Source: Bdellovibrio bacteriovorus (GTDB taxonomy: Bacteria; Bdellovibrionota; Bdellovibrionia; Bdellovibrionales; Bdellovibrionaceae). From it: 64,000 bases of DNA. This document shows, one piece after another, positions 1-64,000 of the stretch. The first letter of the stretch is position 1, and every line of letters begins with the position of its first letter. The stretch is taken from positions 186,001-250,000 of the forward strand of contig NZ_LUKF01000019.1 of the NCBI RefSeq assembly GCF_001592755.1, written 5' to 3'. The notes beneath the pieces were generated by a model. It was not told where the DNA came from, searched no databases, and saw nothing but the letters and a program-made list of their open reading frames with translations. The translations under genes and the position numbers were made by a program.

Positions 1-361
1 ATGGCTTAGAGATAAAGTCATCCGCACCTGTTTCAAAAGCTTTGATTCTTTCATCGATGGTCGCCGCGCCAGATACGAAAATGATCGGTGTGTTTTTCGT
101 TGTTGCGCTTTCACGCACCATGCGACATACATCCACACCCATCAAACCAGGCATTTTGTAATCTAACAAAATCAGATCAGGTCTTTTTTCATTAATAAGT
201 TTTACCGCAGAGTTGCTGTCAGAAGTGTAGGTGCACTCATACGTCGCACTGAGAATTTCAGCCAAAAGCTTACAGCTCTCTTCGTAGTCATCAACTATAA
301 CAATCTTTTTTGCTGCCAAATCCGCACCTCGCAAAGGATTGCTGGAAGTAAACATGTTCAT
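1..361 (-). CDS. CheY-like response regulator receiver protein (3' part lies outside the window)
   Basis: The first 120 residues are visible and form a near-complete receiver domain. The acidic pair D24/D25 lies in VIVDDYEES, the phosphoacceptor is D67 in LLLDYKMPG, the switch Ser is S97 in IIFVSGA and the conserved Lys is K119 in FISKP. The protein is therefore expected to be phosphorylated by a histidine kinase in the cytoplasm. What follows the receiver is not in the window, so it may be a stand-alone CheY or have an output domain. Two in-frame ATGs (361 and 355) are possible; I chose the first because a GGGAG stretch lies about 13 bases upstream. The partner kinase cannot be told from the sequence. 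Confidence 0.85.
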   Translation of the reverse strand, partial: MNMFTSSNPLRGADLAAKKIVIVDDYEESCKLLAEILSATYECTYTSDSNSAVKLINEKRPDLILLDYKMPGLMGVDVCRMVRESATTKNTPIIFVSGAATIDERIKAFETGADDFISKP

Positions 362-416
362 ATTTGAAAACTATCTCCCGATCAAATTGAAAAGACAAGC
401 TGCATGGGGTCCAGTT

Positions 417-779
417 TTAAACACCCTTATATTTAATGCGCTTGGACTCAAGTATTTTCTTAAGTTGATCGCGTTTGTCACCCTGAATTTCGATTATACC
501 ACTTTTTGGGGAAAGAATGTGAGTACCGCCAACGCCGCACTTTGCTTTGAGTTCCTTAGTTAGGTTTTTGAGGAACTCCTCGTTTCTGGGAAAACCATCC
601 ATCACCGTGACCGTTTTTCCGCCTCTGCCGCCTTTTTCAATGCGAAAGACAACAGTGTACTGCCCGTCAGTTACAGAGTCCTCAGGCACGCAGGTACACT
701 CGGCCTGAAGCTGTTTACATTTAGGACAACGGATGTTCTCTTTTGGATCAGTGCTAAAAACTAAGCGAGTATTTTTCAT
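417..779 (-). CDS. SUI1/YciH-family translation initiation factor-like protein
   Basis: This 120-residue protein has the SUI1 fold signature: a basic GRGGKTVTV loop, the segment KNLTKELKAKCGVGGTH, then IIEIQGDKRDQLKKIL. That is the bacterial YciH pattern related to eukaryotic eIF1. The family is thought to act at the ribosome in start-site fidelity; the bacterial role is poorly defined. The N-terminal part carries C18, C21, C28 and C30 (CPKC and CTC), a plausible zinc knuckle that E. coli YciH lacks. Its start overlaps the spoVR stop by four bases (ATGA), so it is translationally coupled as the last gene of the prkA-yeaH-spoVR operon. Confidence 0.85.
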   Translation of the reverse strand: MKNTRLVFSTDPKENIRCPKCKQLQAECTCVPEDSVTDGQYTVVFRIEKGGRGGKTVTVMDGFPRNEEFLKNLTKELKAKCGVGGTHILSPKSGIIEIQGDKRDQLKKILESKRIKYKGV

Positions 780-2302
780 GAACCGGAGCTTTCTGAATTC
801 GATGGATTCGGAGTGGGCTCTTCACCCAACTTATGCTGTGTATACTCCTTTCCGTCGAATCTAAAAAGCTGCGGGGTTTCATCCATGATTGTCGCTAGGT
901 TTACCGGGCGTTTCCACATTTTGAAGACGTTTTTAAGGGTCTCGCTCATGAAATCCGGCTGCATATCGATGCCCTCATGCAAATGTGTCAGCAAAAGCTC
1001 GCCGCGATTTTCAAAGTTCGCATCTTCGATACGAATGATCGGCTGACCGAAGTTTGTCATATGGAACAGCAACTGAGCTTTAATAGCCTTGAAGTCTTTG
1101 GTATCGACCTCAAACTTACCGGTCTTCTTATTGAACTTGTATACAAACAATTTGTTACGAGCGCAGAAGTCTTCCGTCAGGAATTGGTCAATGAACGTAA
1201 CGTCGTTACAGACTTTACGAACTTCAAAGATTTTTTCACGTCCTAAACGCAAATCCTTGTTCCAATTCTTACGTTCACGAACGTCATCGCATTCTTCCCA
1301 TTCGCGACCGAATTGACCTTTGTTCCATCTTTCTTCGATATCACGGAACAGTTCAATACCCACTTTATACGGATTGTATCCATTCGGTGCCATTGCCATC
1401 GTTCCACTATGGTGATCAGCAAAGTCGATGATCTCTGAATCATTTAAGATCTTCGTCGTCATCAAATGCGAATGCCAATACGAAGCCCAACCTTCATTCA
1501 TGGTTTTCGTCATTCCCTGCGGAGAGAAGTAATAAGCTTCATCGCGGATGATCGAAAGCACGTCTTGCTGCCAGTCTGTTAACGGAGCATGGTGAATAAA
1601 GAAATTAAGAATGTCTTTTTCAGGCTCTTGCGGGAAGCGTTGAGCGCGGTGTTGCGCTTCTTCCTCCGCCTTCTTTTTTTGTTCTTCGACAAAAGATGGC
1701 GGATTGATGTAGTCACGCATGTAAGAGCGATCCACGCGCAAAAGATAATTCGGCTCTTGCGGACGTGACTCTGTCGGCTTAGCCACAGACTTTTCCACAT
1801 ACGGACTGTAACGATCGATTAAATTTTCTAAACTAAGGCAAACATCAATGAAGTTTTCCACAGTTTCATATCCGTAACGATCCATGTAGCGACGAATGCG
1901 TGTCGCGTGGTTCGCCATCTGGTCCATCATTTTACGATTCGTTTTTGAGAACCAGATATTGTTCTTAAAGAAATCGCAGTGACCATACACGTGAGCCATC
2001 ACAAGCTTTTGATCCATCATCGCGTTGCCTTCCATCAAGTAGGCATAACAAGGATCGGTATTAATCACCATTTCATAGATTTTCGAAAGACCGTACTCGT
2101 AACTTTTAGAAAGATGCTCGTACTCCATCCCGAACTTCCAATGCGGATAACGAACGGGAAAACCGCCGTAAGCCGCAAATTGGTTGATTTGATCATAAGT
2201 GATCAATTCAAAAATAGTTTCAAAAAAATCCAGTCCTGCGTCTTTCGCGATCTGACAGATTCTTTTTCTTTCTGCTTCTAATTCGGGAGTTAAATTCGCC
2301 AT
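776..2302 (-). CDS. spoVR: SpoVR family protein (YcgB-like)
   Basis: The 508-residue product matches the SpoVR/YcgB family in length and in family segments such as NEGWASYWHSHLMTTKI, the HHSGTMAMAPNGYNPYKVG block and the C-terminal LLTHLHEGIDM. The molecular function is unknown. In Bacillus the namesake affects spore cortex, and in Proteobacteria it is linked to stationary phase and stress with PrkA and YeaH. Here it follows yeaH by 41 bases and overlaps the SUI1-like gene, so the usual prkA-yeaH-spoVR order is kept. No signal peptide is present; it is expected to be cytoplasmic. A GGAGATGAGTT stretch just before the ATG serves as ribosome binding site. Confidence 0.93.
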   Translation of the reverse strand: MANLTPELEAERKRICQIAKDAGLDFFETIFELITYDQINQFAAYGGFPVRYPHWKFGMEYEHLSKSYEYGLSKIYEMVINTDPCYAYLMEGNAMMDQKLVMAHVYGHCDFFKNNIWFSKTNRKMMDQMANHATRIRRYMDRYGYETVENFIDVCLSLENLIDRYSPYVEKSVAKPTESRPQEPNYLLRVDRSYMRDYINPPSFVEEQKKKAEEEAQHRAQRFPQEPEKDILNFFIHHAPLTDWQQDVLSIIRDEAYYFSPQGMTKTMNEGWASYWHSHLMTTKILNDSEIIDFADHHSGTMAMAPNGYNPYKVGIELFRDIEERWNKGQFGREWEECDDVRERKNWNKDLRLGREKIFEVRKVCNDVTFIDQFLTEDFCARNKLFVYKFNKKTGKFEVDTKDFKAIKAQLLFHMTNFGQPIIRIEDANFENRGELLLTHLHEGIDMQPDFMSETLKNVFKMWKRPVNLATIMDETPQLFRFDGKEYTQHKLGEEPTPNPSNSESSGS

Positions 2303-2343
2303 AACTCATCTCCGTTGGAAAAAGGCATGTGGTCCCTTTTCGT

Positions 2344-3441
2344 TTAGCGGCCTTTACCCAAGAAGTCCTTGATAGAATCAAGGATCTTGTCGCGGTTTTC
2401 GATTTGGCTCAGAGTGAGTCTTTCGTCGTTGCCAAATTCTTTTTGTAAATCTTTAAGGAACTGACCACTTCCGTATTTACTTTCCACCTGCCCGTAACTA
2501 AAGACGTTGCAGTTCGGAAGGAAGAATTCAGTCATCATCTTAATACACAAACGAGTGTCTTCACCCGACCAGTTGTCACCGTCACTGAAATGGAAAGGAT
2601 AAATATTCCACTCGTGAACAGGATAGTCTTTCTGGATGATTTCCTGACAGAGCTTATACGCAGAGCTGATTAAAGTTCCGCCGGATTCACTGGTTCTAAA
2701 GAAAGTATCTTCGTCCACTTCTTTCGCGGCCGCATCGTGAATAATGAAACGAGTCTCTAGACCCTTATAATGTTTCTTTAGCCACGTGTTGATCCAGAAG
2801 CTTTCTAAACGAACAATTTCTTTTTGTTCATCACCCATACTGCCCGACACGTCCATCATGTAAATAACCACGGCTTGGGTTTGTGGTTGATTCACTTTTT
2901 TGAAGGACTTGTATTGCATATCCCTGCGGATCGGCAAAACCAAAGGCTCTTCCGGATTGTAGGTGCCAGCACCCACCATGCGCTTTAAAGCTCTTTTATA
3001 AGAAGATTTAAAATGACGAAGTCCTTCCGGTCCCACCGGAGCAAGTCCTGTAAACTTCGTTTTTAAGGATTCGATATTCTTTGCGCCTTTAGGCTCAATG
3101 CGTGGAAGTTGCAACTTCTCACCAAGAATATCTGCCAACTCTTCCATTGAAAGTTCGACTTCCAAAAGATGCTCTCCAGGAGCTTCTCCGGCTTGTCCTT
3201 GTCCACCTTCACCTGGATCACCGACGTCTTGACCAGGTTGACCTTCCCCTTGACCGACACCGCCCTGTTGCTTGGGACCGTAGCGGAAGTTAGGAATATC
3301 AATGCGAGGAAGAGGAATTTTAACGTACTCCTCCTCTCGCTTCCCAATCATTTCGCCCTGGGAGACATACTTGCGAAGATCTTCTTTGACCTTGCCCTTA
3401 ACGATTTCTCTGAACCTGTTATTGTCTTCCCGAATCGACAT
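2344..3441 (-). CDS. yeaH: DUF444 / YeaH-like VWA-domain protein
   Basis: This 365-residue protein has a family-typical N-terminal part, a low-complexity Gly/Gln/Glu-rich linker at roughly residues 58-90, and a von Willebrand A domain whose metal-binding DVSGSMGD motif lies near residue 197. DUF444 proteins occur with the PrkA kinase and SpoVR, and are presumed partners in starvation or stress signalling; the mechanism is not known. The start ATG shares one base with the prkA stop (TAATG), which implies coupled translation. The gene is full length compared with E. coli YeaH (about 430 residues), allowing for a shorter linker. It is expected to be cytoplasmic. Confidence 0.92.
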
Positions 3442-5516
3442 TATTTATTCTTTACATCCCCGCGGGCGAAGATACTTGCAACGTAGTGTAGAACGTCCGT
3501 CGCAGAGATTTCATCGTACCCGAAGTCCTTGATGAGACGAGTTTTAACGATATCAATTTTTTCTTGAGTATCTTTGTCAGCAACGTTGCTCACTAAAGTC
3601 GTAAGTTTGATGCTGTCTTTTTGATCCTCGAAGAGTTTCAATTCAATCGCTTTATGAAGACGTTCGTTCATTTTGTAGTTGAACTTCTTGCCTTCCAAAG
3701 CCAATGCCCCGATGTAATTCATGATCTCACGACGGAAATCATCTTTACGAGATTCAGGGATCTCGATCTTCTCTTCAATAGATCGCATCAAACGCTCATC
3801 AGGCTCTTCATCATTGCCCGTGAACTGATTACGAACTTTTTCACGTTGAGTGTAAGCTTTCACATTATCGATGTAGTTCGCGCAAAGTCTTTGCATCGCA
3901 CTTTCATCGGCACTGATCGCTCTTTGAACTTCCGCTTTGATGATTTCTTCGTATTCTTGAAGAACCACACCTAGAAGTTCTTTGTACTCGCTCTTAAGCT
4001 CTTCGTTAGAAATCAACGAGTGATTCTTAAGGCCGGATTCAAGTTCTTTAAACACCATGAACGGATTCACAGAGCCTTTATTAGACTGTTGCGCCGCAAC
4101 CAGAGCGTTAGAGAGCTTATCTTGGATATAACGAGCCGAAATACCTTCAAGACCTTCGCGGTTGGCTTCTTTACGAAGCTCACGCACGTTGTCTTCAGTG
4201 TAGTTCGGTAACGTCTTACCGTTATAGAGTTTTAGTTTTTGCAAACGAGTGAGGTTGGCTTTCTTAGGCTTTTCCAAACGAGTCAGAATCGCCCACATCG
4301 CCGCCATTTCAACCGTATGAGGCGCGATACTTAAACCGCGCACTTTTTGAGAATTGAAATCACGTTTGTAGATATTGATCTCATCTCTCCAGCGAGTGAT
4401 ATAAGGAATATCGATCTTCACGGTACGGTCACGAAGGGCTTCCATGAATTCGTTGTCTTGAAGACGACGGTACTCTGGTTCATTCGTGTGTCCGATAATC
4501 ACTTCATCGATATGAGTTTGCGCGAATTTCTTAGGTTTAACTCTGTGTTCTTGTGACGCTCCCAAAAGGTCGTACAAGAAAGCCACGTCAAGTTTAAGAA
4601 CCTCGACGAACTCGATCATACCGCGATTGGCGACGTTGAACTCTCCGTCAAAGTTAAATGCACGTGGGTCTGAATCAGATCCATATTCAGCAATCTTACG
4701 ATAGTTGATATCGCCTGTTAGCTCCGTAGAGTCCTGATTCTTTTCGTCTTTCGGTTGGAAAGTACCAATACCGATACGATCCGCTTCAGAGATGAAAAGT
4801 CTTCTTACACGAACGTGCTCAAGAACTTTCATCAAGTTGCTGTCGTATTTTTCCATCAGTTGCTTAAAGATGAATCGAGATGGCGGGCTTAGCTCCCCGT
4901 CAACATGCACACGGTAAGAACCTTCTTGTCCTTTATTCAAGGACTCATACACACTTTGACGAAGCTCTTCTGGGATTAGAAGCAAAGGCTCTTCATTCAT
5001 CGGCGAAGGGAACACCTTCACACCTTTACCAAGAATGCCATCAAGTTCTAATTTTTCATCAATCCATTCAAACGTGTACATTGCGCCTGATTTGCTGTGC
5101 GAGTAGCGCTCAAGACCTTTTTTCAACATCCGGCAGATTGTAGATTTCGCACTTCCCACCGGACCGTGAAGCAAGATCACACGTTTTTCAGTTCCGTATC
5201 CCAAAGCGGCCGCTTTAAGTACGTTCACCAACTTCATCAACTGAACATCCAATCCGAAGACGGCGTCTTTTCCGTTGTTGAATGTGTCATCGAAGAATTT
5301 ATATCTAACGACTTCTTTTTTGAAATCCAGATATGTTTCTGTGCCTTCTTCAACGATCATGTCGTACATGCGCTGATAAGCATTCCTCGTGATTTTAGGA
5401 TTTTGTTTTACAAGATCGAGATACTCTTCGAAGGTCCCACTCCAATGCTCTTTAGCGTGAGTGCTCGAGTTCTGCCAGTTACTGACCAACGATTGAAGAT
5501 CAAACTTAGAGGCCAT
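3441..5516 (-). CDS. prkA: PrkA family serine protein kinase / AAA+ protein
   Basis: The product (691 residues) has the PrkA AAA domain with a Walker A motif [10 protein letters not shown] at about residues 116-125, and a C-terminal PrkA domain ending with the [17 protein letters not shown] region. PrkA/YeaG proteins are reported serine kinases, and recent work also points to AAA+ protease-like activity; they act in starvation and stress responses. An in-frame GTG 30 bases upstream exists, but GAGGGAGAG directly before the ATG at 5516 fixes the start. The gene heads the prkA-yeaH-spoVR-SUI1 operon. A palindromic element at 5564-5580 sits 47 bases upstream of the ATG and may regulate it. Confidence 0.93.
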
Positions 5517-5563
5517 AATCTCTCCCTCAGGTGCTTGGTGACACACCTACTTCCATAAGATTA

Positions 5564-5580
5564 TGCCTCAATACTAGACG
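5564..5580. promoter_or_regulatory. TGTCT-type interrupted palindrome, weaker copy, upstream of prkA
   Basis: TGCCTCAATACTAGACG lies in the 77-base gap between prkA and the lipoprotein gene. It fits the consensus TGTCTMA-N3-TKAGACA built from four better copies elsewhere in the window, with imperfect arms. It is a candidate operator or activator site; the assignment is inference. Confidence 0.35.
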
Positions 5581-5593
5581 GTTAACGAGTTAA

Positions 5594-6220
5594 TTAATTT
5601 ATTTGTATTGCTTTGAACCCCGAGGGCTGTCTCAATGTGAAAAGGTCATTTTTAAACTGGACTTCAGTCTGGGGCGCTGGGAATTGCCACTGCATTTCAA
5701 ATTGCGGGCCCGTAATAACTACTTTTTTCTCACCTTCATTTCGATTTGACCAAACAACGCGAAGGTTCCTTTGTAAGTTGTCACATTGAGAGATCCAGCC
5801 GTCCGTCGCAAGCGTGCACTGCCACCCGGGGCCACGTACAGGCTCATCAAAAGCAATATTGGCAAGATTCATAGGATGCAATGGCAAATCGATCATACGG
5901 TTGAACGCACGCTCTGAATTTCTGCCATAAAAAAAAGTTTTCTGCGGATAAATCACATAAGAAATTTCAGAAGGACTCATGACCAAGCTAGCAACTTGAT
6001 ACCCCAGCATCGCTGAAATCTCCAATCGTGCTCTTTCATTTTTGATCGCATAAATATCTATATTTAATGACTGCGTCTTATTCTGCTTTTCGTCCTTTAT
6101 AAGGGCTTTGGTTTCCCATTGAGCTTTTTGATAAGCTCCTTGCTTCACCGTCTTAGTGACACAGCCAGATACGATAGCGGTTAATACAATCAGTAAAAAA
6201 TAATTGATAGTTGTCATCAT
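5594..6220 (-). CDS. LolB-like outer-membrane lipoprotein (putative)
   Basis: The 208-residue protein starts with a lipoprotein signal peptide whose lipobox is IVSGC (C20). The rest is beta-rich: QWETKALIKDEKQNKTQSLNIDIYAI, RLEISAMLGYQVASLVMS, then the YVIYPQKTFFYG segment. That layout resembles the LolB / DUF4292 lipoprotein fold, which binds lipoprotein acyl chains at the outer membrane. The similarity is judged from pattern only, so a lipoprotein of unknown function remains possible. It is divergent from the membrane-protein gene at 6238 with only 17 bases between starts, so each promoter probably lies within the other gene. A second ATG directly follows the first. Confidence 0.65.
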   Translation of the reverse strand: MMTTINYFLLIVLTAIVSGCVTKTVKQGAYQKAQWETKALIKDEKQNKTQSLNIDIYAIKNERARLEISAMLGYQVASLVMSPSEISYVIYPQKTFFYGRNSERAFNRMIDLPLHPMNLANIAFDEPVRGPGWQCTLATDGWISQCDNLQRNLRVVWSNRNEGEKKVVITGPQFEMQWQFPAPQTEVQFKNDLFTLRQPSGFKAIQIN

Positions 6221-6237
6221 TGCCTTAGCATAGAGAA

Positions 6238-6849
6238 ATGAATTCTTTTAAACAAGCGCTGATTCAGCTGAAAAGCCAGTGGAAATACAGTCTTATTCTT
6301 GGAGCCATTGGTTTTGTGGTCGCATTCTCGCTGCGCCATATTCCGTACGTCAGTGCCGTGTTAACGGCTTTTGCTCTGTTGGTCCTTCAACATCTCACAG
6401 ACCGTTGGCTTGAAGGAAAAAACTGGAAGGATCTTTCAACAGTGAAAGAGTCACTGCTTCCTTTTATTGTAACAAGCTTGATTTTGTTCCCGACCACGGT
6501 TCTTATTGGGTCCTCTTTTGGAATCTTGCAAAGTCCTCAAGAGTATCTTTCAGGAGCACCTCTTTCCTTAGGCCTATTCATCCTGGGAACTTTCTTTTAT
6601 TTAGTGCTCACCCACGCGTTACGTTACCGCTTAGATACCGGCACAGGATTAGCTGAGGCCGTTGATATCGTAGGCTTAGCTTCCATGAAAAATCTTCGAC
6701 ACTATTTTGTAGTGAGCTTTTATCTAGCTCTATTACTATTAATAGCCGGAGTGACTTGGGGGATTGGATTTTTACTGGCTTTCCCGGTGCTCTTTTTCAG
6801 CAGCTATTACTCTTATTTGGAAATGAAATCCAAGTTCGTTAAAAAGTAA
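6238..6849 (+). CDS. Multi-pass inner-membrane protein of unknown function
   Basis: The 203-residue protein is strongly hydrophobic, with about five membrane segments near residues 18-50, 72-95, 105-125, 150-175 and 175-197, a short charged start and a lysine-rich tail (KSKFVKK). The layout recalls small membrane proteins of the DUF975/BPSS1780 type, but I cannot name a family with certainty. A weak AGAG lies just before the ATG. The gene ends in a long hairpin terminator shared with the convergent TPR lipoprotein gene. Nothing in the neighbourhood points to a substrate or partner. Confidence 0.7.
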   Translation: MNSFKQALIQLKSQWKYSLILGAIGFVVAFSLRHIPYVSAVLTAFALLVLQHLTDRWLEGKNWKDLSTVKESLLPFIVTSLILFPTTVLIGSSFGILQSPQEYLSGAPLSLGLFILGTFFYLVLTHALRYRLDTGTGLAEAVDIVGLASMKNLRHYFVVSFYLALLLLIAGVTWGIGFLLAFPVLFFSSYYSYLEMKSKFVKK

Positions 6850-6884
6850 AAGGGCCGCGTTTTTAGCGCAGCCCTTTTACTTTT
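6842..6884. terminator. Bidirectional intrinsic terminator
   Basis: A 14-base arm (6842-6855) pairs perfectly with 6871-6884, extended by a mismatch and three GC pairs. A/T runs flank the stem on both sides, so it can stop transcription of the membrane-protein gene (+) and the TPR lipoprotein gene (-). Confidence 0.85.
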
Positions 6885-6898
6885 CAATTTTAAATTTA

Positions 6899-8776
6899 TT
6901 ACTTCGTCGTATCGTGCTCTGCAATCGGCACTTCTGTTTTTGGCGCCGAAGCTGGCATTCTTGGCGAAAGAAGCTCTTGCTTTTCGATCGCGGTGATTTT
7001 GCTGCGGATCTCTTCCACTTTCTTTTTATCAGTTTCAAGATCAGCGGCTTTGCGATACATCTTCTTCGCTTTATCCACCATAGATTGCTTTAAGTAAGCG
7101 TCACCCAAGTGCTCAGCGATGATGCTGACAGCACCTTGATACTTGTGAGCCGCTTCTAAGAACTTGATCGACTCTGTGAACTTATTTTGTTTGTACAAAA
7201 TCCAACCCAAGGTATCTAGAACATAACCATCTTTAGGCTCAAGCTCTAAAGCACGACGAGCTAGCTTTTCCGCTTGCGGAAGTTGCACTCCCATCTCAGC
7301 CCATGTGAAGGCAAGATAGTTCAAACCTTGAACGTGATTCGGATCTAAATCCAAAACCTTTTGCATTTCTGTTACGACAACCTCTTTATTACCCAAGCGG
7401 TCATTAATAGTGCCGTAATAGAAACGAAGTTGCGCGTTTTCTGGAAACTTCTCTAAACCTTGTTCCAAGATTTTTGAAGCCCCTTTATAATCCGTCTTTT
7501 CATCTAACAAAGAAGCATACATCGCATAGATCTGAGGTTGATCTTGACGATCCTTCAAACCTTTTGCCGCAACTTCCAAACCTTCTTCCAAACGGCCCAA
7601 ACCTTTTAGAAGATAAGCCGCATGAACCACAGCCTCACCGTAGTAAGTGCTGTTCGCTGGAATCTTGCGATATTCTTTCACTGCTTTTTCTGCTTTACGC
7701 GTTTCTTCGTAAACCGCTGCTAGATAAAAGCGAACTTTATCTGAATCTGGAGCTTCCTTAAGAACGTCTTCTAATTTTTGCGCCGCTTGATCGTAACGTT
7801 TTTGTTCGATCAAGATCAAAGCCATCTTCATGCGCACATTCAGTGGCTCTTCCGTTTCTGATTCCACGATAGCCAATTGGTCATAAGCATTTTCGTAGTC
7901 ACCTTGTTCGATATAGATTTGCGCTAAGACTTCTGCAATACGTGGACTTGGAGTGTTTTCCTTTTGGAACTCTTTGTACATCGCAATAGCTTTATCTTCT
8001 TTCTTTTGTTTTGCATAAAGCGAACCCAAAGAAAGAAGAGCGTCAGCGAAGTCAGGTTTCAACTGCAAAGTCTTTTTGAAAGACTCTTCAGAAGCTTTTT
8101 GGTATTTCGCTTCTGGTTGCTCCATACGCACGCGACCGATGTAGTAATGAGCTAGGTACGGCGTTGTGTAATCAGGATTTTTCAAAAGAGATTCAAAGTA
8201 CTGAACAGCTTTGTCCGATTGTTTTTGTTCAGAGTAAAGTGCGCCAATGTAAAGCGGAGCTTCCGTATTCGAAGGCTGAAGCTTCATCACTGTGGAGTAT
8301 TCAGCTAAAGCTTTTGGGTAAAGCTTCATTGATGAATACAAACCACCTAGCAACAAGTGAGCATCTACGTTTTTTGGATCTTTTTTAACAGCCTCTTCCG
8401 CCTGCACCAAGGATTCAGAGATCATGCCTTGTTTCAGGAATTCAGCTGCTAAACGCATGTTCACGGCTGGAGACTCTTGATCGTACACCAGCACGGTTTT
8501 GAAAGCTTCGATCGCTTTTTGCGAATTGCCGTCAAGACTGTAAGCCTCACCCATCGCGAAATGGTAGTCAGCTTGTGTGCGCATGTAGAGTGGATCTAAC
8601 TTGGCGCTTCCATCTTGCGCTACGATAGCAGGAGCAAAAGATGCAGGAGCTCTGTTTTTGTCATCGAATGACGCTTCATAATACGTGGCTTTGTCCGCGT
8701 CGTTCTGTGTGAACGTCGCACATGCCGTCAGCGTCAACAAAATAGGGATTAAGGAAGTCCTAGTGAATAAAAACAT
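6899..8776 (-). CDS. TPR-repeat lipoprotein
   Basis: The 625-residue product has a lipoprotein signal peptide (lipobox LTAC, C19) followed by a long run of tetratricopeptide repeats from about residue 70 to 590. Typical repeat cores such as YHFAMGEAYSLDGNSQKAIEAF and AHLLLGGLYSSMKLYPKALAEY are readable. It is thus a membrane-attached periplasmic or outer-membrane-facing protein scaffold. Such proteins serve in envelope assembly, exopolysaccharide or secretion systems; the partner is not evident. The ribosome binding site TAGGAGATCAG precedes the ATG and is itself preceded by a small hairpin at 8791-8808. The gene appears monocistronic. Confidence 0.85.
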   Translation of the reverse strand: MFLFTRTSLIPILLTLTACATFTQNDADKATYYEASFDDKNRAPASFAPAIVAQDGSAKLDPLYMRTQADYHFAMGEAYSLDGNSQKAIEAFKTVLVYDQESPAVNMRLAAEFLKQGMISESLVQAEEAVKKDPKNVDAHLLLGGLYSSMKLYPKALAEYSTVMKLQPSNTEAPLYIGALYSEQKQSDKAVQYFESLLKNPDYTTPYLAHYYIGRVRMEQPEAKYQKASEESFKKTLQLKPDFADALLSLGSLYAKQKKEDKAIAMYKEFQKENTPSPRIAEVLAQIYIEQGDYENAYDQLAIVESETEEPLNVRMKMALILIEQKRYDQAAQKLEDVLKEAPDSDKVRFYLAAVYEETRKAEKAVKEYRKIPANSTYYGEAVVHAAYLLKGLGRLEEGLEVAAKGLKDRQDQPQIYAMYASLLDEKTDYKGASKILEQGLEKFPENAQLRFYYGTINDRLGNKEVVVTEMQKVLDLDPNHVQGLNYLAFTWAEMGVQLPQAEKLARRALELEPKDGYVLDTLGWILYKQNKFTESIKFLEAAHKYQGAVSIIAEHLGDAYLKQSMVDKAKKMYRKAADLETDKKKVEEIRSKITAIEKQELLSPRMPASAPKTEVPIAEHDTTK

Positions 8777-8790
8777 CTGATCTCCTAGTT

Positions 8791-8808
8791 ACATGCTGAT
8801 CGGCATGT
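8791..8808 (-). promoter_or_regulatory. Hairpin in the leader of the TPR lipoprotein gene
   Basis: ACATGC and GCATGT arms with a six-base loop lie 15-32 bases upstream of the ATG at 8776, just before the ribosome binding site. The hairpin could protect the mRNA 5' end or modulate translation; this is inference. Confidence 0.35.
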
Positions 8809-8869
8809 TTTGAGATTTTGTTGATGTATCAGGACTTCATCGCGACCTAGGCCGTGATCAGAAAGAGTT

Positions 8870-9364
8870 CTAATTCTGAGACATGCTCAGAAGGACTCCA
8901 ACATCGTCACCGGAGTAAACAGGCTGTTCTTTAAGAGCGATTTCTTCATTTTCTAAATTTGTCGTATCTACTTTTTGGTTTGGACCCGAGGACCAAACAA
9001 CAATGCGGATCTTGCCCACTTGGTTTCCCGATAAGATTCGGTACTTATAAGGCTGTCCCCAAGGATCCACCCCCATTGTCCCCGTACTGCGAATATTTTC
9101 AGGGGAAAGGGCCTTTTCTTCGGCCACAGAAGCCGGAACGCGGGACTTAGGCATATGTGAATTGGCAGCTGATTTTGTTGCTTCGCGGTAAATCTGGATG
9201 ACTTGATATCCAACAACTTCCGCTTTTTGGCGGGCAAGTTCGCTGCGAGAGTCCTGAATTTGGCGGTTCCAAGGGGTCGCTATAATCGCCGTTGAGAAAC
9301 CGACGAGACCCAGCAGGGCCAAGACTCCAGAGGACTTAAACTCTTGTTTTTGCTCATTTTTCAT
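8870..9364 (-). CDS. Membrane-anchored protein with GspG-like pseudopilin C-terminal domain
   Basis: From the ATG at 9364 the product has 164 residues: a short polar start (MKNEQKQEFKSSG), one hydrophobic segment (VLALLGLVGFSTAIIATP) and a periplasmic domain. The domain contains DPWGQPYKYRI followed by IRIVVWSSGPNQK, the hallmark of the type II secretion major pseudopilin GspG. The prepilin-peptidase site (G-F-T-L-x-E) is absent, so it may be anchored rather than processed. No other type II secretion gene is nearby. A longer form starting at 9433 is possible, but GGCGGGAAG before the ATG at 9364 favours the shorter start. The function is unknown. Confidence 0.7.
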   Translation of the reverse strand: MKNEQKQEFKSSGVLALLGLVGFSTAIIATPWNRQIQDSRSELARQKAEVVGYQVIQIYREATKSAANSHMPKSRVPASVAEEKALSPENIRSTGTMGVDPWGQPYKYRILSGNQVGKIRIVVWSSGPNQKVDTTNLENEEIALKEQPVYSGDDVGVLLSMSQN

Positions 9365-9510
9365 TAAATTACTTCCCGCCAAGAAAGTTGGTATAAATAC
9401 ATTTCGGCGGGCTTTGGAAAAAACTTTAGACAAAGGTCTGTAAATTTAAAAAAAACTAATGGCGGTTTGCAGAAAAAATAACGCCTAGAGTCTTTTCTTT
9501 TGATTTGAGG

Positions 9511-9527
9511 ACCCCTTGACAAGGGGT
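9511..9527. promoter_or_regulatory. Perfect 17-bp palindrome upstream of the PhaR-type gene
   Basis: ACCCCTTG-A-CAAGGGGT is a perfect palindrome and contains a TTGACA -35-like hexamer (9516-9521). It is 102 bases upstream of the regulator's start, the place expected for an autoregulatory operator. Confidence 0.45.
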
Positions 9528-9544
9528 GGCGGCAGGGATAGGTT
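9516..9544 (+). promoter_or_regulatory. Possible sigma70-type promoter for the PhaR-type gene
   Basis: TTGACA at 9516-9521, a 17-base spacer, then TAGGTT at 9539-9544 (three of six consensus bases). The start codon is at 9629. The -35 is perfect but the -10 is poor. Confidence 0.35.
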
Positions 9545-9628
9545 GCGCCCATCTGCAAGGGGACGCTGAATCATTTAGCAGCCATATCTCCTTGAGACTT
9601 TGGGGAAATTTCAAATTGGGAGGCACTT

Positions 9629-10174
9629 TTGATCAACCAAAACGAAACAATGACATCGAAGCCAAATTCTAAAGTAAAAATCATCAAGCGCTATCAGAAC
9701 CGCAAACTCTACGACACTCAACAAAGCTGCTACGTTACTTTGGACGATATCGCTAAGATGATCCGTACAAACGAAGAAGTAATGGTTATCGATAATAAAT
9801 CTAAAAACGATATCACTGCTGCTACTTTGACTCAGATCATTTTCGAAGCAGAAAAGAAAGCATCTCAATACGCTCCTCTTTTCACTCTTCGTGAAATCAT
9901 CCAAAACGGTAACGGAAGCATCTCTGGTTACTTGGCTAAGCTTGGCGCGTTCCCTCAGGACTACATGACTAAGCAACAAGTTAACACAGTGATCGAAAAC
10001 GCTTCTACAGACAGCGTTAAACAAAACTTGGAAAACCGCGTTGCTACTGCTGCAACTCGCTACAACACAGACACTACTGCTAAAGTAGCTGCTGAAAAAG
10101 CGACTGTTCTTCCTGGTTTGCAACAAGACGACGAAACTCCAAACCTTCCTGGTTCTTCTTTGTTGAACAACTAA
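9629..10174 (+). CDS. phaR: Polyhydroxyalkanoate synthesis regulator-type DNA-binding protein (PhaR/PHB accumulation domain)
   Basis: The 181-residue product has the PHB/PHA accumulation regulator DNA-binding domain near its start: IIKRYQNRKLYDTQQSCYVTLDDIAKMI, then the second block FTLREIIQNGNG. In other bacteria PhaR represses phasin and PHA genes and often its own gene, and binds PHA granules. No PHA synthase or phasin gene is in the window. The start is the TTG at 9629: GGGAGG sits five bases upstream, whereas the next ATG (9650) is too far from it. Codon use is strongly biased to GCT, ACT, GTT and CGC, unlike the neighbours, which suggests high expression. Confidence 0.85.
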   Translation: MINQNETMTSKPNSKVKIIKRYQNRKLYDTQQSCYVTLDDIAKMIRTNEEVMVIDNKSKNDITAATLTQIIFEAEKKASQYAPLFTLREIIQNGNGSISGYLAKLGAFPQDYMTKQQVNTVIENASTDSVKQNLENRVATAATRYNTDTTAKVAAEKATVLPGLQQDDETPNLPGSSLLNN

Positions 10175-10200
10175 GATTTGAAGTAAATTCGAAGTTACTT

Positions 10201-10232
10201 AAAAAGCCTCGCAACTGCGGGGCTTTTTTTTT
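10201..10232. terminator. Bidirectional intrinsic terminator
   Basis: AAAAAGCCTCGC pairs with GCGGGGCTTTTT through a short ACT-type loop with one G-T wobble, followed by a T-run. It lies between the convergent PhaR-type and COG3014 genes; the T-run overlaps the stop codon of the latter. Confidence 0.85.
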
Positions 10233-11472
10233 ATTTCAAGGATCGCCAGATCACGAACTTTTTCTGACCCGGGCGAATTTCGATTTCGCGATTTTCCAAT
10301 ACCTCCCCCGTGGAGGCTCCAGAAACATTCAGACCTTCAATATTAAAAGTGTATTTACCTGGCGCTAGCGGCACGCGGATAATTTGAATTGTCTGCGGAA
10401 GTGTCGACCATTGACGAACATCGGCGCGGTCCGCAACGTTCAAAGCAATCCACGTCAAAGTCCCCAAGAGTTCGTCTTTTTGGCGGACCTGATCTGACAA
10501 CACCGCTTTAGTCGCCACGCCGGCCACACGTTTTGCAATCAAGATACCTTGGTCTTCATTCAGCGTGTGAATGGCGGCACTTTGCACATCGTAGACTTCG
10601 CGGCTTAAATAATTTTTTCCGACGATATTAAGACGCGCTTTTTGAGTTTCACTATAAACTGGAACTAAAGTTGGAAAGCGGTATTCATTCGGGCTTTGGG
10701 CTTTTCGAGGTCCCCAACCCTGCTGATAAATAATAACAAGCTCACCCAAACCGCGATCATACCAAGCGCTGTCCTCTTTCACGTCAGGGAATTTCTTTTT
10801 CCAATCCTGATACGTGTCCATACGACGAGCGAGCTTCGCAGAACGGATCAGATCTTCACGAATTGTCGAAATAGTCGGATCGATTTTATAAGCTTCCGCA
10901 TAGGCAATGTAAGCATCATCGTAATTGCGGCTGGCTTCCCAGACGACAGCCGACAAATATTTACTGAACGAGTTTAGCTCAAAAGTTTTCTTTTCATCCG
11001 CGCGATATTTTAGATATTTTTCGTTAATACGACGGGCTTCAACCAGAGCATCATCCAACTGATTCAGCTCTAAGAAATTCATCGCCAGATAAGCGTTGAT
11101 AAAGATTTTTTCAAAAGTATCGCCCTTGTATTGAACCATTTCTTCGTTCAAGGCTAAGGAACCTGCGATACGCGAAACCGATTGATAGTCGACCAATTCA
11201 GCAAGGCGGTCTGCCTGCAAAAAGACTTGGTTACTTTCTTTCAGTTTGCCCGCCAATTGCAGCGCTACACCATAATCTAAGAGATATACCAATTGGTCGT
11301 CGTTCTGGGTTTCCGCCAATGGCTTTAGATCCGCGATCGCTTTTTCGTAATCACGGCGAGACATAGCAGCGCGAGCTTCTTGAACTTTATTCTGATAAGT
11401 CGCGCAGCCGACAAGATGCAGAGCTAAAAAAAGACCCACGACAGGCGTGAGTCTTTGCAAATTCAGTTTCAT
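10231..11472 (-). CDS. COG3014-family lipoprotein
   Basis: The 413-residue product has a lipobox HLVGC (C23) and TPR-like helices (RRDYEKAIADLKPLAE, YDDAYIAYAEAYKIDP) in its first half, with a beta-rich C-terminal part ending PGQKKFVIWRSLK. This pattern fits the COG3014 lipoproteins, which in many Proteobacteria are encoded next to the penicillin-binding-protein activator LpoB. Here it follows lpoB by only four bases, so the two are one operon and probably act together at the outer membrane. No catalytic motif is seen. The exact role of the family is unknown. Confidence 0.75.
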   Translation of the reverse strand: MKLNLQRLTPVVGLFLALHLVGCATYQNKVQEARAAMSRRDYEKAIADLKPLAETQNDDQLVYLLDYGVALQLAGKLKESNQVFLQADRLAELVDYQSVSRIAGSLALNEEMVQYKGDTFEKIFINAYLAMNFLELNQLDDALVEARRINEKYLKYRADEKKTFELNSFSKYLSAVVWEASRNYDDAYIAYAEAYKIDPTISTIREDLIRSAKLARRMDTYQDWKKKFPDVKEDSAWYDRGLGELVIIYQQGWGPRKAQSPNEYRFPTLVPVYSETQKARLNIVGKNYLSREVYDVQSAAIHTLNEDQGILIAKRVAGVATKAVLSDQVRQKDELLGTLTWIALNVADRADVRQWSTLPQTIQIIRVPLAPGKYTFNIEGLNVSGASTGEVLENREIEIRPGQKKFVIWRSLK

Positions 11473-11476
11473 CTAA

Positions 11477-12076
11477 TTAAAGACCAACCGCTTTTTTCTT
11501 AAATGTTTTGCGGATTTGTTTTTGATCAGACCAAGTGATCATGCTTGTTTTCAAGTTCGTCAAATTCAAAGTCAGCTTGTAGTACACGGACTTATCTTTA
11601 CCCACTTCTTGCACAATGGAATCAAGACGGCCATTGATAATGAAATCGGCGCCAATTTGGCCACCAGGGCCTTTTTTAGACTCCTGCTCGACCATGCCCG
11701 AGTTTTGGTAGTTGTATTCATCAGAGATATCTTGGCGAGCTTCTTTATCGATGAAGCCAACTTTACCTGACTTCATAAGTTCAACACGAACCATGTCCAT
11801 GATGCTTTGAGTGTCGATATGCTCACTTGTTTTATTTTGAAGACCCGTCACCATTACAACAGGCATTTTCTTAGCATTGTTGATCGCGGGTGCATTCATC
11901 AAACTTGCTACAAGATCAGCGACAGCTTTTTGCATGTCTGTTTCAGACCATTGATCATTCATCAAGTTTTCGCGATTCACGTCGTCGTATTGACCTTTTA
12001 CGAATGCTTTTGGTCCACAACTAGCCAACGCTACGAATGAAAGAGAGAGAGCTGCTAATGTAAGATTCTTTTTCAT
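11477..12076 (-). CDS. lpoB: Penicillin-binding protein activator LpoB
   Basis: From the ATG at 12076 the product is a 199-residue lipoprotein (lipobox ALASC, C20) with the LpoB domain: MPVVMVTGLQNKTSEHIDTQSIMDMVRVELMKSGKVGFID, then GADFIINGRLDSIV and a strand-rich end. In E. coli LpoB reaches from the outer membrane through the periplasm to stimulate PBP1B. An in-frame start 60 bases upstream is ignored because GGGAAGG precedes the ATG at 12076. It forms an operon with the COG3014 lipoprotein gene. A palindrome at 12124-12143 lies in its upstream region. Confidence 0.85.
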   Translation of the reverse strand: MKKNLTLAALSLSFVALASCGPKAFVKGQYDDVNRENLMNDQWSETDMQKAVADLVASLMNAPAINNAKKMPVVMVTGLQNKTSEHIDTQSIMDMVRVELMKSGKVGFIDKEARQDISDEYNYQNSGMVEQESKKGPGGQIGADFIINGRLDSIVQEVGKDKSVYYKLTLNLTNLKTSMITWSDQKQIRKTFKKKAVGL

Positions 12077-12123
12077 ATTACCTTCCCTGAATAATGGATA
12101 CTCAGAAAGTCTATGTCGAGGTT

Positions 12124-12143
12124 TTCGGACACGCAAGTCCGAA
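12124..12143. promoter_or_regulatory. Inverted repeat between lpoB and the RadC-like gene
   Basis: TTCGGAC and GTCCGAA arms (7 bp, perfect) flank a six-base centre. It lies in the divergent promoter region of lpoB (-) and the RadC-like gene (+), so it could serve either as an operator or as a transcript hairpin. Confidence 0.35.
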
Positions 12144-12208
12144 TCAAAAACCAGTAAAACCCTTAGATCCAGTTCTGAAACACCGGCTCATTTGCAGTTT
12201 ATTCAGTT

Positions 12209-12619
12209 ATGAATGAAGTGTCCTCAAGCCTGCAGGCCTATGAATTACTCCGCGCGCAAATCAATCCCTACGCCGAAGAACTTTGGCTCATTGCTTTAAA
12301 CTCTCAGATGGAAATGGTGCAAAAAGAAATGATTTTTCGCGGCACTGCGGATCATTGTCTGGTTCATCCGCGTGACATATTTCGCACACTCATTCTGTGT
12401 AACGCGAGTTCATTCATTCTTGCTCACAATCACCCCAGCAATCAGGCGCTTCCTTCCGAACAGGATTTAATAATCACCCGAAAAATTCACCAGCTGGCGA
12501 CGATGTTTCAAATTCCACTCAACGATCACTTGATCATGACGCAAACGCAGTACTATAGCATGGCCGATCACGGACATTTTAAAAAATGGCGAAAGAACTC
12601 TATTCAGTACTTGTATTGA
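12209..12619 (+). CDS. RadC-like JAB/MPN-domain protein
   Basis: This 136-residue protein is essentially the RadC JAB domain alone. The metal-binding JAMM motif is readable as HNHPSNQALPSEQD, with an upstream glutamate in the EMVQKEMIFRG strand. RadC-domain proteins have long been annotated as DNA repair factors, but their biochemical role is unproven; a metal-dependent hydrolase or peptidase activity is possible. The N-terminal helix-hairpin-helix part of full-length RadC (about 220 residues) is missing, so this is a short form. Its stop codon abuts that of the convergent gene at 12620. No clear ribosome binding site precedes the ATG. Confidence 0.75.
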   Translation: MNEVSSSLQAYELLRAQINPYAEELWLIALNSQMEMVQKEMIFRGTADHCLVHPRDIFRTLILCNASSFILAHNHPSNQALPSEQDLIITRKIHQLATMFQIPLNDHLIMTQTQYYSMADHGHFKKWRKNSIQYLY

Positions 12620-13237
12620 TTATTGAAGGAAGTCGTCGCCGCCGCCACCGAACAGCTCCATGGAATTAGGATTTCCACGTCTCAATGGCTGAACGGAAAT
12701 AACACGGCTTAAATCTTCACTTAAGATCACTTTGTATCCACCACGGCGGGCATTTTCAATAAACTGTCGTGCGTATTCTTCTCTGTAGGCTTGAGAGTAT
12801 TCGTGCATCTGTTGCTGATTAAAAAGTTCTTTTTGAACAATTTCATCAGGAGTCATCGCTTGTTCTTTCTTCTCGCCCCGACCCAATTCGTTGGCAAGTT
12901 CCGCAGCGCGATTATCGACGCTTAAATCCAAGCCGTTGCTATTTTGGTAAGCTTGTTGGGCTTGTGTTTTATTAAATTCAGTATTGAGTAAGCGCGCGTT
13001 CTCAACAGCCATGCGCTGACGCTCTAGTTCCATGCGTTCGTTAGTCAGCATCAAGTGTTTGTTCACTGACTTCTCGTATTTTTCAGATTTCAATTTTGCA
13101 GAAACACCTTCGGGAGCTGGCTTCGGATCAGGTTCCCCTAAAGAGGCAAAGATAAGCCCGGCCGCTCCTAAAAAAAGGAGAAGCGCCAAAAGCATCGATC
13201 TTTCTTTTTGGTCCTTTTGTTCCGGTTGGGCTGCCAT
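12620..13237 (-). CDS. Membrane-anchored coiled-coil protein of unknown function
   Basis: The 205-residue product has one membrane segment near its start (MLLALLLFLGAAGLIFASLG) and then a long charged, helix-forming region (residues about 45-155) rich in Glu, Gln, Lys and Arg, ending with a Gly-rich tail (FGGGGDDFLQ). I do not recognise a family. The start may be the ATG at 13237, which AAGGG precedes, or the ATG at 13195 directly before the membrane segment. A GCCGATAA element right before 13237 resembles the -10 of flagellar sigma28 promoters and would give almost no leader for the first start, so the second should be kept in mind. Confidence 0.65.
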   Translation of the reverse strand: MAAQPEQKDQKERSMLLALLLFLGAAGLIFASLGEPDPKPAPEGVSAKLKSEKYEKSVNKHLMLTNERMELERQRMAVENARLLNTEFNKTQAQQAYQNSNGLDLSVDNRAAELANELGRGEKKEQAMTPDEIVQKELFNQQQMHEYSQAYREEYARQFIENARRGGYKVILSEDLSRVISVQPLRRGNPNSMELFGGGGDDFLQ

Positions 13238-13246
13238 ACAAAGCCC

Positions 13247-13273
13247 TTATCGGCTTAAATAGATGATTTCTTA
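13247..13273 (-). promoter_or_regulatory. Possible sigma28 (FliA)-type promoter
   Basis: On the minus strand, TAAG is followed by 15 bases and then GCCGATAA, a perfect match to the FliA -10 and three of four to its TAAA -35. It lies nine bases before the ATG at 13237. Confidence 0.35.
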
Positions 13274-13358
13274 ACAAAAAGAGTCTTCCTCAAATCATTA
13301 CAGTTACGCCGGCTTCTGCTGTTGTAGTTAAAGTCCTGTCAAGCAAGATTGGGTAAAG

Positions 13359-13375
13359 TGTCTAACTCTTAGACA
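13359..13375. promoter_or_regulatory. TGTCT-type interrupted palindrome upstream of the fimbrin-like gene
   Basis: TGTCTAACTCTTAGACA has perfect 7-base arms around CTC and lies 115 bases before the ATG at 13491. It is the best copy of the motif also found at 24043, 52446 and 55476, all in promoter regions. It is likely a binding site for a dimeric regulator. Confidence 0.5.
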
Positions 13376-13490
13376 TGTCCATGTGTTTCCTTTTCAAAAT
13401 AATTGCTCGGCGGTAATGGCACAACCCATGAAGTAAAGATTCTGTGAAAGTTAAAACAGTAATTCCTCGAATATGGAAAGGATCTTTTAC

Positions 13491-13976
13491 ATGAGAATCA
13501 CTAAAATCGCGACGGCAGTAATGACGACATTAGCTCTTGGTTCAACAGCAATGGCGGCTTCGTCAGGCACTCTTTTACTTCAAGGCACAGTAAATGTCGT
13601 TAACGATATCGTTGTTGCCGCAAACACCGCGAACAACACTTCACTGAATATCACGGCAGGTGAGACAGGTAAGAATGTCGCAACAGTCACTGAGACCTCG
13701 AACAATTTGAATGGTTATAAAATCAAAATCTCGTCTGCTACAGGTGGAGAATTAAGACACACGACAAACGCTGCCCAAAAAACGACTTATAAGATCGGTT
13801 ATGATGGCGCGGCTTCGGTTACTCCGACAGTGGCTGGTGTTGTTGTGAAAAACGTAAGCTCATTGACAGGTCTTACAACGGATTCTTCAGACGTAACAGT
13901 TGATGTGACTGCTTATGCAAATGCAGCAGCTGGTACTTACCAAGACACTTTGACAATCGCTATCGAAGCTAACTAG
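13491..13976 (+). CDS. Secreted fimbrin-like protein (spore coat U / archaic pilin type)
   Basis: From the ATG at 13491 (AAAGGA before it) the product has 161 residues: a signal peptide ending in STAMA-AS, then a Thr/Asn/Ala-rich beta protein starting GTLLLQGTVNVVNDIVV and ending GTYQDTLTIAIEAN. Both ends match subunits of archaic chaperone-usher pili, where the N-terminal strand donates to the neighbour and the last strand precedes the stop. It has no cysteines. The gene is convergent with the chaperone-usher operon and shares a terminator with it, so it is a good candidate for the main pilus subunit. A TGTCT-type palindrome lies upstream. Confidence 0.65.
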   Translation: MRITKIATAVMTTLALGSTAMAASSGTLLLQGTVNVVNDIVVAANTANNTSLNITAGETGKNVATVTETSNNLNGYKIKISSATGGELRHTTNAAQKTTYKIGYDGAASVTPTVAGVVVKNVSSLTGLTTDSSDVTVDVTAYANAAAGTYQDTLTIAIEAN

Positions 13977-13998
13977 TCCTTAGCCGTTTATTAGAAAT

Positions 13999-14030
13999 AA
14001 AAAAAGCCAACTTTCAGGTTGGCTTTTTTT
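13999..14030. terminator. Bidirectional intrinsic terminator
   Basis: AAAAAGCCAAC pairs with GTTGGCTTTTT around a short TTTCAG-type loop, with A and T runs on either side. It lies between the fimbrin-like gene (+) and the end of the chaperone-usher operon (-). Confidence 0.88.
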
Positions 14031-14952
14031 ATTCTGCAGATTGAACGGTCAAAGTAATAGTGTCGGAATAAAGACCTGATTGCTGGTTTGTCGCCACAGA
14101 TCCAATCGTAGCTACGACCGGCAGAACTGTTCCGCTAGCGGGAGATCTTCCTAAAACGCGCGCTACCTGCGTAGGACTTGTTGCCGTATTTGTAAGATTC
14201 AAAGTATTTCCACTAATCGTTAAAGCATAATTGATAAACTGTGCCGCCGAAGCATGTTTCAGTCGACCATTGTTTTGCGAAGAGGCAAACAACGTATATC
14301 CAGCATTGTATTTAAGTATGATAGAAGCGGCTCGCGATATGCCGGAAGATAAGTTGCCAAAATTCATCGTCTCTGTGGTGTCACCGATATCAAATTCACC
14401 GCCTGGTGACGTGATCGAAATGTCCGCTCTTTTCTGAGCGTTATAATTAAACGCAATGGATCGGGTTTCCATCAAAGTGTAACCGGGCACTGTCGGGCTT
14501 CCTCGGTATAAGCGTGCCGTTAAAGTCTCGGTGTAGTTTCCAAACTTCAACCAAGGATTTGAATCATCTAGTTTTGCATAATAGGTGACGTTGGCCTGAC
14601 GGTCGTTACTTCCTTCGGGCAAAGTTCCCGTTAAAACATCGTTAGTGCTAAAAACATCTGGAAAGTGTTTCAGTATGTTTTGTTGGGCTGAATCTTTTGA
14701 AACTTGAAATGGCCACTTGTCAGATCCCTGATTCATAGCGCGATTGGAATAGGAAGATGCATTGCCATAATCAAAAGTAATAAAAAAGTTGCATCCGTTA
14801 GCTTGAGTGTTGGCCTTTACAGTAAAAGTCGGCGCTGCCATCGTCGAATTATTAAAATTAACAGCGGCCAAGGATGTCTGAAGTTGGACTGAAACACAAG
14901 CGAGCGCGGCCTGACCTTGCAATAAGAGTCCTAGAAAAAAGAGCGTTCTCAT
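14029..14952 (-). CDS. Chaperone-usher pilus subunit / tip protein with spore coat U-type domains
   Basis: The 307-residue product has a signal peptide (MRTLFFLGLLLQGQAALA) and two beta-rich halves. The C-terminal half (from about residue 175, ADISITSPGGEFDIGDTTETMNFGNLS) ends with LYSDTITLTVQSAE, the typical close of spore coat U / CsuE-type subunits. The N-terminal half has two cysteines (CVSVQ and NGCNFFITF) that could form a disulfide and would be the receptor-binding or tip domain. Its start overlaps the usher stop by four bases. By position and two-domain size it is most likely the tip subunit of an archaic-type pilus. Confidence 0.75.
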   Translation of the reverse strand: MRTLFFLGLLLQGQAALACVSVQLQTSLAAVNFNNSTMAAPTFTVKANTQANGCNFFITFDYGNASSYSNRAMNQGSDKWPFQVSKDSAQQNILKHFPDVFSTNDVLTGTLPEGSNDRQANVTYYAKLDDSNPWLKFGNYTETLTARLYRGSPTVPGYTLMETRSIAFNYNAQKRADISITSPGGEFDIGDTTETMNFGNLSSGISRAASIILKYNAGYTLFASSQNNGRLKHASAAQFINYALTISGNTLNLTNTATSPTQVARVLGRSPASGTVLPVVATIGSVATNQQSGLYSDTITLTVQSAE

Positions 14953-17366
14953 TCACTGTCCTCTTTCTTTAAAACAATACTTCCCAAATCTAAGGAATTA
15001 TTTGGGCTTTCAGTGACTTCGAATATCAAAGGCCCCAGATAAGGACGATCCGTCACGATTTTATACCTCCCGGGTTCTAAGCCTTCAATTAAGAAACCGC
15101 CATTTTTATTCGTAAAGAAAGTATTGTCGACCAATTGATCCTGAGCATTCAGAATATCGCCCGCCACGTAAGGGACGGGTTGTCCTTTTTGATCAACCAC
15201 ACGTCCCTTAACCATGATCTTCTTTTTCAAATTTAGATCTATCAACACACCACTGCGATAGGTGGGCTGGACATTGAAATATTCTTTTTCCAACAAGTAG
15301 CCCATCGGAAGCGAAGTCGAATCGACGTTCACTGTATATTTGTAGTAAGCCGATTGATCACGCAACACAGTCGTGTGTTGAGGTCCCAGCTGCGCGTCGC
15401 CTTTTTCGCCGTTCGGATTGATCATGAGTTCTTGATCTTTTGGCAATAGATCTGAATGAACTAACACAAAGCTATCATAAATCGGTTGCGTGAAAGCGGC
15501 ATGACTTCCCACCCAGGCAATACCGGTGTTCAAACCCAGGGATGTGGTATTTGTATCTACAGAGTTCTGACGGGTCGTGAAATGTTCAAGACGCAGACTT
15601 AAAGGCTGCGTCAAGTATTCCGCCATGAGATTGACGCTCTCACTGCCATCACTTCCTTGCACTGAAGCAGAAGCGCGAACATCATCATATTTATGCATAT
15701 TGTTTCGGTTCACTGTCAGGTTGGCCGTTTTTTGAAGTGAATCGTAATAGGCACTGGCACTGTATTTTCCCTGAGGCTCATTCCAGAACAAAGAAATCAA
15801 ACCTCGATCCTCTTCTGTCACACCGACGATTTTACTGTAAGACAATTCCACGCGAGTTTGATTATTTACGGGCACTACTAAGTTGGATCGATACTGGCGC
15901 TCGTCTTCCGCTAACGGCACTTCCATGACTCCAGCCCCGACGCCGAAAAACCAATTTTGCAAGAATCGGAAGTTTAGTTGCGAGTCATAGCGGCGCACGT
16001 AAGATACAAGACCAATATCAAAGACTGAAACCGGAATGAAATCAGGATCCCGATTTTCTGCTTCTAGTGTCAGCACGACCGGAACATCCCTTCCCAGCAT
16101 TCTATCCAAAGTGCGGTAACGAAGTTTCTCTGCGAAGCCCGTTTTATTTTCAGCAACAGAACTATATCCGCCATCAAAAGACAAATATCCCCAACGACTG
16201 ATGCCAGAAATTTCAATGCCTGAAAGAGATTGAGATAAATAATTCTGAAAGTTAAGGCCTAACGTCAATTCGTCCGTTACACCCGCGCGATGAAAAAATG
16301 TCGCAGCAGCCCCGGTGTTGTCGTAGGCACGATCAGCACCTGACACCGTCCATGGCAACCCCACAGCGTACGAGAACTCTTGAACACCTTTTCCTAAAAG
16401 AGTGTTTTCAAAAAGGACTGAAAAGTCATAGACCTCTTCCTGACCGAAATCATCGCGGATTTTAACTTTGACGTTGTTTTGTCCAATCGCCAAAGGGAAA
16501 TCCCGAATATTGAAAACCCCTGGGGCTAAACGCAATTGACTGTAAAGAAATCCATTTACATAAACTTCAACCAAAGACGCACGTTTAATCACAATTTCGG
16601 TATTGCTCAACGGACGTAAAGTTTTATATGGCTGAATTGAAAATTCTCGGACTACGGAAAGACCCGCTAAATTTGGCGCGATCTGAAAGCCGCGTGAACC
16701 CAAGGTTAAATCTCCAAGAGTGTAACGAATCATTTTGTCTTCGTCGTCTCGTCGAATTCGCGTGTCCTGGCGTTTCCACGGATGGTTATCTCCTTCCAGG
16801 AATTCACCAGAAGATTCAAAGACAAAACCTTTGATATTTTCAACCAGATCCACTTGAGAGGACAGCGGTAACTTTTCTTCCGTAGTTCCTGCCCCGTACT
16901 GAAAAGACTGAAGCATTCTTAGATTTAAGTATCCACTGTGAGCATCGGGTCTCTTGTAAGGACGACCGCTTAATTCGGCGTAGTTTAAATCTAAGTCGTT
17001 GCCTCGACGATGTTTTAAAGGAAGATCGATCTTTAATTCTAAACGAGCTTCATCGAAGAAAATAGAAAGGCCGACTCCTTCCAAATCTAACAAGGTCACG
17101 ACACCTTCTGGACGAACTCGGTTCTTAAGATTTAGCCACAATGATTCTTTAAGCTGACTTTGTAAACCTTCAAGCAAAGGCTTTGCTTCGACTGCAAAAT
17201 TTCTTTTATCATCGCGAGGGAAAACCCACGCCTGCGCAATGACTTGATTATCTAAGACCACCGGAGCGACCAGATAAGGTTTAGCCAATGCGGGACGTGC
17301 GGATTGCGCAAACGTCGGCAACGTCAAAAAGATTATTAGAGATAGAATGCTAAAAAGAAATCTCAA
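14949..17366 (-). CDS. Outer-membrane usher of an archaic-type chaperone-usher system
   Basis: The 805-residue protein has a signal peptide, an N-terminal periplasmic domain (about 25-130), a long beta-barrel region with repeated aromatic strands (for example FQIAPNLAGLSVVREFSI, VEVYVNGFLYSQLRLAPGVFNIRDFPL) and a C-terminal carboxypeptidase-regulatory-like domain (VKGRVVDQKGQPVPYVAGDI, GGFLIEGLEPGRYKIV). These are the usher features: a gated pore that takes chaperone-subunit complexes and extrudes the pilus. The N-terminus differs from classical FimD/PapC and is closer to the CsuD style. It overlaps both the chaperone stop and the tip-subunit start (four bases each), so the three genes are one operon. 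Confidence 0.85.
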   Translation of the reverse strand: MRFLFSILSLIIFLTLPTFAQSARPALAKPYLVAPVVLDNQVIAQAWVFPRDDKRNFAVEAKPLLEGLQSQLKESLWLNLKNRVRPEGVVTLLDLEGVGLSIFFDEARLELKIDLPLKHRRGNDLDLNYAELSGRPYKRPDAHSGYLNLRMLQSFQYGAGTTEEKLPLSSQVDLVENIKGFVFESSGEFLEGDNHPWKRQDTRIRRDDEDKMIRYTLGDLTLGSRGFQIAPNLAGLSVVREFSIQPYKTLRPLSNTEIVIKRASLVEVYVNGFLYSQLRLAPGVFNIRDFPLAIGQNNVKVKIRDDFGQEEVYDFSVLFENTLLGKGVQEFSYAVGLPWTVSGADRAYDNTGAAATFFHRAGVTDELTLGLNFQNYLSQSLSGIEISGISRWGYLSFDGGYSSVAENKTGFAEKLRYRTLDRMLGRDVPVVLTLEAENRDPDFIPVSVFDIGLVSYVRRYDSQLNFRFLQNWFFGVGAGVMEVPLAEDERQYRSNLVVPVNNQTRVELSYSKIVGVTEEDRGLISLFWNEPQGKYSASAYYDSLQKTANLTVNRNNMHKYDDVRASASVQGSDGSESVNLMAEYLTQPLSLRLEHFTTRQNSVDTNTTSLGLNTGIAWVGSHAAFTQPIYDSFVLVHSDLLPKDQELMINPNGEKGDAQLGPQHTTVLRDQSAYYKYTVNVDSTSLPMGYLLEKEYFNVQPTYRSGVLIDLNLKKKIMVKGRVVDQKGQPVPYVAGDILNAQDQLVDNTFFTNKNGGFLIEGLEPGRYKIVTDRPYLGPLIFEVTESPNNSLDLGSIVLKKEDSE

Positions 17367-18100
17367 TCACCAGACTCCGCTAGCTCAAGCTCTCCACGCA
17401 AAGTCTTTCCGGAAATTTCTTTACTAGACGTTAAAACAACTGTTTTTTCAGTCTTAGGAAGCAGGTTCGTATTTTCTAGATCGGTCACCGGGGATATCGT
17501 ACCGACTAAGCTTTCACCAGAATAAATCCTTAATGCTTTCGGCTTTAGAACGAAATGCGCCGAGCCTTCATTGCTGACGGTGACACTGATCTTCTTTTTG
17601 TCGAGCGCTTTTACTTCTTTAACTTTGACCTTGGCAACAGCACCTTCAGGCGTCACGTAAGCTGAAGCCACGTACTGCAAAAGAAAGTTCAGATTCACAC
17701 CGTTTGTTTTTGGCTTGGCATTTCTGTCGCGAAACTCGACGGGAAGTTGCGATGCGATGATGCGAAATGCTTTTTCGTCTGAGCCATTAATTTCTCCTGA
17801 CCACGTGACTCGTACATTTCGTTTTTCGTTGGGTAAAAGAACGACTTGCTCGGGGTAAACGTTGAATTCATCTGTTTTCGTACGAACTTCTTCGCCTTTA
17901 GAGTCGGTGGTTCGTGTGAAGACTTCAATTTGTATAGGAACTTTTTCGGTACTTGGATTTTCCAAGGTAAGAACCTGGGTGGCTTTCGTGCCTGTGGGTG
18001 AGAAATGCACTACCATCGGGGTTAAACGAAACGCAAAGGCAACAGAAGGAATTACCGCGAAGCCAACGATCAAAGCCAGAATATTTTTGAACATATTCAT
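17363..18100 (-). CDS. Periplasmic PapD-like pilus chaperone
   Basis: The 245-residue product carries a signal peptide (cleavage after AFA) and two Ig-like domains. The first has RLTPMVVHFSPTGTKATQVLTLENPSTEKVPIQIEVFTR and then VVLLPNEKRNVRVTW, the G1-strand region that donates to subunits. The second spans about residues 150-240. Such chaperones fold pilus subunits in the periplasm and deliver them to the usher. The usher gene starts inside its stop codon. A nearby second in-frame ATG (18094) exists; neither has a strong ribosome binding site, which fits coupling to an upstream gene. Confidence 0.87.
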   Translation of the reverse strand: MNMFKNILALIVGFAVIPSVAFAFRLTPMVVHFSPTGTKATQVLTLENPSTEKVPIQIEVFTRTTDSKGEEVRTKTDEFNVYPEQVVLLPNEKRNVRVTWSGEINGSDEKAFRIIASQLPVEFRDRNAKPKTNGVNLNFLLQYVASAYVTPEGAVAKVKVKEVKALDKKKISVTVSNEGSAHFVLKPKALRIYSGESLVGTISPVTDLENTNLLPKTEKTVVLTSSKEISGKTLRGELELAESGD

Positions 18101-18180
18101 AAGCTTATCGAAGTGCCTATATCAGGGAAATGCCGAACTTAATCAGTTTTTAACAACTAGTCCTAAGAGAGGAATTATTT

Positions 18181-18405
18181 CTAAGGAGCTGAAACACGCA
18201 CGATCGAAGCGGGTTTTCTTTTATCGACTTCGGTGCGAAGTTCGGGCGAGCTCTTAGATTGAATGTGAGCATCTCCCTTTTTTGTATACTGAATACTTAC
18301 CTCCGCTTTCAATGGAACTGTGCCTGCCAGCGGCAGTCCCGCAGAACTCTTCGCATGGCTCAAAGCAGTCATAAACAGAATTGAAAGAATGATTGAAGTT
18401 TTCAC
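18181..18405 (-). CDS. Small exported protein, possible pilus-related subunit
   Basis: The 74-residue product starts at a GTG and has a clear signal peptide (MKTSIILSILFMTALSHA). The mature part is about 56 residues and begins AGLPLAGTVPLKAEVSIQ, similar to the first strand of pilus subunits, but is too short for a full subunit domain. It sits 32 bases after the kinase gene and 80 before the chaperone gene on the same strand. It could be a shortened subunit, an assembly accessory or a remnant. I cannot name a family; the coding call rests on the signal peptide and position. Confidence 0.5.
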   Translation of the reverse strand: MKTSIILSILFMTALSHAKSSAGLPLAGTVPLKAEVSIQYTKKGDAHIQSKSSPELRTEVDKRKPASIVRVSAP

Positions 18406-18437
18406 CTCAATCTTCTCGGAAAAGCAGGACTAAAGCT

Positions 18438-20405
18438 TTAGGACAAAAGTGCTGGGTTCTTTTCTTGAATCGGTGGATAGACCGGAATTATCACAATAAA
18501 TTCAGTTCCTACGCCCACCTCAGAGCGAGCTTGAATTTCGCCCCCGTGGTTTTGAATGATGCCGTAAGAAATACTCAGTCCTAAACCTGTCCCCTGTCCC
18601 ACCCCTTTTGTGGTGAAGAACGGATCGAAGATTTTTTCTAAAGTTTCTGCCGACATTCCTTTTCCACTGTCTTGAATTGAGATTTGCACCCAACCACGAC
18701 GGTCTTTAGAACCTTTGTAGTCTTTTAGCGCGGTCGTAGAAATCCAGATGTGCCCCGTGCCTTCAATCGCTTGAACAGCGTTTGAAAGAATATTCATGAA
18801 CACCTGATTAATCTGACTGGCGTAACAATGAATCATCGGAATAGGTTCGTATTGACGATGAATTTCCAGGCGGTTTTTGATTTCACCTTGCAGTAAATTC
18901 AATGTTGTATCGAGACTTTGATGAACATCGATTTCTTGCAGTTTTGCTTCTTCCAGTCGAGAAAAGTTTCTTAATCCTAAAACGATATCGCGCGTACGAC
19001 GAGCACCATCCTGACAGGACGCCACCAGCTTCGGCAGATCTTTCACGATATAGTCAAACTCGTACTCTTCCTTCACTGCCGGAAGTTTCTTTGGATCTTT
19101 TTCTGCCACTTCGGCAATTTGAATGAGCTTTTCTGAATATTCTTTTAGATGAGTCATGTTGCTATAGATAAATCCGATGGGATTATTCAGCTCATGCGCA
19201 ACACCGGCGACCAACTGACCCAAGCTCACCATTTTTGCAGAGTGAACAAGTTTTGTTTGCGTGTCTTTTAATTCTTTATTAGCGGCTTCAAGTTCTGTGA
19301 TTTTCTTGCGAAGATCGGACCGGGCTTGCCAGATTTTTTTACTCATCTCATTGAAGGACTCTGTAAGAAGACCAATTTCGGTATCATTTTTTACTGGAAT
19401 TGTAACTGCTTGTTCTTGAGATTCGAACGACTGCAAAGCTTCGACAAGATCATAAAGTGGTTTTAAAACCCAGCTTGATGTCACAAGAATCGTCAGAACA
19501 AGAAGAACGACAACCGCACCAACTACAGTGATGAACGCATAGTTTACGTTTTTAAGAACGGCCTTCGCTTCGCTTTTGGAAGCTCCCAGTGCCACATAGA
19601 ACTTTGTGATGCCCCAATCCAACGGATACACTAAGAAGCCATAAGGAGTAGTTCTGATATTTAAGTCAAAGAAAGGTTCAGCACCGGGGCGGAAATAGGG
19701 ACGGAAAAAATCTTTTTTATAAAGATAGAAATCCGGATGACTGGCCACCACGACTTGACCCGAGTCTTTAAAAAATATCAATTCCAACTTCAGACGATTT
19801 TTGATTTTGCTGACAAAGGCTTTATTGATATCCACGATTTGTTCCACATAGCCGACGACTCGTCCACCAGCGCCCGTCACCTTGGATATTAAGATAAGAT
19901 TTACTTTTTGATTCTCGCCGAACTCTGCCAAAGCAATTTCACTTTCGTCTTTCACCTGAGCCATGTACTTGGCAGACAGAAAGACGGCATCTTGAGACGG
20001 AACAAAACTGCGAATAACGTCTTTGTCGTCTTTAAAAACGGAGGCCAGCATACGACCTTCGCGATTGAAGAAAGTTAAACTTGAGATATTGTCCGAGCGA
20101 ATCCACTGTCCCGACAACGAGCGCAACGTCGAACCGTCACCCATAGTGACGTGATAAACCAAACTAGGATCGCGCACATATTTATCGCGTTTTTGCTGAA
20201 GACCGGCGCGAAGATCCGTTAAGGCCACTTCGATTTCACGAGCATTTCCACTCAAACGCTGCGACAACTCGTGGTCGATCGCTTTTTCGTATTTGATCAT
20301 GGAATAAATTGTGACAAAGGCTAAGGGAACCACCGAGAAAAGAACAAACCAAACGATCAAAATCGTACGTAGTGATCTTTTAGGTTTTTTTCTTAAGGTT
20401 TTCAC
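18438..20405 (-). CDS. Membrane sensor histidine kinase with periplasmic Cache-like domain
   Basis: The 655-residue protein has a transmembrane segment at about 16-38, a roughly 245-residue periplasmic part (Cache-like by layout: [32 protein letters not shown]), a second one at about 285-307, a HAMP region, a coiled coil, and the kinase core. The phosphoacceptor His is in [13 protein letters not shown] near residue 405, and the ATPase domain has [18 protein letters not shown] and GTGLGLSI. It is a complete kinase without a receiver domain; no response regulator is adjacent. Its start overlaps the anti-sigma-like gene stop by four bases (ATGA), which ties it to the sigma/anti-sigma unit and, downstream, to the pilus operon. 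Confidence 0.9.
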
Positions 20406-21337
20406 TTCTTCGCTTCATCCACAGTAATAATAAGTCGCACGATCCCGTCAGGCATCACGCGAGGATGTTTTTCTTTTGAAATCTTAGGCTTTCCGTAAGT
20501 CCCTAAGAAATTCATCAGATCCTGATATTTGGCTTCAGGAATAGTGAAGTGATAATACATGGAAGTGGCCGTTTTCTTCCAGCCCAGTTCCACGGCCCCG
20601 GCTTTACGTCCACCAAGCTCGTTGATCTTGTCTGTGATTTTCGGACCGATAACTTCGATATTTGTGACTGCGATGTCGCCACGATAAAGAAACCCTCCCC
20701 CGGCAGCTGGACTTGTCGCCGCTGAAGATTCCTCTGTAGGAGCTGCTTTTTTTGCCGCCACTGTGGGTGATGGGCTCGTTGTGGGCTTCGCCGTGTCTTG
20801 AACTGGTGCCGCTGGCGCTGGCGTCGAGTTTTCTTTCACGCCTTCGTCCACAAACTGGGGTTGATCTTCCACTGTGGTGGAAGTTCCCGTTTTTGAGACC
20901 TCTGCCAATACAACTTCTTTTGAACCCGTGGTCGTACTTAACTCCATGACTTTCTGCCAAGGAGTGATTGAAAGCAGAACCACGATCCCGACAACAACAA
21001 CCAAGGCTTCCAAACCCCACTTCAAACCTTGTGGCCACTTATCGAAGTTCGACTTCTGCATAAGAACAGACATATAGCTTGAAGGAGCATTAATTTGCCC
21101 GATGATGTGTTGAGAAACGACGGTGTCAGCTAGCTTTTCGGCATAGGCCTGGCCGTTTTGAATTTTCGTAAGATCTAATTGCGCGTCTCGGGAAAATTTA
21201 ACGTGATCTTCGACGGCCAAACGACGGTCTTTATCTAAGGAACCGGTAAGGTAATCGTAAAGCAGCTCATGCCCAATAAAAGGAGAGATCTCTCTTTTTC
21301 CTTTTTTTGAAAGAGGAACGTTATTTTCCTGTGCCAT
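20402..21337 (-). CDS. Anti-sigma-factor-like single-pass membrane protein
   Basis: The 311-residue product begins with a cytoplasmic segment patterned like a zinc-type anti-sigma domain: HELLYDYLTGSLDKDRRLAVEDHVKFSRDAQLDL. The usual HxxxCxxC is HVKFSRDA here (H45, S49, A52), so zinc binding is unlikely. A membrane segment follows (about 105-125, LEALVVVVGIVVLLSIT), then a Pro/Ala/Thr-rich linker and a C-terminal periplasmic domain (about 218-311) resembling the DUF4349 type. Its start lies inside the sigma-like gene (17-base overlap) and its stop overlaps the kinase start. The context supports control of the sigma-like protein by an envelope signal; this is inference. Confidence 0.7.
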   Translation of the reverse strand: MAQENNVPLSKKGKREISPFIGHELLYDYLTGSLDKDRRLAVEDHVKFSRDAQLDLTKIQNGQAYAEKLADTVVSQHIIGQINAPSSYMSVLMQKSNFDKWPQGLKWGLEALVVVVGIVVLLSITPWQKVMELSTTTGSKEVVLAEVSKTGTSTTVEDQPQFVDEGVKENSTPAPAAPVQDTAKPTTSPSPTVAAKKAAPTEESSAATSPAAGGGFLYRGDIAVTNIEVIGPKITDKINELGGRKAGAVELGWKKTATSMYYHFTIPEAKYQDLMNFLGTYGKPKISKEKHPRVMPDGIVRLIITVDEAKK

Positions 21338-21788
21338 GCTTTAACTTACCCACTGCTTGAGTCATGCTTCCCAATTTACGAAGAGCGCGACCTAAACGGT
21401 AACGAATCGTACCTTGAGTGATGCCCAAGCCTTCAGAGATATCATCATCTTCAAGTTTTAGAATTTTAGACCAGATAACTGTTAGCAATTCATCTTCAGA
21501 AGCCGACTTCTGAAATTCACGCCAAGGACCTAAATCCGTCCCATCAGGAATGAGCCAACCAGATTCAACAGAGGTATTTGGACGACCACGTGCTACGCGA
21601 GACTTATATCGGTCCCACACGGTTTTCGTAGCGGTCACGATAGCAACAGAGTTTTTTAAATCGGGATTTCTTTGCTTACGGGCTCGACCAAGGGCCAGAG
21701 CCTGGGACGAAGCCTCTATCGCTTTTTGATCATCGAGCAAAGCAAAGTAGAAAAATAAAGCGATAGATTGTACGTCGGCCTCGGTCAT
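21321..21788 (-). CDS. Sigma-70 region-4-like (ECF-type) regulator
   Basis: The 155-residue protein ends in a sigma region 4 helix-turn-helix: DELLTVIWSKILKLEDDDISEGLGITQGTIRYRLGRALRKLG. The N-terminal half (MTEADVQSIALFFYFALLDDQKAIEASSQALALG...) does not show a clear region 2, which normally melts the -10, so it may be a divergent ECF sigma or a regulator using only the region-4 fold. AAGGAATT precedes the ATG. It is 13 bases after mreB and overlaps the anti-sigma-like gene, the standard arrangement of sigma/anti-sigma pairs. Its targets are unknown. Confidence 0.7.
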   Translation of the reverse strand: MTEADVQSIALFFYFALLDDQKAIEASSQALALGRARKQRNPDLKNSVAIVTATKTVWDRYKSRVARGRPNTSVESGWLIPDGTDLGPWREFQKSASEDELLTVIWSKILKLEDDDISEGLGITQGTIRYRLGRALRKLGSMTQAVGKLKHGTGK

Positions 21789-21801
21789 AATTCCTTATAT
21801 G

Positions 21802-22860
<1,059 letters not shown>

Positions 22861-22868
22861 TCATCTCA

Positions 22869-22897
22869 AGTCTAGGAGCGATGAAAAGCAGAGTCAA
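22869..22897 (-). promoter_or_regulatory. Sigma70-type promoter for mreB
   Basis: On the minus strand TTGACT (22892-22897) is followed by a 17-base spacer and TAGACT (22869-22874), about 25 bases upstream of the mreB ATG. Five of six and four of six positions match consensus. Confidence 0.5.
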
Positions 22898-22923
22898 TGC
22901 AGATATTTAGGCCCGACTCGCAG

Positions 22924-23952
22924 TTATTTTGACGCGGGCGCACATTGAAGAGAGAAGTCGGCACGGGTCTGGCGACCTTGGTAGCGGATTTCCAGACCTT
23001 CATTCAGGGCCGCTTCCGCCTTGAATGTTTTGTCTATGTCGAGCTCCACAGTTTCAACTTCGATGCGCTCTTCTTCCCCGTTGGCAGCGGGTTTCAGCTT
23101 TACGACGATGGATCCACTGCGACGAGTACGGAAGATTTCTTTCTGCACAGAATTTACTAAATCCCATGTCAAAATCTCTTCCCGAACTGTCGAGTTACGA
23201 TCATGAGTGCCGCCCAAACGGAATGAACACTTCACCGTTCTTAAATCTTTTTTGGGTACGCGAAAGGCTTTGTCAGAGATGCACACCGCATCGACTTCTT
23301 TTTCATCCGTAAAGTTTGTCACCACCATGCGAAGTGGTGAGCCCATTCCACCACGAGCAGAAAATGCGTCATCGCCTCTTTGCTGCTGTAACAAAATCTC
23401 TCCTTGAGCGGACCGACCAGCTTGTGCAGGAGAAACTAAAAATCGCGCACGGCCATAGGAGTTACTAGAAAAAAGAAGATCGTAAGCTTGAGACTGTCTT
23501 CCGTTCCAGAACATATCGCGCACACTTTGGCGTCGTTGAGGATTGAATGGATTCATATTGTCCAGGAACGTACGATCTTTCAAGTCCATACCACTGACGA
23601 TACAACGAGCAGCACTTGTGGGAAGTAAAGTCCCCGCACTGGAAGGCTGAGTCGCTGTACATTGACGGTTGTAGTGTTCAATACGCAATTCACGCGCGCA
23701 GTTGTTGTTAAGCGCATCGTTCAATAAAGCATCACAGAATTCTTTTTTTGAAAGAAGCTTGTGCTTTCCTGTTGAACAGCCATTGAATTTAAATTCGTAA
23801 GTCAGCTCTTCATATCCAATAGATGTAGGAGTTGGGTTTGGGTTTGGAATTGGCGCCGCTGCCGTGACAACCGGTTGGCCGCCGCCGCCATTACCACAGG
23901 CACCTAAAACCATCGTGAGCGCAGTCAAAAGCAAAGAATTTTTTAAACTCAT
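22924..23952 (-). CDS. Exported lipoprotein of unknown function
   Basis: From the ATG at 23952 (GGAGGACGTCAG before it) the product has 342 residues: lipobox VLGAC (C19), a Gly- and Pro-rich linker (GNGGGG, PIPNPNPTPT), then a domain with several cysteines (FNGCSTGKH, FCDAL, NNCARELRI, RQCTAT, ARCIVS) and a beta-rich C-terminal half with CISDKAF and VKCSFRLGG. I do not recognise a family. The even cysteines suggest periplasmic or surface disulfides. The gene is alone between mreB and glpD. A TGTCT-type palindrome lies 90 bases upstream, the same motif as before other exported-protein genes. Confidence 0.75.
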   Translation of the reverse strand: MSLKNSLLLTALTMVLGACGNGGGGQPVVTAAAPIPNPNPTPTSIGYEELTYEFKFNGCSTGKHKLLSKKEFCDALLNDALNNNCARELRIEHYNRQCTATQPSSAGTLLPTSAARCIVSGMDLKDRTFLDNMNPFNPQRRQSVRDMFWNGRQSQAYDLLFSSNSYGRARFLVSPAQAGRSAQGEILLQQQRGDDAFSARGGMGSPLRMVVTNFTDEKEVDAVCISDKAFRVPKKDLRTVKCSFRLGGTHDRNSTVREEILTWDLVNSVQKEIFRTRRSGSIVVKLKPAANGEEERIEVETVELDIDKTFKAEAALNEGLEIRYQGRQTRADFSLQCAPASK

Positions 23953-24042
23953 CTGACGTCCTCCACCAACGAGCAACGCCACCTAAAGTTCAAACTTCCT
24001 GCCAAGTTAGACTGAAATATAGGGGTACGAGGAAACACGGCC

Positions 24043-24059
24043 TATCTAAAAGTTAGACA
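24043..24059. promoter_or_regulatory. TGTCT-type interrupted palindrome upstream of a lipoprotein gene
   Basis: TATCTAAAAGTTAGACA differs from a perfect palindrome at one outer position and matches the motif at 13359. It lies 90 bases before the ATG at 23952, between the glpD hairpin and that gene. A further GTTAGAC half-site is at 24006-24012. Confidence 0.45.
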
Positions 24060-24062
24060 GTG

Positions 24063-24082
24063 CTGACGGCTTAGGCCGTCAG
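24063..24082 (-). terminator. Hairpin downstream of glpD
   Basis: CTGACGGC and GCCGTCAG form a perfect 8-base stem with a four-base loop, 32 bases after the glpD stop. The following bases on the minus strand are only partly T-rich, so it may be a weak or factor-dependent terminator. Confidence 0.5.
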
Positions 24083-24113
24083 AGGGTAAAAGATACTTGG
24101 TGTTTGTGGACCT

Positions 24114-25745
24114 CTAGAAGTGTTTCTTCCACTCAACTTCACGAGCCATGTAAGCCGTGAGGTTGTGCTTTTCTTCGTGAAGACGCTGATCATTCCAGCC
24201 CAATTTCTCTTGGAAAACAGCGCCAATTTCATCAATGTGCTTAACACCATGGTTCCGATCTGCAAGGAACAAGGGAACTCGGCGGGAATAAAAATCACTC
24301 AAGTGCAAGCACATGGTTGCGTCGATAGCTTGAGCCGCTTCAAGTTGCCAATAGCTATAGTTTTCAGAATATTTCTCTAGGATTTCTGCCGCTTCAAGGC
24401 CGTATCTTTCGGTCAACAACTTGATATCTTCCAAAGGACGAGCGGTTTCTTTTGACCAAGCGTCTGCAAGACTTTGCGCCTGATGAAATGCATCGACGCT
24501 CGTATAAGAATTTAATGGCTTCGCGGTGTCCGCTTTCGCAAACTTCACACGCTCTTCTAAAGTAAAAGATTCTAGCGCACGATCCACGGTCTGCTGACAC
24601 ATCAAACGGTAAGTCGTATATTTTCCACCTGCCACGAAAGTGATTCCTGAATCATCATTAAGAATCGTGTGCTCGCGGCTGGTTTTACCTTCTGATGCGG
24701 ATCCATCCTGAACCAAGGGTCTAACACCAGCATAACTTGCGATCACGTCATGAGCTGTGATCTTTGCTCCAGGAAAGTAATGATCTGTAATTGATAGAAG
24801 ATACTTCACGTCTTCTGGAGTTGTGGAGACGTTTTCTGGTGACTCTTTAAAGTCGGTGTCCGTGGTTCCAATAATAATCATTTCGTGACGAGGAATTCCA
24901 AAGACGATGCGATCACTTTTTTCTGCACCCATCACGACGGCACTTGTTAAAGGCAGACGATGTTTCGGCAAAGTTAAGTGAATACCTTTTGTGGGACGAA
25001 GAATTTTCTTCCAGTCACGAAGCAGACTTTGCGCCACTTGATCTGTCCAAGGTCCCACACTGCTAATGACGTGACGAGCTTTGATGGAAAACTTATCTTT
25101 GCTGACTTGATCTTCACAAGTCACCGCGGTGATTTTACCGTTTTCGTATTGCGCTCCCGTGGCCTTAACATAGTTGGCACAAAGAGCCCCGTTGTCATTG
25201 GCTGAACGCAATGTCTCGTGCACCAAACGGTCATCATCCATGTAAGCATCAGAATAAATATAAGAACCCAAAAGATTTTCGCTACGGATCGCCGGCATTC
25301 TTTCTAAAGAATGTTTTGCATTTAAGCGTTCATGCATTTCGGGAGCTTGAAATAAAGACAAGGCATCGTACAGCCACATGCCCATCCCCATCTTTGTCAT
25401 GCCCACACGACTTTCCTTGTACAAAGGAATCATAAAACGAAGGGGATGAACTAAGTGAGGCGCCATTTCAAACAAGCGAGTGCGTTCATTCAACGCCTCA
25501 AACACCAGTTTGAATTCCATGTTTTCTAAATAGCGAATTCCGCCGTGAATCAGTTTGCTGGATTTTGAAGATGTGCCGGATGCGAAGTCACGAGCCTCGA
25601 TCAACGCCACTTTCATCCCGCGCGCCGAGGCGTCGCGCGCGACACCCGCGCCGTTAATTCCTCCCCCAATAATTACCAGATCAAATTCCTGAGTCTTCAT
25701 TTTGTTGATATTCTGGATACGATTGGCGAAGGAAAAATTCTTCAT
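24114..25745 (-). CDS. glpD: Glycerol-3-phosphate dehydrogenase, FAD-dependent
   Basis: The 543-residue product has the FAD-binding GGGINGAGVARDASARG motif, TSSKSSKLIHGGIRYLE, and the later GIPRHEMIIIGTTDTDF and GVRPLV segments typical of GlpD/GlpA. It oxidises sn-glycerol 3-phosphate to dihydroxyacetone phosphate at the inner membrane and passes electrons to quinones. An internal ATG (25700) could be the start by homology, but it has no ribosome binding site, whereas AGGGATAG lies before 25745. No glpK or glpF is near; glycerol phosphate may come from lipid turnover. It is five bases after the acetyltransferase-like gene, so the two are co-transcribed. Confidence 0.93.
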   Translation of the reverse strand: MKNFSFANRIQNINKMKTQEFDLVIIGGGINGAGVARDASARGMKVALIEARDFASGTSSKSSKLIHGGIRYLENMEFKLVFEALNERTRLFEMAPHLVHPLRFMIPLYKESRVGMTKMGMGMWLYDALSLFQAPEMHERLNAKHSLERMPAIRSENLLGSYIYSDAYMDDDRLVHETLRSANDNGALCANYVKATGAQYENGKITAVTCEDQVSKDKFSIKARHVISSVGPWTDQVAQSLLRDWKKILRPTKGIHLTLPKHRLPLTSAVVMGAEKSDRIVFGIPRHEMIIIGTTDTDFKESPENVSTTPEDVKYLLSITDHYFPGAKITAHDVIASYAGVRPLVQDGSASEGKTSREHTILNDDSGITFVAGGKYTTYRLMCQQTVDRALESFTLEERVKFAKADTAKPLNSYTSVDAFHQAQSLADAWSKETARPLEDIKLLTERYGLEAAEILEKYSENYSYWQLEAAQAIDATMCLHLSDFYSRRVPLFLADRNHGVKHIDEIGAVFQEKLGWNDQRLHEEKHNLTAYMAREVEWKKHF

Positions 25746-25750
25746 AAGCT

Positions 25751-26206
25751 CTATCCCTTTGTCGTCTTGACCGAAAGAGTGCCTGGTTGCCAGCTTTCTG
25801 ACTTGAAAGCTTTAATGGAGTTTGGAACTCCGTTGTCATTGGGAAAGTAAACTCTTTGCAAATGTTTTTCGCGACCTAACTTGTAAGCAAGCTCACAAAG
25901 CTCGTCACGCGCCTGCAAAGAAGAATACTGAACGTGTTCTACCCATAATGACTGCGTTTGCCCGTCCAAAAATAAAAGCGGTTGCGCGATGAAATAACCC
26001 ATGAGCTTGCCACTTTCCACATCACGAGCCAAAAAACTCCAGCCCAATGGAATATAGTGATTCAAAGCTTCCACTCGAAACTTCGAGCTCCACCCCGCCA
26101 TCATGCGCTCCATCTCGTCGGGATAAGCTTCTGTCAGCTTTTTATTTTCGAGATCTAAAATATCCTGTAAATCATCCGCCTGAATCACACGGCAAAAAAG
26201 GCTCAT
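25751..26206 (-). CDS. GNAT-like acetyltransferase (putative)
   Basis: From the ATG at 26206 the product has 151 residues: VIQADDLQDILDLENKKLTEAYPDEMERMM, then SFLARDVESGKLMGYFIAQPLLFLDGQTQSLWVEHVQYSS, and a C-terminal half with AYKLGREKHLQRVYFPND. The order of strands and helices suits a GNAT acetyltransferase, but the acetyl-CoA loop (Q/RxxGxG/A) is not clear, so the call is tentative. The ATG at 26206 is chosen over the one at 26227 because AAGGAGA lies between them at a usable distance. The gene precedes glpD by five bases. Confidence 0.5.
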   Translation of the reverse strand: MSLFCRVIQADDLQDILDLENKKLTEAYPDEMERMMAGWSSKFRVEALNHYIPLGWSFLARDVESGKLMGYFIAQPLLFLDGQTQSLWVEHVQYSSLQARDELCELAYKLGREKHLQRVYFPNDNGVPNSIKAFKSESWQPGTLSVKTTKG

Positions 26207-26257
26207 GGCCTGAGGTCTCCTTGTCATTTCACTCTTCCTATTTCATACTAGAAGAAT

Positions 26258-27004
26258 ATGAAATACAAAGACTATTCGATCGAGATTTGGAACCGCATAA
26301 ATACGACACTAGACCAAGTTTTGAAAGAGGATTCTGCACCCATCGCCGCATTCGATGCCGATGGAACACTGTGGGATATCGATCTAGGAGAAACTTTTTT
26401 CCACTATCAAATCGATAACAAACTTGTCGATCTTCCACCCCATGCCTGGAATCACTATGAATCCATGAAGGCCGAAGATCCTCAGAAGGCCTACCTTTGG
26501 CTAGCACAAATCTGTAAGGGCCAGAAACTGGAGCAAGTGCACGAGTGGGCGCGCCAAGCCGTGAAGGATCAAGCTCCCCTCCCTATTTTCTTAGAGCAAA
26601 AAAGGTTGATCGACTTATTTCTTTCCCGCGGCGTACAAATCTTCGTTGTGACTGCTTCAGTAAAGTGGGCAGTAGAACCAGGCGCCGAAATGTTGGGTCT
26701 AAAAAAAGAAAACGTCATTGGCGTTGAAACAACCATAGAAAATGGTTTGATCACGGAAACTCAAAAAGGCCTCATCACATACCGACAGGGCAAGGTTGAT
26801 GCCCTTCTTCAACACACCGACGGCAAAAAACCTTTCTTCGCTTCAGGTAACACGATGGGAGACTTTCAGCTGCTTCAATCCGCAACTCACTTAGGCTTAG
26901 CAGTAAGTGCCGCTTCTCGCGACGACAAATTATTTAAAACGGAACACGAACTTCAACAGCATGCTGTAACTCATTCGTGGCTATCTCATCGTTTTATAGG
27001 CTAA
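26258..27004 (+). CDS. HAD-superfamily phosphatase (phosphoserine phosphatase-like)
   Basis: The 248-residue protein carries HAD motif I as FDADGTLWD (nucleophile first Asp, general acid second), motif II as VVTASVKWAVEP, and a later acidic region at FFASGNTMGDFQLL that supplies motif IV. The segment between motifs I and II forms a helical cap. This layout is that of the HAD-IB phosphoserine-phosphatase-like group, acting on small phosphorylated metabolites; the substrate is unknown. It is divergent from the acetyltransferase-glpD pair and convergent with pepP. Confidence 0.85.
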   Translation: MKYKDYSIEIWNRINTTLDQVLKEDSAPIAAFDADGTLWDIDLGETFFHYQIDNKLVDLPPHAWNHYESMKAEDPQKAYLWLAQICKGQKLEQVHEWARQAVKDQAPLPIFLEQKRLIDLFLSRGVQIFVVTASVKWAVEPGAEMLGLKKENVIGVETTIENGLITETQKGLITYRQGKVDALLQHTDGKKPFFASGNTMGDFQLLQSATHLGLAVSAASRDDKLFKTEHELQQHAVTHSWLSHRFIG

Positions 27005-27034
27005 AAAAAAAGCCTCTTGGTTCACAAGAGGCTT
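27003..27034 (-). terminator. Intrinsic terminator for pepP
   Basis: AAGCCTCTTG and CAAGAGGCTT form a perfect 10-base stem around GTTCA. On the minus strand it is followed by eight Ts, so it mainly ends the pepP operon; on the plus strand the T-run is missing. Confidence 0.85.
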
Positions 27035-27059
27035 AGTGATTTAAATTGAAAAGCTAGGC

Positions 27060-28379
27060 TTATGCTTTTCCGACGACTTTTTCGATGTCGGTAATTTCTT
27101 TTGGAACCGACGAAGTCATGTTCTCTGAACCCGTTGAAGTCACACGAATATTATCTTCAATACGAATACCAATACCGCGGTACTTTTGAGGAGCCGAAGT
27201 ATCTTCAGCAGGGATGTAAAGACCCGGTTCGATCGTGAAGCACATATTGGCTTCAATCGGACGAGGCTCTCCTTTTTTGAAGTAAAGGCCTGCATCATGC
27301 ACGTCAAGACCCAACCAGTGACCGATTCCGTGCGGGTAATACTTCTTTTGAGCCAATGCTTGGATCAAATCCTCTTTGCGACCGGAAAGAAGTCCTAATT
27401 CCAACATAAGATCAGTCAACAATGACGTCCCCATCTCGTGAAGATCTTTGAACACGATTCCTGGTTTCACAAAATCGATGATTTGTTTTTGAACTTTCAA
27501 AACACCTTCATACACGCGAGCTTGCTCATCTGTGAACTTACCGTTTACGGGATAAGTTCTTGTGATGTCGCCCGTATAGAAATTGTATTCCGCACCGGAA
27601 TCAATCAACAACAAGTCCCCGTCTTTGCAGACTTGGTCATTGAAGTTGTAGTGCAACGTCGTCGCTGCATTTCCAGAAGCCACGATGTGGTTATAACCTT
27701 CACGCGCAGAACCCTTCATAAAGTAATGATGCGCAAGCACACCTTGAACCTGACGTTCTGTTACACCTGGGCGAGTAAAGCGCATCGCCGCCAAGTGACC
27801 TTGAGCGCTAATTTCACAAGCCTCACGTAATTGAGTCAGTTCAAACTCACTTTTCACTAAGCGCATCTCGCCTAGTAATGTGTCCGCGTCATGGATCGAT
27901 AACAAACCGTAACCGGTGCGGCCTTGCATTTGTTTTACCGTCTCTAGAACACTTTGCATTTGGTGATCTACTTCTGGGTTTTTGAAAAGACGGTAATAAA
28001 CGCGGTCCACTTCCTTAAGAAGTTGCGGAGCCACTTTCGAAAATTCATCAATAGGATAAGCCTTGTCGATTTTGAATTCGCGCTCACAGCCTTCTGGACC
28101 GTAGCGGAAACCATCCCAAGTTTCACGTTCTGGATCACGACGACGAACGAACATCACCGTTTCTGGAACTAAACCCGGGCGCAAAATCATGATAGACTCA
28201 GGCTCTTCCCAACCTGTTAGGTAAAAAAGGTTTGAATCTTGGCGATATGGAAAATGCACATCGTGATTACGAATATGCTCAGGGTGAGAAGCCACGACCA
28301 AAGCTCCGCCTTGAATTTCTTGGCCGACCTTTTTTCTTCTTTCTGCAAAAACGTTCATATCAAAAGTGGGTTTTCTCAT
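27060..28379 (-). CDS. pepP: Xaa-Pro aminopeptidase (aminopeptidase P)
   Basis: The 439-residue product has an N-terminal AMP_N domain (SHPEHIRNHDVHFPYRQDSNLFYLTGW) and a pita-bread metallopeptidase domain. Metal ligands are readable in LLIDSGAEYNFYTGDITRTYP, GIGHWLG, FTIEPGLY and GIRIEDNI. It removes N-terminal residues followed by proline, in the cytoplasm, with two manganese ions. Length agrees with E. coli PepP (441). GGAGATTGTT precedes the ATG, and the gene follows the patatin-like gene by nine bases, ending a long run of co-oriented genes. Confidence 0.95.
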   Translation of the reverse strand: MRKPTFDMNVFAERRKKVGQEIQGGALVVASHPEHIRNHDVHFPYRQDSNLFYLTGWEEPESIMILRPGLVPETVMFVRRRDPERETWDGFRYGPEGCEREFKIDKAYPIDEFSKVAPQLLKEVDRVYYRLFKNPEVDHQMQSVLETVKQMQGRTGYGLLSIHDADTLLGEMRLVKSEFELTQLREACEISAQGHLAAMRFTRPGVTERQVQGVLAHHYFMKGSAREGYNHIVASGNAATTLHYNFNDQVCKDGDLLLIDSGAEYNFYTGDITRTYPVNGKFTDEQARVYEGVLKVQKQIIDFVKPGIVFKDLHEMGTSLLTDLMLELGLLSGRKEDLIQALAQKKYYPHGIGHWLGLDVHDAGLYFKKGEPRPIEANMCFTIEPGLYIPAEDTSAPQKYRGIGIRIEDNIRVTSTGSENMTSSVPKEITDIEKVVGKA

Positions 28380-28388
28380 AACAATCTC

Positions 28389-29369
28389 CTAAAGTCCCCA
28401 TTTGCGAGTCAGAGTTTTTAGTTGGCGGGCGGCTGAGTCAGCTCCCTTACTCATGATCTCGCGGCGCTTATCAAAATCCATAATACCATAATTGGTAGTG
28501 TCTAAGTAAACAACAGTATCTACACCCGCAAAAGGCTTATTATACAGACCTGCAATCTCATTCCATAGGACGTTGTCGGTTGCCGCAGCATCCAATGTAT
28601 AAGTTTTTCCGCCCGGAGGCTGAAGCACGTTTACAAGAACGATATAGTTGGCACCTTTACTGCGAAGGTAATTTGCCAGAGCCGTCACATCGCGAACACC
28701 TGAAATATTCTGAGCTTGATACGGCTTGAAAAACGGCGGATAGGCCATGCAAAGGTACATGAGTTGATCCAAGGCGCCACGGTTCATCAGATAGACTTGA
28801 TTCTTCTTCATGTTGTAAGAAGGGCAAGCAAAAGGAATGCGGAAATCTTCGGCCTTAGAACGGTTGAACGCTGTCCCGACAAAATCTTTTAAGATCGTCA
28901 CATCGGCATTTTTATTTACCGAACCTAGCAAAGAAGTTTTGATAACGTCTTCGCCTTTGAGCTTAAACATCTGCCATTCAACATCGTTAGCTTGTTCTTT
29001 ATTCGCAAACAACGCGGCCATCGGTGCCGCAAATTCAACACCACCAATCGCGTGAACCGGAACTTTTGCGCGCGTTAGTTCGTGAAGAAATCCAATGTGC
29101 GCATACGTTTTTGCACCACCAGCCCCTAAGATAATTCCAATCTTAGGCATCGTCGGAATAACTGGCGCTGGAGGTGGCGGTGGAGCTGGAACTTCGGCAA
29201 CTTCCTCATCATCAGATTCAATGGGTGGCGGCTGTGGAGTCGGCTGCTGTGGAGTTTGACTTGGACGCGGTTGCGGCGGCTTACGCATGTCCTCGCGCGT
29301 ACGGATGGACTGACAGCCCACAACAAAGATCAAAGAAGAAATGAAACCTACAGAGAATATCAATCGCAT
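28389..29369 (-). CDS. Patatin-like lipoprotein lacking the catalytic serine
   Basis: The 326-residue product has a lipobox VVGC (C19), a Pro-rich linker (about 28-75) and a patatin-like domain. The oxyanion-hole region reads GIILGAGGAKTYAHIGFLHEL, as in patatins. The nucleophile elbow, normally GxSxG, is IGGVEFAAPMAALF: Glu stands where Ser is expected. The usual catalytic DGG/DGA is replaced by ISGVRD. The protein thus looks like a non-enzymatic patatin relative held at the outer or inner membrane, perhaps binding lipid. It lies between tlyA and pepP on the same strand. A different catalytic arrangement cannot be excluded. Confidence 0.75.
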   Translation of the reverse strand: MRLIFSVGFISSLIFVVGCQSIRTREDMRKPPQPRPSQTPQQPTPQPPPIESDDEEVAEVPAPPPPPAPVIPTMPKIGIILGAGGAKTYAHIGFLHELTRAKVPVHAIGGVEFAAPMAALFANKEQANDVEWQMFKLKGEDVIKTSLLGSVNKNADVTILKDFVGTAFNRSKAEDFRIPFACPSYNMKKNQVYLMNRGALDQLMYLCMAYPPFFKPYQAQNISGVRDVTALANYLRSKGANYIVLVNVLQPPGGKTYTLDAAATDNVLWNEIAGLYNKPFAGVDTVVYLDTTNYGIMDFDKRREIMSKGADSAARQLKTLTRKWGL

Positions 29370-29413
29370 TGTTTCCCCTTTTTTATTTTAAATGATCCTA
29401 GCACCCAACTTTG

Positions 29414-30193
29414 TCAGATTCTATTTAAATGACGACAATAAATGAAGAACTCGCGGTTTCCGTCTTTACCTTCGATAGGTGACGGGAAATAATCCAGGAC
29501 TTCTAAGGAACTTTGCGCGCACACTTCGCGAATTTTCTTTTCAACCTGAGCATAAAGACTTTCGTCTTTAACGATGCCACCCTTACCTAGGCCTTCAACA
29601 CCCACTTCAAATTGGGGCTTCACGAGACTTAGAATCGATCCATTCGACTTTAGAAAGTACGAGAGTTCAGGAAGTATTAAGCTGATCGAGATAAAAGACA
29701 CATCCATAACGATAAGATCAAACTTATCTTTAGGCACATACTGAAGAACGGTGTCCTCTTTGGAAAGATTGCGAGCGTTCACGCCCTCACAGACTTTCAG
29801 TTTTGGATTCTTTAAAAGACTGCTATGAACTTGACCATGTCCGACATCAACACCAAGAACAAACTGTGCACCTGCTTGCAGAAGGCAATCCGTAAAGCCT
29901 CCGGTCGAAATTCCAACGTCTAAAACATTTAAATTTTTGGCGGACACTTTGACGTGTTCTAAAGCTCCTTCAAGCTTCAAACCTCCGCGCGACACAAAAC
30001 GATTCGCCGGGCCCGCTTCAACAATGATGGCGCTTTCGGTAGTAACAGACTGACTGGCTTTTTTTAAAATACGGCGCTGAGATCCTTCGCTTAGAAAGAC
30101 CTGCCCCGCTTCAATCAACTCTTGTGCGTGAGTGCGCGACTGGGCCAATCCTTTTTCGACAAGATAGACATCCAGGCGCAACTTCTCAGACAT
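29414..30193 (-). CDS. tlyA: TlyA family rRNA 2'-O-methyltransferase
   Basis: The 259-residue product has an N-terminal S4 RNA-binding domain (RLDVYLVEKGLAQSRTHAQELIEAGQVFL) and an FtsJ/RrmJ-type methyltransferase domain with the S-adenosylmethionine loop VLDVGISTGGFTDCLLQAGA, LIVMDVSFISISLILPEL and LVKPQFE. TlyA methylates ribose in 16S and/or 23S rRNA cytidines; some members were first called haemolysins. Length and domain order are normal. It begins two bases after the ispA stop, as expected in the xseA-xseB-ispA-tlyA arrangement. Confidence 0.93.
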   Translation of the reverse strand: MSEKLRLDVYLVEKGLAQSRTHAQELIEAGQVFLSEGSQRRILKKASQSVTTESAIIVEAGPANRFVSRGGLKLEGALEHVKVSAKNLNVLDVGISTGGFTDCLLQAGAQFVLGVDVGHGQVHSSLLKNPKLKVCEGVNARNLSKEDTVLQYVPKDKFDLIVMDVSFISISLILPELSYFLKSNGSILSLVKPQFEVGVEGLGKGGIVKDESLYAQVEKKIREVCAQSSLEVLDYFPSPIEGKDGNREFFIYCRHLNRI

Positions 30194-30195
30194 AA

Positions 30196-31065
30196 CTACA
30201 CCTGGCGTTTTTGATTGAAACTAATTAGAAACTCTAGCATCGGGGCATCCGCCGACACTTTGTGCAGCTCTTGAAGAGCGGAAGAGCTGACCTCTTGAAG
30301 ATAAGACTTAGTACCTTCAAGTCCCAAGATTCCTGTGAAGCTTCGGATGTCTTGATCTTTTTCTCCGTGATCTAAAACATCGTCGGCAACCTGGAAAGCC
30401 AAACCCAGTCCTTCACCGAATTTTTTAAGATGCTCAACATCGGAAGGACGAGCGCCAGCAATAACCGCCGCTCCTTCCACCGCAACGCGAATAAGAGCTC
30501 CCGTTTTTAATAAATGCAGATGAGCAATTTCATCCTTGGTCATTTTGCGTGTGCCCGGGCGAAGGTCAATTGCTTGCCCTCCAACCATGCCACGAATTCC
30601 CGCAGCTGAAGAAAGAAGGCGCACCAGTTGACCAACAAGAAACGTCGAATCGCTATATTTATCTGCAATCAAGTAAAAGGCTTCCGTTAAAAGCGCATCA
30701 CCTGCAAGAAGGGCGAAGTCCTCACCATACACTTTGTGATTGGTAGGCTTGCCTCGGCGAATGTCGTCGTTATCCATGCACGGAAGATCATCGTGAATGA
30801 GTGAGTATGTGTGAACAAGTTCTACGGCTGTGGCGAAGGGAAGAACCTTTTCCGCAGGACAGCCAAAAAGTTCGCCGACAAGAACAGAAAGAACGGGACG
30901 AAAGCGTTTTCCGCCGTTCGTTGCCGAATACAACATGGATTTTCTTAACTCGGCGATGGCCGGTCCATTTGGAAGGTCCATAGATTCAATATAGTGATCC
31001 ACATATTGATTTACGGACTGAACACGTGCGGCGATCTCTTGATCTAACTGAATTGCCAAATCCAA
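30196..31065 (-). CDS. ispA: Geranylgeranyl/farnesyl diphosphate synthase
   Basis: The 289-residue product has both aspartate-rich motifs of short-chain prenyl transferases: HDDLPCMDNDD and QVADDVLDHGE, plus GGKRFRPVLS for substrate binding. It condenses isopentenyl diphosphate with allylic diphosphates to give C15 (or C20) products for quinones and undecaprenyl phosphate. The start is a TTG at 31065, two bases after the xseB stop; AGAGGAAAAC is the likely ribosome binding site. Chain length cannot be fixed by reading alone. Confidence 0.93.
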   Translation of the reverse strand: MDLAIQLDQEIAARVQSVNQYVDHYIESMDLPNGPAIAELRKSMLYSATNGGKRFRPVLSVLVGELFGCPAEKVLPFATAVELVHTYSLIHDDLPCMDNDDIRRGKPTNHKVYGEDFALLAGDALLTEAFYLIADKYSDSTFLVGQLVRLLSSAAGIRGMVGGQAIDLRPGTRKMTKDEIAHLHLLKTGALIRVAVEGAAVIAGARPSDVEHLKKFGEGLGLAFQVADDVLDHGEKDQDIRSFTGILGLEGTKSYLQEVSSSALQELHKVSADAPMLEFLISFNQKRQV

Positions 31066-31067
31066 GA

Positions 31068-31292
31068 CTAGTTTTCCTCTGAAGAGAAATCTGTAACAAC
31101 CGGTTGTCCATCAGCTCCGACAGACATTAAAAGTTTTACTTTGCTTTCAGCCTCGTTCAAACGCTGATGGCATTCGCGAGAAAGCTTTACGCCTTCTTCA
31201 AAAAGCTTCAAAGAATCTTCTAGTGCAAGATCGCCTTTTTCCATCTTTTGAACGATTTCTTCTAGGCGGTTTAATTTTTTCTCGAAATCCAT
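31068..31292 (-). CDS. xseB: Exodeoxyribonuclease VII small subunit
   Basis: The 74-residue product matches XseB throughout: FEKKLNRLEEIVQKMEKGDLALEDSLKLFEEGVKLSRECHQRLNEAE. It binds the long helical part of XseA and is needed for single-strand-specific exonuclease activity. Its start directly follows the xseA stop. Confidence 0.95.
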   Translation of the reverse strand: MDFEKKLNRLEEIVQKMEKGDLALEDSLKLFEEGVKLSRECHQRLNEAESKVKLLMSVGADGQPVVTDFSSEEN

Positions 31293-32699
31293 TTATTCAC
31301 CTTTCACGCTATCAACGACAGCCGTCAACGAACCCTGTGCCAGGCGTACGTCGATCATATCGCCTTTTTTCACTTGGTTCGCAGATTTAATAACTTCATT
31401 ATTTTTTGTAACAATCGAGTAGCCACGCTCCACGACTTTCAGCGGACTTAAGCTATCTAGAATACCCATCAGACGTGACATGCGAGCATGTTTTTTCTCA
31501 ATGGAAAAGAGAAGTGCTTTTTCCGTACGCGCTTTAAGGTACTGAAGGTCTTTTCGTTTTTCATCGATCAGATCTTGTGGCGAGCCCAGCTTTTCTGTCA
31601 AAAGCTCGACACGGTGAGAACGCTCTTTCAATAAACGATTCATCGCAAATTCCAAGCGATTTAACAAATCGTCATTTCTTAATTCTAAATCTTGCAAACG
31701 GCGCTTAGGATCTACCAATCGTTTTGACAGTCCCAACATCTTTTCGCGTAAGTGCTTCATCTTCTTTTCAAAAGACATGTGAAGCATGCGTTCCAATGAT
31801 TTGACTTTATTCACAAGCTCGCCCGAACTTTTTGCGACAAGTTCAGCCGCAGCTGACGGCGTTGGCGCACGTAAATCAGCTACAAAGTCGGCAATGGTAA
31901 AATCGATCTCGTGCCCTACAGCAGAGATAATTGGAATAGAGCTTGAAGCTATAAGGCGCGCTAAGGTTTCGTCGTTGAAGCACCACATATCTTCAATAGA
32001 ACCGCCACCGCGACCTACGATCACGACATCAACACCAGGAAGCTTCAACGCCTTTTTTAGTGCTTCACAAATTTGCGGGGCCGCCCCTTCGCCTTGTACC
32101 ACAGTCGGTACAACAGTGACTTGAATGGACTTCGCACGGCGAGAGAGGACGTTTAAAATATCACGGATAGCGGCACCCGTTGGAGATGTTACAACGGCGA
32201 TGTGACGTGGAAACGTCGGAATCGCTTTCTTGCGTGAACTTTCAAAAAGCCCCTCGGCCTTAAGTTTCGCCTTCAATTGCTCAAACGCTTTTTGTAAAGC
32301 GCCGGCACCCACAGGCTCCATCATTTCACACATCAGCTGATAGTTGCCACGAGGTTCGTACACCGTGATACGGCCACGAACGATCACTTCCATTCCATCT
32401 GTCGGTTTAAATTTTAATCGTGAGTTGTGACCACGAAACATCACAGCGGTAATCTGCGACTTTGGATCTTTCAGACTGAAATAGAAATGCCCCGAAGAGT
32501 GAGCCTTGAAGTTCGAGATCTCGCCCTTCACCCACACCATGCCCACTTGGCCTTCCAGCAACTGCTTGATGTAGACATTCAGTTGTTCAATAGAAAGAAT
32601 CGAAGGCTCGCTGGATTTCGTTAATATATCAGCCGCGCCGAGAGTGGCTTGAGCTGAGACATCCGTTTTGCGAAGAGGTTGATTTGGAGCATCTGACAT
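31293..32699 (-). CDS. xseA: Exodeoxyribonuclease VII large subunit
   Basis: The 468-residue product has an N-terminal OB-fold (VWVKGEISNFKAHSSGHFYFSLKDPKSQI) and the nuclease domain with GRGGGSIEDMWCFNDETLARLIASS and PIISAVGHEIDFTIADFVADLRAPTPSAAAEL, then the long helical region that binds XseB copies. It degrades single-stranded DNA from either end to short oligonucleotides. It heads the xseA-xseB-ispA-tlyA run. Length is slightly above the usual 450 because of a short N-terminal extension (about 35 residues). Confidence 0.95.
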   Translation of the reverse strand: MSDAPNQPLRKTDVSAQATLGAADILTKSSEPSILSIEQLNVYIKQLLEGQVGMVWVKGEISNFKAHSSGHFYFSLKDPKSQITAVMFRGHNSRLKFKPTDGMEVIVRGRITVYEPRGNYQLMCEMMEPVGAGALQKAFEQLKAKLKAEGLFESSRKKAIPTFPRHIAVVTSPTGAAIRDILNVLSRRAKSIQVTVVPTVVQGEGAAPQICEALKKALKLPGVDVVIVGRGGGSIEDMWCFNDETLARLIASSSIPIISAVGHEIDFTIADFVADLRAPTPSAAAELVAKSSGELVNKVKSLERMLHMSFEKKMKHLREKMLGLSKRLVDPKRRLQDLELRNDDLLNRLEFAMNRLLKERSHRVELLTEKLGSPQDLIDEKRKDLQYLKARTEKALLFSIEKKHARMSRLMGILDSLSPLKVVERGYSIVTKNNEVIKSANQVKKGDMIDVRLAQGSLTAVVDSVKGE

Positions 32700-32752
32700 G
32701 GAAGCAGAAGTTAGTCTCCCCTGCTTCTTGAGTCAATACATTGAGAGTCAAC

Positions 32753-32971
32753 TTACAGAGATGAATACCACACGTTTTGTGCGGACCATAGACCGCCGAC
32801 GAAGAAACACACCCACCCAAGAGATTTATGACGAGCAAGATTTTGATACATCTCGCCCATGCGCTCTTGGCCAACCCGCGCCAGATAAGGGTTTTCCAGC
32901 ACAAAGACCATTAACAGTCCATAGAAAAAAACGAAGAACGGAAAAATAAAATCGAGCTTTTCTGGTGTCAT
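32753..32971 (-). CDS. Small two-helix membrane protein of unknown function
   Basis: From the ATG at 32971 the 72-residue product has two hydrophobic segments: KLDFIFPFFVFFYGLLMVFVLE and LGWVCFFVGGLWSAQNVW, joined by a charged loop (RVGQERMGEMYQNLARHKS). The frame extends upstream to an ATG at 33097 and a TTG at 33121, but that part reads like non-coding sequence (Ser/Arg-rich, no motif), so I take the shorter form. None of the starts has a good ribosome binding site. It lies 53 bases before xseA on the same strand. No family is recognised. Confidence 0.5.
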   Translation of the reverse strand: MTPEKLDFIFPFFVFFYGLLMVFVLENPYLARVGQERMGEMYQNLARHKSLGWVCFFVGGLWSAQNVWYSSL

Positions 32972-33353
32972 AAGCAATTTATCGGAGCTTTGCCACAAAG
33001 TAAGAGTCCGGTTTAATTGACGGGACGAACTTCCATGATAGAATGTTTTTAAGGGTTCGACGGCGTAAAGCTCATCGAAAATAAACCTTACAAGCATAAT
33101 CACGGGGACTGTCCCTGACAATGGTGTGCAAGCTCAACTCGTATTGAGAAGCCTAAAGTTGTTACCATGGTCGCCCACCTTAGCTATAGAGGTTTAGTTT
33201 TCAGAGTGGCCATCGAGCCTTTTTTTTATTTCTTCCAAGCGTTTCTTCTTGAGACAGTCCTGCAAAAAACTTCGTCAATTTGCGACAAATTTAAAAGAAA
33301 ATTCCATCTAAACCCGCGTTCAGTCATGCCTTTTTAAGGCCGATAAGTTCCTT
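32972..33353. other. Non-coding stretch before the metalloprotease-like gene
   Basis: No convincing gene is seen. It holds a short GGGACTGTCCC palindrome at 33105-33115, an inverted TGAGACAG half-site (33250-33257) of the TGTCTCA-type motif seen before other exported-protein genes, and a GCCGATAA at 33339-33346 directly before the ATG at 33354. The divergent genes on either side must have their promoters here. Confidence 0.5.
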
Positions 33354-35351
33354 ATGAAATCAAGGATTTTAGCGGCTGCTATTTGCATCCTCTCGTTATC
33401 TATTACTGCATGCGGTGGCGGCGGCTTTTCGCCGAATGACTATGCCTCTAGACCGGCCTCGGCGGAGCCTGATTACTATGGAAGTCCCAAGGATATTAGT
33501 GACCCCGTGGTAGTTACGATTCCAGCGAAATTTCTTTATCGAGCGCTGACTTTTGCTATTCCTGAGGACATCAACAACCGCAACGGACTTGGTGCCGTCG
33601 TTTCGGCTGCGAATGCATTCCCAATCCCGTTTGCTGAATTCCACGTGTATGACTCTGGCGGAAACCGTGTTCAACAAGGCGAAACAAATACGAACGGTTT
33701 AGCGATTTTTGAGATGCCTAAAACAACAGGCACATACACTCTGAAAGTATTCTCTCGGGCTTACAACGATTACCTCAAGGTCAGTATCTTAGAGGATATT
33801 TACGCGAACACACCGTACTCTATCTCTAAGACATTTACTATTGGAAGCTCCAACGTAACTTCAGGAACACTGGATCTGACTTCGTCACCGGTATATGCAG
33901 AAGCTAATGAAGCCATCTCTTCAAAAATTGAAGGCGGGGCTTTCAACATCATGTACGACATTTTGTTAGCTAACGAATACATTCGTCGCAACATCAACAA
34001 GAATGGTACTGTGGCGGGACAACCAGAAACCAACACTAACAAGTGGTGGGTGGCTGAAAAAGTGACCGTCTATTGGAAAGCCGGTTTTAATCCTTATTCT
34101 TACTTCAACTCTTCAAGTCCACTTTCTTTCTATTCTCCGGGCGAAAGAAAGCTCTATATTCTTGGCGGAGTGAATGGAGACGTGAAGGGATCAGATACCG
34201 ATCACTTTGACGACTCCGTGATTCTTCATGAATACGGTCATTTCTTAGAAGACGTTTATGGAAACTCTGAATCTCCGGGCGGATCGCACAACGGTAACTT
34301 TATCATTGACGCGCGTCTAGCTTGGAGTGAAGGATGGGCAAACTTCCTACAGGGCGCAATTCTCACCGGAGCGGAGGCCTATTCAGAAGCCAGACAGCAA
34401 TCCCCCCCTGTCACGCCTGTTGAGAACCGACTCCCAGCCTCGAAGAAGTTTAATTACTATGTGGACACCTACGGATATAAGGGCGGTTGTTCGACCTGTA
34501 TTGGTATTTCGTTCAATCTCGCGGCCGTTGGAACAGACAGTTCACAACCAGATAACGTAGATGATGATCTTCCAGGCACAGGAACCTTCCGTGAAGTTTC
34601 AATCGCTCGTACTCTTTATAAATCTACTCGCAGCACCTCATCAAATTACGACGCTTCAAAGCCCGGTGGCGGGATAACATTTGCAAATATCTGGAAAGTT
34701 TTTTCAGGCGAAGATACGGTCGGCCACAATCGTGCGAACCCTTTAAGCTTAAGTCTTGCAAATACGGCCAAATATCCAGTTCCAAATGCGGGGTTATTTA
34801 ACTGGCTCTTAGATCAAAGTAATTTCGATACAACTCAATGGAATGACATTTTGAATGAAGAAAAGCAGAATAAAACCACTCATGATTATGCTTACTTCTT
34901 GTCTTCGGGCACTTGCAGTGGCGTGACGTTCAACGGTGGTACCACTGAGGTTAAGATGGGCACTTCGGATTCTGTCCGTCGTTCTAACCAGCAAAAAAAC
35001 AATGACTTCTATTTGTATAAGCACGACGGCGGATCTGCGACTCTTACAATTGATATCTCTACGTCGGGTAGCTATCCGCCAGATCTGGATCTGATTCTTT
35101 ATTACGGATCTTACGTCTACTTCGAAGATGATTATTGGTATGCAAATTACAAAAGTCCTTACATTGCAAAACAAAGTAGAACGGTAGCGTCTAGTTCAGA
35201 AACAATTTCTTTAAGTGGCCTTCCAGCGGGTTACTACATGCTCAACGTAAAAATCAATGCGTACGAAAAACCTAACTGGCAGATGGTTGGCATGTCGACT
35301 TACACAATTAGAAAAGGATCCCAGCAGCTATGCGGTACAGAACAGCCTTAA
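33354..35351 (+). CDS. Zinc-metalloprotease-like surface lipoprotein
   Basis: The 665-residue product has a lipobox SITAC (C20) and a Gly run after it. A small Ig-like or transthyretin-like domain spans about 85-150 (FAEFHVYDSGGNRVQQGETNTNGLAIFEM). The peptidase domain contains HEYGH (H292, E293, H296) with a glutamate in SEGWANF (E326), the spacing of gluzincin-type zinc peptidases. The C-terminal part (about 535-650) reads like a bacterial pre-peptidase C-terminal (PPC) domain: FYLYKHDGGSATLTID, then PAGYYMLNV. It is likely an outer-surface protease, a plausible tool for a predator. It does not fit a named peptidase family with certainty. The next gene overlaps its end. Confidence 0.75.
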   Translation: MKSRILAAAICILSLSITACGGGGFSPNDYASRPASAEPDYYGSPKDISDPVVVTIPAKFLYRALTFAIPEDINNRNGLGAVVSAANAFPIPFAEFHVYDSGGNRVQQGETNTNGLAIFEMPKTTGTYTLKVFSRAYNDYLKVSILEDIYANTPYSISKTFTIGSSNVTSGTLDLTSSPVYAEANEAISSKIEGGAFNIMYDILLANEYIRRNINKNGTVAGQPETNTNKWWVAEKVTVYWKAGFNPYSYFNSSSPLSFYSPGERKLYILGGVNGDVKGSDTDHFDDSVILHEYGHFLEDVYGNSESPGGSHNGNFIIDARLAWSEGWANFLQGAILTGAEAYSEARQQSPPVTPVENRLPASKKFNYYVDTYGYKGGCSTCIGISFNLAAVGTDSSQPDNVDDDLPGTGTFREVSIARTLYKSTRSTSSNYDASKPGGGITFANIWKVFSGEDTVGHNRANPLSLSLANTAKYPVPNAGLFNWLLDQSNFDTTQWNDILNEEKQNKTTHDYAYFLSSGTCSGVTFNGGTTEVKMGTSDSVRRSNQQKNNDFYLYKHDGGSATLTIDISTSGSYPPDLDLILYYGSYVYFEDDYWYANYKSPYIAKQSRTVASSSETISLSGLPAGYYMLNVKINAYEKPNWQMVGMSTYTIRKGSQQLCGTEQP

Positions 35352-35881
35352 CTTTATTCGTAGCTCTTATTTTTGGAATCACAGGCTGGGCCTATGTTTC
35401 CAATAAGGATAAAAAACGCGAACCTGCTTCGGTGAAAAGCAAGTTCTGGATGCCAGTTCCCGTGGGGAAACATCTTGCTCTTCTAAAAGTAGAAGTGGCT
35501 CCGACTGAAATTCCTGAATCAGGAAACTCTGATGTAAACCTCGTAGGACGGATTTTAGTGAATCAAGAAATGACTAGCGATCTTTCGTATGTCTGGGCCC
35601 TTCCTGAAGATGTGCAAGTGGTTGAAGGTCAGCTGAGCGACAGCCTTGCTAACGTTAAAATGGGTCAGATCGTCGAAGTAAGACTGACAGTTAGCGGCTT
35701 TAATAAAGAAAAGCAGCGCATGATTTCCTTGCAAGCATCGGGTGCTCGCGGAGAAGAAAAGATGGGAAGCTCTGCCGTTGTAGTCAGCCGCCCTGAAGAT
35801 ACGTGGGAATCTGTGGCTTCGGAAATGAAAAAGGCCGCTGATGAACAACTCGGTCCCGAGTCTAAACCAGTCGGCCGATAA
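35330..35881 (+). CDS. Membrane-anchored exported protein, coupled to the metalloprotease gene
   Basis: The 183-residue product has an N-terminal membrane or signal segment (TALTLFVALIFGITGWAYV) and a beta-rich domain (VGKHLALLKVEVAPTEIPESGNSDVNLVGRILVN, VEVRLTVSGFNKEKQRMISLQASGARG). I do not recognise a family; the strand pattern suggests an Ig-like fold. It starts 22 bases inside the end of the protease gene, so it is translationally coupled and may be a partner, inhibitor or assembly factor of the protease. The ribosome binding site would be AAAAGGATCCCAGCAGCT of the upstream gene. Confidence 0.65.
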   Translation: MRYRTALTLFVALIFGITGWAYVSNKDKKREPASVKSKFWMPVPVGKHLALLKVEVAPTEIPESGNSDVNLVGRILVNQEMTSDLSYVWALPEDVQVVEGQLSDSLANVKMGQIVEVRLTVSGFNKEKQRMISLQASGARGEEKMGSSAVVVSRPEDTWESVASEMKKAADEQLGPESKPVGR

Positions 35882-35886
35882 GAAAA

Positions 35887-36447
35887 TTAAACCGGAATCA
35901 CTTCGATTTCGGAATTGAATTGATCACGAAGAATTCCTTCGATCGCCATCAAAGTTCCTGATGTAGCACTTGGGCAAGTTCCGCAAGCCCCTTGATAAAA
36001 CACGTAAAGCTTATTGTCTTCGTATTTCACCACATCCAAGTCACCGCCATCGCCTTGCAAACCAGGACGAACCGTTTCATCCAAAATTTCTTCAATGCGC
36101 TGAACTTCCGGAGGAAGACTTGCACGACGCAATTTCTTTTCATCCATTTGCGTCTGATTAGGATTGTGCACGGGCATGCGCGTTTGGATCACAGCGCATA
36201 CATTCTTTTGAATTTCTTCGGGATCCGCATCGAAGTTGTGCGTGATCGTGATCACATTCTGAAAGAAGTGAACCTGACGAACACCTTCGACTTGAAATAA
36301 GGCGGAAGCCAGCAAGCTTTGATCAGCTTCTTTGGCATCAGCGTAAGTGGCTTTGCCTTCATTCAATACAGGGCGATCCAATACAAATTTCCAAGCATTG
36401 GGATTTGGAGTCGCTTGAATACGGATGAGTACATCTTGGCTGCTCAT
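35887..36447 (-). CDS. nfu: NfuA/NifU-type iron-sulfur scaffold or carrier protein
   Basis: The 186-residue product has an Nfu N-terminal domain (IRIQATPNPNAWKFVLDRPVLNEG, GVRQVHFFQNVITITHN) and a NifU-like C-terminal domain with the cluster-binding pair CGTC (C155, C158) in YQGACGTCPSATSGTLMAIEGIL. Such proteins carry a [4Fe-4S] cluster between subunits and pass it to target enzymes. It overlaps the sufS stop by four bases and ends the SUF operon. Its stop is five bases from the convergent gene. Confidence 0.93.
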   Translation of the reverse strand: MSSQDVLIRIQATPNPNAWKFVLDRPVLNEGKATYADAKEADQSLLASALFQVEGVRQVHFFQNVITITHNFDADPEEIQKNVCAVIQTRMPVHNPNQTQMDEKKLRRASLPPEVQRIEEILDETVRPGLQGDGGDLDVVKYEDNKLYVFYQGACGTCPSATSGTLMAIEGILRDQFNSEIEVIPV

Positions 36448-37673
36448 AACAACATCTCCCGGGCTTTCGCCACGGCTTTTACTAAAGCGTCTATATCTTG
36501 ACGATTATTATACACGGAAAAAGAAGCGCGCACTGTCCCAGGCACACCCAGTCTAGTCATTAAAGGCTGAGTGCAATGGTGACCCGCGCGAACGGCAACA
36601 CCTTCCTGATCTAGGATTTGTCCTACGTCAGAATGGTGAGCTCCTTTAATATTAAAGGAAAGAATAGGACCTTTGTTTTCAGAAGTTCCGAAGATTTTCA
36701 CATCTGGAATCGCTGACAACTTTTCAGTCGCATACTTTAAAAGATCCATTTCATAGCTGTGGATTTTATCTAGTCCAATGCGGTTGACGAAATCAATCGC
36801 CGCATGCAATCCGACCGCGCCTTCAATATGTGGCGTTCCGGCTTCAAAACGGAAAGGCACATCGTTGTAAGTCGTCTTTTCAACAGTGACTTTAGCAATC
36901 ATACTGCCGCCACCCTGATACGGAGACATTCCATCTAGAATTTCTTTTTTTCCGTAAACTACACCCATACCGAAAGGTCCGAAAACCTTATGAGCCGAAA
37001 ATACAAAGAAATCACAATCGATGTCCTGCACATCCACTTTGGCCTGAGAAACAACTTGGGCACCATCAATAAGAACTTTTGCGCCCACTTCATGAGCAAG
37101 CTTCGTCAAAAGTTTCATATCATTGTTCGTGCCTAAAACATTCGAGCAGCCCGTGAAAGCCACCATTTTTGTTTTAGAAGAAAGTTTCTTTTTGAAATCT
37201 TCAATATTCAGTTCGCCATTATCTAAAATGTCTGCCGCCAGCACTTTCGCGCCGACTTTTTCGGCGACCATTTGCCAAGGAACGATATTCCCGTGATGTT
37301 CCATCACCGTAATTAGGATTTCGTCGCCGGCTTTTAGATTCATCATCGCCCACGAGTGAGCAACAAGGTTCACACCCTCAGTGGTGCCGCGAACAAAAAC
37401 GATCTCTTCCGACATACGCGCGTTTAAGAATTGAGCCACGCTATTACGAGCCGACTCAAAGGCTTGAGTGGCAACATCACCTAAGTAATGCGCACCACGA
37501 TGCACGTTGGAAGTTTCAAATGAATAAAAATGAGTAATACGATCAATCACCGACTTCGGCTTCAACGTTGTTGCGCCGCTATCCAAATAAATCAAATTCT
37601 TCCCATGCACCTTTTGTGTCAGTGCGGGGAATTCATTTCTTACTGAGGTGAAGATCTGTTCTAGTTGACTCAT
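36444..37673 (-). CDS. sufS: Cysteine desulfurase SufS
   Basis: The 409-residue product is a class V PLP enzyme. The PLP lysine is in DCDFFVFSAHKVFGPFG and the persulfide cysteine in VAVRAGHHCTQPLM near residue 363, with the group II (SufS) spacing. It takes sulfur from cysteine for cluster assembly on SufBCD. SufS normally needs SufE or SufU as sulfur acceptor, and neither is encoded in this operon. It starts three bases after sufD. Confidence 0.96.
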   Translation of the reverse strand: MSQLEQIFTSVRNEFPALTQKVHGKNLIYLDSGATTLKPKSVIDRITHFYSFETSNVHRGAHYLGDVATQAFESARNSVAQFLNARMSEEIVFVRGTTEGVNLVAHSWAMMNLKAGDEILITVMEHHGNIVPWQMVAEKVGAKVLAADILDNGELNIEDFKKKLSSKTKMVAFTGCSNVLGTNNDMKLLTKLAHEVGAKVLIDGAQVVSQAKVDVQDIDCDFFVFSAHKVFGPFGMGVVYGKKEILDGMSPYQGGGSMIAKVTVEKTTYNDVPFRFEAGTPHIEGAVGLHAAIDFVNRIGLDKIHSYEMDLLKYATEKLSAIPDVKIFGTSENKGPILSFNIKGAHHSDVGQILDQEGVAVRAGHHCTQPLMTRLGVPGTVRASFSVYNNRQDIDALVKAVAKAREMLL

Positions 37674-37676
37674 TTC

Positions 37677-38933
37677 CTATCCAATTACATGAAGACGCGT
37701 GAACGCTTCATCCAAATGACGAGTCAGCCATTTTTGAATGCTGTCGTCAGAAATTTTATAAATAACTTCAGAAAGAAAACCGTAGCTTAGCATCGGAATG
37801 GCTTTTGACTTGGGAATCGCACGTGATTGTAAATAGAAAAGCTCTTCGCGATTCAATTGACCCACCGTCGAACCGTGCGCTGCCTTTACGTCATCAGCAT
37901 AAACTTCTAAACCAGGCTTGCTATCCGCTTCAGCCTTAGAGCTTAAAAGCAAATTATTATTCAGCTGAGCTGAATCCGCTTTCTGCGCGCCTTTTTGGAT
38001 TAGAACTTTACCGCTAAATACAGAGCGGGATTCTCCATCCAAGATGCCTTTATAAAGCTGATTCGTGTGACATTCACCAACCTGATGGTTGATCAAAGAT
38101 GTGTTATCGACGTGTTGTTTGCCGCTGACGGCGTAAACACCCAAGATCTCTGTTGAAGAGCCTTGGCCCGTTAAAGTCACATCTAAAGAGTGACGAGACA
38201 ACATCGCACCCGTCGCAAAAGCCAAGCTTTCCACATTCGCGTTCTTTTCAACTGTAAGACGAGTGCGACCGATATTCACCGCCGACTCCCCTTCACCTTG
38301 AACACGCACGTAAACGACCTTCGCACTTTCACCTACGTGAAGATCCATTACAGAGTTCACGAAATAAGAAGTGGCTGGCCCGTAGTAGCTTTCTAAAATC
38401 TTAACAGAGGAACGCGCGCCGATGTTTACTGAAATACGCGGATTCACCATCAAAGGGCTGCCACCTTCCGTAGAAGTGAAAAACACGAAATTCACAGGTT
38501 TTTCCACAGAGGTTTCTTTCGCGAGCGAAAGAACAAACGGCTTCGAAAGATAAGCGCCGTTCAGAGCATCAAAAGTATCATCGAATTGAGTCGGATACTC
38601 TGAAAGCTCGCGCAAAGAAAAGCCCATCGGCAATTCTTCAGATAAAGTTTTATTCAAGACACCGTTAAAGAAAACGATGTTGATAAATTCTGGATTCAAA
38701 TACTTTTTGATCGTCACCACGGTGTCGTGGCTAGGTTCAAAAGGATTTACGGCACTTGGAGTGTATTCCGTCTCTCCCAGAACTTTTACGCTAGTATAAT
38801 GCCACTCTTCATCTTTGCGGGTCGGAAGACCCTTGCGAGAAGCATAGTCAAACCCTGCCTGACGGAAAGAAGCCAAAGCTCCTTCTGCCGGTTGTGTTTG
38901 ACTGAATTTTTCATAGGTTGAAAGCAAATTCAT
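37677..38933 (-). CDS. sufD: Fe-S cluster assembly protein SufD
   Basis: The 418-residue product has the SufB/D core beta-helix: LYKGILDGESRSVFSGKVLIQKGAQKADSAQLNNNLLLS, then DDVKAAHGSTVGQLNREELFYLQSRAIP. The His in KAAHGSTVG is the conserved SufD residue at the SufB-SufD interface. It forms SufBC2D, which builds the cluster. It sits 21 bases after sufC. The N-terminal part (EEWHYTSVKVL) is also typical. Confidence 0.95.
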   Translation of the reverse strand: MNLLSTYEKFSQTQPAEGALASFRQAGFDYASRKGLPTRKDEEWHYTSVKVLGETEYTPSAVNPFEPSHDTVVTIKKYLNPEFINIVFFNGVLNKTLSEELPMGFSLRELSEYPTQFDDTFDALNGAYLSKPFVLSLAKETSVEKPVNFVFFTSTEGGSPLMVNPRISVNIGARSSVKILESYYGPATSYFVNSVMDLHVGESAKVVYVRVQGEGESAVNIGRTRLTVEKNANVESLAFATGAMLSRHSLDVTLTGQGSSTEILGVYAVSGKQHVDNTSLINHQVGECHTNQLYKGILDGESRSVFSGKVLIQKGAQKADSAQLNNNLLLSSKAEADSKPGLEVYADDVKAAHGSTVGQLNREELFYLQSRAIPKSKAIPMLSYGFLSEVIYKISDDSIQKWLTRHLDEAFTRLHVIG

Positions 38934-38954
38934 TTCTTCACCTCGACGGCTGAC

Positions 38955-39704
38955 TTACGTCAACCAGTCATACCCTTTGTCTTCAAGTTTCAAGGCCAAA
39001 GAGCTGTCGCCAGTTTCAACGATCTTTCCACCCAACAAAACGTGAACGTAGTCAGGCTTGATATAATCAAGAAGTCTTTGGTAGTGAGTGACCATAACGA
39101 TCGCGTTGTCTTTACGACGAAGCTTGTTCACACCTTCAGAAACAATGCGAAGAGCATCGATATCAAGACCTGAATCTGTCTCGTCAAGAAGAGCTAAGCG
39201 CGGAGATAAAACCGCCATTTGCAGAATTTCATTCTTCTTTTTTTCACCGCCAGAAAAACCTGTGTTCACCGGACGATCCAAGTACTCTGGCTTCATGCCG
39301 ACAAGTTTTAATTTCTGAACGAGGAATTCACGGAACTCCCCTTCAGGCATGGGTTCAGAACCTTGGTGTTGCAAGATCGAGTTAAAAGACGTGTGCAAGA
39401 ATGTGAAGTTAGATACGCCCGGAACTTCGATAGGATACTGGAACGCCAAGAAAATGCCTTCTTTCGCTCTTTCATCCGGCTCAAGCTCTAAAAGATTTTT
39501 CATTTGGAAGTTCACTTCGTATTTTACTTCGCCACCAGTCACTTCGTAAGCAGGATGACCCGCAAGAACTTTAGACAAAGTCGATTTACCAGAACCGTTG
39601 GGTCCCATGATCGCATGGACTTCACCTGGCTTGATTGTCAGGTTCAAACCTTTAAGAATTTCTTTTTCTTCAACACGTGCATGGAGGTTTTTAATTTCTA
39701 ACAT
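38955..39704 (-). CDS. sufC: Fe-S assembly ATPase SufC
   Basis: The 249-residue ABC ATPase has Walker A GPNGSGKST, the Q-loop in FLAFQYPIEVPGV, signature FSGGEKKKNEI, Walker B RLALLDETDSGLDIDAL and the switch His in VMVTHYQRLL. The DETDSGLD form is characteristic of SufC. It binds SufB and SufD and drives shape changes during cluster assembly. Confidence 0.97.
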   Translation of the reverse strand: MLEIKNLHARVEEKEILKGLNLTIKPGEVHAIMGPNGSGKSTLSKVLAGHPAYEVTGGEVKYEVNFQMKNLLELEPDERAKEGIFLAFQYPIEVPGVSNFTFLHTSFNSILQHQGSEPMPEGEFREFLVQKLKLVGMKPEYLDRPVNTGFSGGEKKKNEILQMAVLSPRLALLDETDSGLDIDALRIVSEGVNKLRRKDNAIVMVTHYQRLLDYIKPDYVHVLLGGKIVETGDSSLALKLEDKGYDWLT

Positions 39705-39728
39705 AACTCTTACCTTTACGTCGCGGGA

Positions 39729-41180
39729 TTAACCCACGCTGTTTTCCAATTTCATTTCAATCAACTTCACGGCTTCTACGGCAAATTCTAGAGGTAATTC
39801 TTTAAAGACCTCTTTACAGAAACCGTTAACGAGCATCGAAATTGTTTTTTCCATGTCCAAACCACGAGATTGCAAATAGAAGATCTGATCTTCACTGATA
39901 CGTGAAGTCGTCGCTTCGTGCTCAATCATGGCAGACTTATTTTTCACTTCAATATATGGATAAGTACTAGCACTGCACTTATCACCCACAAGCATCGAAT
40001 CACACTGAGAATAATTTCGTGCGTTTTCTGCTGAAGGCATGATTTTTACTTGGCCACGGTAAGCATTTGAAGACTTATCCGTTGAAATACCTTTTGAGAT
40101 GATTGTGCTCTTTGTGTTCTTACCGATGTGGATCATCTTCGTGCCGGTATCGGCCTGCATCAGATCATGAGTCAAAGCCACAGAATAGAAAGCGCCTTCA
40201 GAATAATCGCCTTGTAAAATACAAGAAGGATATTTCCAAGTGATCGCAGAGCCTGACTCTACTTGTGTCCAAGAAATTTTTGAACGCTTGCCGGCCGCTT
40301 TTCCACGCTTCGTTACGAAGTTGTAGATACCACCGCGACCTTCTTTATCACCCGTGTACCAGTTTTGAACTGTCGAGTACTTGATCTCTGCATCATCCAA
40401 AGCTACCAATTCAACAACAGCGGCATGTAATTGATTTTCGTCACGTTGAGGCGCTGTACAGCCCTCAAGATAATTCACGTAACCACCTTCATCACAAACC
40501 AACAGAGTTCTTTCAAACTGACCTGTGTCCTTCGCATTGATACGGAAGTAAGTGGAAAGATCAATCGGACAACGAACACCTTTAGGGATGTAGCAGAAAG
40601 AACCATCTGTAAAGACAGCGGCATTCAAAGCCGCATAGTAGTTGTCAGTGTAAGGAACAACCGAACCCAGATATTTTTTAACAAGTTCTGGATGCTTTTG
40701 CACAGCTTCAGAAATAGAGCAGAAAATAACTCCCGCTTTCTCCAAAACTTCTGTGTGTGTCGTGCCGACAGAGACGGAGTCAAAAACCACGTCAACGGCA
40801 ATACCAGAAATACGTTTCTGTTCAGATAAAGGGATGCCTAGCTTTTCAAATGTCTTGATCAGCTCGGGATCTAAATCATCCAAAGATTTTGGTTTATCAG
40901 CTTCCGCCTGTTTTTTGGGAGCGGAATAGTAACGAATATCCTGGAAATCAATCTTCGGATAAGAAACATGCGCCCATGTTGGCTCTACCATTGTTAGCCA
41001 ATGACGATAAGCCTTCAGACGATATTCTAACATCCATTCAGGTTCATTTTTCTTTTGCGAGATCAAACGAATGATGTCTTCGTTCAAACCTTTTTGAACG
41101 TCGTCGGTTTCGATATCTGTCGTAAAACCGTATTTGTATTCGTAAGACTCAAGAGGGTTGTTGGAGGATTTATTGTCCAT
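39729..41180 (-). CDS. sufB: Fe-S cluster assembly protein SufB
   Basis: From the ATG at 41180 the product has 483 residues and matches SufB throughout: [56 protein letters not shown] and [23 protein letters not shown]. The Cys in LEGCTAP and in NYSQCDSML are among conserved SufB cysteines. It is the scaffold on which the cluster forms. The ATG at 41180 follows GCGGAGG and lies inside the regulator's end (11-base overlap), so a longer form starting at 41231 is rejected. Confidence 0.97.
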
Positions 41181-41625
41181 GAGCCTCAGCCTCCGCTGAC
41201 TTTTTGCCAGCCAATGATGATTTATCCACAAGCAGCTCTTTCAAACTCAGGCTTCGATAGAATTCCGTGAGACGATGATTAAGTTGAGTGATGGGTGAAA
41301 CAATGTTGCAAGTTCCTTGAATTTCACAAGGAGCCTCTTTATGAAGGCACTTCACCAAAGCCGTTGGGCCTTCGATGATTTCCACAAGATCGTGGATAGA
41401 AACTTTAGAAAGATCCTTCGTGATTTGGTAACCACCGTTAGCACCATATTCGGCGCGAAGAATTCCTTTTTGTGCCATTTGTTGCATAACTCGAGCTGTC
41501 GCATCAAAAGGCGTATTAAAAGAATCGGAAACTTCTTTCGCGGACGTCAATTCGCCAGGAATCTTTTTACTCATGTGCTTTAAAGCCATGAGGGCGTATT
41601 CGAGTTTGCGGTTGATCTTGTTCAT
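41170..41625 (-). CDS. Rrf2/IscR-type regulator of the SUF operon
   Basis: The 151-residue product has the Rrf2 winged helix ([48 protein letters not shown]) and three cysteines, C93, C100 and C106, in [16 protein letters not shown]. That is close to the IscR pattern that binds a [2Fe-2S] cluster, with one more residue in the first gap. It should sense cluster status and control the operon it heads. The gene overlaps sufB by 11 bases. An inverted repeat at 41733-41759, about 110 bases upstream, is a candidate operator. Confidence 0.9.
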
Positions 41626-41732
41626 GATTCGTTCTCTGCTCTTTTTGAGCTGCTTTCAGTGGGCATCTAAATGTGCGTCCACAGTAGGGCTATGACCCCG
41701 TTTCTAAACGAAAGTGAAATGAAAAACAAGGG

Positions 41733-41759
41733 TAAATACGCCTAATTTTAACGTATTTA
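41733..41759. promoter_or_regulatory. Inverted repeat upstream of the SUF operon
   Basis: TAAATACG and CGTATTTA form perfect 8-base arms around an 11-base AT-rich centre. The site lies between the divergent SUF regulator gene and the GDPD-like gene, and could be the operator of the Rrf2 protein. It does not closely match published E. coli IscR sites. Confidence 0.45.
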
Positions 41760-41838
41760 AGACTGTGACAGAAAAGAATCACAGAGTTTTGGAAAAATTT
41801 GCTGATTTCAATGCCTTAGGGTGCTATACGAAGGTCCT

Positions 41839-42705
41839 ATGAGAATCTTTTTCATTACCATTTGCAGCCTTGCCGTCGTCGGTATTCTTATTTTGTCCGC
41901 CCGTATTTGGGGCCTGGGCCAACACTACAAAGCTTACGAGCACGCTTTCTTTTCGGGCCCGGCACCCTTGATTATCGTAAAAGCGGACACTCTAGAAAAA
42001 GCCCAAGAGGCGATCAAGACCAAGTCCGACGTCGTTCTTTGGTTGGATGTGCGCTTTTCTCGCGAAAAGACGCCTTTTATTTTGCCCGCTTCTCGAGATG
42101 TTGAATTCCTAGATGTGAAACGCAAGCTGCAAGAGGAAAATCCCTCTACGCCCATCATGATTGGTGGAAAGCTGAATGAATATCCATGGGAACAAATCAA
42201 CGAGTTTTATAAAAACACTCCCGCGCTGAAGGAATACTACGAACAGTTTCCGCAAACTCGCTTCATCCTCAATGTCGTTGATAACGTGGCTGATGCGCAC
42301 ACAACGCTTGTGACCACGATCCAAGATTCAAAACCCAACGAGCGCACTCTTATTCAAAGCGATGCTTTGATCATTATGAAGACGATCAAAGAGATCAAGC
42401 CAGAGTGGGTGTATGGAACAAGCACTCCAGATCTTATGCGCATGCTGACATTTGATTCGATGTGGATTCTGCCATCGACGCAATTTGCTGGAGATGTTTT
42501 CATCGCACCATTTACATTGATGAAACGCCCCGCATTCAACGACAACATCATTGAAGAAATGCGTCGACGCAAAAAAAGAATTTTCTTGGGTCCTATTCAA
42601 AGTGAATCTCAATTTGCTGAAGCGAGTCGCTACAAAGCAGATGGTTTGATCACGGACAATTTATCACAATTACTTCATCTTCTCGGCCAAGGTCCTGCTC
42701 AATAG
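41839..42705 (+). CDS. GDPD-like membrane-anchored protein with degenerate active site
   Basis: From the ATG at 41839 (AAGG before it) the product has 288 residues: a membrane anchor (about 3-22) and a domain whose end, FNDNIIEEMRRRKKRIFLGPIQSESQFAEASRYKADGLITDNLSQLL, closely follows the last helices and strands of glycerophosphodiester phosphodiesterases. The catalytic residues are missing: the first HRG motif is absent, the ExD strand reads LWLDVRFSREKTPFILP with no acid-base His, and the later ExK strand reads LNVVDN. It is probably a non-catalytic TIM-barrel protein facing the periplasm. It lies upstream of the tol genes on the same strand. Confidence 0.7.
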   Translation: MRIFFITICSLAVVGILILSARIWGLGQHYKAYEHAFFSGPAPLIIVKADTLEKAQEAIKTKSDVVLWLDVRFSREKTPFILPASRDVEFLDVKRKLQEENPSTPIMIGGKLNEYPWEQINEFYKNTPALKEYYEQFPQTRFILNVVDNVADAHTTLVTTIQDSKPNERTLIQSDALIIMKTIKEIKPEWVYGTSTPDLMRMLTFDSMWILPSTQFAGDVFIAPFTLMKRPAFNDNIIEEMRRRKKRIFLGPIQSESQFAEASRYKADGLITDNLSQLLHLLGQGPAQ

Positions 42706-42706
42706 G

Positions 42707-42735
42707 TTGAACTCAGGACCATTTGGACATATCTT
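42707..42735 (+). promoter_or_regulatory. Possible sigma70-type promoter for the tol operon
   Basis: TTGAAC (42707-42712), a 17-base spacer and TATCTT (42730-42735) lie 42 bases before the tolQ ATG; four of six positions match consensus in each hexamer. Confidence 0.4.
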
Positions 42736-42777
42736 TTTACCTTAGGGATCGATGCGTCCCATATCGGAGGTCAAGAT

Positions 42778-43515
42778 ATGTCCGCTTTATTTGTTAACGT
42801 GGCTCAGGCCGCACCCTCTGTGTCAGTGAACACAAGCTCCATGGATGCAATTTTTCAAGCAAGCCCTGTCGTTCAATTGACCCTGTTAATCCTTATTCTT
42901 CTTTCGGTTTTCTGTTGGGCCATTGGTTTCACAAAATACCAAACGTTTAAAAAGATGAATAACTCGGACGAACTTTTCTTAAGCAAATTCTGGAAAGTGA
43001 ATTCCCTTGATACACTTTATGAAGATATCGACCAATATAATGATTCTTCAATCGCGCGTGTGTTTAAGGCGGCGTATCTTGAAATGAAAAAGATTTCTGA
43101 ATCTCCTCTTTTGGCAAAAACAGAAGGTGATAAACCGATTCTTTCTGGCATCGACAATCTTCAACGTGTCCTTAATAAAGCTTCTGAAAACGAAATTTCC
43201 AAATTGGAATCTCGTTTAACTGTTTTAGCGACGACGGGAAGTACAGGCCCTTTCATCGGTCTTTTCGGAACGGTATGGGGGATCATGGGCTCTTTCCATA
43301 AAATCGGTCAAACCGGAACAGCCAGCCTTGCGGTTGTAGCGCCGGGTATCTCGGAAGCATTGATTGCGACAGCGATCGGTCTTGCGGCGGCAATTCCAGC
43401 CGTTGTTTTGTATAACAATTTTATCTCTCGCATTCGCAAACAAGAAATCGCTCTGAACAACTTCAACGCGGACTTCTTGAACATTGTTAAACGCAACTTC
43501 TTCCAAGGAAACTAA
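42778..43515 (+). CDS. tolQ: Tol-Pal system proton-channel subunit TolQ
   Basis: The 245-residue product has three membrane segments (about 30-50, 150-172 and 190-212) and the MotA/TolQ/ExbB core: [29 protein letters not shown] and [24 protein letters not shown]. With TolR it forms the proton channel that powers TolA in envelope constriction. CGGAGG precedes the ATG. ExbB is the alternative, but the tolR-tolA-tolB order downstream decides for TolQ. Confidence 0.95.
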
Positions 43516-43517
43516 TC

Positions 43518-43940
43518 GTGGGAATGGGTAATGGGGGCGGAAAATCAAAAAGCCGCGCAACATTAAGTGAGATCAACGTGACGCCTTTAGTGGACGTCAT
43601 GCTGGTACTTCTCATTATGTTCATGGTGACGACTCCGCTGATGCAACAAGGAATCGAAGTGGATCTTCCGAAGACCTCGTCCTCGGGAGTGGAGTTGAAC
43701 GAAGAGCCTTTTGTTTTGGTGATTGGACCGGACCAAAAGATGACAGTGGCAAAAACGAAAATTGCCATGAATGAGCTTCGTCCAAAATTAAAAGCTATTT
43801 TTGAAAATAAAAAGAACAAACAAGTTTATATCCAAGCAGACCGCAAAGTAGATTACGGCTTCGTCGCGGAAGCTATGGCGGAAGTGCGCGCTGCCGGGAT
43901 CTTTAACATCGGCCTTATCACGGTTCCAAAAGATCAGTGA
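43518..43940 (+). CDS. tolR: Tol-Pal system protein TolR
   Basis: The 140-residue product starts with a GTG two bases after tolQ, with AAGGAAAC as ribosome binding site. It has the TolR/ExbD form: INVTPLVDVMLVLLIMFMVTTPL contains the membrane helix with the proton-carrying Asp (PLVDVML), followed by a periplasmic domain ending with ADRKVDYGFVAEAMAEVRAAGIFNIGLIT. Confidence 0.95.
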   Translation: MGMGNGGGKSKSRATLSEINVTPLVDVMLVLLIMFMVTTPLMQQGIEVDLPKTSSSGVELNEEPFVLVIGPDQKMTVAKTKIAMNELRPKLKAIFENKKNKQVYIQADRKVDYGFVAEAMAEVRAAGIFNIGLITVPKDQ

Positions 43941-44770
43941 ACTATTTAGAAGAAGAAAAACAGCAAGACGATCAACTTTCTCGCGGCATAGGGATTTCTA
44001 TTGCTTTGCACGCGGCTATTATTTCAGTGTTCACACTGAAAGCTGTTTTCTTTACTCCCGAACCTATTGATTTTTCTCAAGCTGTCCGCGTGGACATGGT
44101 GGGACTTCCAGATAAAGTAGAACCAAAGACTTTGCCAGCTCCTGCGAAAGAAGAGGCGAAGGCCGCCTTGCCGGAAAAAAATCAGGCCGAGGAAAAAACT
44201 GTGGAAAAACCACCTGAAAAAGTGGTTGAAAAGAAAACTCCGCCGAAGCCAGAGCCCGCTAAACCTGTGGCTAAAAAAGAAGACGGCGTAAATCTTGAAA
44301 AAGTAAAATCGCAACAGCAAAGTGCGCTGGAAAAACTAAAAGCCATGGCGGCCTTAGATAAAATCAAGAATGATGTCGCTGAAGAAAAGCGCAAGGCCGC
44401 AGCCGGTGCGGGAAAATCGGATTCAGGCGCCCAGAAAATCAAAGGCAATGTGTTGTCACCGGGAACATCTTTAACCGGACTCACAAAACTTCAGCATGAT
44501 ACCTATGCCTCTGACTTAGATAAACACATCAAAAACCACTGGGCTCTTCCTGAGTGGTTAGCAAAGCGCGACTTCAAGGCACAAGCGGTTGTCTTTATTG
44601 ATTCGCGCGGAAACATCTTAGGCAGAAAAATTGTTAAAAGTAGCGGCAATCCCAGTTACGATGAAGCGGTATTGCAAACTATTGATAACTCGGCCCCCTT
44701 CCCGGCTCCGCCAGAGAAGTTTTTGGCCATCGTATCCGTAGATGGAATTATGATCGGATTCCCAGAATAG
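43937..44770 (+). CDS. tolA: TolA-like energy transducer with TonB-type C-terminal domain
   Basis: The 277-residue product starts at a GTG overlapping the tolR stop by four bases. It has one membrane segment (about 21-42), a long Lys/Glu/Pro/Ala-rich region (50-170, for example [20 protein letters not shown]) and a C-terminal domain ending [23 protein letters not shown] in the TonB/TolA style. It spans the periplasm and transmits TolQR energy to the outer membrane. The middle helix is shorter than in E. coli TolA (421 residues). Confidence 0.9.
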
Positions 44771-44780
44771 GAGATCACAC

Positions 44781-46163
44781 ATGATGAAGCAGCTCTTAGC
44801 CTTGCTCCTTGTATTAGGCATTTGTCCTTTATTCGCTCAAGCTCAGTCGAGCGGGATCTATATTAAATTAGGTGAAGCTCGCACGAAAAAAAGTTTATTG
44901 GCCTTGCCCGCAATTCAATATTTTGGATCTCCTTCTGCTGGATCAAAAAATCAGTCCGTGGGTGTTGAAATTTTTAATACCATTACGAATGACCTGACCG
45001 TGTCTGCTTACTTCCAGTTCATCAGCCAAAGTGCTTTTCTTGAAGACACAAGCAAAACGGGATTGATGCCTGCGCCGGGATCTCCGAATGGATTTAAGTT
45101 TCAAAGCTGGTCCGCTATTGGCGCCGACTTCTTAATCCGTGCGGGATACTCAATCGTAGGTAACGAATTAACTTTAGAGACCTATCTTTACCACGTTCCA
45201 CGCGCGAACTTGATCGCCGGGAAGAAATATAAAGGCCCTGTTTCCAGCGCACGTCGTATTGCTCATACGTTCTCTAACGACGTTCTTAAAGCTTTAACTG
45301 GTAAAGAAGGTCCTTTCCTTTCAAAAGTAGTTGCCTCTTCGGATCGCGCCAACGCACAAACAAAAGAGATTTTTGTGATGGATTGGGATGGCGCAAATAT
45401 GGAACAAGTTTCCAGCCATCGCAGTATTTCAATTTCTCCGGCTTGGTCTCCTGATGGAAAGAAAATTGCTTATACGTCTTACGTAAAGCGTGTAGGTGCG
45501 AAATTTAGAAACGCGGATATGCTTTTGTTAGATTTAGGCACAGGCCGCCGTTCTTTAATTTCTTATCGCCAAGGTATTAACTCGGGCGCGGCGTTTTCAC
45601 CTGACAACCGTCACATCTATTTGACGATCTCTCAAGGAAACAGTCCTGATATTTACAAAATGACTTTAGATGGAACACTTGTTGGCAAAATCACCAATGG
45701 TCCTTCTGGCGCGATGAACGTAGAGCCGACTGTCTCTAACGATGGAAAGCTTTCTTTTTCTTCAGACCGTGCGGGTCGCCCGATGATCTATACAGCTAAT
45801 AGCGATGGTTCCGCGGTAAAACGTATTACTTTTGCGGGTGTCTTTAACTCTTCACCAAGCTGGTCTCCAGACGGTTCTAAAATCGCTTTTGCTGGACAGA
45901 GTGAAGACCACTTCGACATCTTCGTGATGAACGCAGACGGAACCGGAATGATCCGCCTGACTTCGGCGAAACGACCTAATGGCAAATGGGCTAGCAACGA
46001 AGATCCTTCGTTTTCTCCAGATGGCCGTTTTGTGATGTACACAAGCAACCGCACGGGAAAAAATCAGATCTATATTTCTACTGTGGACGGAACTGAAGAG
46101 CGTCGCGTGACGACAGATAACTACAACTACTACAAACCAAAGTGGTCTAAAAACATTGAGTAA
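44781..46163 (+). CDS. tolB: Tol-Pal system periplasmic beta-propeller protein TolB
   Basis: The 460-residue product has a signal peptide (cleavage near AQA-QS), the TolB N-terminal domain (about 25-170) and WD40-like propeller blades with repeated [32 protein letters not shown] and [13 protein letters not shown] motifs. TolB binds Pal and outer-membrane proteins in the periplasm. It is 10 bases after tolA with GGAG before the ATG. Pal, normally next, is not here; a glnE-like gene follows. Confidence 0.96.
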
Positions 46164-48456
46164 TCTTCCTTTAGAGGAACAACTTAGAAAAGAGCGAAAC
46201 GAGATTTGGTCTCGCTTCGCTCTGGCATCAAAAAACAATTCTGAGTCCGCGCAAAAAATCTGCCTTGAGTGGAGCCACACTGCGGACCATCTTCTTAAGA
46301 CCGCTTTTCATCACTGCTTTTCGGGACAAAAAGTCGCTCTCTTTGCCTTAGGTAAATTGGGTTCGCTGGAATTAAATCTAAGCTCAGACGTCGATGTTTT
46401 ACTCGTCGCTGAAAGCGAGAACGAAGTTTCATTATCCGCGCTTCGCAAATTTCAGAAGCTTCTAACTGAAAGAACCTTCCAAGGTTTCGTCTTTCGCGTG
46501 GACTTTGATTTACGTCCTGGCGGAAAACAAGGCCCCCTTATTCCTACTTTAGATCAGTTCAAAGACTACTACGGTAACTACGGAGAAACTTGGGAGCGAT
46601 TAGCGTTTGTTCGTCTGCGCGCTATCTGTGGAGATAGTACCGTTGAAAATGAAGTTCTTTCTTTTTCAAAAAAGTTTTCTTTCCGTAAGCACTTGGACTT
46701 CACTCTTTTAGAAGACTTAAAAACTTTGCGCTCGAAGATTCAGAGTCACTATTGGGCAAGAACGACTTCGGAAGTTATTGATTTAAAATTAGGAATTGGC
46801 GGTATTCGCGATGTCGAACTCTTTGCTCACGCCCTGCAAGTCATTCATGGGGGAAAAGATCCCGGCTTACAAGTTCGCGGCACGACAAAAGCTTTAGATC
46901 TATTAAGTCAAAAGCAGCTTCTGCCGTCTGATGAGGCGCAATTCTTAAATTCTCACTACTGGAATTTAAGAAGCATTGAAAACTACGTGCAAGCGCTCAA
47001 TGACGAACAAACACATTTGATCAATACACAAGAGGAACACCCCGAGTTCATCTTACAAGCATTGAAAACTCTGCCTTCACAGATGAAGCGTTGTGATCAG
47101 ATTGTAAAAGGTCTTCTGGGAGAAGCTCCTCAAGATATTTCATTAGAAGAAGAACTTAAAAAATTAGGTTTGGCCGAAAATGACATTCAAGATCTTTGGC
47201 AGGAAATTCTAGGACAAGAAGTTCTTTCACGAAACAAGAACCGCGATGAGCTTGCGCGCAAAGCCTTTCTTGTAGCCTTTTTAGAGACTTTACGTGAACA
47301 AAAAGGTGATATTCGCCGAGGCCTTCTGCTTTTAAAAGATTTTATTCATGGCACGCGCGCAAAAGCCTCTTTCTTTTCCATGCTTTTGCGCGAAAAGGAA
47401 CTGCTTCAAGAACTTGCCTGGCTTTTTGGTCATTCACCATATCTGTCGCGCATTCTTTGCAATCGTCCCGAACTTCTGGACAGCTTTGTCTATCGAATGC
47501 AAGACAAGCTGTCAGACGATCTTGGATCTTTATTAGAAGAGCTTGCTGAAAAGAAGCTGCTTTCTGAGGTCATTAACGGCAGCCAGTATCTTGAAGATAA
47601 AAATCTTCCGATCTTAGTGAAGAATCTGACTTCAACGGCCGATTTGGTTGTCGAAAATTTGCTGCGCGCTTTGAAACGCGATCATCCTTCCGACATCCAA
47701 GTTTTAGCTTTAGGAAAATGGGGCGGAGAAGAATTGGGTTTTAGATCAGACCTGGATTTTATTTTCGTCGTGCCCGCAGAACCTACCGAAAACGATTTCA
47801 AAGTCGCTAAAAGATTTATCACGCGCCTGACAGAACCACATCGCGGAGGAAATATTTATTCCATCGACATGCGCCTTCGCCCTTCAGGAAAAGCAGGCCC
47901 CATCGTAATTCCTCGCAAAGATTTGGAAGATTATCTTTTAAAAGAAGCTTCCGGATGGGAACGACAGGCCTATCTGAAAGCGCGCTATATTGGCGAGGGC
48001 GAAACTTCTCCTTTTCAATCCTATATCCATCGCGGCCTCACAGATGCGGATCTTTTGGAGCTTGAAAAAATCCGCACACAACTTGTAGTGCCGTCCGCAT
48101 CGAATTTGAAATACAGCGAAGGCGGTTTGGTGGATGTAGAACTTGCGGCTCAAGCCTTTGTCCTTTTTCACAAAATCACTCCTAAGAATTCGAATACGAC
48201 GAGTTTTTTTGCAGCCATGGGAGCCGAAGGATCTGTTCTTCAACAGAATTACGATCGATTGCGTCAAATCGAGCAAATGCTACAACTTGTCGCGTCAGAA
48301 TCACTCGTGGAACTGCAGTCAAATCACGAGTCCTTTCAAGCGCTTGCCTTGGCGCTCCAAATTGCTCCTGATGAATTACAACTGGAAGTTTCTCGTCTGA
48401 TAGACGGGAATATTACACTCCTGAAGGAACTTGACCCTCGCAGGCAGCCTCACTAA
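46156..48456 (+). CDS. glnE: GlnE-like glutamine synthetase adenylyltransferase/adenylyl-removing protein (short form)
   Basis: The 766-residue product has two nucleotidyltransferase domains: [21 protein letters not shown] near residue 65 and [20 protein letters not shown] near residue 520, each with the paired Asp of GlnE, and matching [10 protein letters not shown] / [11 protein letters not shown] motifs. GlnE attaches and removes AMP on glutamine synthetase in response to nitrogen status. It is about 180 residues shorter than E. coli GlnE, mainly before the first domain and between domains. The start is a TTG overlapping the tolB end by eight bases; no separate ribosome binding site is seen, so it depends on tolB translation. 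Confidence 0.88.
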
Positions 48457-48491
48457 TAGTGAGAGAGTTGGACAAAAGTCAGGGAGTATAA

Positions 48492-49124
48492 ATGTCGAAG
48501 AATATCGATATTAAAAAGGTATTTTGGATTTACCTATTTGCATTCTTGTTAGCGGCTTTCAGTTTCCGCGCAGACGCAAAGACCGACGCAAAAACGACGA
48601 AGAAGGGAAATAAGGAAATGTTCGCACTATTTGAAACAACTAAAGGGAACTTTAAAGTTAAGCTTTTGAGCGATAAAGCGCCTAAGACAGTTGAAAACTT
48701 CGTAGGCTTGGCTGAAGGCACGAAAGAATGGACTGATCCTAAAACGGACAAAAAAGTTAAAAAGCCATTCTATGACGGTTTGGTATTCCACCGTGTTATC
48801 AAAGATTTCATGATTCAAGGTGGTTGCCCACTTGGAACTGGAACTGGTGGCCCAGGTTACCGTTTTGAAGATGAATTCACTCCTGGCCAACAAAAACACG
48901 ATAAACCAGGCATCCTTTCAATGGCGAACGCGGGTCCAAATACAAATGGATCACAGTTCTTCGTAACAACTGTTCCAACTCCTTGGTTGGATGGCCGTCA
49001 CACTGTGTTCGGTGAAGTTGTTGAGGGTATGGACGTAGTTCACTCTATCGAGAACTCTAAAACAGGTCCGATGGATCGCCCGGTTGAAGCGGTTGTGATC
49101 AAACACGTTAAGATCGTAAAATAG
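48492..49124 (+). CDS. Exported cyclophilin-type peptidyl-prolyl isomerase
   Basis: The 210-residue product has an N-terminal membrane or signal segment ([20 protein letters not shown]) and a cyclophilin domain with [34 protein letters not shown] and [12 protein letters not shown], all active-site motifs. It is therefore a periplasmic isomerase assisting protein folding. AGGGAG precedes the ATG. Codon use is strongly biased (GGT, GCT, AAC), which suggests high expression. A strong terminator follows. Confidence 0.95.
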
Positions 49125-49147
49125 TTTTCGAAATTGATTTAAAAACT

Positions 49148-49180
49148 AAAAAGCCCGATGGAAACATCGGGCTTTTTTTT
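49148..49180. terminator. Bidirectional intrinsic terminator
   Basis: A 13-base perfect stem (49148-49160 with 49165-49177) with a GAAA loop is followed by a T-run. It separates the cyclophilin gene (+) and the DUF4430-like gene (-). Confidence 0.9.
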
Positions 49181-49640
49181 ATTTCTTCTTAGGACAAAAC
49201 TGTTCAGACCGAACCCAGAACGCCGGCGTACACATATCGTCCTGCCAAACATTTTCTTTGTTCGTCGTGTAGCCATAATACCAAACAAGTCTGTCATCTT
49301 GAGACTTCAGATTCAGCACGTTGGGCATTTTGTAAGGAGTGCTGCCGTTGATCGCATAACACCAACCGTAAGCACGCATTTCTGAGTTGGAAACAATTTC
49401 TAAAGAGTCCAAACCTGTCGGCGTATTGATGATAGAGTTCATGCCTTCGGGCCCACCAATGTAAGGAATTTTGTTCGCATCAAAAATCGCGACGGAAATC
49501 TCCCCTACTGATTTATTTAAATCAACTTCGACCTTACCGTGATGAACAGGTTTGTCGTCGCAAGGGCCATAGACTTCCCAAGTGATGGCTTGAGAATATG
49601 AAGAAGCTAATAAAGTAAGTGCAAAAAGAGTCTTTTTCAT
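49179..49640 (-). CDS. Small exported protein with DUF4430-like fold (putative)
   Basis: The 153-residue product has a signal peptide (cleavage near SQA-IT). The mature part carries VGEISVAIFDANKIPYIG, then YGWCYAINGSTPYKMPNVLNLKSQDDRLVWYYGYT, close in pattern to DUF4430 domains, which are related to the ligand-binding end of transcobalamin-like proteins. Cysteines (PCDDK, WCYAI, MCTPAF, FCPKK) suggest disulfides. The function is unknown; it stands alone. The call of the domain is by pattern only. Confidence 0.6.
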   Translation of the reverse strand: MKKTLFALTLLASSYSQAITWEVYGPCDDKPVHHGKVEVDLNKSVGEISVAIFDANKIPYIGGPEGMNSIINTPTGLDSLEIVSNSEMRAYGWCYAINGSTPYKMPNVLNLKSQDDRLVWYYGYTTNKENVWQDDMCTPAFWVRSEQFCPKKK

Positions 49641-49683
49641 GGGGCCCTATCTATCAACTAAATAGAGCCCTGGCATCTTATTT

Positions 49684-50034
49684 CTAAGAATTTTGTTTGC
49701 GGACTTCTGCCATGTCGATTTCTTTGGATTTTTCTACCACTTGCTCAAAGATTTCCTCTGGTAAGGCGCCTGGTTGCACAAAAATAATATCGCCCTCTTT
49801 AATAACTGCCAGCGTAGGAATGGATTTGATCTCAAACTGCGAAGCCAGTTCAAGCTCGGCATCTGTGTCCACTTTTGCAAAAACCACGTCAGGGTGCTTC
49901 AGGGCAACAGCTTCAAAGATAGGAGCAAAACGACGGCACGGTCCGCACCAGGTAGCCCAAAAATCAATGATCACAAGTTGGTTGTTCTCGACAGTTTCTT
50001 TAATGTTGTCTTTCGTCATTACCATTACAGCCAT
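49684..50034 (-). CDS. trx: Thioredoxin
   Basis: The 116-residue product is a complete thioredoxin: IIDFWATWCGPCRRFAPIFE with active-site C30 and C33, VDTDAELELASQFEIKSIPTLAVI with the cis-proline. It has no signal peptide, so it acts in the cytoplasm as a disulfide reductant. AAGGAGG precedes the ATG; a second ATG follows after four codons. Confidence 0.96.
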   Translation of the reverse strand: MAVMVMTKDNIKETVENNQLVIIDFWATWCGPCRRFAPIFEAVALKHPDVVFAKVDTDAELELASQFEIKSIPTLAVIKEGDIIFVQPGALPEEIFEQVVEKSKEIDMAEVRKQNS

Positions 50035-50146
50035 CGTGAATTTCCTCCTTAGGCGTTGGTCTATGAATACTTTTGCACCTACTAAAAGCTTTGATGTTAA
50101 AACTTAAATACGCAACGATTTAATAAAACTTATGGAGGATTCTCGG

Positions 50147-50626
50147 ATGAAAAAGCTAATTTTGTCGTTCATCGTTTTGTTTGGAGCTAATGCTTGGGCT
50201 GCGGGCGACGCAGGTTGTGGTTTAGGGAGCATGGTTATTTCTAAAAACACAAAGCTTCTGCAACTTTTTGCTATGACGACGAATAATACGACTTTGACTC
50301 AACCTTTCGGTATCACTTCAGGTACTTCGGGCTGCAACGCTCACGGTTTGGTTATGGCTGAAAAAGAAGTTCAGTACTTCGTTGAAGTGAATCAAGAAGA
50401 TCTTTCTCGCGAAATGGCTCAAGGCCATGGCGAAAAATTGGCGACTTTGGCGCAAATGAAAGGCTGCCGTAACGAGGCTTCTCAAAAAGCTTTCGGTACT
50501 TTCACGCAAAGCTCTTATGAAAGAATCATCCCTGCAGCTAACACAACAGCTTCAGACCTAGTGCAAAATTTAAACAGAGAGCTTGCGACACAGGGAGATC
50601 TAAATACAATGTGTCATGGTTCGTAA
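50147..50626 (+). CDS. DUF3015-family exported protein
   Basis: From the ATG at 50147 (GGAGG before it) the product has 159 residues with a signal peptide (cleavage ANAWA-AG) and the family segments GDAGCGLGSMVISKNTKLLQLFAMTTN, FGITSGTSGC and FVEVNQEDLSREMAQGHGEKLATLAQMKGC. This is the DUF3015 pattern; the role is unknown. It overlaps the DUF4105 gene by 11 bases, and the two families are commonly adjacent, so they probably act together in the periplasm. Confidence 0.85.
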   Translation: MKKLILSFIVLFGANAWAAGDAGCGLGSMVISKNTKLLQLFAMTTNNTTLTQPFGITSGTSGCNAHGLVMAEKEVQYFVEVNQEDLSREMAQGHGEKLATLAQMKGCRNEASQKAFGTFTQSSYERIIPAANTTASDLVQNLNRELATQGDLNTMCHGS

Positions 50627-52421
50627 TTTCGTCTTTTGTCTTTTTCTTATCGCCCCACTTTTTACGTGGGGCTTTTCCTTAGATAAAGTCTCTGAATATC
50701 AAAAACAAATTATCGAACGCGAAATGTGGAACGATCCTCAATGGATCCGTCTAGGCCACTATCGTAAAACTTGGCTTAGTGATTTTAAGTCTCCGTTGTT
50801 AGGAAACTTCTTTCTTTCTTCACAAGGTTCTGTGAATCCCCGTGAAGAGTTATTAAAGACCATAGAAGTTCTTTTCAGTTCTGAAGAGAGCGCTAAAAAA
50901 TATCAGTGTCATTACCTTGCGCGCACGTCATGGCTGAAAAGCGCGCTTAAGATGGATGCGCAAGACATCGTCGTCTGTCCTGAGCGCGATGCTTGGAAAA
51001 AACAACTGGGTGCCACAGAATTATTTCTAGTCTTTGCCTCAAGTGATCTGAACAGCGCGGGCTCTAGCTTCGGTCATACTTTTCTTCGTCTGCACAACCC
51101 TAAAAATGTGAAGCAGCTAGAACTTCTGGATTATGGAATTAACTATGCGGCGATGACCGGACCCGACGGTGGCGCGCTTTACGCCTTGAAGGGCCTTTTT
51201 GGTTTCTATCCCGGAAATTATTCGATGCTTCCCTATTATCAGAAAATGCGCGAGTACACGAACCTCGAAGGAAGAAACCTTTGGGAGTATCGCTTAAATC
51301 TTTCCGCTTCTGAAGTTTCGTTTTTAATCGATCATTTGCTTGAGCTTGAGGGCAGCTATGCTGATTATTATTTTTTAAGCGATAATTGCTCTCAGCAAAT
51401 TTTGGAACTTATTGAAGTTGCAAAACCACATTTAGATCTGTCGAGCCAGTTCCATGATGCGACAATCCCCTTAGACACCGTAAAGACGTTGAATGATCAC
51501 TGGCTGCTTTCCGATGAAAAACTGCGCCTTTCGCTTCAAACAGAGTGGCGAGCTCGTTACGCAGGATTAAATTTAGCTCAGAAAAATGCGCTTAAGAAAA
51601 TAGTGCGACATCAAGATACTTCTTCACTCGCAAATTTAGACGTGAAAGAAAAGGCCGAAACTCTCGAGGCCTCTATCAGCTATCTAGCGGTGAAAGAATA
51701 TCGAGAGGAAAAAGAATATAAAAATGAGAAATATGCTTTGTCAGTGGCGCGTGCGCGGCTGGGTCCTCAAACATCTCCTGTGCAAATTCCTCAGCCCCGG
51801 TCACCTTTAAGCAGTCCCAATTCCGTGGCCTGGTATTTAGGATACGGTCAATTTGATCATGAAGATTTTTATCGCTTTAAGTTTCGCAGAGCTTTTCACG
51901 ATCTTTTATCCGATGACAGTGGACTTTCGCCATTTTCTCACTTAGAAATCTTGAGTTTTGATTTCCGTTATTTTTCAGAGAATCAAAATTTGGATCTTTA
52001 CGAAGCTGTGCTTTTAAAATCTTTTTCAACGGCTCCCGTGACGACTTTGGATACTCCTGTTTCTTGGCGAGTGGAAGTTGGAACTATGCCGAAACTTGTG
52101 CCCTATTTTAATTTGGCGGCCGGATTTAGTTTTGATTTTTCTTTTCTTGAAGCCACTAGGATTTCATTGCTTGGTGTTTCTGAAAACTTAAATCTGACAG
52201 AGGTTGCTCAACCTCATCTAGGCCCTGAGATTTTACTGATGACAAAGACGCCGGGAATGCGGGCGCTTGTCGGTACCAAGTATCTTTACAATACTTCTGA
52301 AGGCCGTGGCTTTTTTGAAAATAAGGCCGGTGTCTCTTTCGATGTTCTTAATTTCGAAATTCGTCTTGAAGGTCGTGTGAGGGATGAGCTCCCCGAGTTC
52401 ACGGCCTCTGTCATATTCTAG
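50616..52421 (+). CDS. DUF4105 (Lnb N-terminal periplasmic domain) protein
   Basis: The 601-residue product has a signal peptide (LFLIAPLFTWGF) and a DUF4105 domain at about 125-275. The conserved HxxxxxLH segment reads SSFGHTFLRLH and the conserved Cys region SDNCSQQILELI; the His and Cys are the likely catalytic pair by analogy with Lnb, a lipoprotein acyl-transfer enzyme of Gram-positives. The C-terminal half (about 390-600) is beta-rich and may form or sit at an outer-membrane barrel (YFNLAAGFSFDFSF, GFFENKAGVSFDVLNFEIRL). It is coupled to the DUF3015 gene. A role in lipid or lipoprotein modification is inference. Confidence 0.8.
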   Translation: MVRNFVFCLFLIAPLFTWGFSLDKVSEYQKQIIEREMWNDPQWIRLGHYRKTWLSDFKSPLLGNFFLSSQGSVNPREELLKTIEVLFSSEESAKKYQCHYLARTSWLKSALKMDAQDIVVCPERDAWKKQLGATELFLVFASSDLNSAGSSFGHTFLRLHNPKNVKQLELLDYGINYAAMTGPDGGALYALKGLFGFYPGNYSMLPYYQKMREYTNLEGRNLWEYRLNLSASEVSFLIDHLLELEGSYADYYFLSDNCSQQILELIEVAKPHLDLSSQFHDATIPLDTVKTLNDHWLLSDEKLRLSLQTEWRARYAGLNLAQKNALKKIVRHQDTSSLANLDVKEKAETLEASISYLAVKEYREEKEYKNEKYALSVARARLGPQTSPVQIPQPRSPLSSPNSVAWYLGYGQFDHEDFYRFKFRRAFHDLLSDDSGLSPFSHLEILSFDFRYFSENQNLDLYEAVLLKSFSTAPVTTLDTPVSWRVEVGTMPKLVPYFNLAAGFSFDFSFLEATRISLLGVSENLNLTEVAQPHLGPEILLMTKTPGMRALVGTKYLYNTSEGRGFFENKAGVSFDVLNFEIRLEGRVRDELPEFTASVIF

Positions 52422-52445
52422 ACACCGGGGTGCCTAGTTTCGTCC

Positions 52446-52462
52446 TGTCTCACAATGAGACG
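52446..52462. promoter_or_regulatory. TGTCT-type interrupted palindrome upstream of the 943-residue orphan gene
   Basis: TGTCTCACAATGAGACG has perfect GTCTCA/TGAGAC arms around CAA and lies 84 bases before the ATG at 52547. An inverted TGTGAGACA copy of its left half is at 52516-52524. It is a copy of the motif at 13359, 24043 and 55476. Confidence 0.5.
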
Positions 52463-52546
52463 TGCCAAGCTCTTCTATATTTTACCTAAAGGGCCCAAAG
52501 CTTGCTTCTATCCAGTGTGAGACACAACCGTCTTCAAGGAGCAGCC

Positions 52547-55378
52547 ATGAAATGGTTCCAAAAAACACTTACTGCGATCGCCACGTTCAATATGGTATTT
52601 TCGCCAGTTATTGCTTCGGCTGCCCCAGAGTGGACGGAAAAAGATAAGGCGCAATTAGCTCACTATCGCGATTACTTGGAACCACTCGGATACCGCCTGA
52701 CATTAGATCCTAATGAAAAGAAGGCGTTGGTTTACGATAAGAATACTAATAAGTTAGCTATGGAAGTTCCTTTTGCTGAAGAAGGTGAACTTCGCAAATA
52801 CTCTCCGAAATCTTTAAATCATATGCTGATGGAAGAAATGGTGCGCGTAAAGCAAGCTTCGAAAGCTTCTTGGTCGCATTCTGTAAGAAACCTTCCGGCA
52901 GAATCTGCGATCTTCTTCGTTGCAATGGGTGCCGTGGTTGCGGGTCAGCTTATTACAAACTATTCGCAAAACCCAATTGCAATGAAACAACACATTGAGC
53001 ACTCCCTTTCACCTATTGGTGTTTTTGGCTTCTTTACTTTCATGTATTCACAAGGTGTTACGGCCAATGTTCTTTCTATGTATATGAAAAATCCAAAGTT
53101 CCATCACATGATTCCTTACTTGGGGATGACAGTCGGAGCTTTCTTGCAAACTTATCTTTCTCAAGTGGCTTCTGATCCAAATGTTATGGCGTGTGCGAAA
53201 GTCATGATGGGCGGTAAGGTCTCTGAAAAAGACCAAGCCAATGGCATTGATGCTGATCCATGCTCTAAAGCCTATGAATACCTAGTTCTAAAAAAGAAAC
53301 TTTGGGAGTTCGCACCGGGCATCGTTTCTATGTTGATCTCTTCAGGTCTTGCGGGTGTGGCTCAGTCGGTTATTACTAAGACTGTATTGCGCATCACAGG
53401 CGTAGACATCGCTCTTTGGTTGGTTCCAGGCACAATGCACCTGAAAGGAATCCGTCTTCTTTTAGTAAAAGGCTTACAAATCACAGCTTTCGTAGCCATC
53501 GACATGTGGCTAAACCGCATCGTGGTCTCGACATGGAAGAATATGTACGACGGTGCTGATTTTTATGACGTCAATGATCGCTTGAACGACAAAATGAATC
53601 TTATGAAGAAAAGCCGTTGGGCCGCTGACGACAAAGATCTTCAGGCAGAAATGAAAGACTTCCGTAAAAAGATGACGGACTGGCGTATGATGAATATGTC
53701 GGAGGTGTATGAGGCTCACTCGAACTGGTCAGAGGCTTTGCACCAAATGACATCTATGTTTAATACGAGCTATTCGTTCTATGATTCATTTATCTCGGAA
53801 GTACAGAACGCCAGAAACGATCAAACTCCATATAAATTCCTAAAAGCTACGTATCCGTATAACGGTGTGACAGCGAAAGGACTGCCTGACGATAAGAAAG
53901 ACCTTCTTTTCGTGAAACCACAATTCATTGAAAGCCTTCAGCACGAAACTGTTCAAGACACGGTTGCTGCAACCGAGGAATTGTTGAAGGGTGAAAAAGG
54001 AAAATACCTTTACGACTTAGAGAAGAAGAAATTAAATTCGATCCTTACAAAACTACGTTCACAAGAGCGCGAAACGGTTGGCGCAGGTCTGTCCGAGCTG
54101 TACGAAGAAGTTGGTCGCGCGATGCAAAACGTTTCTGTATCTATGGAATACCGTGATGTGCTTAGAACGATTTATGGTTCTATGGGTAAGCCGTATCCAA
54201 TGATGGAGCCAGGCCGCGGTTGGGTTGAATCTTATGCTAATGCTCCAATGAACGAAGAAACCGTGAAGGGTGCGAAGTACTATCGTCAGGTAGGCCTTTT
54301 CATGACTCCAAAAGTAACTGACTATCTGGTTATGCAAATGCTATGTGGTCCCGACGTAGAAAACGGTGACCATGCAATTAAAAATTCTCGCGGTTATCCG
54401 TCTGTATTCTTGCCGCCACAGATCGGAAACCCAGCGGACCAATTTAATGCCTGCAATCATTTAGGTATGGCTCCCTTGATGCCGAAGGATATCTATAAAT
54501 ATCCTCTTCAGACTGCAACTAAGAAGCAATATCAAGGTGCTATTGACTATCTTGTTCACGAGACACGTCCATCTGTAATTGGTACGGCCGAGCAACCAAA
54601 CTTCCAAAACTGGTGGAAAACTAGAACGGAAGCCCAAATGCAAAAAGCATTTGAAGAGTACGGAAAAAGCTATGATGAAATCGTCGCAAAGATGGTGAAG
54701 GCAGTTTACTATCCTGGTCGTAAATTCTTCAATGGTCGTCCTTTGGTCACGAACCCGATGAAGACATTAAAAATCTATTTCGACTCGAAAACTCGCAATC
54801 GCTACTTCGAAGGCGGTCCCGTTTACAACGGTGCTATGAACTCTGCATTCCAAGAAGAAAGAGTGTATCTTTCTATCCTGGGAGATTTGTTGCAACCCGC
54901 TTCCGAGTTCAACATGGATATCGCACACATCCTTGAAAAGGATCTGACACACCCTGCTTTGAAAGAAGTTGAAAATCAATTCGCCGTTCTAAATGGAATG
55001 ATGAAACGGATTAAGGTCGCAAATAAAGAGGGCCGTGAGGTTGTCGAATCAGACCTTGAGAACTACGAGCTTGAAGAGCAACTTCAGAATATCCAAGGAG
55101 CTATTAAGAAACTTTCAACAGCTCTGGGGGTAGGTGACGAGCAAGAAGGTGCCGTTGTTCAATTGAACAAGCAACAACGCAATGTCGCCGTTACAGCTTT
55201 GGAACAGCTTCAAGGTTTAGCTACTGAAGTAATGATGTATGGCTCAATGGCGAACGCTGTAAGCTGGAGCAAAATCAGAAACTTGAAGAAAATGGATATC
55301 GAACAACAAAAGTTTAATAACGAAATCCAAGCACGCCTGGATGCTATGAGAGGCATTTCAATGCCGGGTAAGCACTAG
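52547..55378 (+). CDS. Large exported or membrane-associated orphan protein
   Basis: From the ATG at 52547 (AAGGAGC before it) the product has 943 residues and a signal peptide (MKWFQKTLTAIATFNMVFSPVIASA). Several hydrophobic segments lie between about 95 and 325 (AESAIFFVAMGAVVAGQLI, IGVFGFFTFMYSQGV, LWEFAPGIVSMLISSGLAGVAQS, GLQITAFVAIDMWLN), suggesting four to six membrane passes. The remaining 600 residues are helical, highly charged and Met-rich, ending with a coiled-coil-like stretch (DLENYELEEQLQNIQGAIKKL). I recognise no family. It has its own upstream motif and terminator, so it is a single-gene unit. Confidence 0.75.
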   Translation: MKWFQKTLTAIATFNMVFSPVIASAAPEWTEKDKAQLAHYRDYLEPLGYRLTLDPNEKKALVYDKNTNKLAMEVPFAEEGELRKYSPKSLNHMLMEEMVRVKQASKASWSHSVRNLPAESAIFFVAMGAVVAGQLITNYSQNPIAMKQHIEHSLSPIGVFGFFTFMYSQGVTANVLSMYMKNPKFHHMIPYLGMTVGAFLQTYLSQVASDPNVMACAKVMMGGKVSEKDQANGIDADPCSKAYEYLVLKKKLWEFAPGIVSMLISSGLAGVAQSVITKTVLRITGVDIALWLVPGTMHLKGIRLLLVKGLQITAFVAIDMWLNRIVVSTWKNMYDGADFYDVNDRLNDKMNLMKKSRWAADDKDLQAEMKDFRKKMTDWRMMNMSEVYEAHSNWSEALHQMTSMFNTSYSFYDSFISEVQNARNDQTPYKFLKATYPYNGVTAKGLPDDKKDLLFVKPQFIESLQHETVQDTVAATEELLKGEKGKYLYDLEKKKLNSILTKLRSQERETVGAGLSELYEEVGRAMQNVSVSMEYRDVLRTIYGSMGKPYPMMEPGRGWVESYANAPMNEETVKGAKYYRQVGLFMTPKVTDYLVMQMLCGPDVENGDHAIKNSRGYPSVFLPPQIGNPADQFNACNHLGMAPLMPKDIYKYPLQTATKKQYQGAIDYLVHETRPSVIGTAEQPNFQNWWKTRTEAQMQKAFEEYGKSYDEIVAKMVKAVYYPGRKFFNGRPLVTNPMKTLKIYFDSKTRNRYFEGGPVYNGAMNSAFQEERVYLSILGDLLQPASEFNMDIAHILEKDLTHPALKEVENQFAVLNGMMKRIKVANKEGREVVESDLENYELEEQLQNIQGAIKKLSTALGVGDEQEGAVVQLNKQQRNVAVTALEQLQGLATEVMMYGSMANAVSWSKIRNLKKMDIEQQKFNNEIQARLDAMRGISMPGKH

Positions 55379-55406
55379 GATACTAAGCTAAAATAAAACG
55401 ATTTTG

Positions 55407-55437
55407 AAAAAGGCATGGCGACTGCATGCCTTTTTTC
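55407..55437 (+). terminator. Intrinsic terminator of the 943-residue orphan gene
   Basis: AGGCATG (55411-55417) pairs with CATGCCT (55425-55431); A-T pairs extend the stem and a run of Ts follows. Confidence 0.8.
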
Positions 55438-55475
55438 GTTTCTGAATAATCCTGTAATATTAGAAGCTTAGAGTC

Positions 55476-55492
55476 TGTCTCAGAACGAGATC
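55476..55492. promoter_or_regulatory. TGTCT-type interrupted palindrome upstream of the 220-residue orphan gene
   Basis: TGTCTCAGAACGAGATC matches the copy at 52446 in 11 of 17 positions, including CTCA, the AA centre and the GAGA arm. It lies 133 bases before the ATG at 55626. Confidence 0.42.
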
Positions 55493-55625
55493 CGACTAAC
55501 AAAAAACGCTCTCCGTTAGTTCTCTGACACTTCAATTTCAACTAATGCGTATAGACGCCCTAAGGACCTGGCGAAGCTTTTGCTTATTAGTTCATTGTAT
55601 CGATTTACAAAATTAGGGAGAGAGT

Positions 55626-56288
55626 ATGAAAAAGGCATTTGTATCAGGAATTATCGTTTTAGCATCTTCATTCGCATTGGCTGCTCCAGTTAAGACTACT
55701 CGCGAGGCTCTTGTTGAGTACAATAAACAGTGGAAAGAATATGTTTATGGAAAGTCAGGCTCTGCGGCTAAAACGGCTGATATGGGTATCGCTAAAAACC
55801 GCATCGTTGAACAACTAGGTGTTCACGGTCGCGCTTCTGAGATTAAAAATGCTCTAAGCGGAAATGTCAGCGCCAAACACATGGACGCCTTCGTTTCTAT
55901 TATCGCAGCTAAAAAGCTTGCCGCTGAATGGTCTAAAACTGACTCGGCGGAAGCTCAATCCCTAAACGCTGCTGCTGACGCAAGCACCAAAGCATTGTTG
56001 AATCGTTCTTTAAGAGACGTCCCAAAGAAAACAGAGCTTGGTGAAAACTTGACGGTCGTAACTGAAGCTTTGAATAAAATTGAAGAAATGCCTGCCGAAA
56101 TCCTAACAAACTTCTCAAAGGCAGAGCGTGATTCTTACACTCTAGTTTTAGAGAAGTATGACGAAATCAACAGCCGCGTTACTTCCCTTAAGGCTGAAGA
56201 CAACTTCGTTCAAGCAATCATGGAAGTGAAAAAAGTTGATCGCGCGAAAGCTCTTGAGATCGTAAGAAAACTTAAAGAGTGCGTTTAA
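55626..56288 (+). CDS. Small exported helical orphan protein
   Basis: The 220-residue product has a signal peptide (cleavage ALA-AP) and an almost wholly helical mature part rich in Lys, Glu and Ala (NALSGNVSAKHMDAFVSIIAAKKLAAEW, KVDRAKALEIVRKLKECV) with a single Cys near the end. No family is recognised. GGGAGAGAGT precedes the ATG. It follows the larger orphan and shares its upstream motif, which suggests common control. A bidirectional terminator follows. Confidence 0.75.
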   Translation: MKKAFVSGIIVLASSFALAAPVKTTREALVEYNKQWKEYVYGKSGSAAKTADMGIAKNRIVEQLGVHGRASEIKNALSGNVSAKHMDAFVSIIAAKKLAAEWSKTDSAEAQSLNAAADASTKALLNRSLRDVPKKTELGENLTVVTEALNKIEEMPAEILTNFSKAERDSYTLVLEKYDEINSRVTSLKAEDNFVQAIMEVKKVDRAKALEIVRKLKECV

Positions 56289-56311
56289 TCTAAATTGTAA
56301 ATCGAACCACC

Positions 56312-56345
56312 AAAGCCGAAGCTTGCCAGCTTCGGCTTTTTTATT
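56312..56345. terminator. Bidirectional intrinsic terminator
   Basis: AAAGCCGAAGCT (56312-56323) pairs perfectly with AGCTTCGGCTTT (56328-56339) with a TGCC loop, followed by Ts. It separates the 220-residue orphan gene and motB. Confidence 0.9.
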
Positions 56346-56347
56346 TT

Positions 56348-57097
56348 CTAGATCTCGACTTTTTTATCGTCGGTCACGATAAAGATTTCGATACGACGGT
56401 TCATGGAACGATGTTCTTCGGTGTCGTTGGGGACGATAGGTTTCTGATCGCCGTAGGAAATAGAAATAAATCTTTTTGCATCCAGCTGATGCACTTTCAC
56501 GAAATAGCGAACCACTGCAGATGCGCGACCGCCTGCCAACTCCCAATTGCTTGGAAACAGACTGTCTTGGATTGGTGTATCGTCCGTGTGACCTTCGACG
56601 ATGATGCGTTTTGTATTTGATTTAAGAACTTCGGCCACTTTGTCTAAAGAACTTAAAGCCGAGGCTTTCAACTTAGCAGAGCCCGATGGAAAAAACGTCG
56701 ATGCAGCCAACGCGATACGAACACCAACAGCATCATGATAGATATCTTGGATGGATTCTTTCTTTTGCTGAGCACCCATGGACTTATCTAAAGAACGAAC
56801 CACGTAATCTTCAACTTCGCCGGGTCCGCCTTTTTTAGGGAAGTTCCCTAAAGGCATCACGAGTTCAGCAATAGCATTTTCAAGCTCGTTGCCCGCGCTG
56901 TCGGACCCACCCCGTCCTGTCAGACGTAGTTCAAGCTTGATGGAATCTTCAAATTCTTTTTGCTTTTCAGCGTCTTCGGTTGAGGTTGCATACATCACCA
57001 CAAAGAAAGCAAAAAGAAGCGTAATAAAATCCGCATAAGAGACCAGCCATCTCTCGTGATTTTCATGCTCTTCATGTTTCTTGTGTTTTCTTGCCAT
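56348..57097 (-). CDS. motB: Flagellar stator protein MotB
   Basis: The 249-residue product has one membrane segment with the proton-binding Asp (D23) in SYADFITLLFAFFVVMYATS, and a C-terminal OmpA-like peptidoglycan-binding domain with KRIIVEGHTDDTP, NWELAGGRASAVVRYF and NRRIEIFI. With MotA it forms the stator that powers the flagellum. The Asp and the lack of sodium-type features suit proton coupling, but this is not decisive. It starts 12 bases after motA. Confidence 0.95.
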   Translation of the reverse strand: MARKHKKHEEHENHERWLVSYADFITLLFAFFVVMYATSTEDAEKQKEFEDSIKLELRLTGRGGSDSAGNELENAIAELVMPLGNFPKKGGPGEVEDYVVRSLDKSMGAQQKKESIQDIYHDAVGVRIALAASTFFPSGSAKLKASALSSLDKVAEVLKSNTKRIIVEGHTDDTPIQDSLFPSNWELAGGRASAVVRYFVKVHQLDAKRFISISYGDQKPIVPNDTEEHRSMNRRIEIFIVTDDKKVEI

Positions 57098-57109
57098 CGT
57101 ATCTTAGAC

Positions 57110-57862
57110 CTATCTTTGTTCTGAGGCTAAGAACGCATATAGCTTTTGTTCAAGGACAACAGGGTTCATGCCGCTAGCGATAAGAAGGCCGCCCTCAAGC
57201 ACCATTTGCTTTTCGCGAGAGTCTGATTGAACTTTGCGTTTTAATTTATTTCCCAATGGCAAAAACAATAAGTTCGCGGAACTGACGCCATAAACTGTCG
57301 CGACAAAGGCCACGGCGATACCCGCTCCAAGTTTGCTTGTATCCGTCAGATTTCCCATGACGTGAATAAGACCTAACACCGCACCGATAATCCCGATCGT
57401 TGGAGCAAATCCGCCCGCATCAGTCCAGATTTTTGCACCAGCAAGTTGTTCATCTTCTTCCGTTTGAATTTGGGTTTCGAAAATATCGCGGATGTTTTCA
57501 ACTTCCACGCCATCAACAACATTGCGCAGAATGTTTCTTAGGAAGGGATCCTCGATTTTGTTGATGCGAGGCTCTAATCCCAAGATAGATTCTTTTTTGG
57601 CAAAACGCGCGCAATCCACGATTTCTTGAATGCGTTTTTTGGCCTGGCTTTCTTCTTTATTGAAGGCTTTTTTTGCAAGACTTAATCCGGTTTTTAAGTC
57701 TTTCTCTGAACTGGAAACCATCACGGCACCGAGAGTTCCCGCAAGAACGATAACGAAAGCTGTGAACTGCATTAAAGAGCTGATGTGCCCGCCCTCAAGT
57801 AGGTTCCCGAGCAATATCCCACCGAAGCCTACAAGGAGGCCAAACCATGTTGCTTTATCCAT
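57110..57862 (-). CDS. motA: Flagellar stator protein MotA
   Basis: From the ATG at 57862 the product has 250 residues with the four-helix MotA layout: FGLLVGFGGILLGNLL, LMQFTAFVIVLAGTLGAVMVSSS, then TDAGGFAPTIGIIGAVLGLIHVMGNL and GAGIAVAFVATVYGVSSANLLFLP. The motif GFAPTIGIIGAVLGL is strongly conserved in MotA/PomA. The start MDKATW is the family start; a longer form from 57907 is possible but unlikely. Neither has a strong ribosome binding site. Confidence 0.95.
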   Translation of the reverse strand: MDKATWFGLLVGFGGILLGNLLEGGHISSLMQFTAFVIVLAGTLGAVMVSSSEKDLKTGLSLAKKAFNKEESQAKKRIQEIVDCARFAKKESILGLEPRINKIEDPFLRNILRNVVDGVEVENIRDIFETQIQTEEDEQLAGAKIWTDAGGFAPTIGIIGAVLGLIHVMGNLTDTSKLGAGIAVAFVATVYGVSSANLLFLPLGNKLKRKVQSDSREKQMVLEGGLLIASGMNPVVLEQKLYAFLASEQR

Positions 57863-57954
57863 AAACAAAATAGTGCCACACGAGTTTAACGCTGACACTT
57901 GGACCATCTGAAGACCTAGACTTTCTGCGGGTGAAAAACTAAGGTAAAGTCGTC

Positions 57955-58539
57955 ATGATGTTAGATTTTCTTTTGAGTCTCGATAAAAACCTTTTGATGC
58001 TGATCAATTCTCAGTGGACTGCCTCTTGGGCAGATCAGTTTTTTCCGTTCGTTACGGATCTACATAAAACTTCGTTCTTCAAAACAGTTCTAGTTCCCGT
58101 GGTGTTGGGCATCTTTATGTGGAGACGTGGCATAAAAAAAGGGCTCGTCATTTTCTTTCTTTGTCTTGCCGCTATCTCAATTTCTGATGGAGTCGGTAAC
58201 AAAGCCTTTAAAAAGACGATTCAACGGCCTCGACCGGGGGACACGCCTGGATTGCATGTCGTGGTTCGTGCTCCTTATGGTGGTTACAGTTTTGTCTCTA
58301 ATCACGCGACGAATATGTTTTGCTTCGCCTCTTTTACCGCCATCATGTTCCCTGCCGCGGCGATTCCGGTTTATGCCTTAGCCACTCTGATCGGATATAG
58401 CCGTGTTTACAATGGAGTTCACTTTCCAACGGACGTGTTTGCTGGAGCTCTGTTAGGAATCGCTTTTGGAATTCTATTTGCGCTTTTGTGTCAAAAGATC
58501 CTTTCCAAAATGGATGAGAAAAAGGCAGTCACATCATGA
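57955..58539 (+). CDS. PAP2-type membrane phosphatase
   Basis: The 194-residue product has the three PAP2 motifs: KKTIQRPRP (KX6RP), FVSNHATNM (the PSGH motif with Asn in place of Gly) and SRVYNGVHFPTD (SRX5HXXXD), with five or six membrane segments. The substrate may be undecaprenyl diphosphate, phosphatidate or lipid A phosphate. A second ATG follows the first directly. It overlaps the next gene by four bases. Confidence 0.9.
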   Translation: MMLDFLLSLDKNLLMLINSQWTASWADQFFPFVTDLHKTSFFKTVLVPVVLGIFMWRRGIKKGLVIFFLCLAAISISDGVGNKAFKKTIQRPRPGDTPGLHVVVRAPYGGYSFVSNHATNMFCFASFTAIMFPAAAIPVYALATLIGYSRVYNGVHFPTDVFAGALLGIAFGILFALLCQKILSKMDEKKAVTS

Positions 58540-59522
58540 AAATTCTAGTTACAGGTGCCAACGGATTTTTAGGAAGCTGGGTTACTCGCGCATTGGTGAA
58601 CGAAGGGCATCACGTTTACGCTCTTGTTCGTCCAAAAAGTGATCTTTCTGAACTTTCAGGCGTTCAATGCAAATATGTTCATGGTGATGTGACAGATGTT
58701 CACTCTTTATTAGAAGCCTTTAAAGGCGTAGATACCGTGTTTCATCTTGCGGGAGTCATTGCTTATAAAAAATCCCAGCGTCACTTGATGGATAAGGTGA
58801 ACGTCGAAGGAACTGCTAACGTCGTATCTGTGTGTCGCGAACACAAAGTTCGTCGCCTGGTTTATCTATCTTCCGTAGTGGCTATCGGCGCCGGCTACAC
58901 ACCTCAAGATATCCTGAATGAAGATTCAGCCTATAATATTTCTGACTTAAACCTGGGTTACTTTGAAACCAAACACGAGGCCGAAAAGATTGTTAAAAAG
59001 GCCTGTGACAAAGGCGAAATCAACGCCGTGATGTTAAATCCGTCCACTATCTACGGCGCCGGTGATGCAAAAAAAGGCAGTCGCAAGATGCAGCTGAAAG
59101 TCGCTCAAGGAAAACTCAAATTCTATACCTCTGGCGGTGTAAACGTTGTTGCCGTTGAGGATGTTGTTCAAGGAATTTTGAGCGCCTGGAAAAACGGACG
59201 AAATGGAGAGCGTTATATTTTGTCCGGTGAAAATATTCTGATTAAAGATCTTTTTGCGATGATTGCGGCAGAAGCGGGAGTCAAACCTCCGCCTTACCAA
59301 ATGCCCGATTCGGTCTTACACACTGTGGGGGCGATCGGCGATGCAATGGAAAAGCTAGGACTCAAAGGTCCTTTAAGCAGAGAAAATGCTTACACAGCAA
59401 CGATGTATCACTGGTTTGACTCTTCTAAAGCACAAAAAGAATTGGGATTTAAACCTCGTCCAGCGCGCGAAGCCATACACAACAGTGTTCAGTGGATGAA
59501 GGATCAAGGTTTACTGAAGTAA
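58536..59522 (+). CDS. NAD-dependent epimerase/dehydratase (dihydroflavonol reductase-like extended SDR)
   Basis: The 328-residue product has the Rossmann motif TGANGFLGSWV, HGDVTDVHSL, the active-site YFETKHEAE (YxxxK), and MLNPSTIYGAGD. This is the extended short-chain dehydrogenase group near dihydroflavonol-4-reductase and HpnA, acting on nucleotide sugars or hydroxy-ketones. It is coupled to the PAP2 gene, so lipid or envelope-sugar metabolism is possible. The substrate is unknown. Confidence 0.87.
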   Translation: MKILVTGANGFLGSWVTRALVNEGHHVYALVRPKSDLSELSGVQCKYVHGDVTDVHSLLEAFKGVDTVFHLAGVIAYKKSQRHLMDKVNVEGTANVVSVCREHKVRRLVYLSSVVAIGAGYTPQDILNEDSAYNISDLNLGYFETKHEAEKIVKKACDKGEINAVMLNPSTIYGAGDAKKGSRKMQLKVAQGKLKFYTSGGVNVVAVEDVVQGILSAWKNGRNGERYILSGENILIKDLFAMIAAEAGVKPPPYQMPDSVLHTVGAIGDAMEKLGLKGPLSRENAYTATMYHWFDSSKAQKELGFKPRPAREAIHNSVQWMKDQGLLK

Positions 59523-59529
59523 GGTTTTA

Positions 59530-60354
59530 ATGAAGAGCGCATTCTTTTTTATTCTGGGAGCAGTATCTTTGATGGCGGTAGCGGCAAGCTACCTTTGGAA
59601 CTGGCTTCCAAAACCAGAAGACATTCGTGGCTGTATGGTCACGAAGATGTACCAGGTAGACCTCTGCCCCACATCTAAAAACTATGTTCCCTTAAAGCAA
59701 ATATCTCCGTACTTACAAAAAGCGATCATCCTGACTGAAGATTCAGACTTTTATAATCACAAAGGTTTTGATTGGATCGCCATCGAAAAAAATGCGCGTG
59801 AAGGCTGGGAAGCTGGCGTCTTTAAAAGGGGCGGATCCACAATCACCCAACAGCTTGCTAAAAATATGTTTCTTTCAAAAGATCGCACCTTTATCCGCAA
59901 AGGTCTTGAGGCGCTGATCACGGATCGCATCGAAAGCACGTTAACCAAAAAAGAAATTTTAGAGAGATATCTGAACGTCGTGGAGTTTGGTAAAAACATC
60001 TATGGTGTTAAAGCCGCAGCAAAATATTACTTTAAAAAATCTCCGTCAGAACTCAACATCGTGGAAAGTGCGTTCCTGGCAATGGTATTACCAAATCCAG
60101 TAAAATACTCTCAGTCCTATTATCGCAAAGAGCTGACCTCTTTTGCCAAACGCCGCCTGACCACAATTATCGATAACATGTTTCAATATCATCGCATCAA
60201 TCAGGAAGAATACGACGCCGCCACTTATCAGCTTTCTTATTTCTTCCAACCTGAGCCCCCACCTGAAGAACTTAATGCCGCTGTCGAAGAAATTCCCACT
60301 TTAGAAGAGCTTGAAAATGCGGAACTTCAGGAAGAAGAAGAGGTCGTACAATGA
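59530..60354 (+). CDS. mtgA: Monofunctional peptidoglycan glycosyltransferase
   Basis: The 274-residue product has an N-terminal membrane anchor (FFFILGAVSLMAVAASYLW) and a GT51 transglycosylase domain: LTEDSDFYNHKGFDW, RGGSTITQQLAKNMFLS, RIESTLTKKEILERYLNVVEFG, and ESAFLAMVLPNP. The catalytic Glu is in EDSDFYNH. It polymerises lipid II in the periplasm without a transpeptidase domain. Length is slightly above E. coli MtgA (242) due to an acidic C-terminal tail. Confidence 0.94.
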   Translation: MKSAFFFILGAVSLMAVAASYLWNWLPKPEDIRGCMVTKMYQVDLCPTSKNYVPLKQISPYLQKAIILTEDSDFYNHKGFDWIAIEKNAREGWEAGVFKRGGSTITQQLAKNMFLSKDRTFIRKGLEALITDRIESTLTKKEILERYLNVVEFGKNIYGVKAAAKYYFKKSPSELNIVESAFLAMVLPNPVKYSQSYYRKELTSFAKRRLTTIIDNMFQYHRINQEEYDAATYQLSYFFQPEPPPEELNAAVEEIPTLEELENAELQEEEEVVQ

Positions 60355-60758
60355 AGATTGTTTCAGCCTGTCTTTCCGGAGTTCATTGTCGCTATGACTG
60401 CAAAGCGCAGACTCGCTCTTCTATTGAAGAGATGGTAAAAAATGGTGAAGCCATTCCGGTATGCCCTGAGCAACTCGGCGGACTTTCAACTCCCCGTCCG
60501 CCCGCTGAAAGAATTGGCGACAAAGTCCTTACCAATTCTGGATCCGACGTCACGGCCCAGTACGAGCAAGGCGCCTTAGAAGCCCTTCGAATTGCGCAAC
60601 TTTGCGGTGCCACTGAAGCTTTGCTTAAATCAAAATCTCCGATGTGTGGATCTGGAAAAATCTACGACGGCACTTTTTCGGGAAGCCTTAAAGATGGCGA
60701 CGGTGTTTTTGCCGAGCTATTAAAAAAGCACGGCATCAAGATCACTTCCGTCGAATAA
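60351..60758 (+). CDS. DUF523 / TudS-like protein (thiouracil desulfurase family)
   Basis: The 135-residue product matches DUF523: SACLSGVHCRYD, VCPEQLGGLSTPRPP, and LLKSKSPMCGSGKIYDGTFSG. C7, C38 and C99 correspond to the three cysteines that bind a [4Fe-4S] cluster in TudS enzymes, which desulfurise 2-thiouracil and tRNA thiouridine. It overlaps mtgA by four bases. Its stop codon abuts the stop of the convergent permease gene. Confidence 0.88.
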   Translation: MKIVSACLSGVHCRYDCKAQTRSSIEEMVKNGEAIPVCPEQLGGLSTPRPPAERIGDKVLTNSGSDVTAQYEQGALEALRIAQLCGATEALLKSKSPMCGSGKIYDGTFSGSLKDGDGVFAELLKKHGIKITSVE

Positions 60759-61547
60759 TTATTTCAGAAGTTTTTTACGAATACGTACAAACGAGATATT
60801 CATGCAGATCCACGTCGCAAGGATAAGGATCAAGATATGCACGAAAACCCACACGCCAAATCCCTGGTGTAGAATAGCTCTGACAGCCGCCACCCCGTGA
60901 GTCAGTGGGAATAAATAAGCAATGTAACGAAGAACCGTTGGAAGCTGCTCTAACGGAAAATAAGTTCCGCTGAGCAAACTCATTGGAACAATCAAACCCG
61001 ACGTCGCATAAATGAACGAGTCATAATTTCTTGCGTAAGAAGTTAAAATCATTCCGATACATGAAAACAAACCGGACAATAAGAAAAGCACTGGCAAAGC
61101 AAAGATGATTCGATAGGTATCAATCAAACCAAAGAACATCGCGACCAGAGTTACACCCAAAACGCCGAACACACCTTTTGTAGCGGCCCATAAAAGTTCG
61201 CCGGCAACAATTTCTTCAGGTCCCACACGCGTCAACATGATCGTCGCATAGGTTTTCTGGTGTGTGAGTTTCGAATAGTTAGCGTAAGTTCCTTCAAAGA
61301 AGGCCACAAGCATCGCTGTTGTCGCCAGAAGTGCCGGGAAGAAAAATTCGATATAAGACATCCCACCCATGTTATTTACAAAGGCGCCCAAACCGAAACC
61401 CATGGCTCCCAGATAAATCACGGGCTCAAGAACGATCCAGAAGAATGAAACCAACCACGTTTTTTTAAAATACAAAAAGTTACGAGACCATACTTGAAAG
61501 GCCCCGCTATTCACCTTTGGCATCGTCAAATATTCTTTGAACTTCAT
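60759..61547 (-). CDS. ABC-2 type exporter permease (NodJ-like)
   Basis: The 262-residue product has six membrane segments: WLVSFFWIVLEPVIYLGAMGFGLG, FFFPALLATTAMLVAFFEG, GVFGVLGVTLVAMFFGL, FALPVLFLLSGLFSCIGMIL, ATSGLIVPMSLLSGTYFPLEQLP and VFVHILILILATWICM. The FPLEQLPTVLRYIAYLFPLTHG motif is typical of ABC-2/NodJ permeases. It works with the ATPase encoded directly upstream; substrates may be lipids, polysaccharides or drugs. It shares one base with the ATPase stop (TAATG). Confidence 0.92.
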   Translation of the reverse strand: MKFKEYLTMPKVNSGAFQVWSRNFLYFKKTWLVSFFWIVLEPVIYLGAMGFGLGAFVNNMGGMSYIEFFFPALLATTAMLVAFFEGTYANYSKLTHQKTYATIMLTRVGPEEIVAGELLWAATKGVFGVLGVTLVAMFFGLIDTYRIIFALPVLFLLSGLFSCIGMILTSYARNYDSFIYATSGLIVPMSLLSGTYFPLEQLPTVLRYIAYLFPLTHGVAAVRAILHQGFGVWVFVHILILILATWICMNISFVRIRKKLLK

Positions 61548-62473
61548 TACTCGTCCCTCAATTGATGGCCGGCAAGTTTCAAGAATACGTCATTTAAAGT
61601 GGGCTTACGGATATAGATCTTATCGCTCGCAATAAGATCAACAACACGACGACCTTCTTGATTTTCCTTCACCAAGACCGAAACCGTGTCTTTGATAACT
61701 TGATAGGCAAAACCTTCAGCGCGCAAACGACCTAGGTAGTAATTCAAATCCACGGGATTTGTATCGAACTCCACAACTTCTTTACCGATCAGCTCACGAA
61801 TCAAATCGCGAGGCTTACCAATCGTCAGAATACGGCCGTTATCGATGATGGCGACACGGTCACACATCTGCTCGGCTTCTTCCATGTAGTGAGTCGTTAG
61901 AATCAAGGTGCTTTTTTCAGACTTAAGATGCTTAAAGAAATCCCAAATCCAGATTCGCGCTTGCGGATCAAGGCCTGTTGTCGGTTCATCGAGGAAAATC
62001 ACCTCAGGAGAGTTGATAAGGCCACGCGCAATCGCCAGACGACGTTTCATGCCGCCACTTAAGGTTTCTACCGAGCGATCTTGGTATTCTTCAAGCTTCA
62101 TCAAACGTAACAAAGCCTGAGCACGAAGCTCGGCTTCTGCTTTAGGAATTTTATGATAGCTAGCGTAGACCAGAAGATTTTCAAGGACGGTGAAGTCAGG
62201 ATCTAGGCCGTCCTCTTGCGGGACGACCCCGATGCGATTTTTGATTTCGCGATAATTCTTTTTAACATTCAGACCGAGGACGTAAAGCTCCCCGCTGGTA
62301 ACGAGGGCTGAGCAATACATCATTTTCATGGTTGTAGATTTGCCCGCCCCGTTGGGACCTAAGAGACCGAAACATTCGCCTTTGTAAATCTCCAGATTTA
62401 TTCCATCGACAGCGACTTTATCGTCGTATTTTTTGGTTAAATCTTTGATCTCAATGGCGACGTTTGTACTCAT
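61547..62473 (-). CDS. ABC transporter ATP-binding protein (NodI-like)
   Basis: The 308-residue product has Walker A GPNGAGKSTT, signature LSGGMKRRLAIARG, Walker B VIFLDEPTTGLDP, and switch LTTHYMEEAEQMCDR, followed by a C-terminal domain of about 90 residues. It powers the NodJ-like permease. Its start shares one base with the typA stop (TAATG), so the transporter is in the typA transcription unit. Confidence 0.94.
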   Translation of the reverse strand: MSTNVAIEIKDLTKKYDDKVAVDGINLEIYKGECFGLLGPNGAGKSTTMKMMYCSALVTSGELYVLGLNVKKNYREIKNRIGVVPQEDGLDPDFTVLENLLVYASYHKIPKAEAELRAQALLRLMKLEEYQDRSVETLSGGMKRRLAIARGLINSPEVIFLDEPTTGLDPQARIWIWDFFKHLKSEKSTLILTTHYMEEAEQMCDRVAIIDNGRILTIGKPRDLIRELIGKEVVEFDTNPVDLNYYLGRLRAEGFAYQVIKDTVSVLVKENQEGRRVVDLIASDKIYIRKPTLNDVFLKLAGHQLRDE

Positions 62474-64000
62474 TATTCCTTCGCTGCTCTTGCACGTTTG
62501 TGTGGGTCTAGTTCTTTCAAACGAAGACGGATGTTCTTCGGAGTGACCTCGATCAACTCTGAATCTTTAATCCATTCCATCGCTCTTTCCAAAGTCATTT
62601 TCTTAACTGGAACCAGACGGATAGCTTCATCAGAACCTGAAGCACGTACGTTCGTCAATTTTTTCTCGCGAGTGATGTTTACTTCTAGATCATTCTCTTT
62701 TGCGTGCTCGCCTACGATCATGCCTTCGTACACATCATCACCGTGCTCAACCATCATGATACCGCGCTCTTGAAGATTCCAGATCGCGTAGGCAGTTGCT
62801 TGGCCTTTGCGGTCAGAAATCATCGCACCGTTCATACGGTGTTCGATTTCACCACGGTAGTCATCCCAACCGTCGAATTGTGTATTCAAAAGACCTGTAC
62901 CACGAGTGTCAGTCAAGAAGTCGGAACGGTAACCGATCAAACCACGAGAAGGGATACGGAACTCAAGACGTGTACGACCAGATCCTTTTTGAACCATGTT
63001 CGTCATCACACCTTTACGTTTACCAAGTTTTTCAGTAACCGCACCCACGAAGCTATCTTCGATATCGATAACCGCGATTTCCATCGGTTCCAATTTTTTA
63101 CCGTTTTCTTCTTTGAAAACAACTGTCGGCTTAGAAACTAGAAGCTCGAAGTTTTCACGGCGCATTTGTTCGATCAAAACGCCCAATTGCAACTCACCAC
63201 GACCGACAACTTTGAACGCGTCAGTGCTGTCAGTTTTTTCTACGCGGATTGCAACGTTATACAAAAGCTCTCTTTCAAGACGCTCAAGGATCTTACGAGA
63301 CGTTACGTTCTTACCATCCAAACCTGCAAAAGGTCCGTTGTTCACCGAGAACACCATACCTACTGTTGGCTCTTCTACACGGATACGCTCAAGTGGACGA
63401 GGATCCGTAACCGAAGTGATAGTATCACCGATAGTGAAGTCTTCCATACCCGCGATAACTACGATGTCACCCGCGCCAACTTCTTGCGCCGGAACTTGCG
63501 AGTTCACTTTGTACTGGAATAAAGCTGAAACTTTCACTTTCTTTTGAGTGTTCGCTTGAACACAAAGAACATCGTCACCCACTTTGATAGTTCCCGCTCT
63601 CATACGACCGATCGCCAAACGACCTACGTAGTCATTGTATGAAATGTTAGAAACCATAACTTGAAGTGGAGCGTTCTCTTCAATTTTTGGAGGAGGAACT
63701 AGATTTACGATAGCATCGTAAAGAACTTCCAAAGAACCTGTGTTCACTTTTGGATCTAGAGTCGCCATACCTTCACGCGCGATAGCGTAAACAGTGTGGA
63801 AATCACATTGCTCTTCTGTTGCATCTAGGTCGATGAACAAATCGAAAAGTTCATTGTGAACTTCTTGAATACGAGCATCGGCACGGTCAATTTTGTTAAT
63901 ACAAACGATAACTTTTTTGCCGCCCTCAAGAGCTTTTTTCAATACGAAACGAGTCTGTGGAAGTGGACCTTCGGAAGCGTCGCAAAGAAGGATACAACCA
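62473..64000 (-). CDS. typA: Translational GTPase TypA/BipA (5' part outside the window)
   Basis: About 509 C-terminal residues are in the window, starting inside the G domain (GCILLCDASEGPLPQTRFVLKKALEGGKKVIVCINKID with the guanine-binding NKID). Domain II, the EF-G-like domains III and V (GELQLGVLIEQMRRENFE, FRIPSRGLIGYRSDFLTDTRGTGLLN) and the BipA-specific C-terminal domain (VNITREKKLTNVRASGSDEAIRLVP) are all readable. BipA binds the ribosome under stress and at low temperature and aids 50S assembly. The gene continues beyond the end of the window. Confidence 0.97.
   Translation of the reverse strand, partial: GCILLCDASEGPLPQTRFVLKKALEGGKKVIVCINKIDRADARIQEVHNELFDLFIDLDATEEQCDFHTVYAIAREGMATLDPKVNTGSLEVLYDAIVNLVPPPKIEENAPLQVMVSNISYNDYVGRLAIGRMRAGTIKVGDDVLCVQANTQKKVKVSALFQYKVNSQVPAQEVGAGDIVVIAGMEDFTIGDTITSVTDPRPLERIRVEEPTVGMVFSVNNGPFAGLDGKNVTSRKILERLERELLYNVAIRVEKTDSTDAFKVVGRGELQLGVLIEQMRRENFELLVSKPTVVFKEENGKKLEPMEIAVIDIEDSFVGAVTEKLGKRKGVMTNMVQKGSGRTRLEFRIPSRGLIGYRSDFLTDTRGTGLLNTQFDGWDDYRGEIEHRMNGAMISDRKGQATAYAIWNLQERGIMMVEHGDDVYEGMIVGEHAKENDLEVNITREKKLTNVRASGSDEAIRLVPVKKMTLERAMEWIKDSELIEVTPKNIRLRLKELDPHKRARAAKE

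Follow-up and report, generated by a model that had tools for sequence, protein, structure and literature searches.

We found that ORF943, an exported orphan protein, is accompanied by a small exported partner, p220, and that the gene for the larger protein carries a candidate sigma54 promoter preceded by a conserved palindrome. From these features we propose, with about even confidence, that the two proteins form a disulfide-stabilised, two-protein envelope complex of the Bdellovibrio lineage under sigma54 control. With a conserved partner gene, a defined promoter and a specific candidate activator, this class-wide pair of exported proteins makes an anonymous orphan open to experiment.

The ORF943 frame occupied positions 52547..55378 (+, stop included) of the window, the whole 64-kb stretch of DNA that was analysed, which are exactly the coordinates given in the initial annotation. 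It comprised 943 codons with an ATG start and AAGGAG upstream, was free of interruptions in the window sequence, and had homologues among relatives. The N-terminus (residues about 1-26, ...SPVIASA|AP; 52547..52624, +) resembled a signal peptide, with the hydrophobic peak of the hydropathy profile at residues 8-26; the call was made by hydropathy and inspection, and agrees with the exported design that had been assigned to the protein. The long, charged helical remainder described at the outset was likewise recovered. It spans residues 353-943 (53603..55375, +) according to the full-length model and the cysteine comparison, and residues 346-943 contain 76 K+R and 77 D+E. In the full model, pLDDT blocks were mostly 75-94 in this remainder with a dip near residues 721-760; confidence was high across most of residues 330-930 and low across most of 70-313. 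Within the class, family members ranged from 851 to 1738 aa in length (the L025 member is truncated at its contig end), and the two homologues from outside the class were about 690 aa. No internal stops occurred within the listed tblastn matches to ORF943; internal stops were counted in the profile-search matches of G035, G037 and G040.

Cysteines were examined across the family. After residue 30, the window's ORF943 has four, at 216/239 and 600/636. C216 and C239 (codons 53192..53194 and 53261..53263, +) were present in 44/44 aligned members, and both C600 and C636 were absent in L027-L029. In other members extra cysteines were mostly gained or lost two at a time, around 350/358 and close to the C-terminus, with odd totals in 5/25 rows of profile A1 (25 rows) and in 3/20 of L090-L109. 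This pairing suggests that the cysteines form disulfides, and hence that the C-terminal part of ORF943 is extracytoplasmic.

The gene lists and cysteine counts then identified p220 (55626..56288, +), a small exported protein of 220 aa with a lone cysteine next to last (...KLKECV; codon 56280..56282, +). Between the two genes lies a hairpin with a T run, AAGGCATG...CATGCCTT (55407..55436, +), which inspection marked as a possible terminator and which was not listed by the consensus scan. We compared 27 distinct loci, comprising the window, L081, L082, L085-L087, L089, L088 (identical to L093), L090-L092 and L094-L109, with L080, L083 and L084 left out of the count. In 25/27 the big gene was followed by a small exported gene (189-245 aa after start choice), and all 25 partners had exactly one cysteine in the mature protein, 1-7 residues from the end; L091 and L088/L093 had no neighbour with a lone terminal cysteine. 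The pairing was kept where the fetched stretch showed no PPIase, GlnE or Mot gene (L096-L098, L108, L109). A further set of 20 loci, consisting of 19 distant ones and the out-of-class L176 (L175 was dropped at a contig end), yielded a partner in 13 (L156-L158, L160, L161, L163, L164, L166, L171-L174, L176). This count includes L157, L161 and L172 despite a further cysteine within the signal peptide, and leaves out L159, where a tail cysteine was joined by two others; L162, L165 and L167-L170 had no lone-terminal-cysteine neighbour. Both out-of-class homologues (L156, L176) were paired, with the partner on the opposite strand and in a different gene order, and in L156 a transposase-like gene lay between the two. 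The L156 partner was missed when the scan covered the downstream side alone. When applied to the whole 64-kb window, the lone-terminal-cysteine rule selected a single ORF, p220, and in 77 kb of a relative it selected two, one of which was p220.

Collectively, these comparisons argue strongly that the ORF943 and p220 genes travel together. ORF943 had been described as a single-gene unit; it does have promoter-like elements of its own, but the conservation of its small exported neighbour speaks against that description. The partners themselves were highly divergent, 20/23 aligned sequences being only 10-22% identical to p220, and the best E value with which a profile reached the distant p220s was 0.16. 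Because the profile gives no link, the case for homology of the partners is built on their place, size, signal peptide and terminal cysteine.

A box scan revealed a sigma54-type -24/-12 box, GGGCCCAAAGCTTGCT (GG-N10-GC; 52491..52506, +), 29 bp after a palindrome, GTCTCACAATGAGAC (52447..52461, on no particular strand), which lies 100 bp before the ATG and is a candidate activator site by genome counts and locus comparison. GG-N10-GC was the best box within 100 bp of the ORF943 start in 30/30 loci (L001-L030), at scores that were reached by 9.4% of random windows for the lowest and 0.9% for the commonest. The palindrome was present at 10/12 or better upstream of the start in 29/30 loci, and lay 99-102 bp before the ATG in 15/24 loci of the genus. 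Within the genus, these data provide good evidence for a candidate sigma54 promoter with a conserved palindrome. Among 20 more distant loci, GG-N10-GC was best in only 9 and the palindrome reached at least 10/12 in only 10, against 4.4% by chance, both with automatic start choice. The p220 gene has a sigma54-type box, TGGCGAAGCTTTTGCT (55569..55584, +), and a palindrome scan placed a second, weaker palindrome, GTCTCAGAACGAGAT (10/12; 55477..55491, on no particular strand), upstream of it; GG-N10-GC was the best match in only 3/25 partner genes examined. A sigma70-type scan of 52380-56360 found nothing (6.2 was the mean in shuffles), and rpoN was present in 129/143 class genomes and once in the window's own genome.

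The palindrome is not private to ORF943. The pattern GTCTCANNNTGAGAC had 17 exact copies in the 3.66-Mb genome and its reversed control had 0; with one mismatch allowed the counts were 76 and 6. Summed over 24 genomes of the genus the palindrome occurred 346 times vs 4 for the control, and over 138 out-of-class genomes 24 vs 17, from which we conclude that it is mainly class-bound, like ORF943. The upstream element that had been taken as the gene's own is thus a site shared genome-wide. Within the class, genus g6, G025, G033 and several small genomes had none or one copy. An exact palindrome had a sigma54 box of score 18 within 120 bp at only 5/17 sites (6/17 at 17.5), and the one-mismatch sites had such a box at 0/33 (4/33 at 17.5); the control gave 0/2000 window positions, which overlap one another. 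Sigma28-like CCGATA lay near 5/17 exact sites (9.9% expected, P 0.02) and 8/33 one-mismatch sites (9.9% expected, P 0.013), and the remaining sites were near neither. One exact palindrome (L037) falls inside an flhG-like gene that precedes a fliA-like gene. Since few palindromes have a strong sigma54 box, a sigma54 activator cannot account for every site, and on these counts the palindrome is not linked to any single sigma factor. Where a gene start was nearby, predicted exported genes made up 12/16 of exact and 12/25 of one-mismatch sites with the stricter predictor; the controls were 77% (window) and 40% (77 kb of an HD100-sized genome), and on these figures we do not claim an export-directed regulon.

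The window's own genome encodes 12 strong Sigma54_activat proteins. One of them, a 518-aa activator (L114) with Sigma54_activat and Fis-type HTH_8 domains, has an 11/12 palindrome 138 bp upstream of its gene; the palindrome preceded 0/11 of the others, the best of which reached 9/12. A relative of this activator was found in 59/59 genomes at 67-100% identity, and a palindrome of at least 10/12 lay upstream of 22/29 orthologues vs 0.7% in shuffles (the start of L141 was not found). The 25 NCBIfam rows listed for the protein all stayed below the cut-off. The 518-aa activator is the likeliest reader of the palindrome because of this possible autoregulation, and the comparisons are fair evidence for it as a candidate. 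The sites near CCGATA and in the flhG-like gene would also suit a different, non-sigma54 regulator that reads the palindrome at sigma54, sigma28 and other promoters, with the 518-aa activator gene merely a target; the conserved palindrome before one activator of twelve and the strong sigma54 boxes near exact sites, compared with the overlapping control positions, argue against such a regulator, which we consider somewhat unlikely. The 518-aa protein is put forward as a candidate regulator beside FliA.

The initial annotation had recognised no family for ORF943 and proposed a sequence search and a structure prediction, and both left the protein an orphan. ORF943 matched no Pfam family at cut-off, with all rows far below it, and had no match in PHROG or NCBIfam; when 25 family members were searched against NCBIfam, the result was weak rows only, each matching 1/25 members. 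A search of PDB sequences with ORF943 (by profile), its domain and p220 gave nothing below E 0.2. Across all these libraries no known family was recognised. The models were also without a significant PDB match, Foldseek giving none at E <= 0.001 for the whole ORF943 model or for its domain of residues 84-352. The best structural Z was 8.8 for the whole model and 6.3 for the domain (pLDDT 69.5), and these values, with their talin-rod and other bundle rows, are at the level usual for helical bundles; no fold relative was significant. ORF943 models had no match passing E 0.001 among viral proteins, and ORF943 had none at E 0.001 in 72,556 plasmid and 50,697 phage records. We call the ORF943 system new because it has no family or significant fold match.

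The distribution of the family was then determined. Homologues of ORF943 were detected by tblastn in 74/99 relatives, and in 24/24 genomes of the same genus, its own included. Profile A1 found the family in 103/143 class genomes (79/105 of the high-quality ones), with 40/143 lacking a match, and in a 191-genome phylum sample it matched 40 genomes, of which 1 (G200) was outside the class. Profile A3 (44 rows, residues 84-352) matched 102/143 class genomes, no gain over A1, and 75 genomes of a 290-genome phylum sample, 2 of them (G200, G300) outside the class. Ten named public contigs with one ORF943 peptide pattern were labelled Bdellovibrio or Bdellovibrionaceae, with one Proteobacteria and one Oligoflexia. 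These searches place the family almost exclusively in a single class. The suggestion that the protein may be specific to predatory lineages was borne out as a restriction at class level (103/143 vs 1/138 outside, the latter count coming from the same-sized phylum sample); a tie to predators in particular is conjectural, and 40/143 class genomes had no match. Family members in very small class genomes (1.2-1.6 Mb: G109, G110, G116, G117) would be consistent with a lineage-specific envelope protein without a part in predation, a reading that we hold with limited confidence.

Conserved across the family is a helical, weakly hydrophobic domain, 270 residues long, that contains C216 and C239 (residues 84-352; 52796..53602, +), as defined by alignment, hydrophobicity and model. 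Modelled alone with 44 sequences, it was predicted to be helical throughout at low confidence. This region bears on the four to six membrane segments first read in ORF943. On a biological-hydrophobicity scale, with a cut-off of 2.5 or below applied after residue 40, residues 118-136 scored 1.8, which matches the weakest helix of MotA (0.1 to 1.8), and residues 258-276 and 304-322 scored 3.3 and 3.1; 17/44 aligned members, including 12/19 distant ones, had no segment at <=2.5. One segment was TM-like and two were weak, which does not support four to six TM helices. The scale is rough: on it, expected TolQ and PAP2 helices score 3.9 and 4.0, and only 4 of about 6 helices expected in PAP2 were found. 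Because of this roughness, up to three membrane segments are possible in ORF943. It is nevertheless improbable that ORF943 is polytopic in the inner membrane and carries a periplasmic domain, a design near the first reading: the three segments of the window's ORF943, the no better scores of some expected TolQ and PAP2 helices and the helices predicted through residues 84-352 would fit it, and the members without a segment at the cut-off and the low confidence of the domain model weigh against it.

We next examined the gene neighbourhood. The order in the window was Suf, TolQ, TolR, TolA-like, TolB, GlnE, a periplasmic PPIase, four small-to-medium genes (one encoding an Lnb_N protein), ORF943, p220, MotB and MotA, the Suf, Tol, GlnE, PPIase and Mot names being assigned by inspection. 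In L081 and L085-L087, GlnE/PPIase recurred on the upstream side and MotBA on the downstream side, and the PPIase recurred in many distant ORF943 loci. In an HD100-sized genome, where the locus covers 160205-162970 and 159377-160078, MotAB lies 30 kb from the pair. We take MotAB in HD100 to be Bd0144/Bd0145, and a gene count in that genome that hangs on these tags places the pair at about Bd0169-Bd0180. In the available part of a proteome study, Bd0173 is an uncharacterised signal-peptide protein of the entry cluster that was also found in empty prey ghosts (PMC12546842), and ORF943 or p220 is possibly Bd0173. An exported design with a weakly hydrophobic helical domain, the strong divergence and variable length of the family and the place of this entry-phase protein in the range of the pair would suit a secreted ORF943 that inserts its hydrophobic domain into the membrane or envelope of the prey at invasion, with p220 as escort or plug; we judge this unlikely, as ORF943 has no significant match to solved folds and its Tol, GlnE and PPIase neighbours are in keeping with a function in the envelope of the cell itself. 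A role of the pair directed at prey is possible. Identity with the prey-attachment genes Bd0150 or Bd0161, which are named in the available part of another report (PMC6561027), is unlikely by gene order, again counted from the assumed MotAB tags. The literature searched, as far as its available text extends, gave no description of the palindrome, of Bdellovibrio sigma54 target genes or of the ORF943 protein, and no phenotype data for ORF943.

The evidence points weakly to a mechanism for the proposed envelope complex. Under the oxidising conditions of the envelope, ORF943 would fold into a long helical scaffold, stabilised by disulfides and in contact with a membrane via its weakly hydrophobic domain. 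The partner p220 would dock on ORF943 or dimerise, and its tail cysteine would form an intermolecular disulfide, locking the complex. To be transcribed, ORF943 would need sigma54 RNA polymerase together with an enhancer-binding protein. The 518-aa activator is the most likely candidate; by binding GTCTCANNNTGAGAC, including the site ahead of its own gene, it would link ORF943-p220 to a broader regulon. The complex itself would help to organise the cell envelope over the life cycle.

This arrangement resembles known systems in part. Sigma54/enhancer-binding regulons of the NtrC, NifA and FlbD type likewise have a GG-N10-GC box, an upstream dyad and activator domains. Unlike in those regulons, the ORF943 palindrome precedes the expected start by only about 60 bp, and the palindrome also occurs away from sigma54 boxes. 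A distance of about 60 bp is close for an enhancer. Pairs of a large exported scaffold and a small envelope partner also have adjacent genes with both products exported; unlike such pairs in general, ORF943 and p220 are without a sequence or significant fold match, and we know of no counterpart among them for the lone terminal cysteine of the small partner. The FliA (sigma28) attack-phase programme is comparable as a lineage-wide promoter class for surface and other genes (PMC3627812). It uses a different box, the available text of that report does not mention palindromes, and no strong motif is reported there for the mapped attack-phase promoters without a FliA box, which make up a third of the total.

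It is an unlikely prospect, drawn from a broader reading of the same data, that the pair is an undescribed envelope or prey-contact machine and the 518-aa activator a lineage master switch over this machine, exported fibre-like proteins, fliA and part of the motif-less promoters. Lineage-specific orphans as such are common, and the available part of one report puts the uncharacterised or hypothetical share of the Bdellovibrio genome at over 40% (PMC6561027).

We found that the gene for a sigma54 activator of 518 amino acids (positions 639-2195 of the activator locus L114, corresponding to C1:405224-406780 of the window's genome) encodes a candidate regulator of the class-wide palindrome sites. 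The gene is highly conserved and also carries the palindrome upstream. In one relative's genome (L110-L113), the activator gene (141137-142690) sits between MotAB and the homologue of ORF943, the exported 943-residue orphan, which lie 30 kb apart; in the window's genome MotAB and ORF943 are adjacent.

An exact palindrome was located within an flhG-like gene (L037:978-992; gene names by inspection), with a fliA-like start following about 200 bp downstream, so the control shared by the palindrome-bearing genes may extend to fliA as well. The palindrome was also found at fibre-like surface genes of the window's genome with LTYQGRI close to the start, exact in L036 and deviating at a single position in L049; in both, a CCGATA of sigma28-like type lay between palindrome and gene start.

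Immediately 5′ of ORF943 in the window, a DUF3015 gene (50132-50626) overlaps a gene encoding an Lnb_N-DUF7840-DUF7843 protein (50616-52421); this pair was absent from the equivalent position in L085-L087 and L089. The ORF943 homologue was broken into two frames in one genome (L095:1078-4920), adjoined by an intact ORF resembling p220, the small exported partner. Tandem PPIase-like genes, two rather than one, were found beside the homologue in L099, L102, L103 and L106. At L156 (1192-2562 and 4831-5976), an out-of-class homologue locus, a transglutaminase-elicitor-like exported protein adjoins the homologue, and between the homologue and its p220-like partner lies a gene of transposase-like character, judged by a weak rve match.
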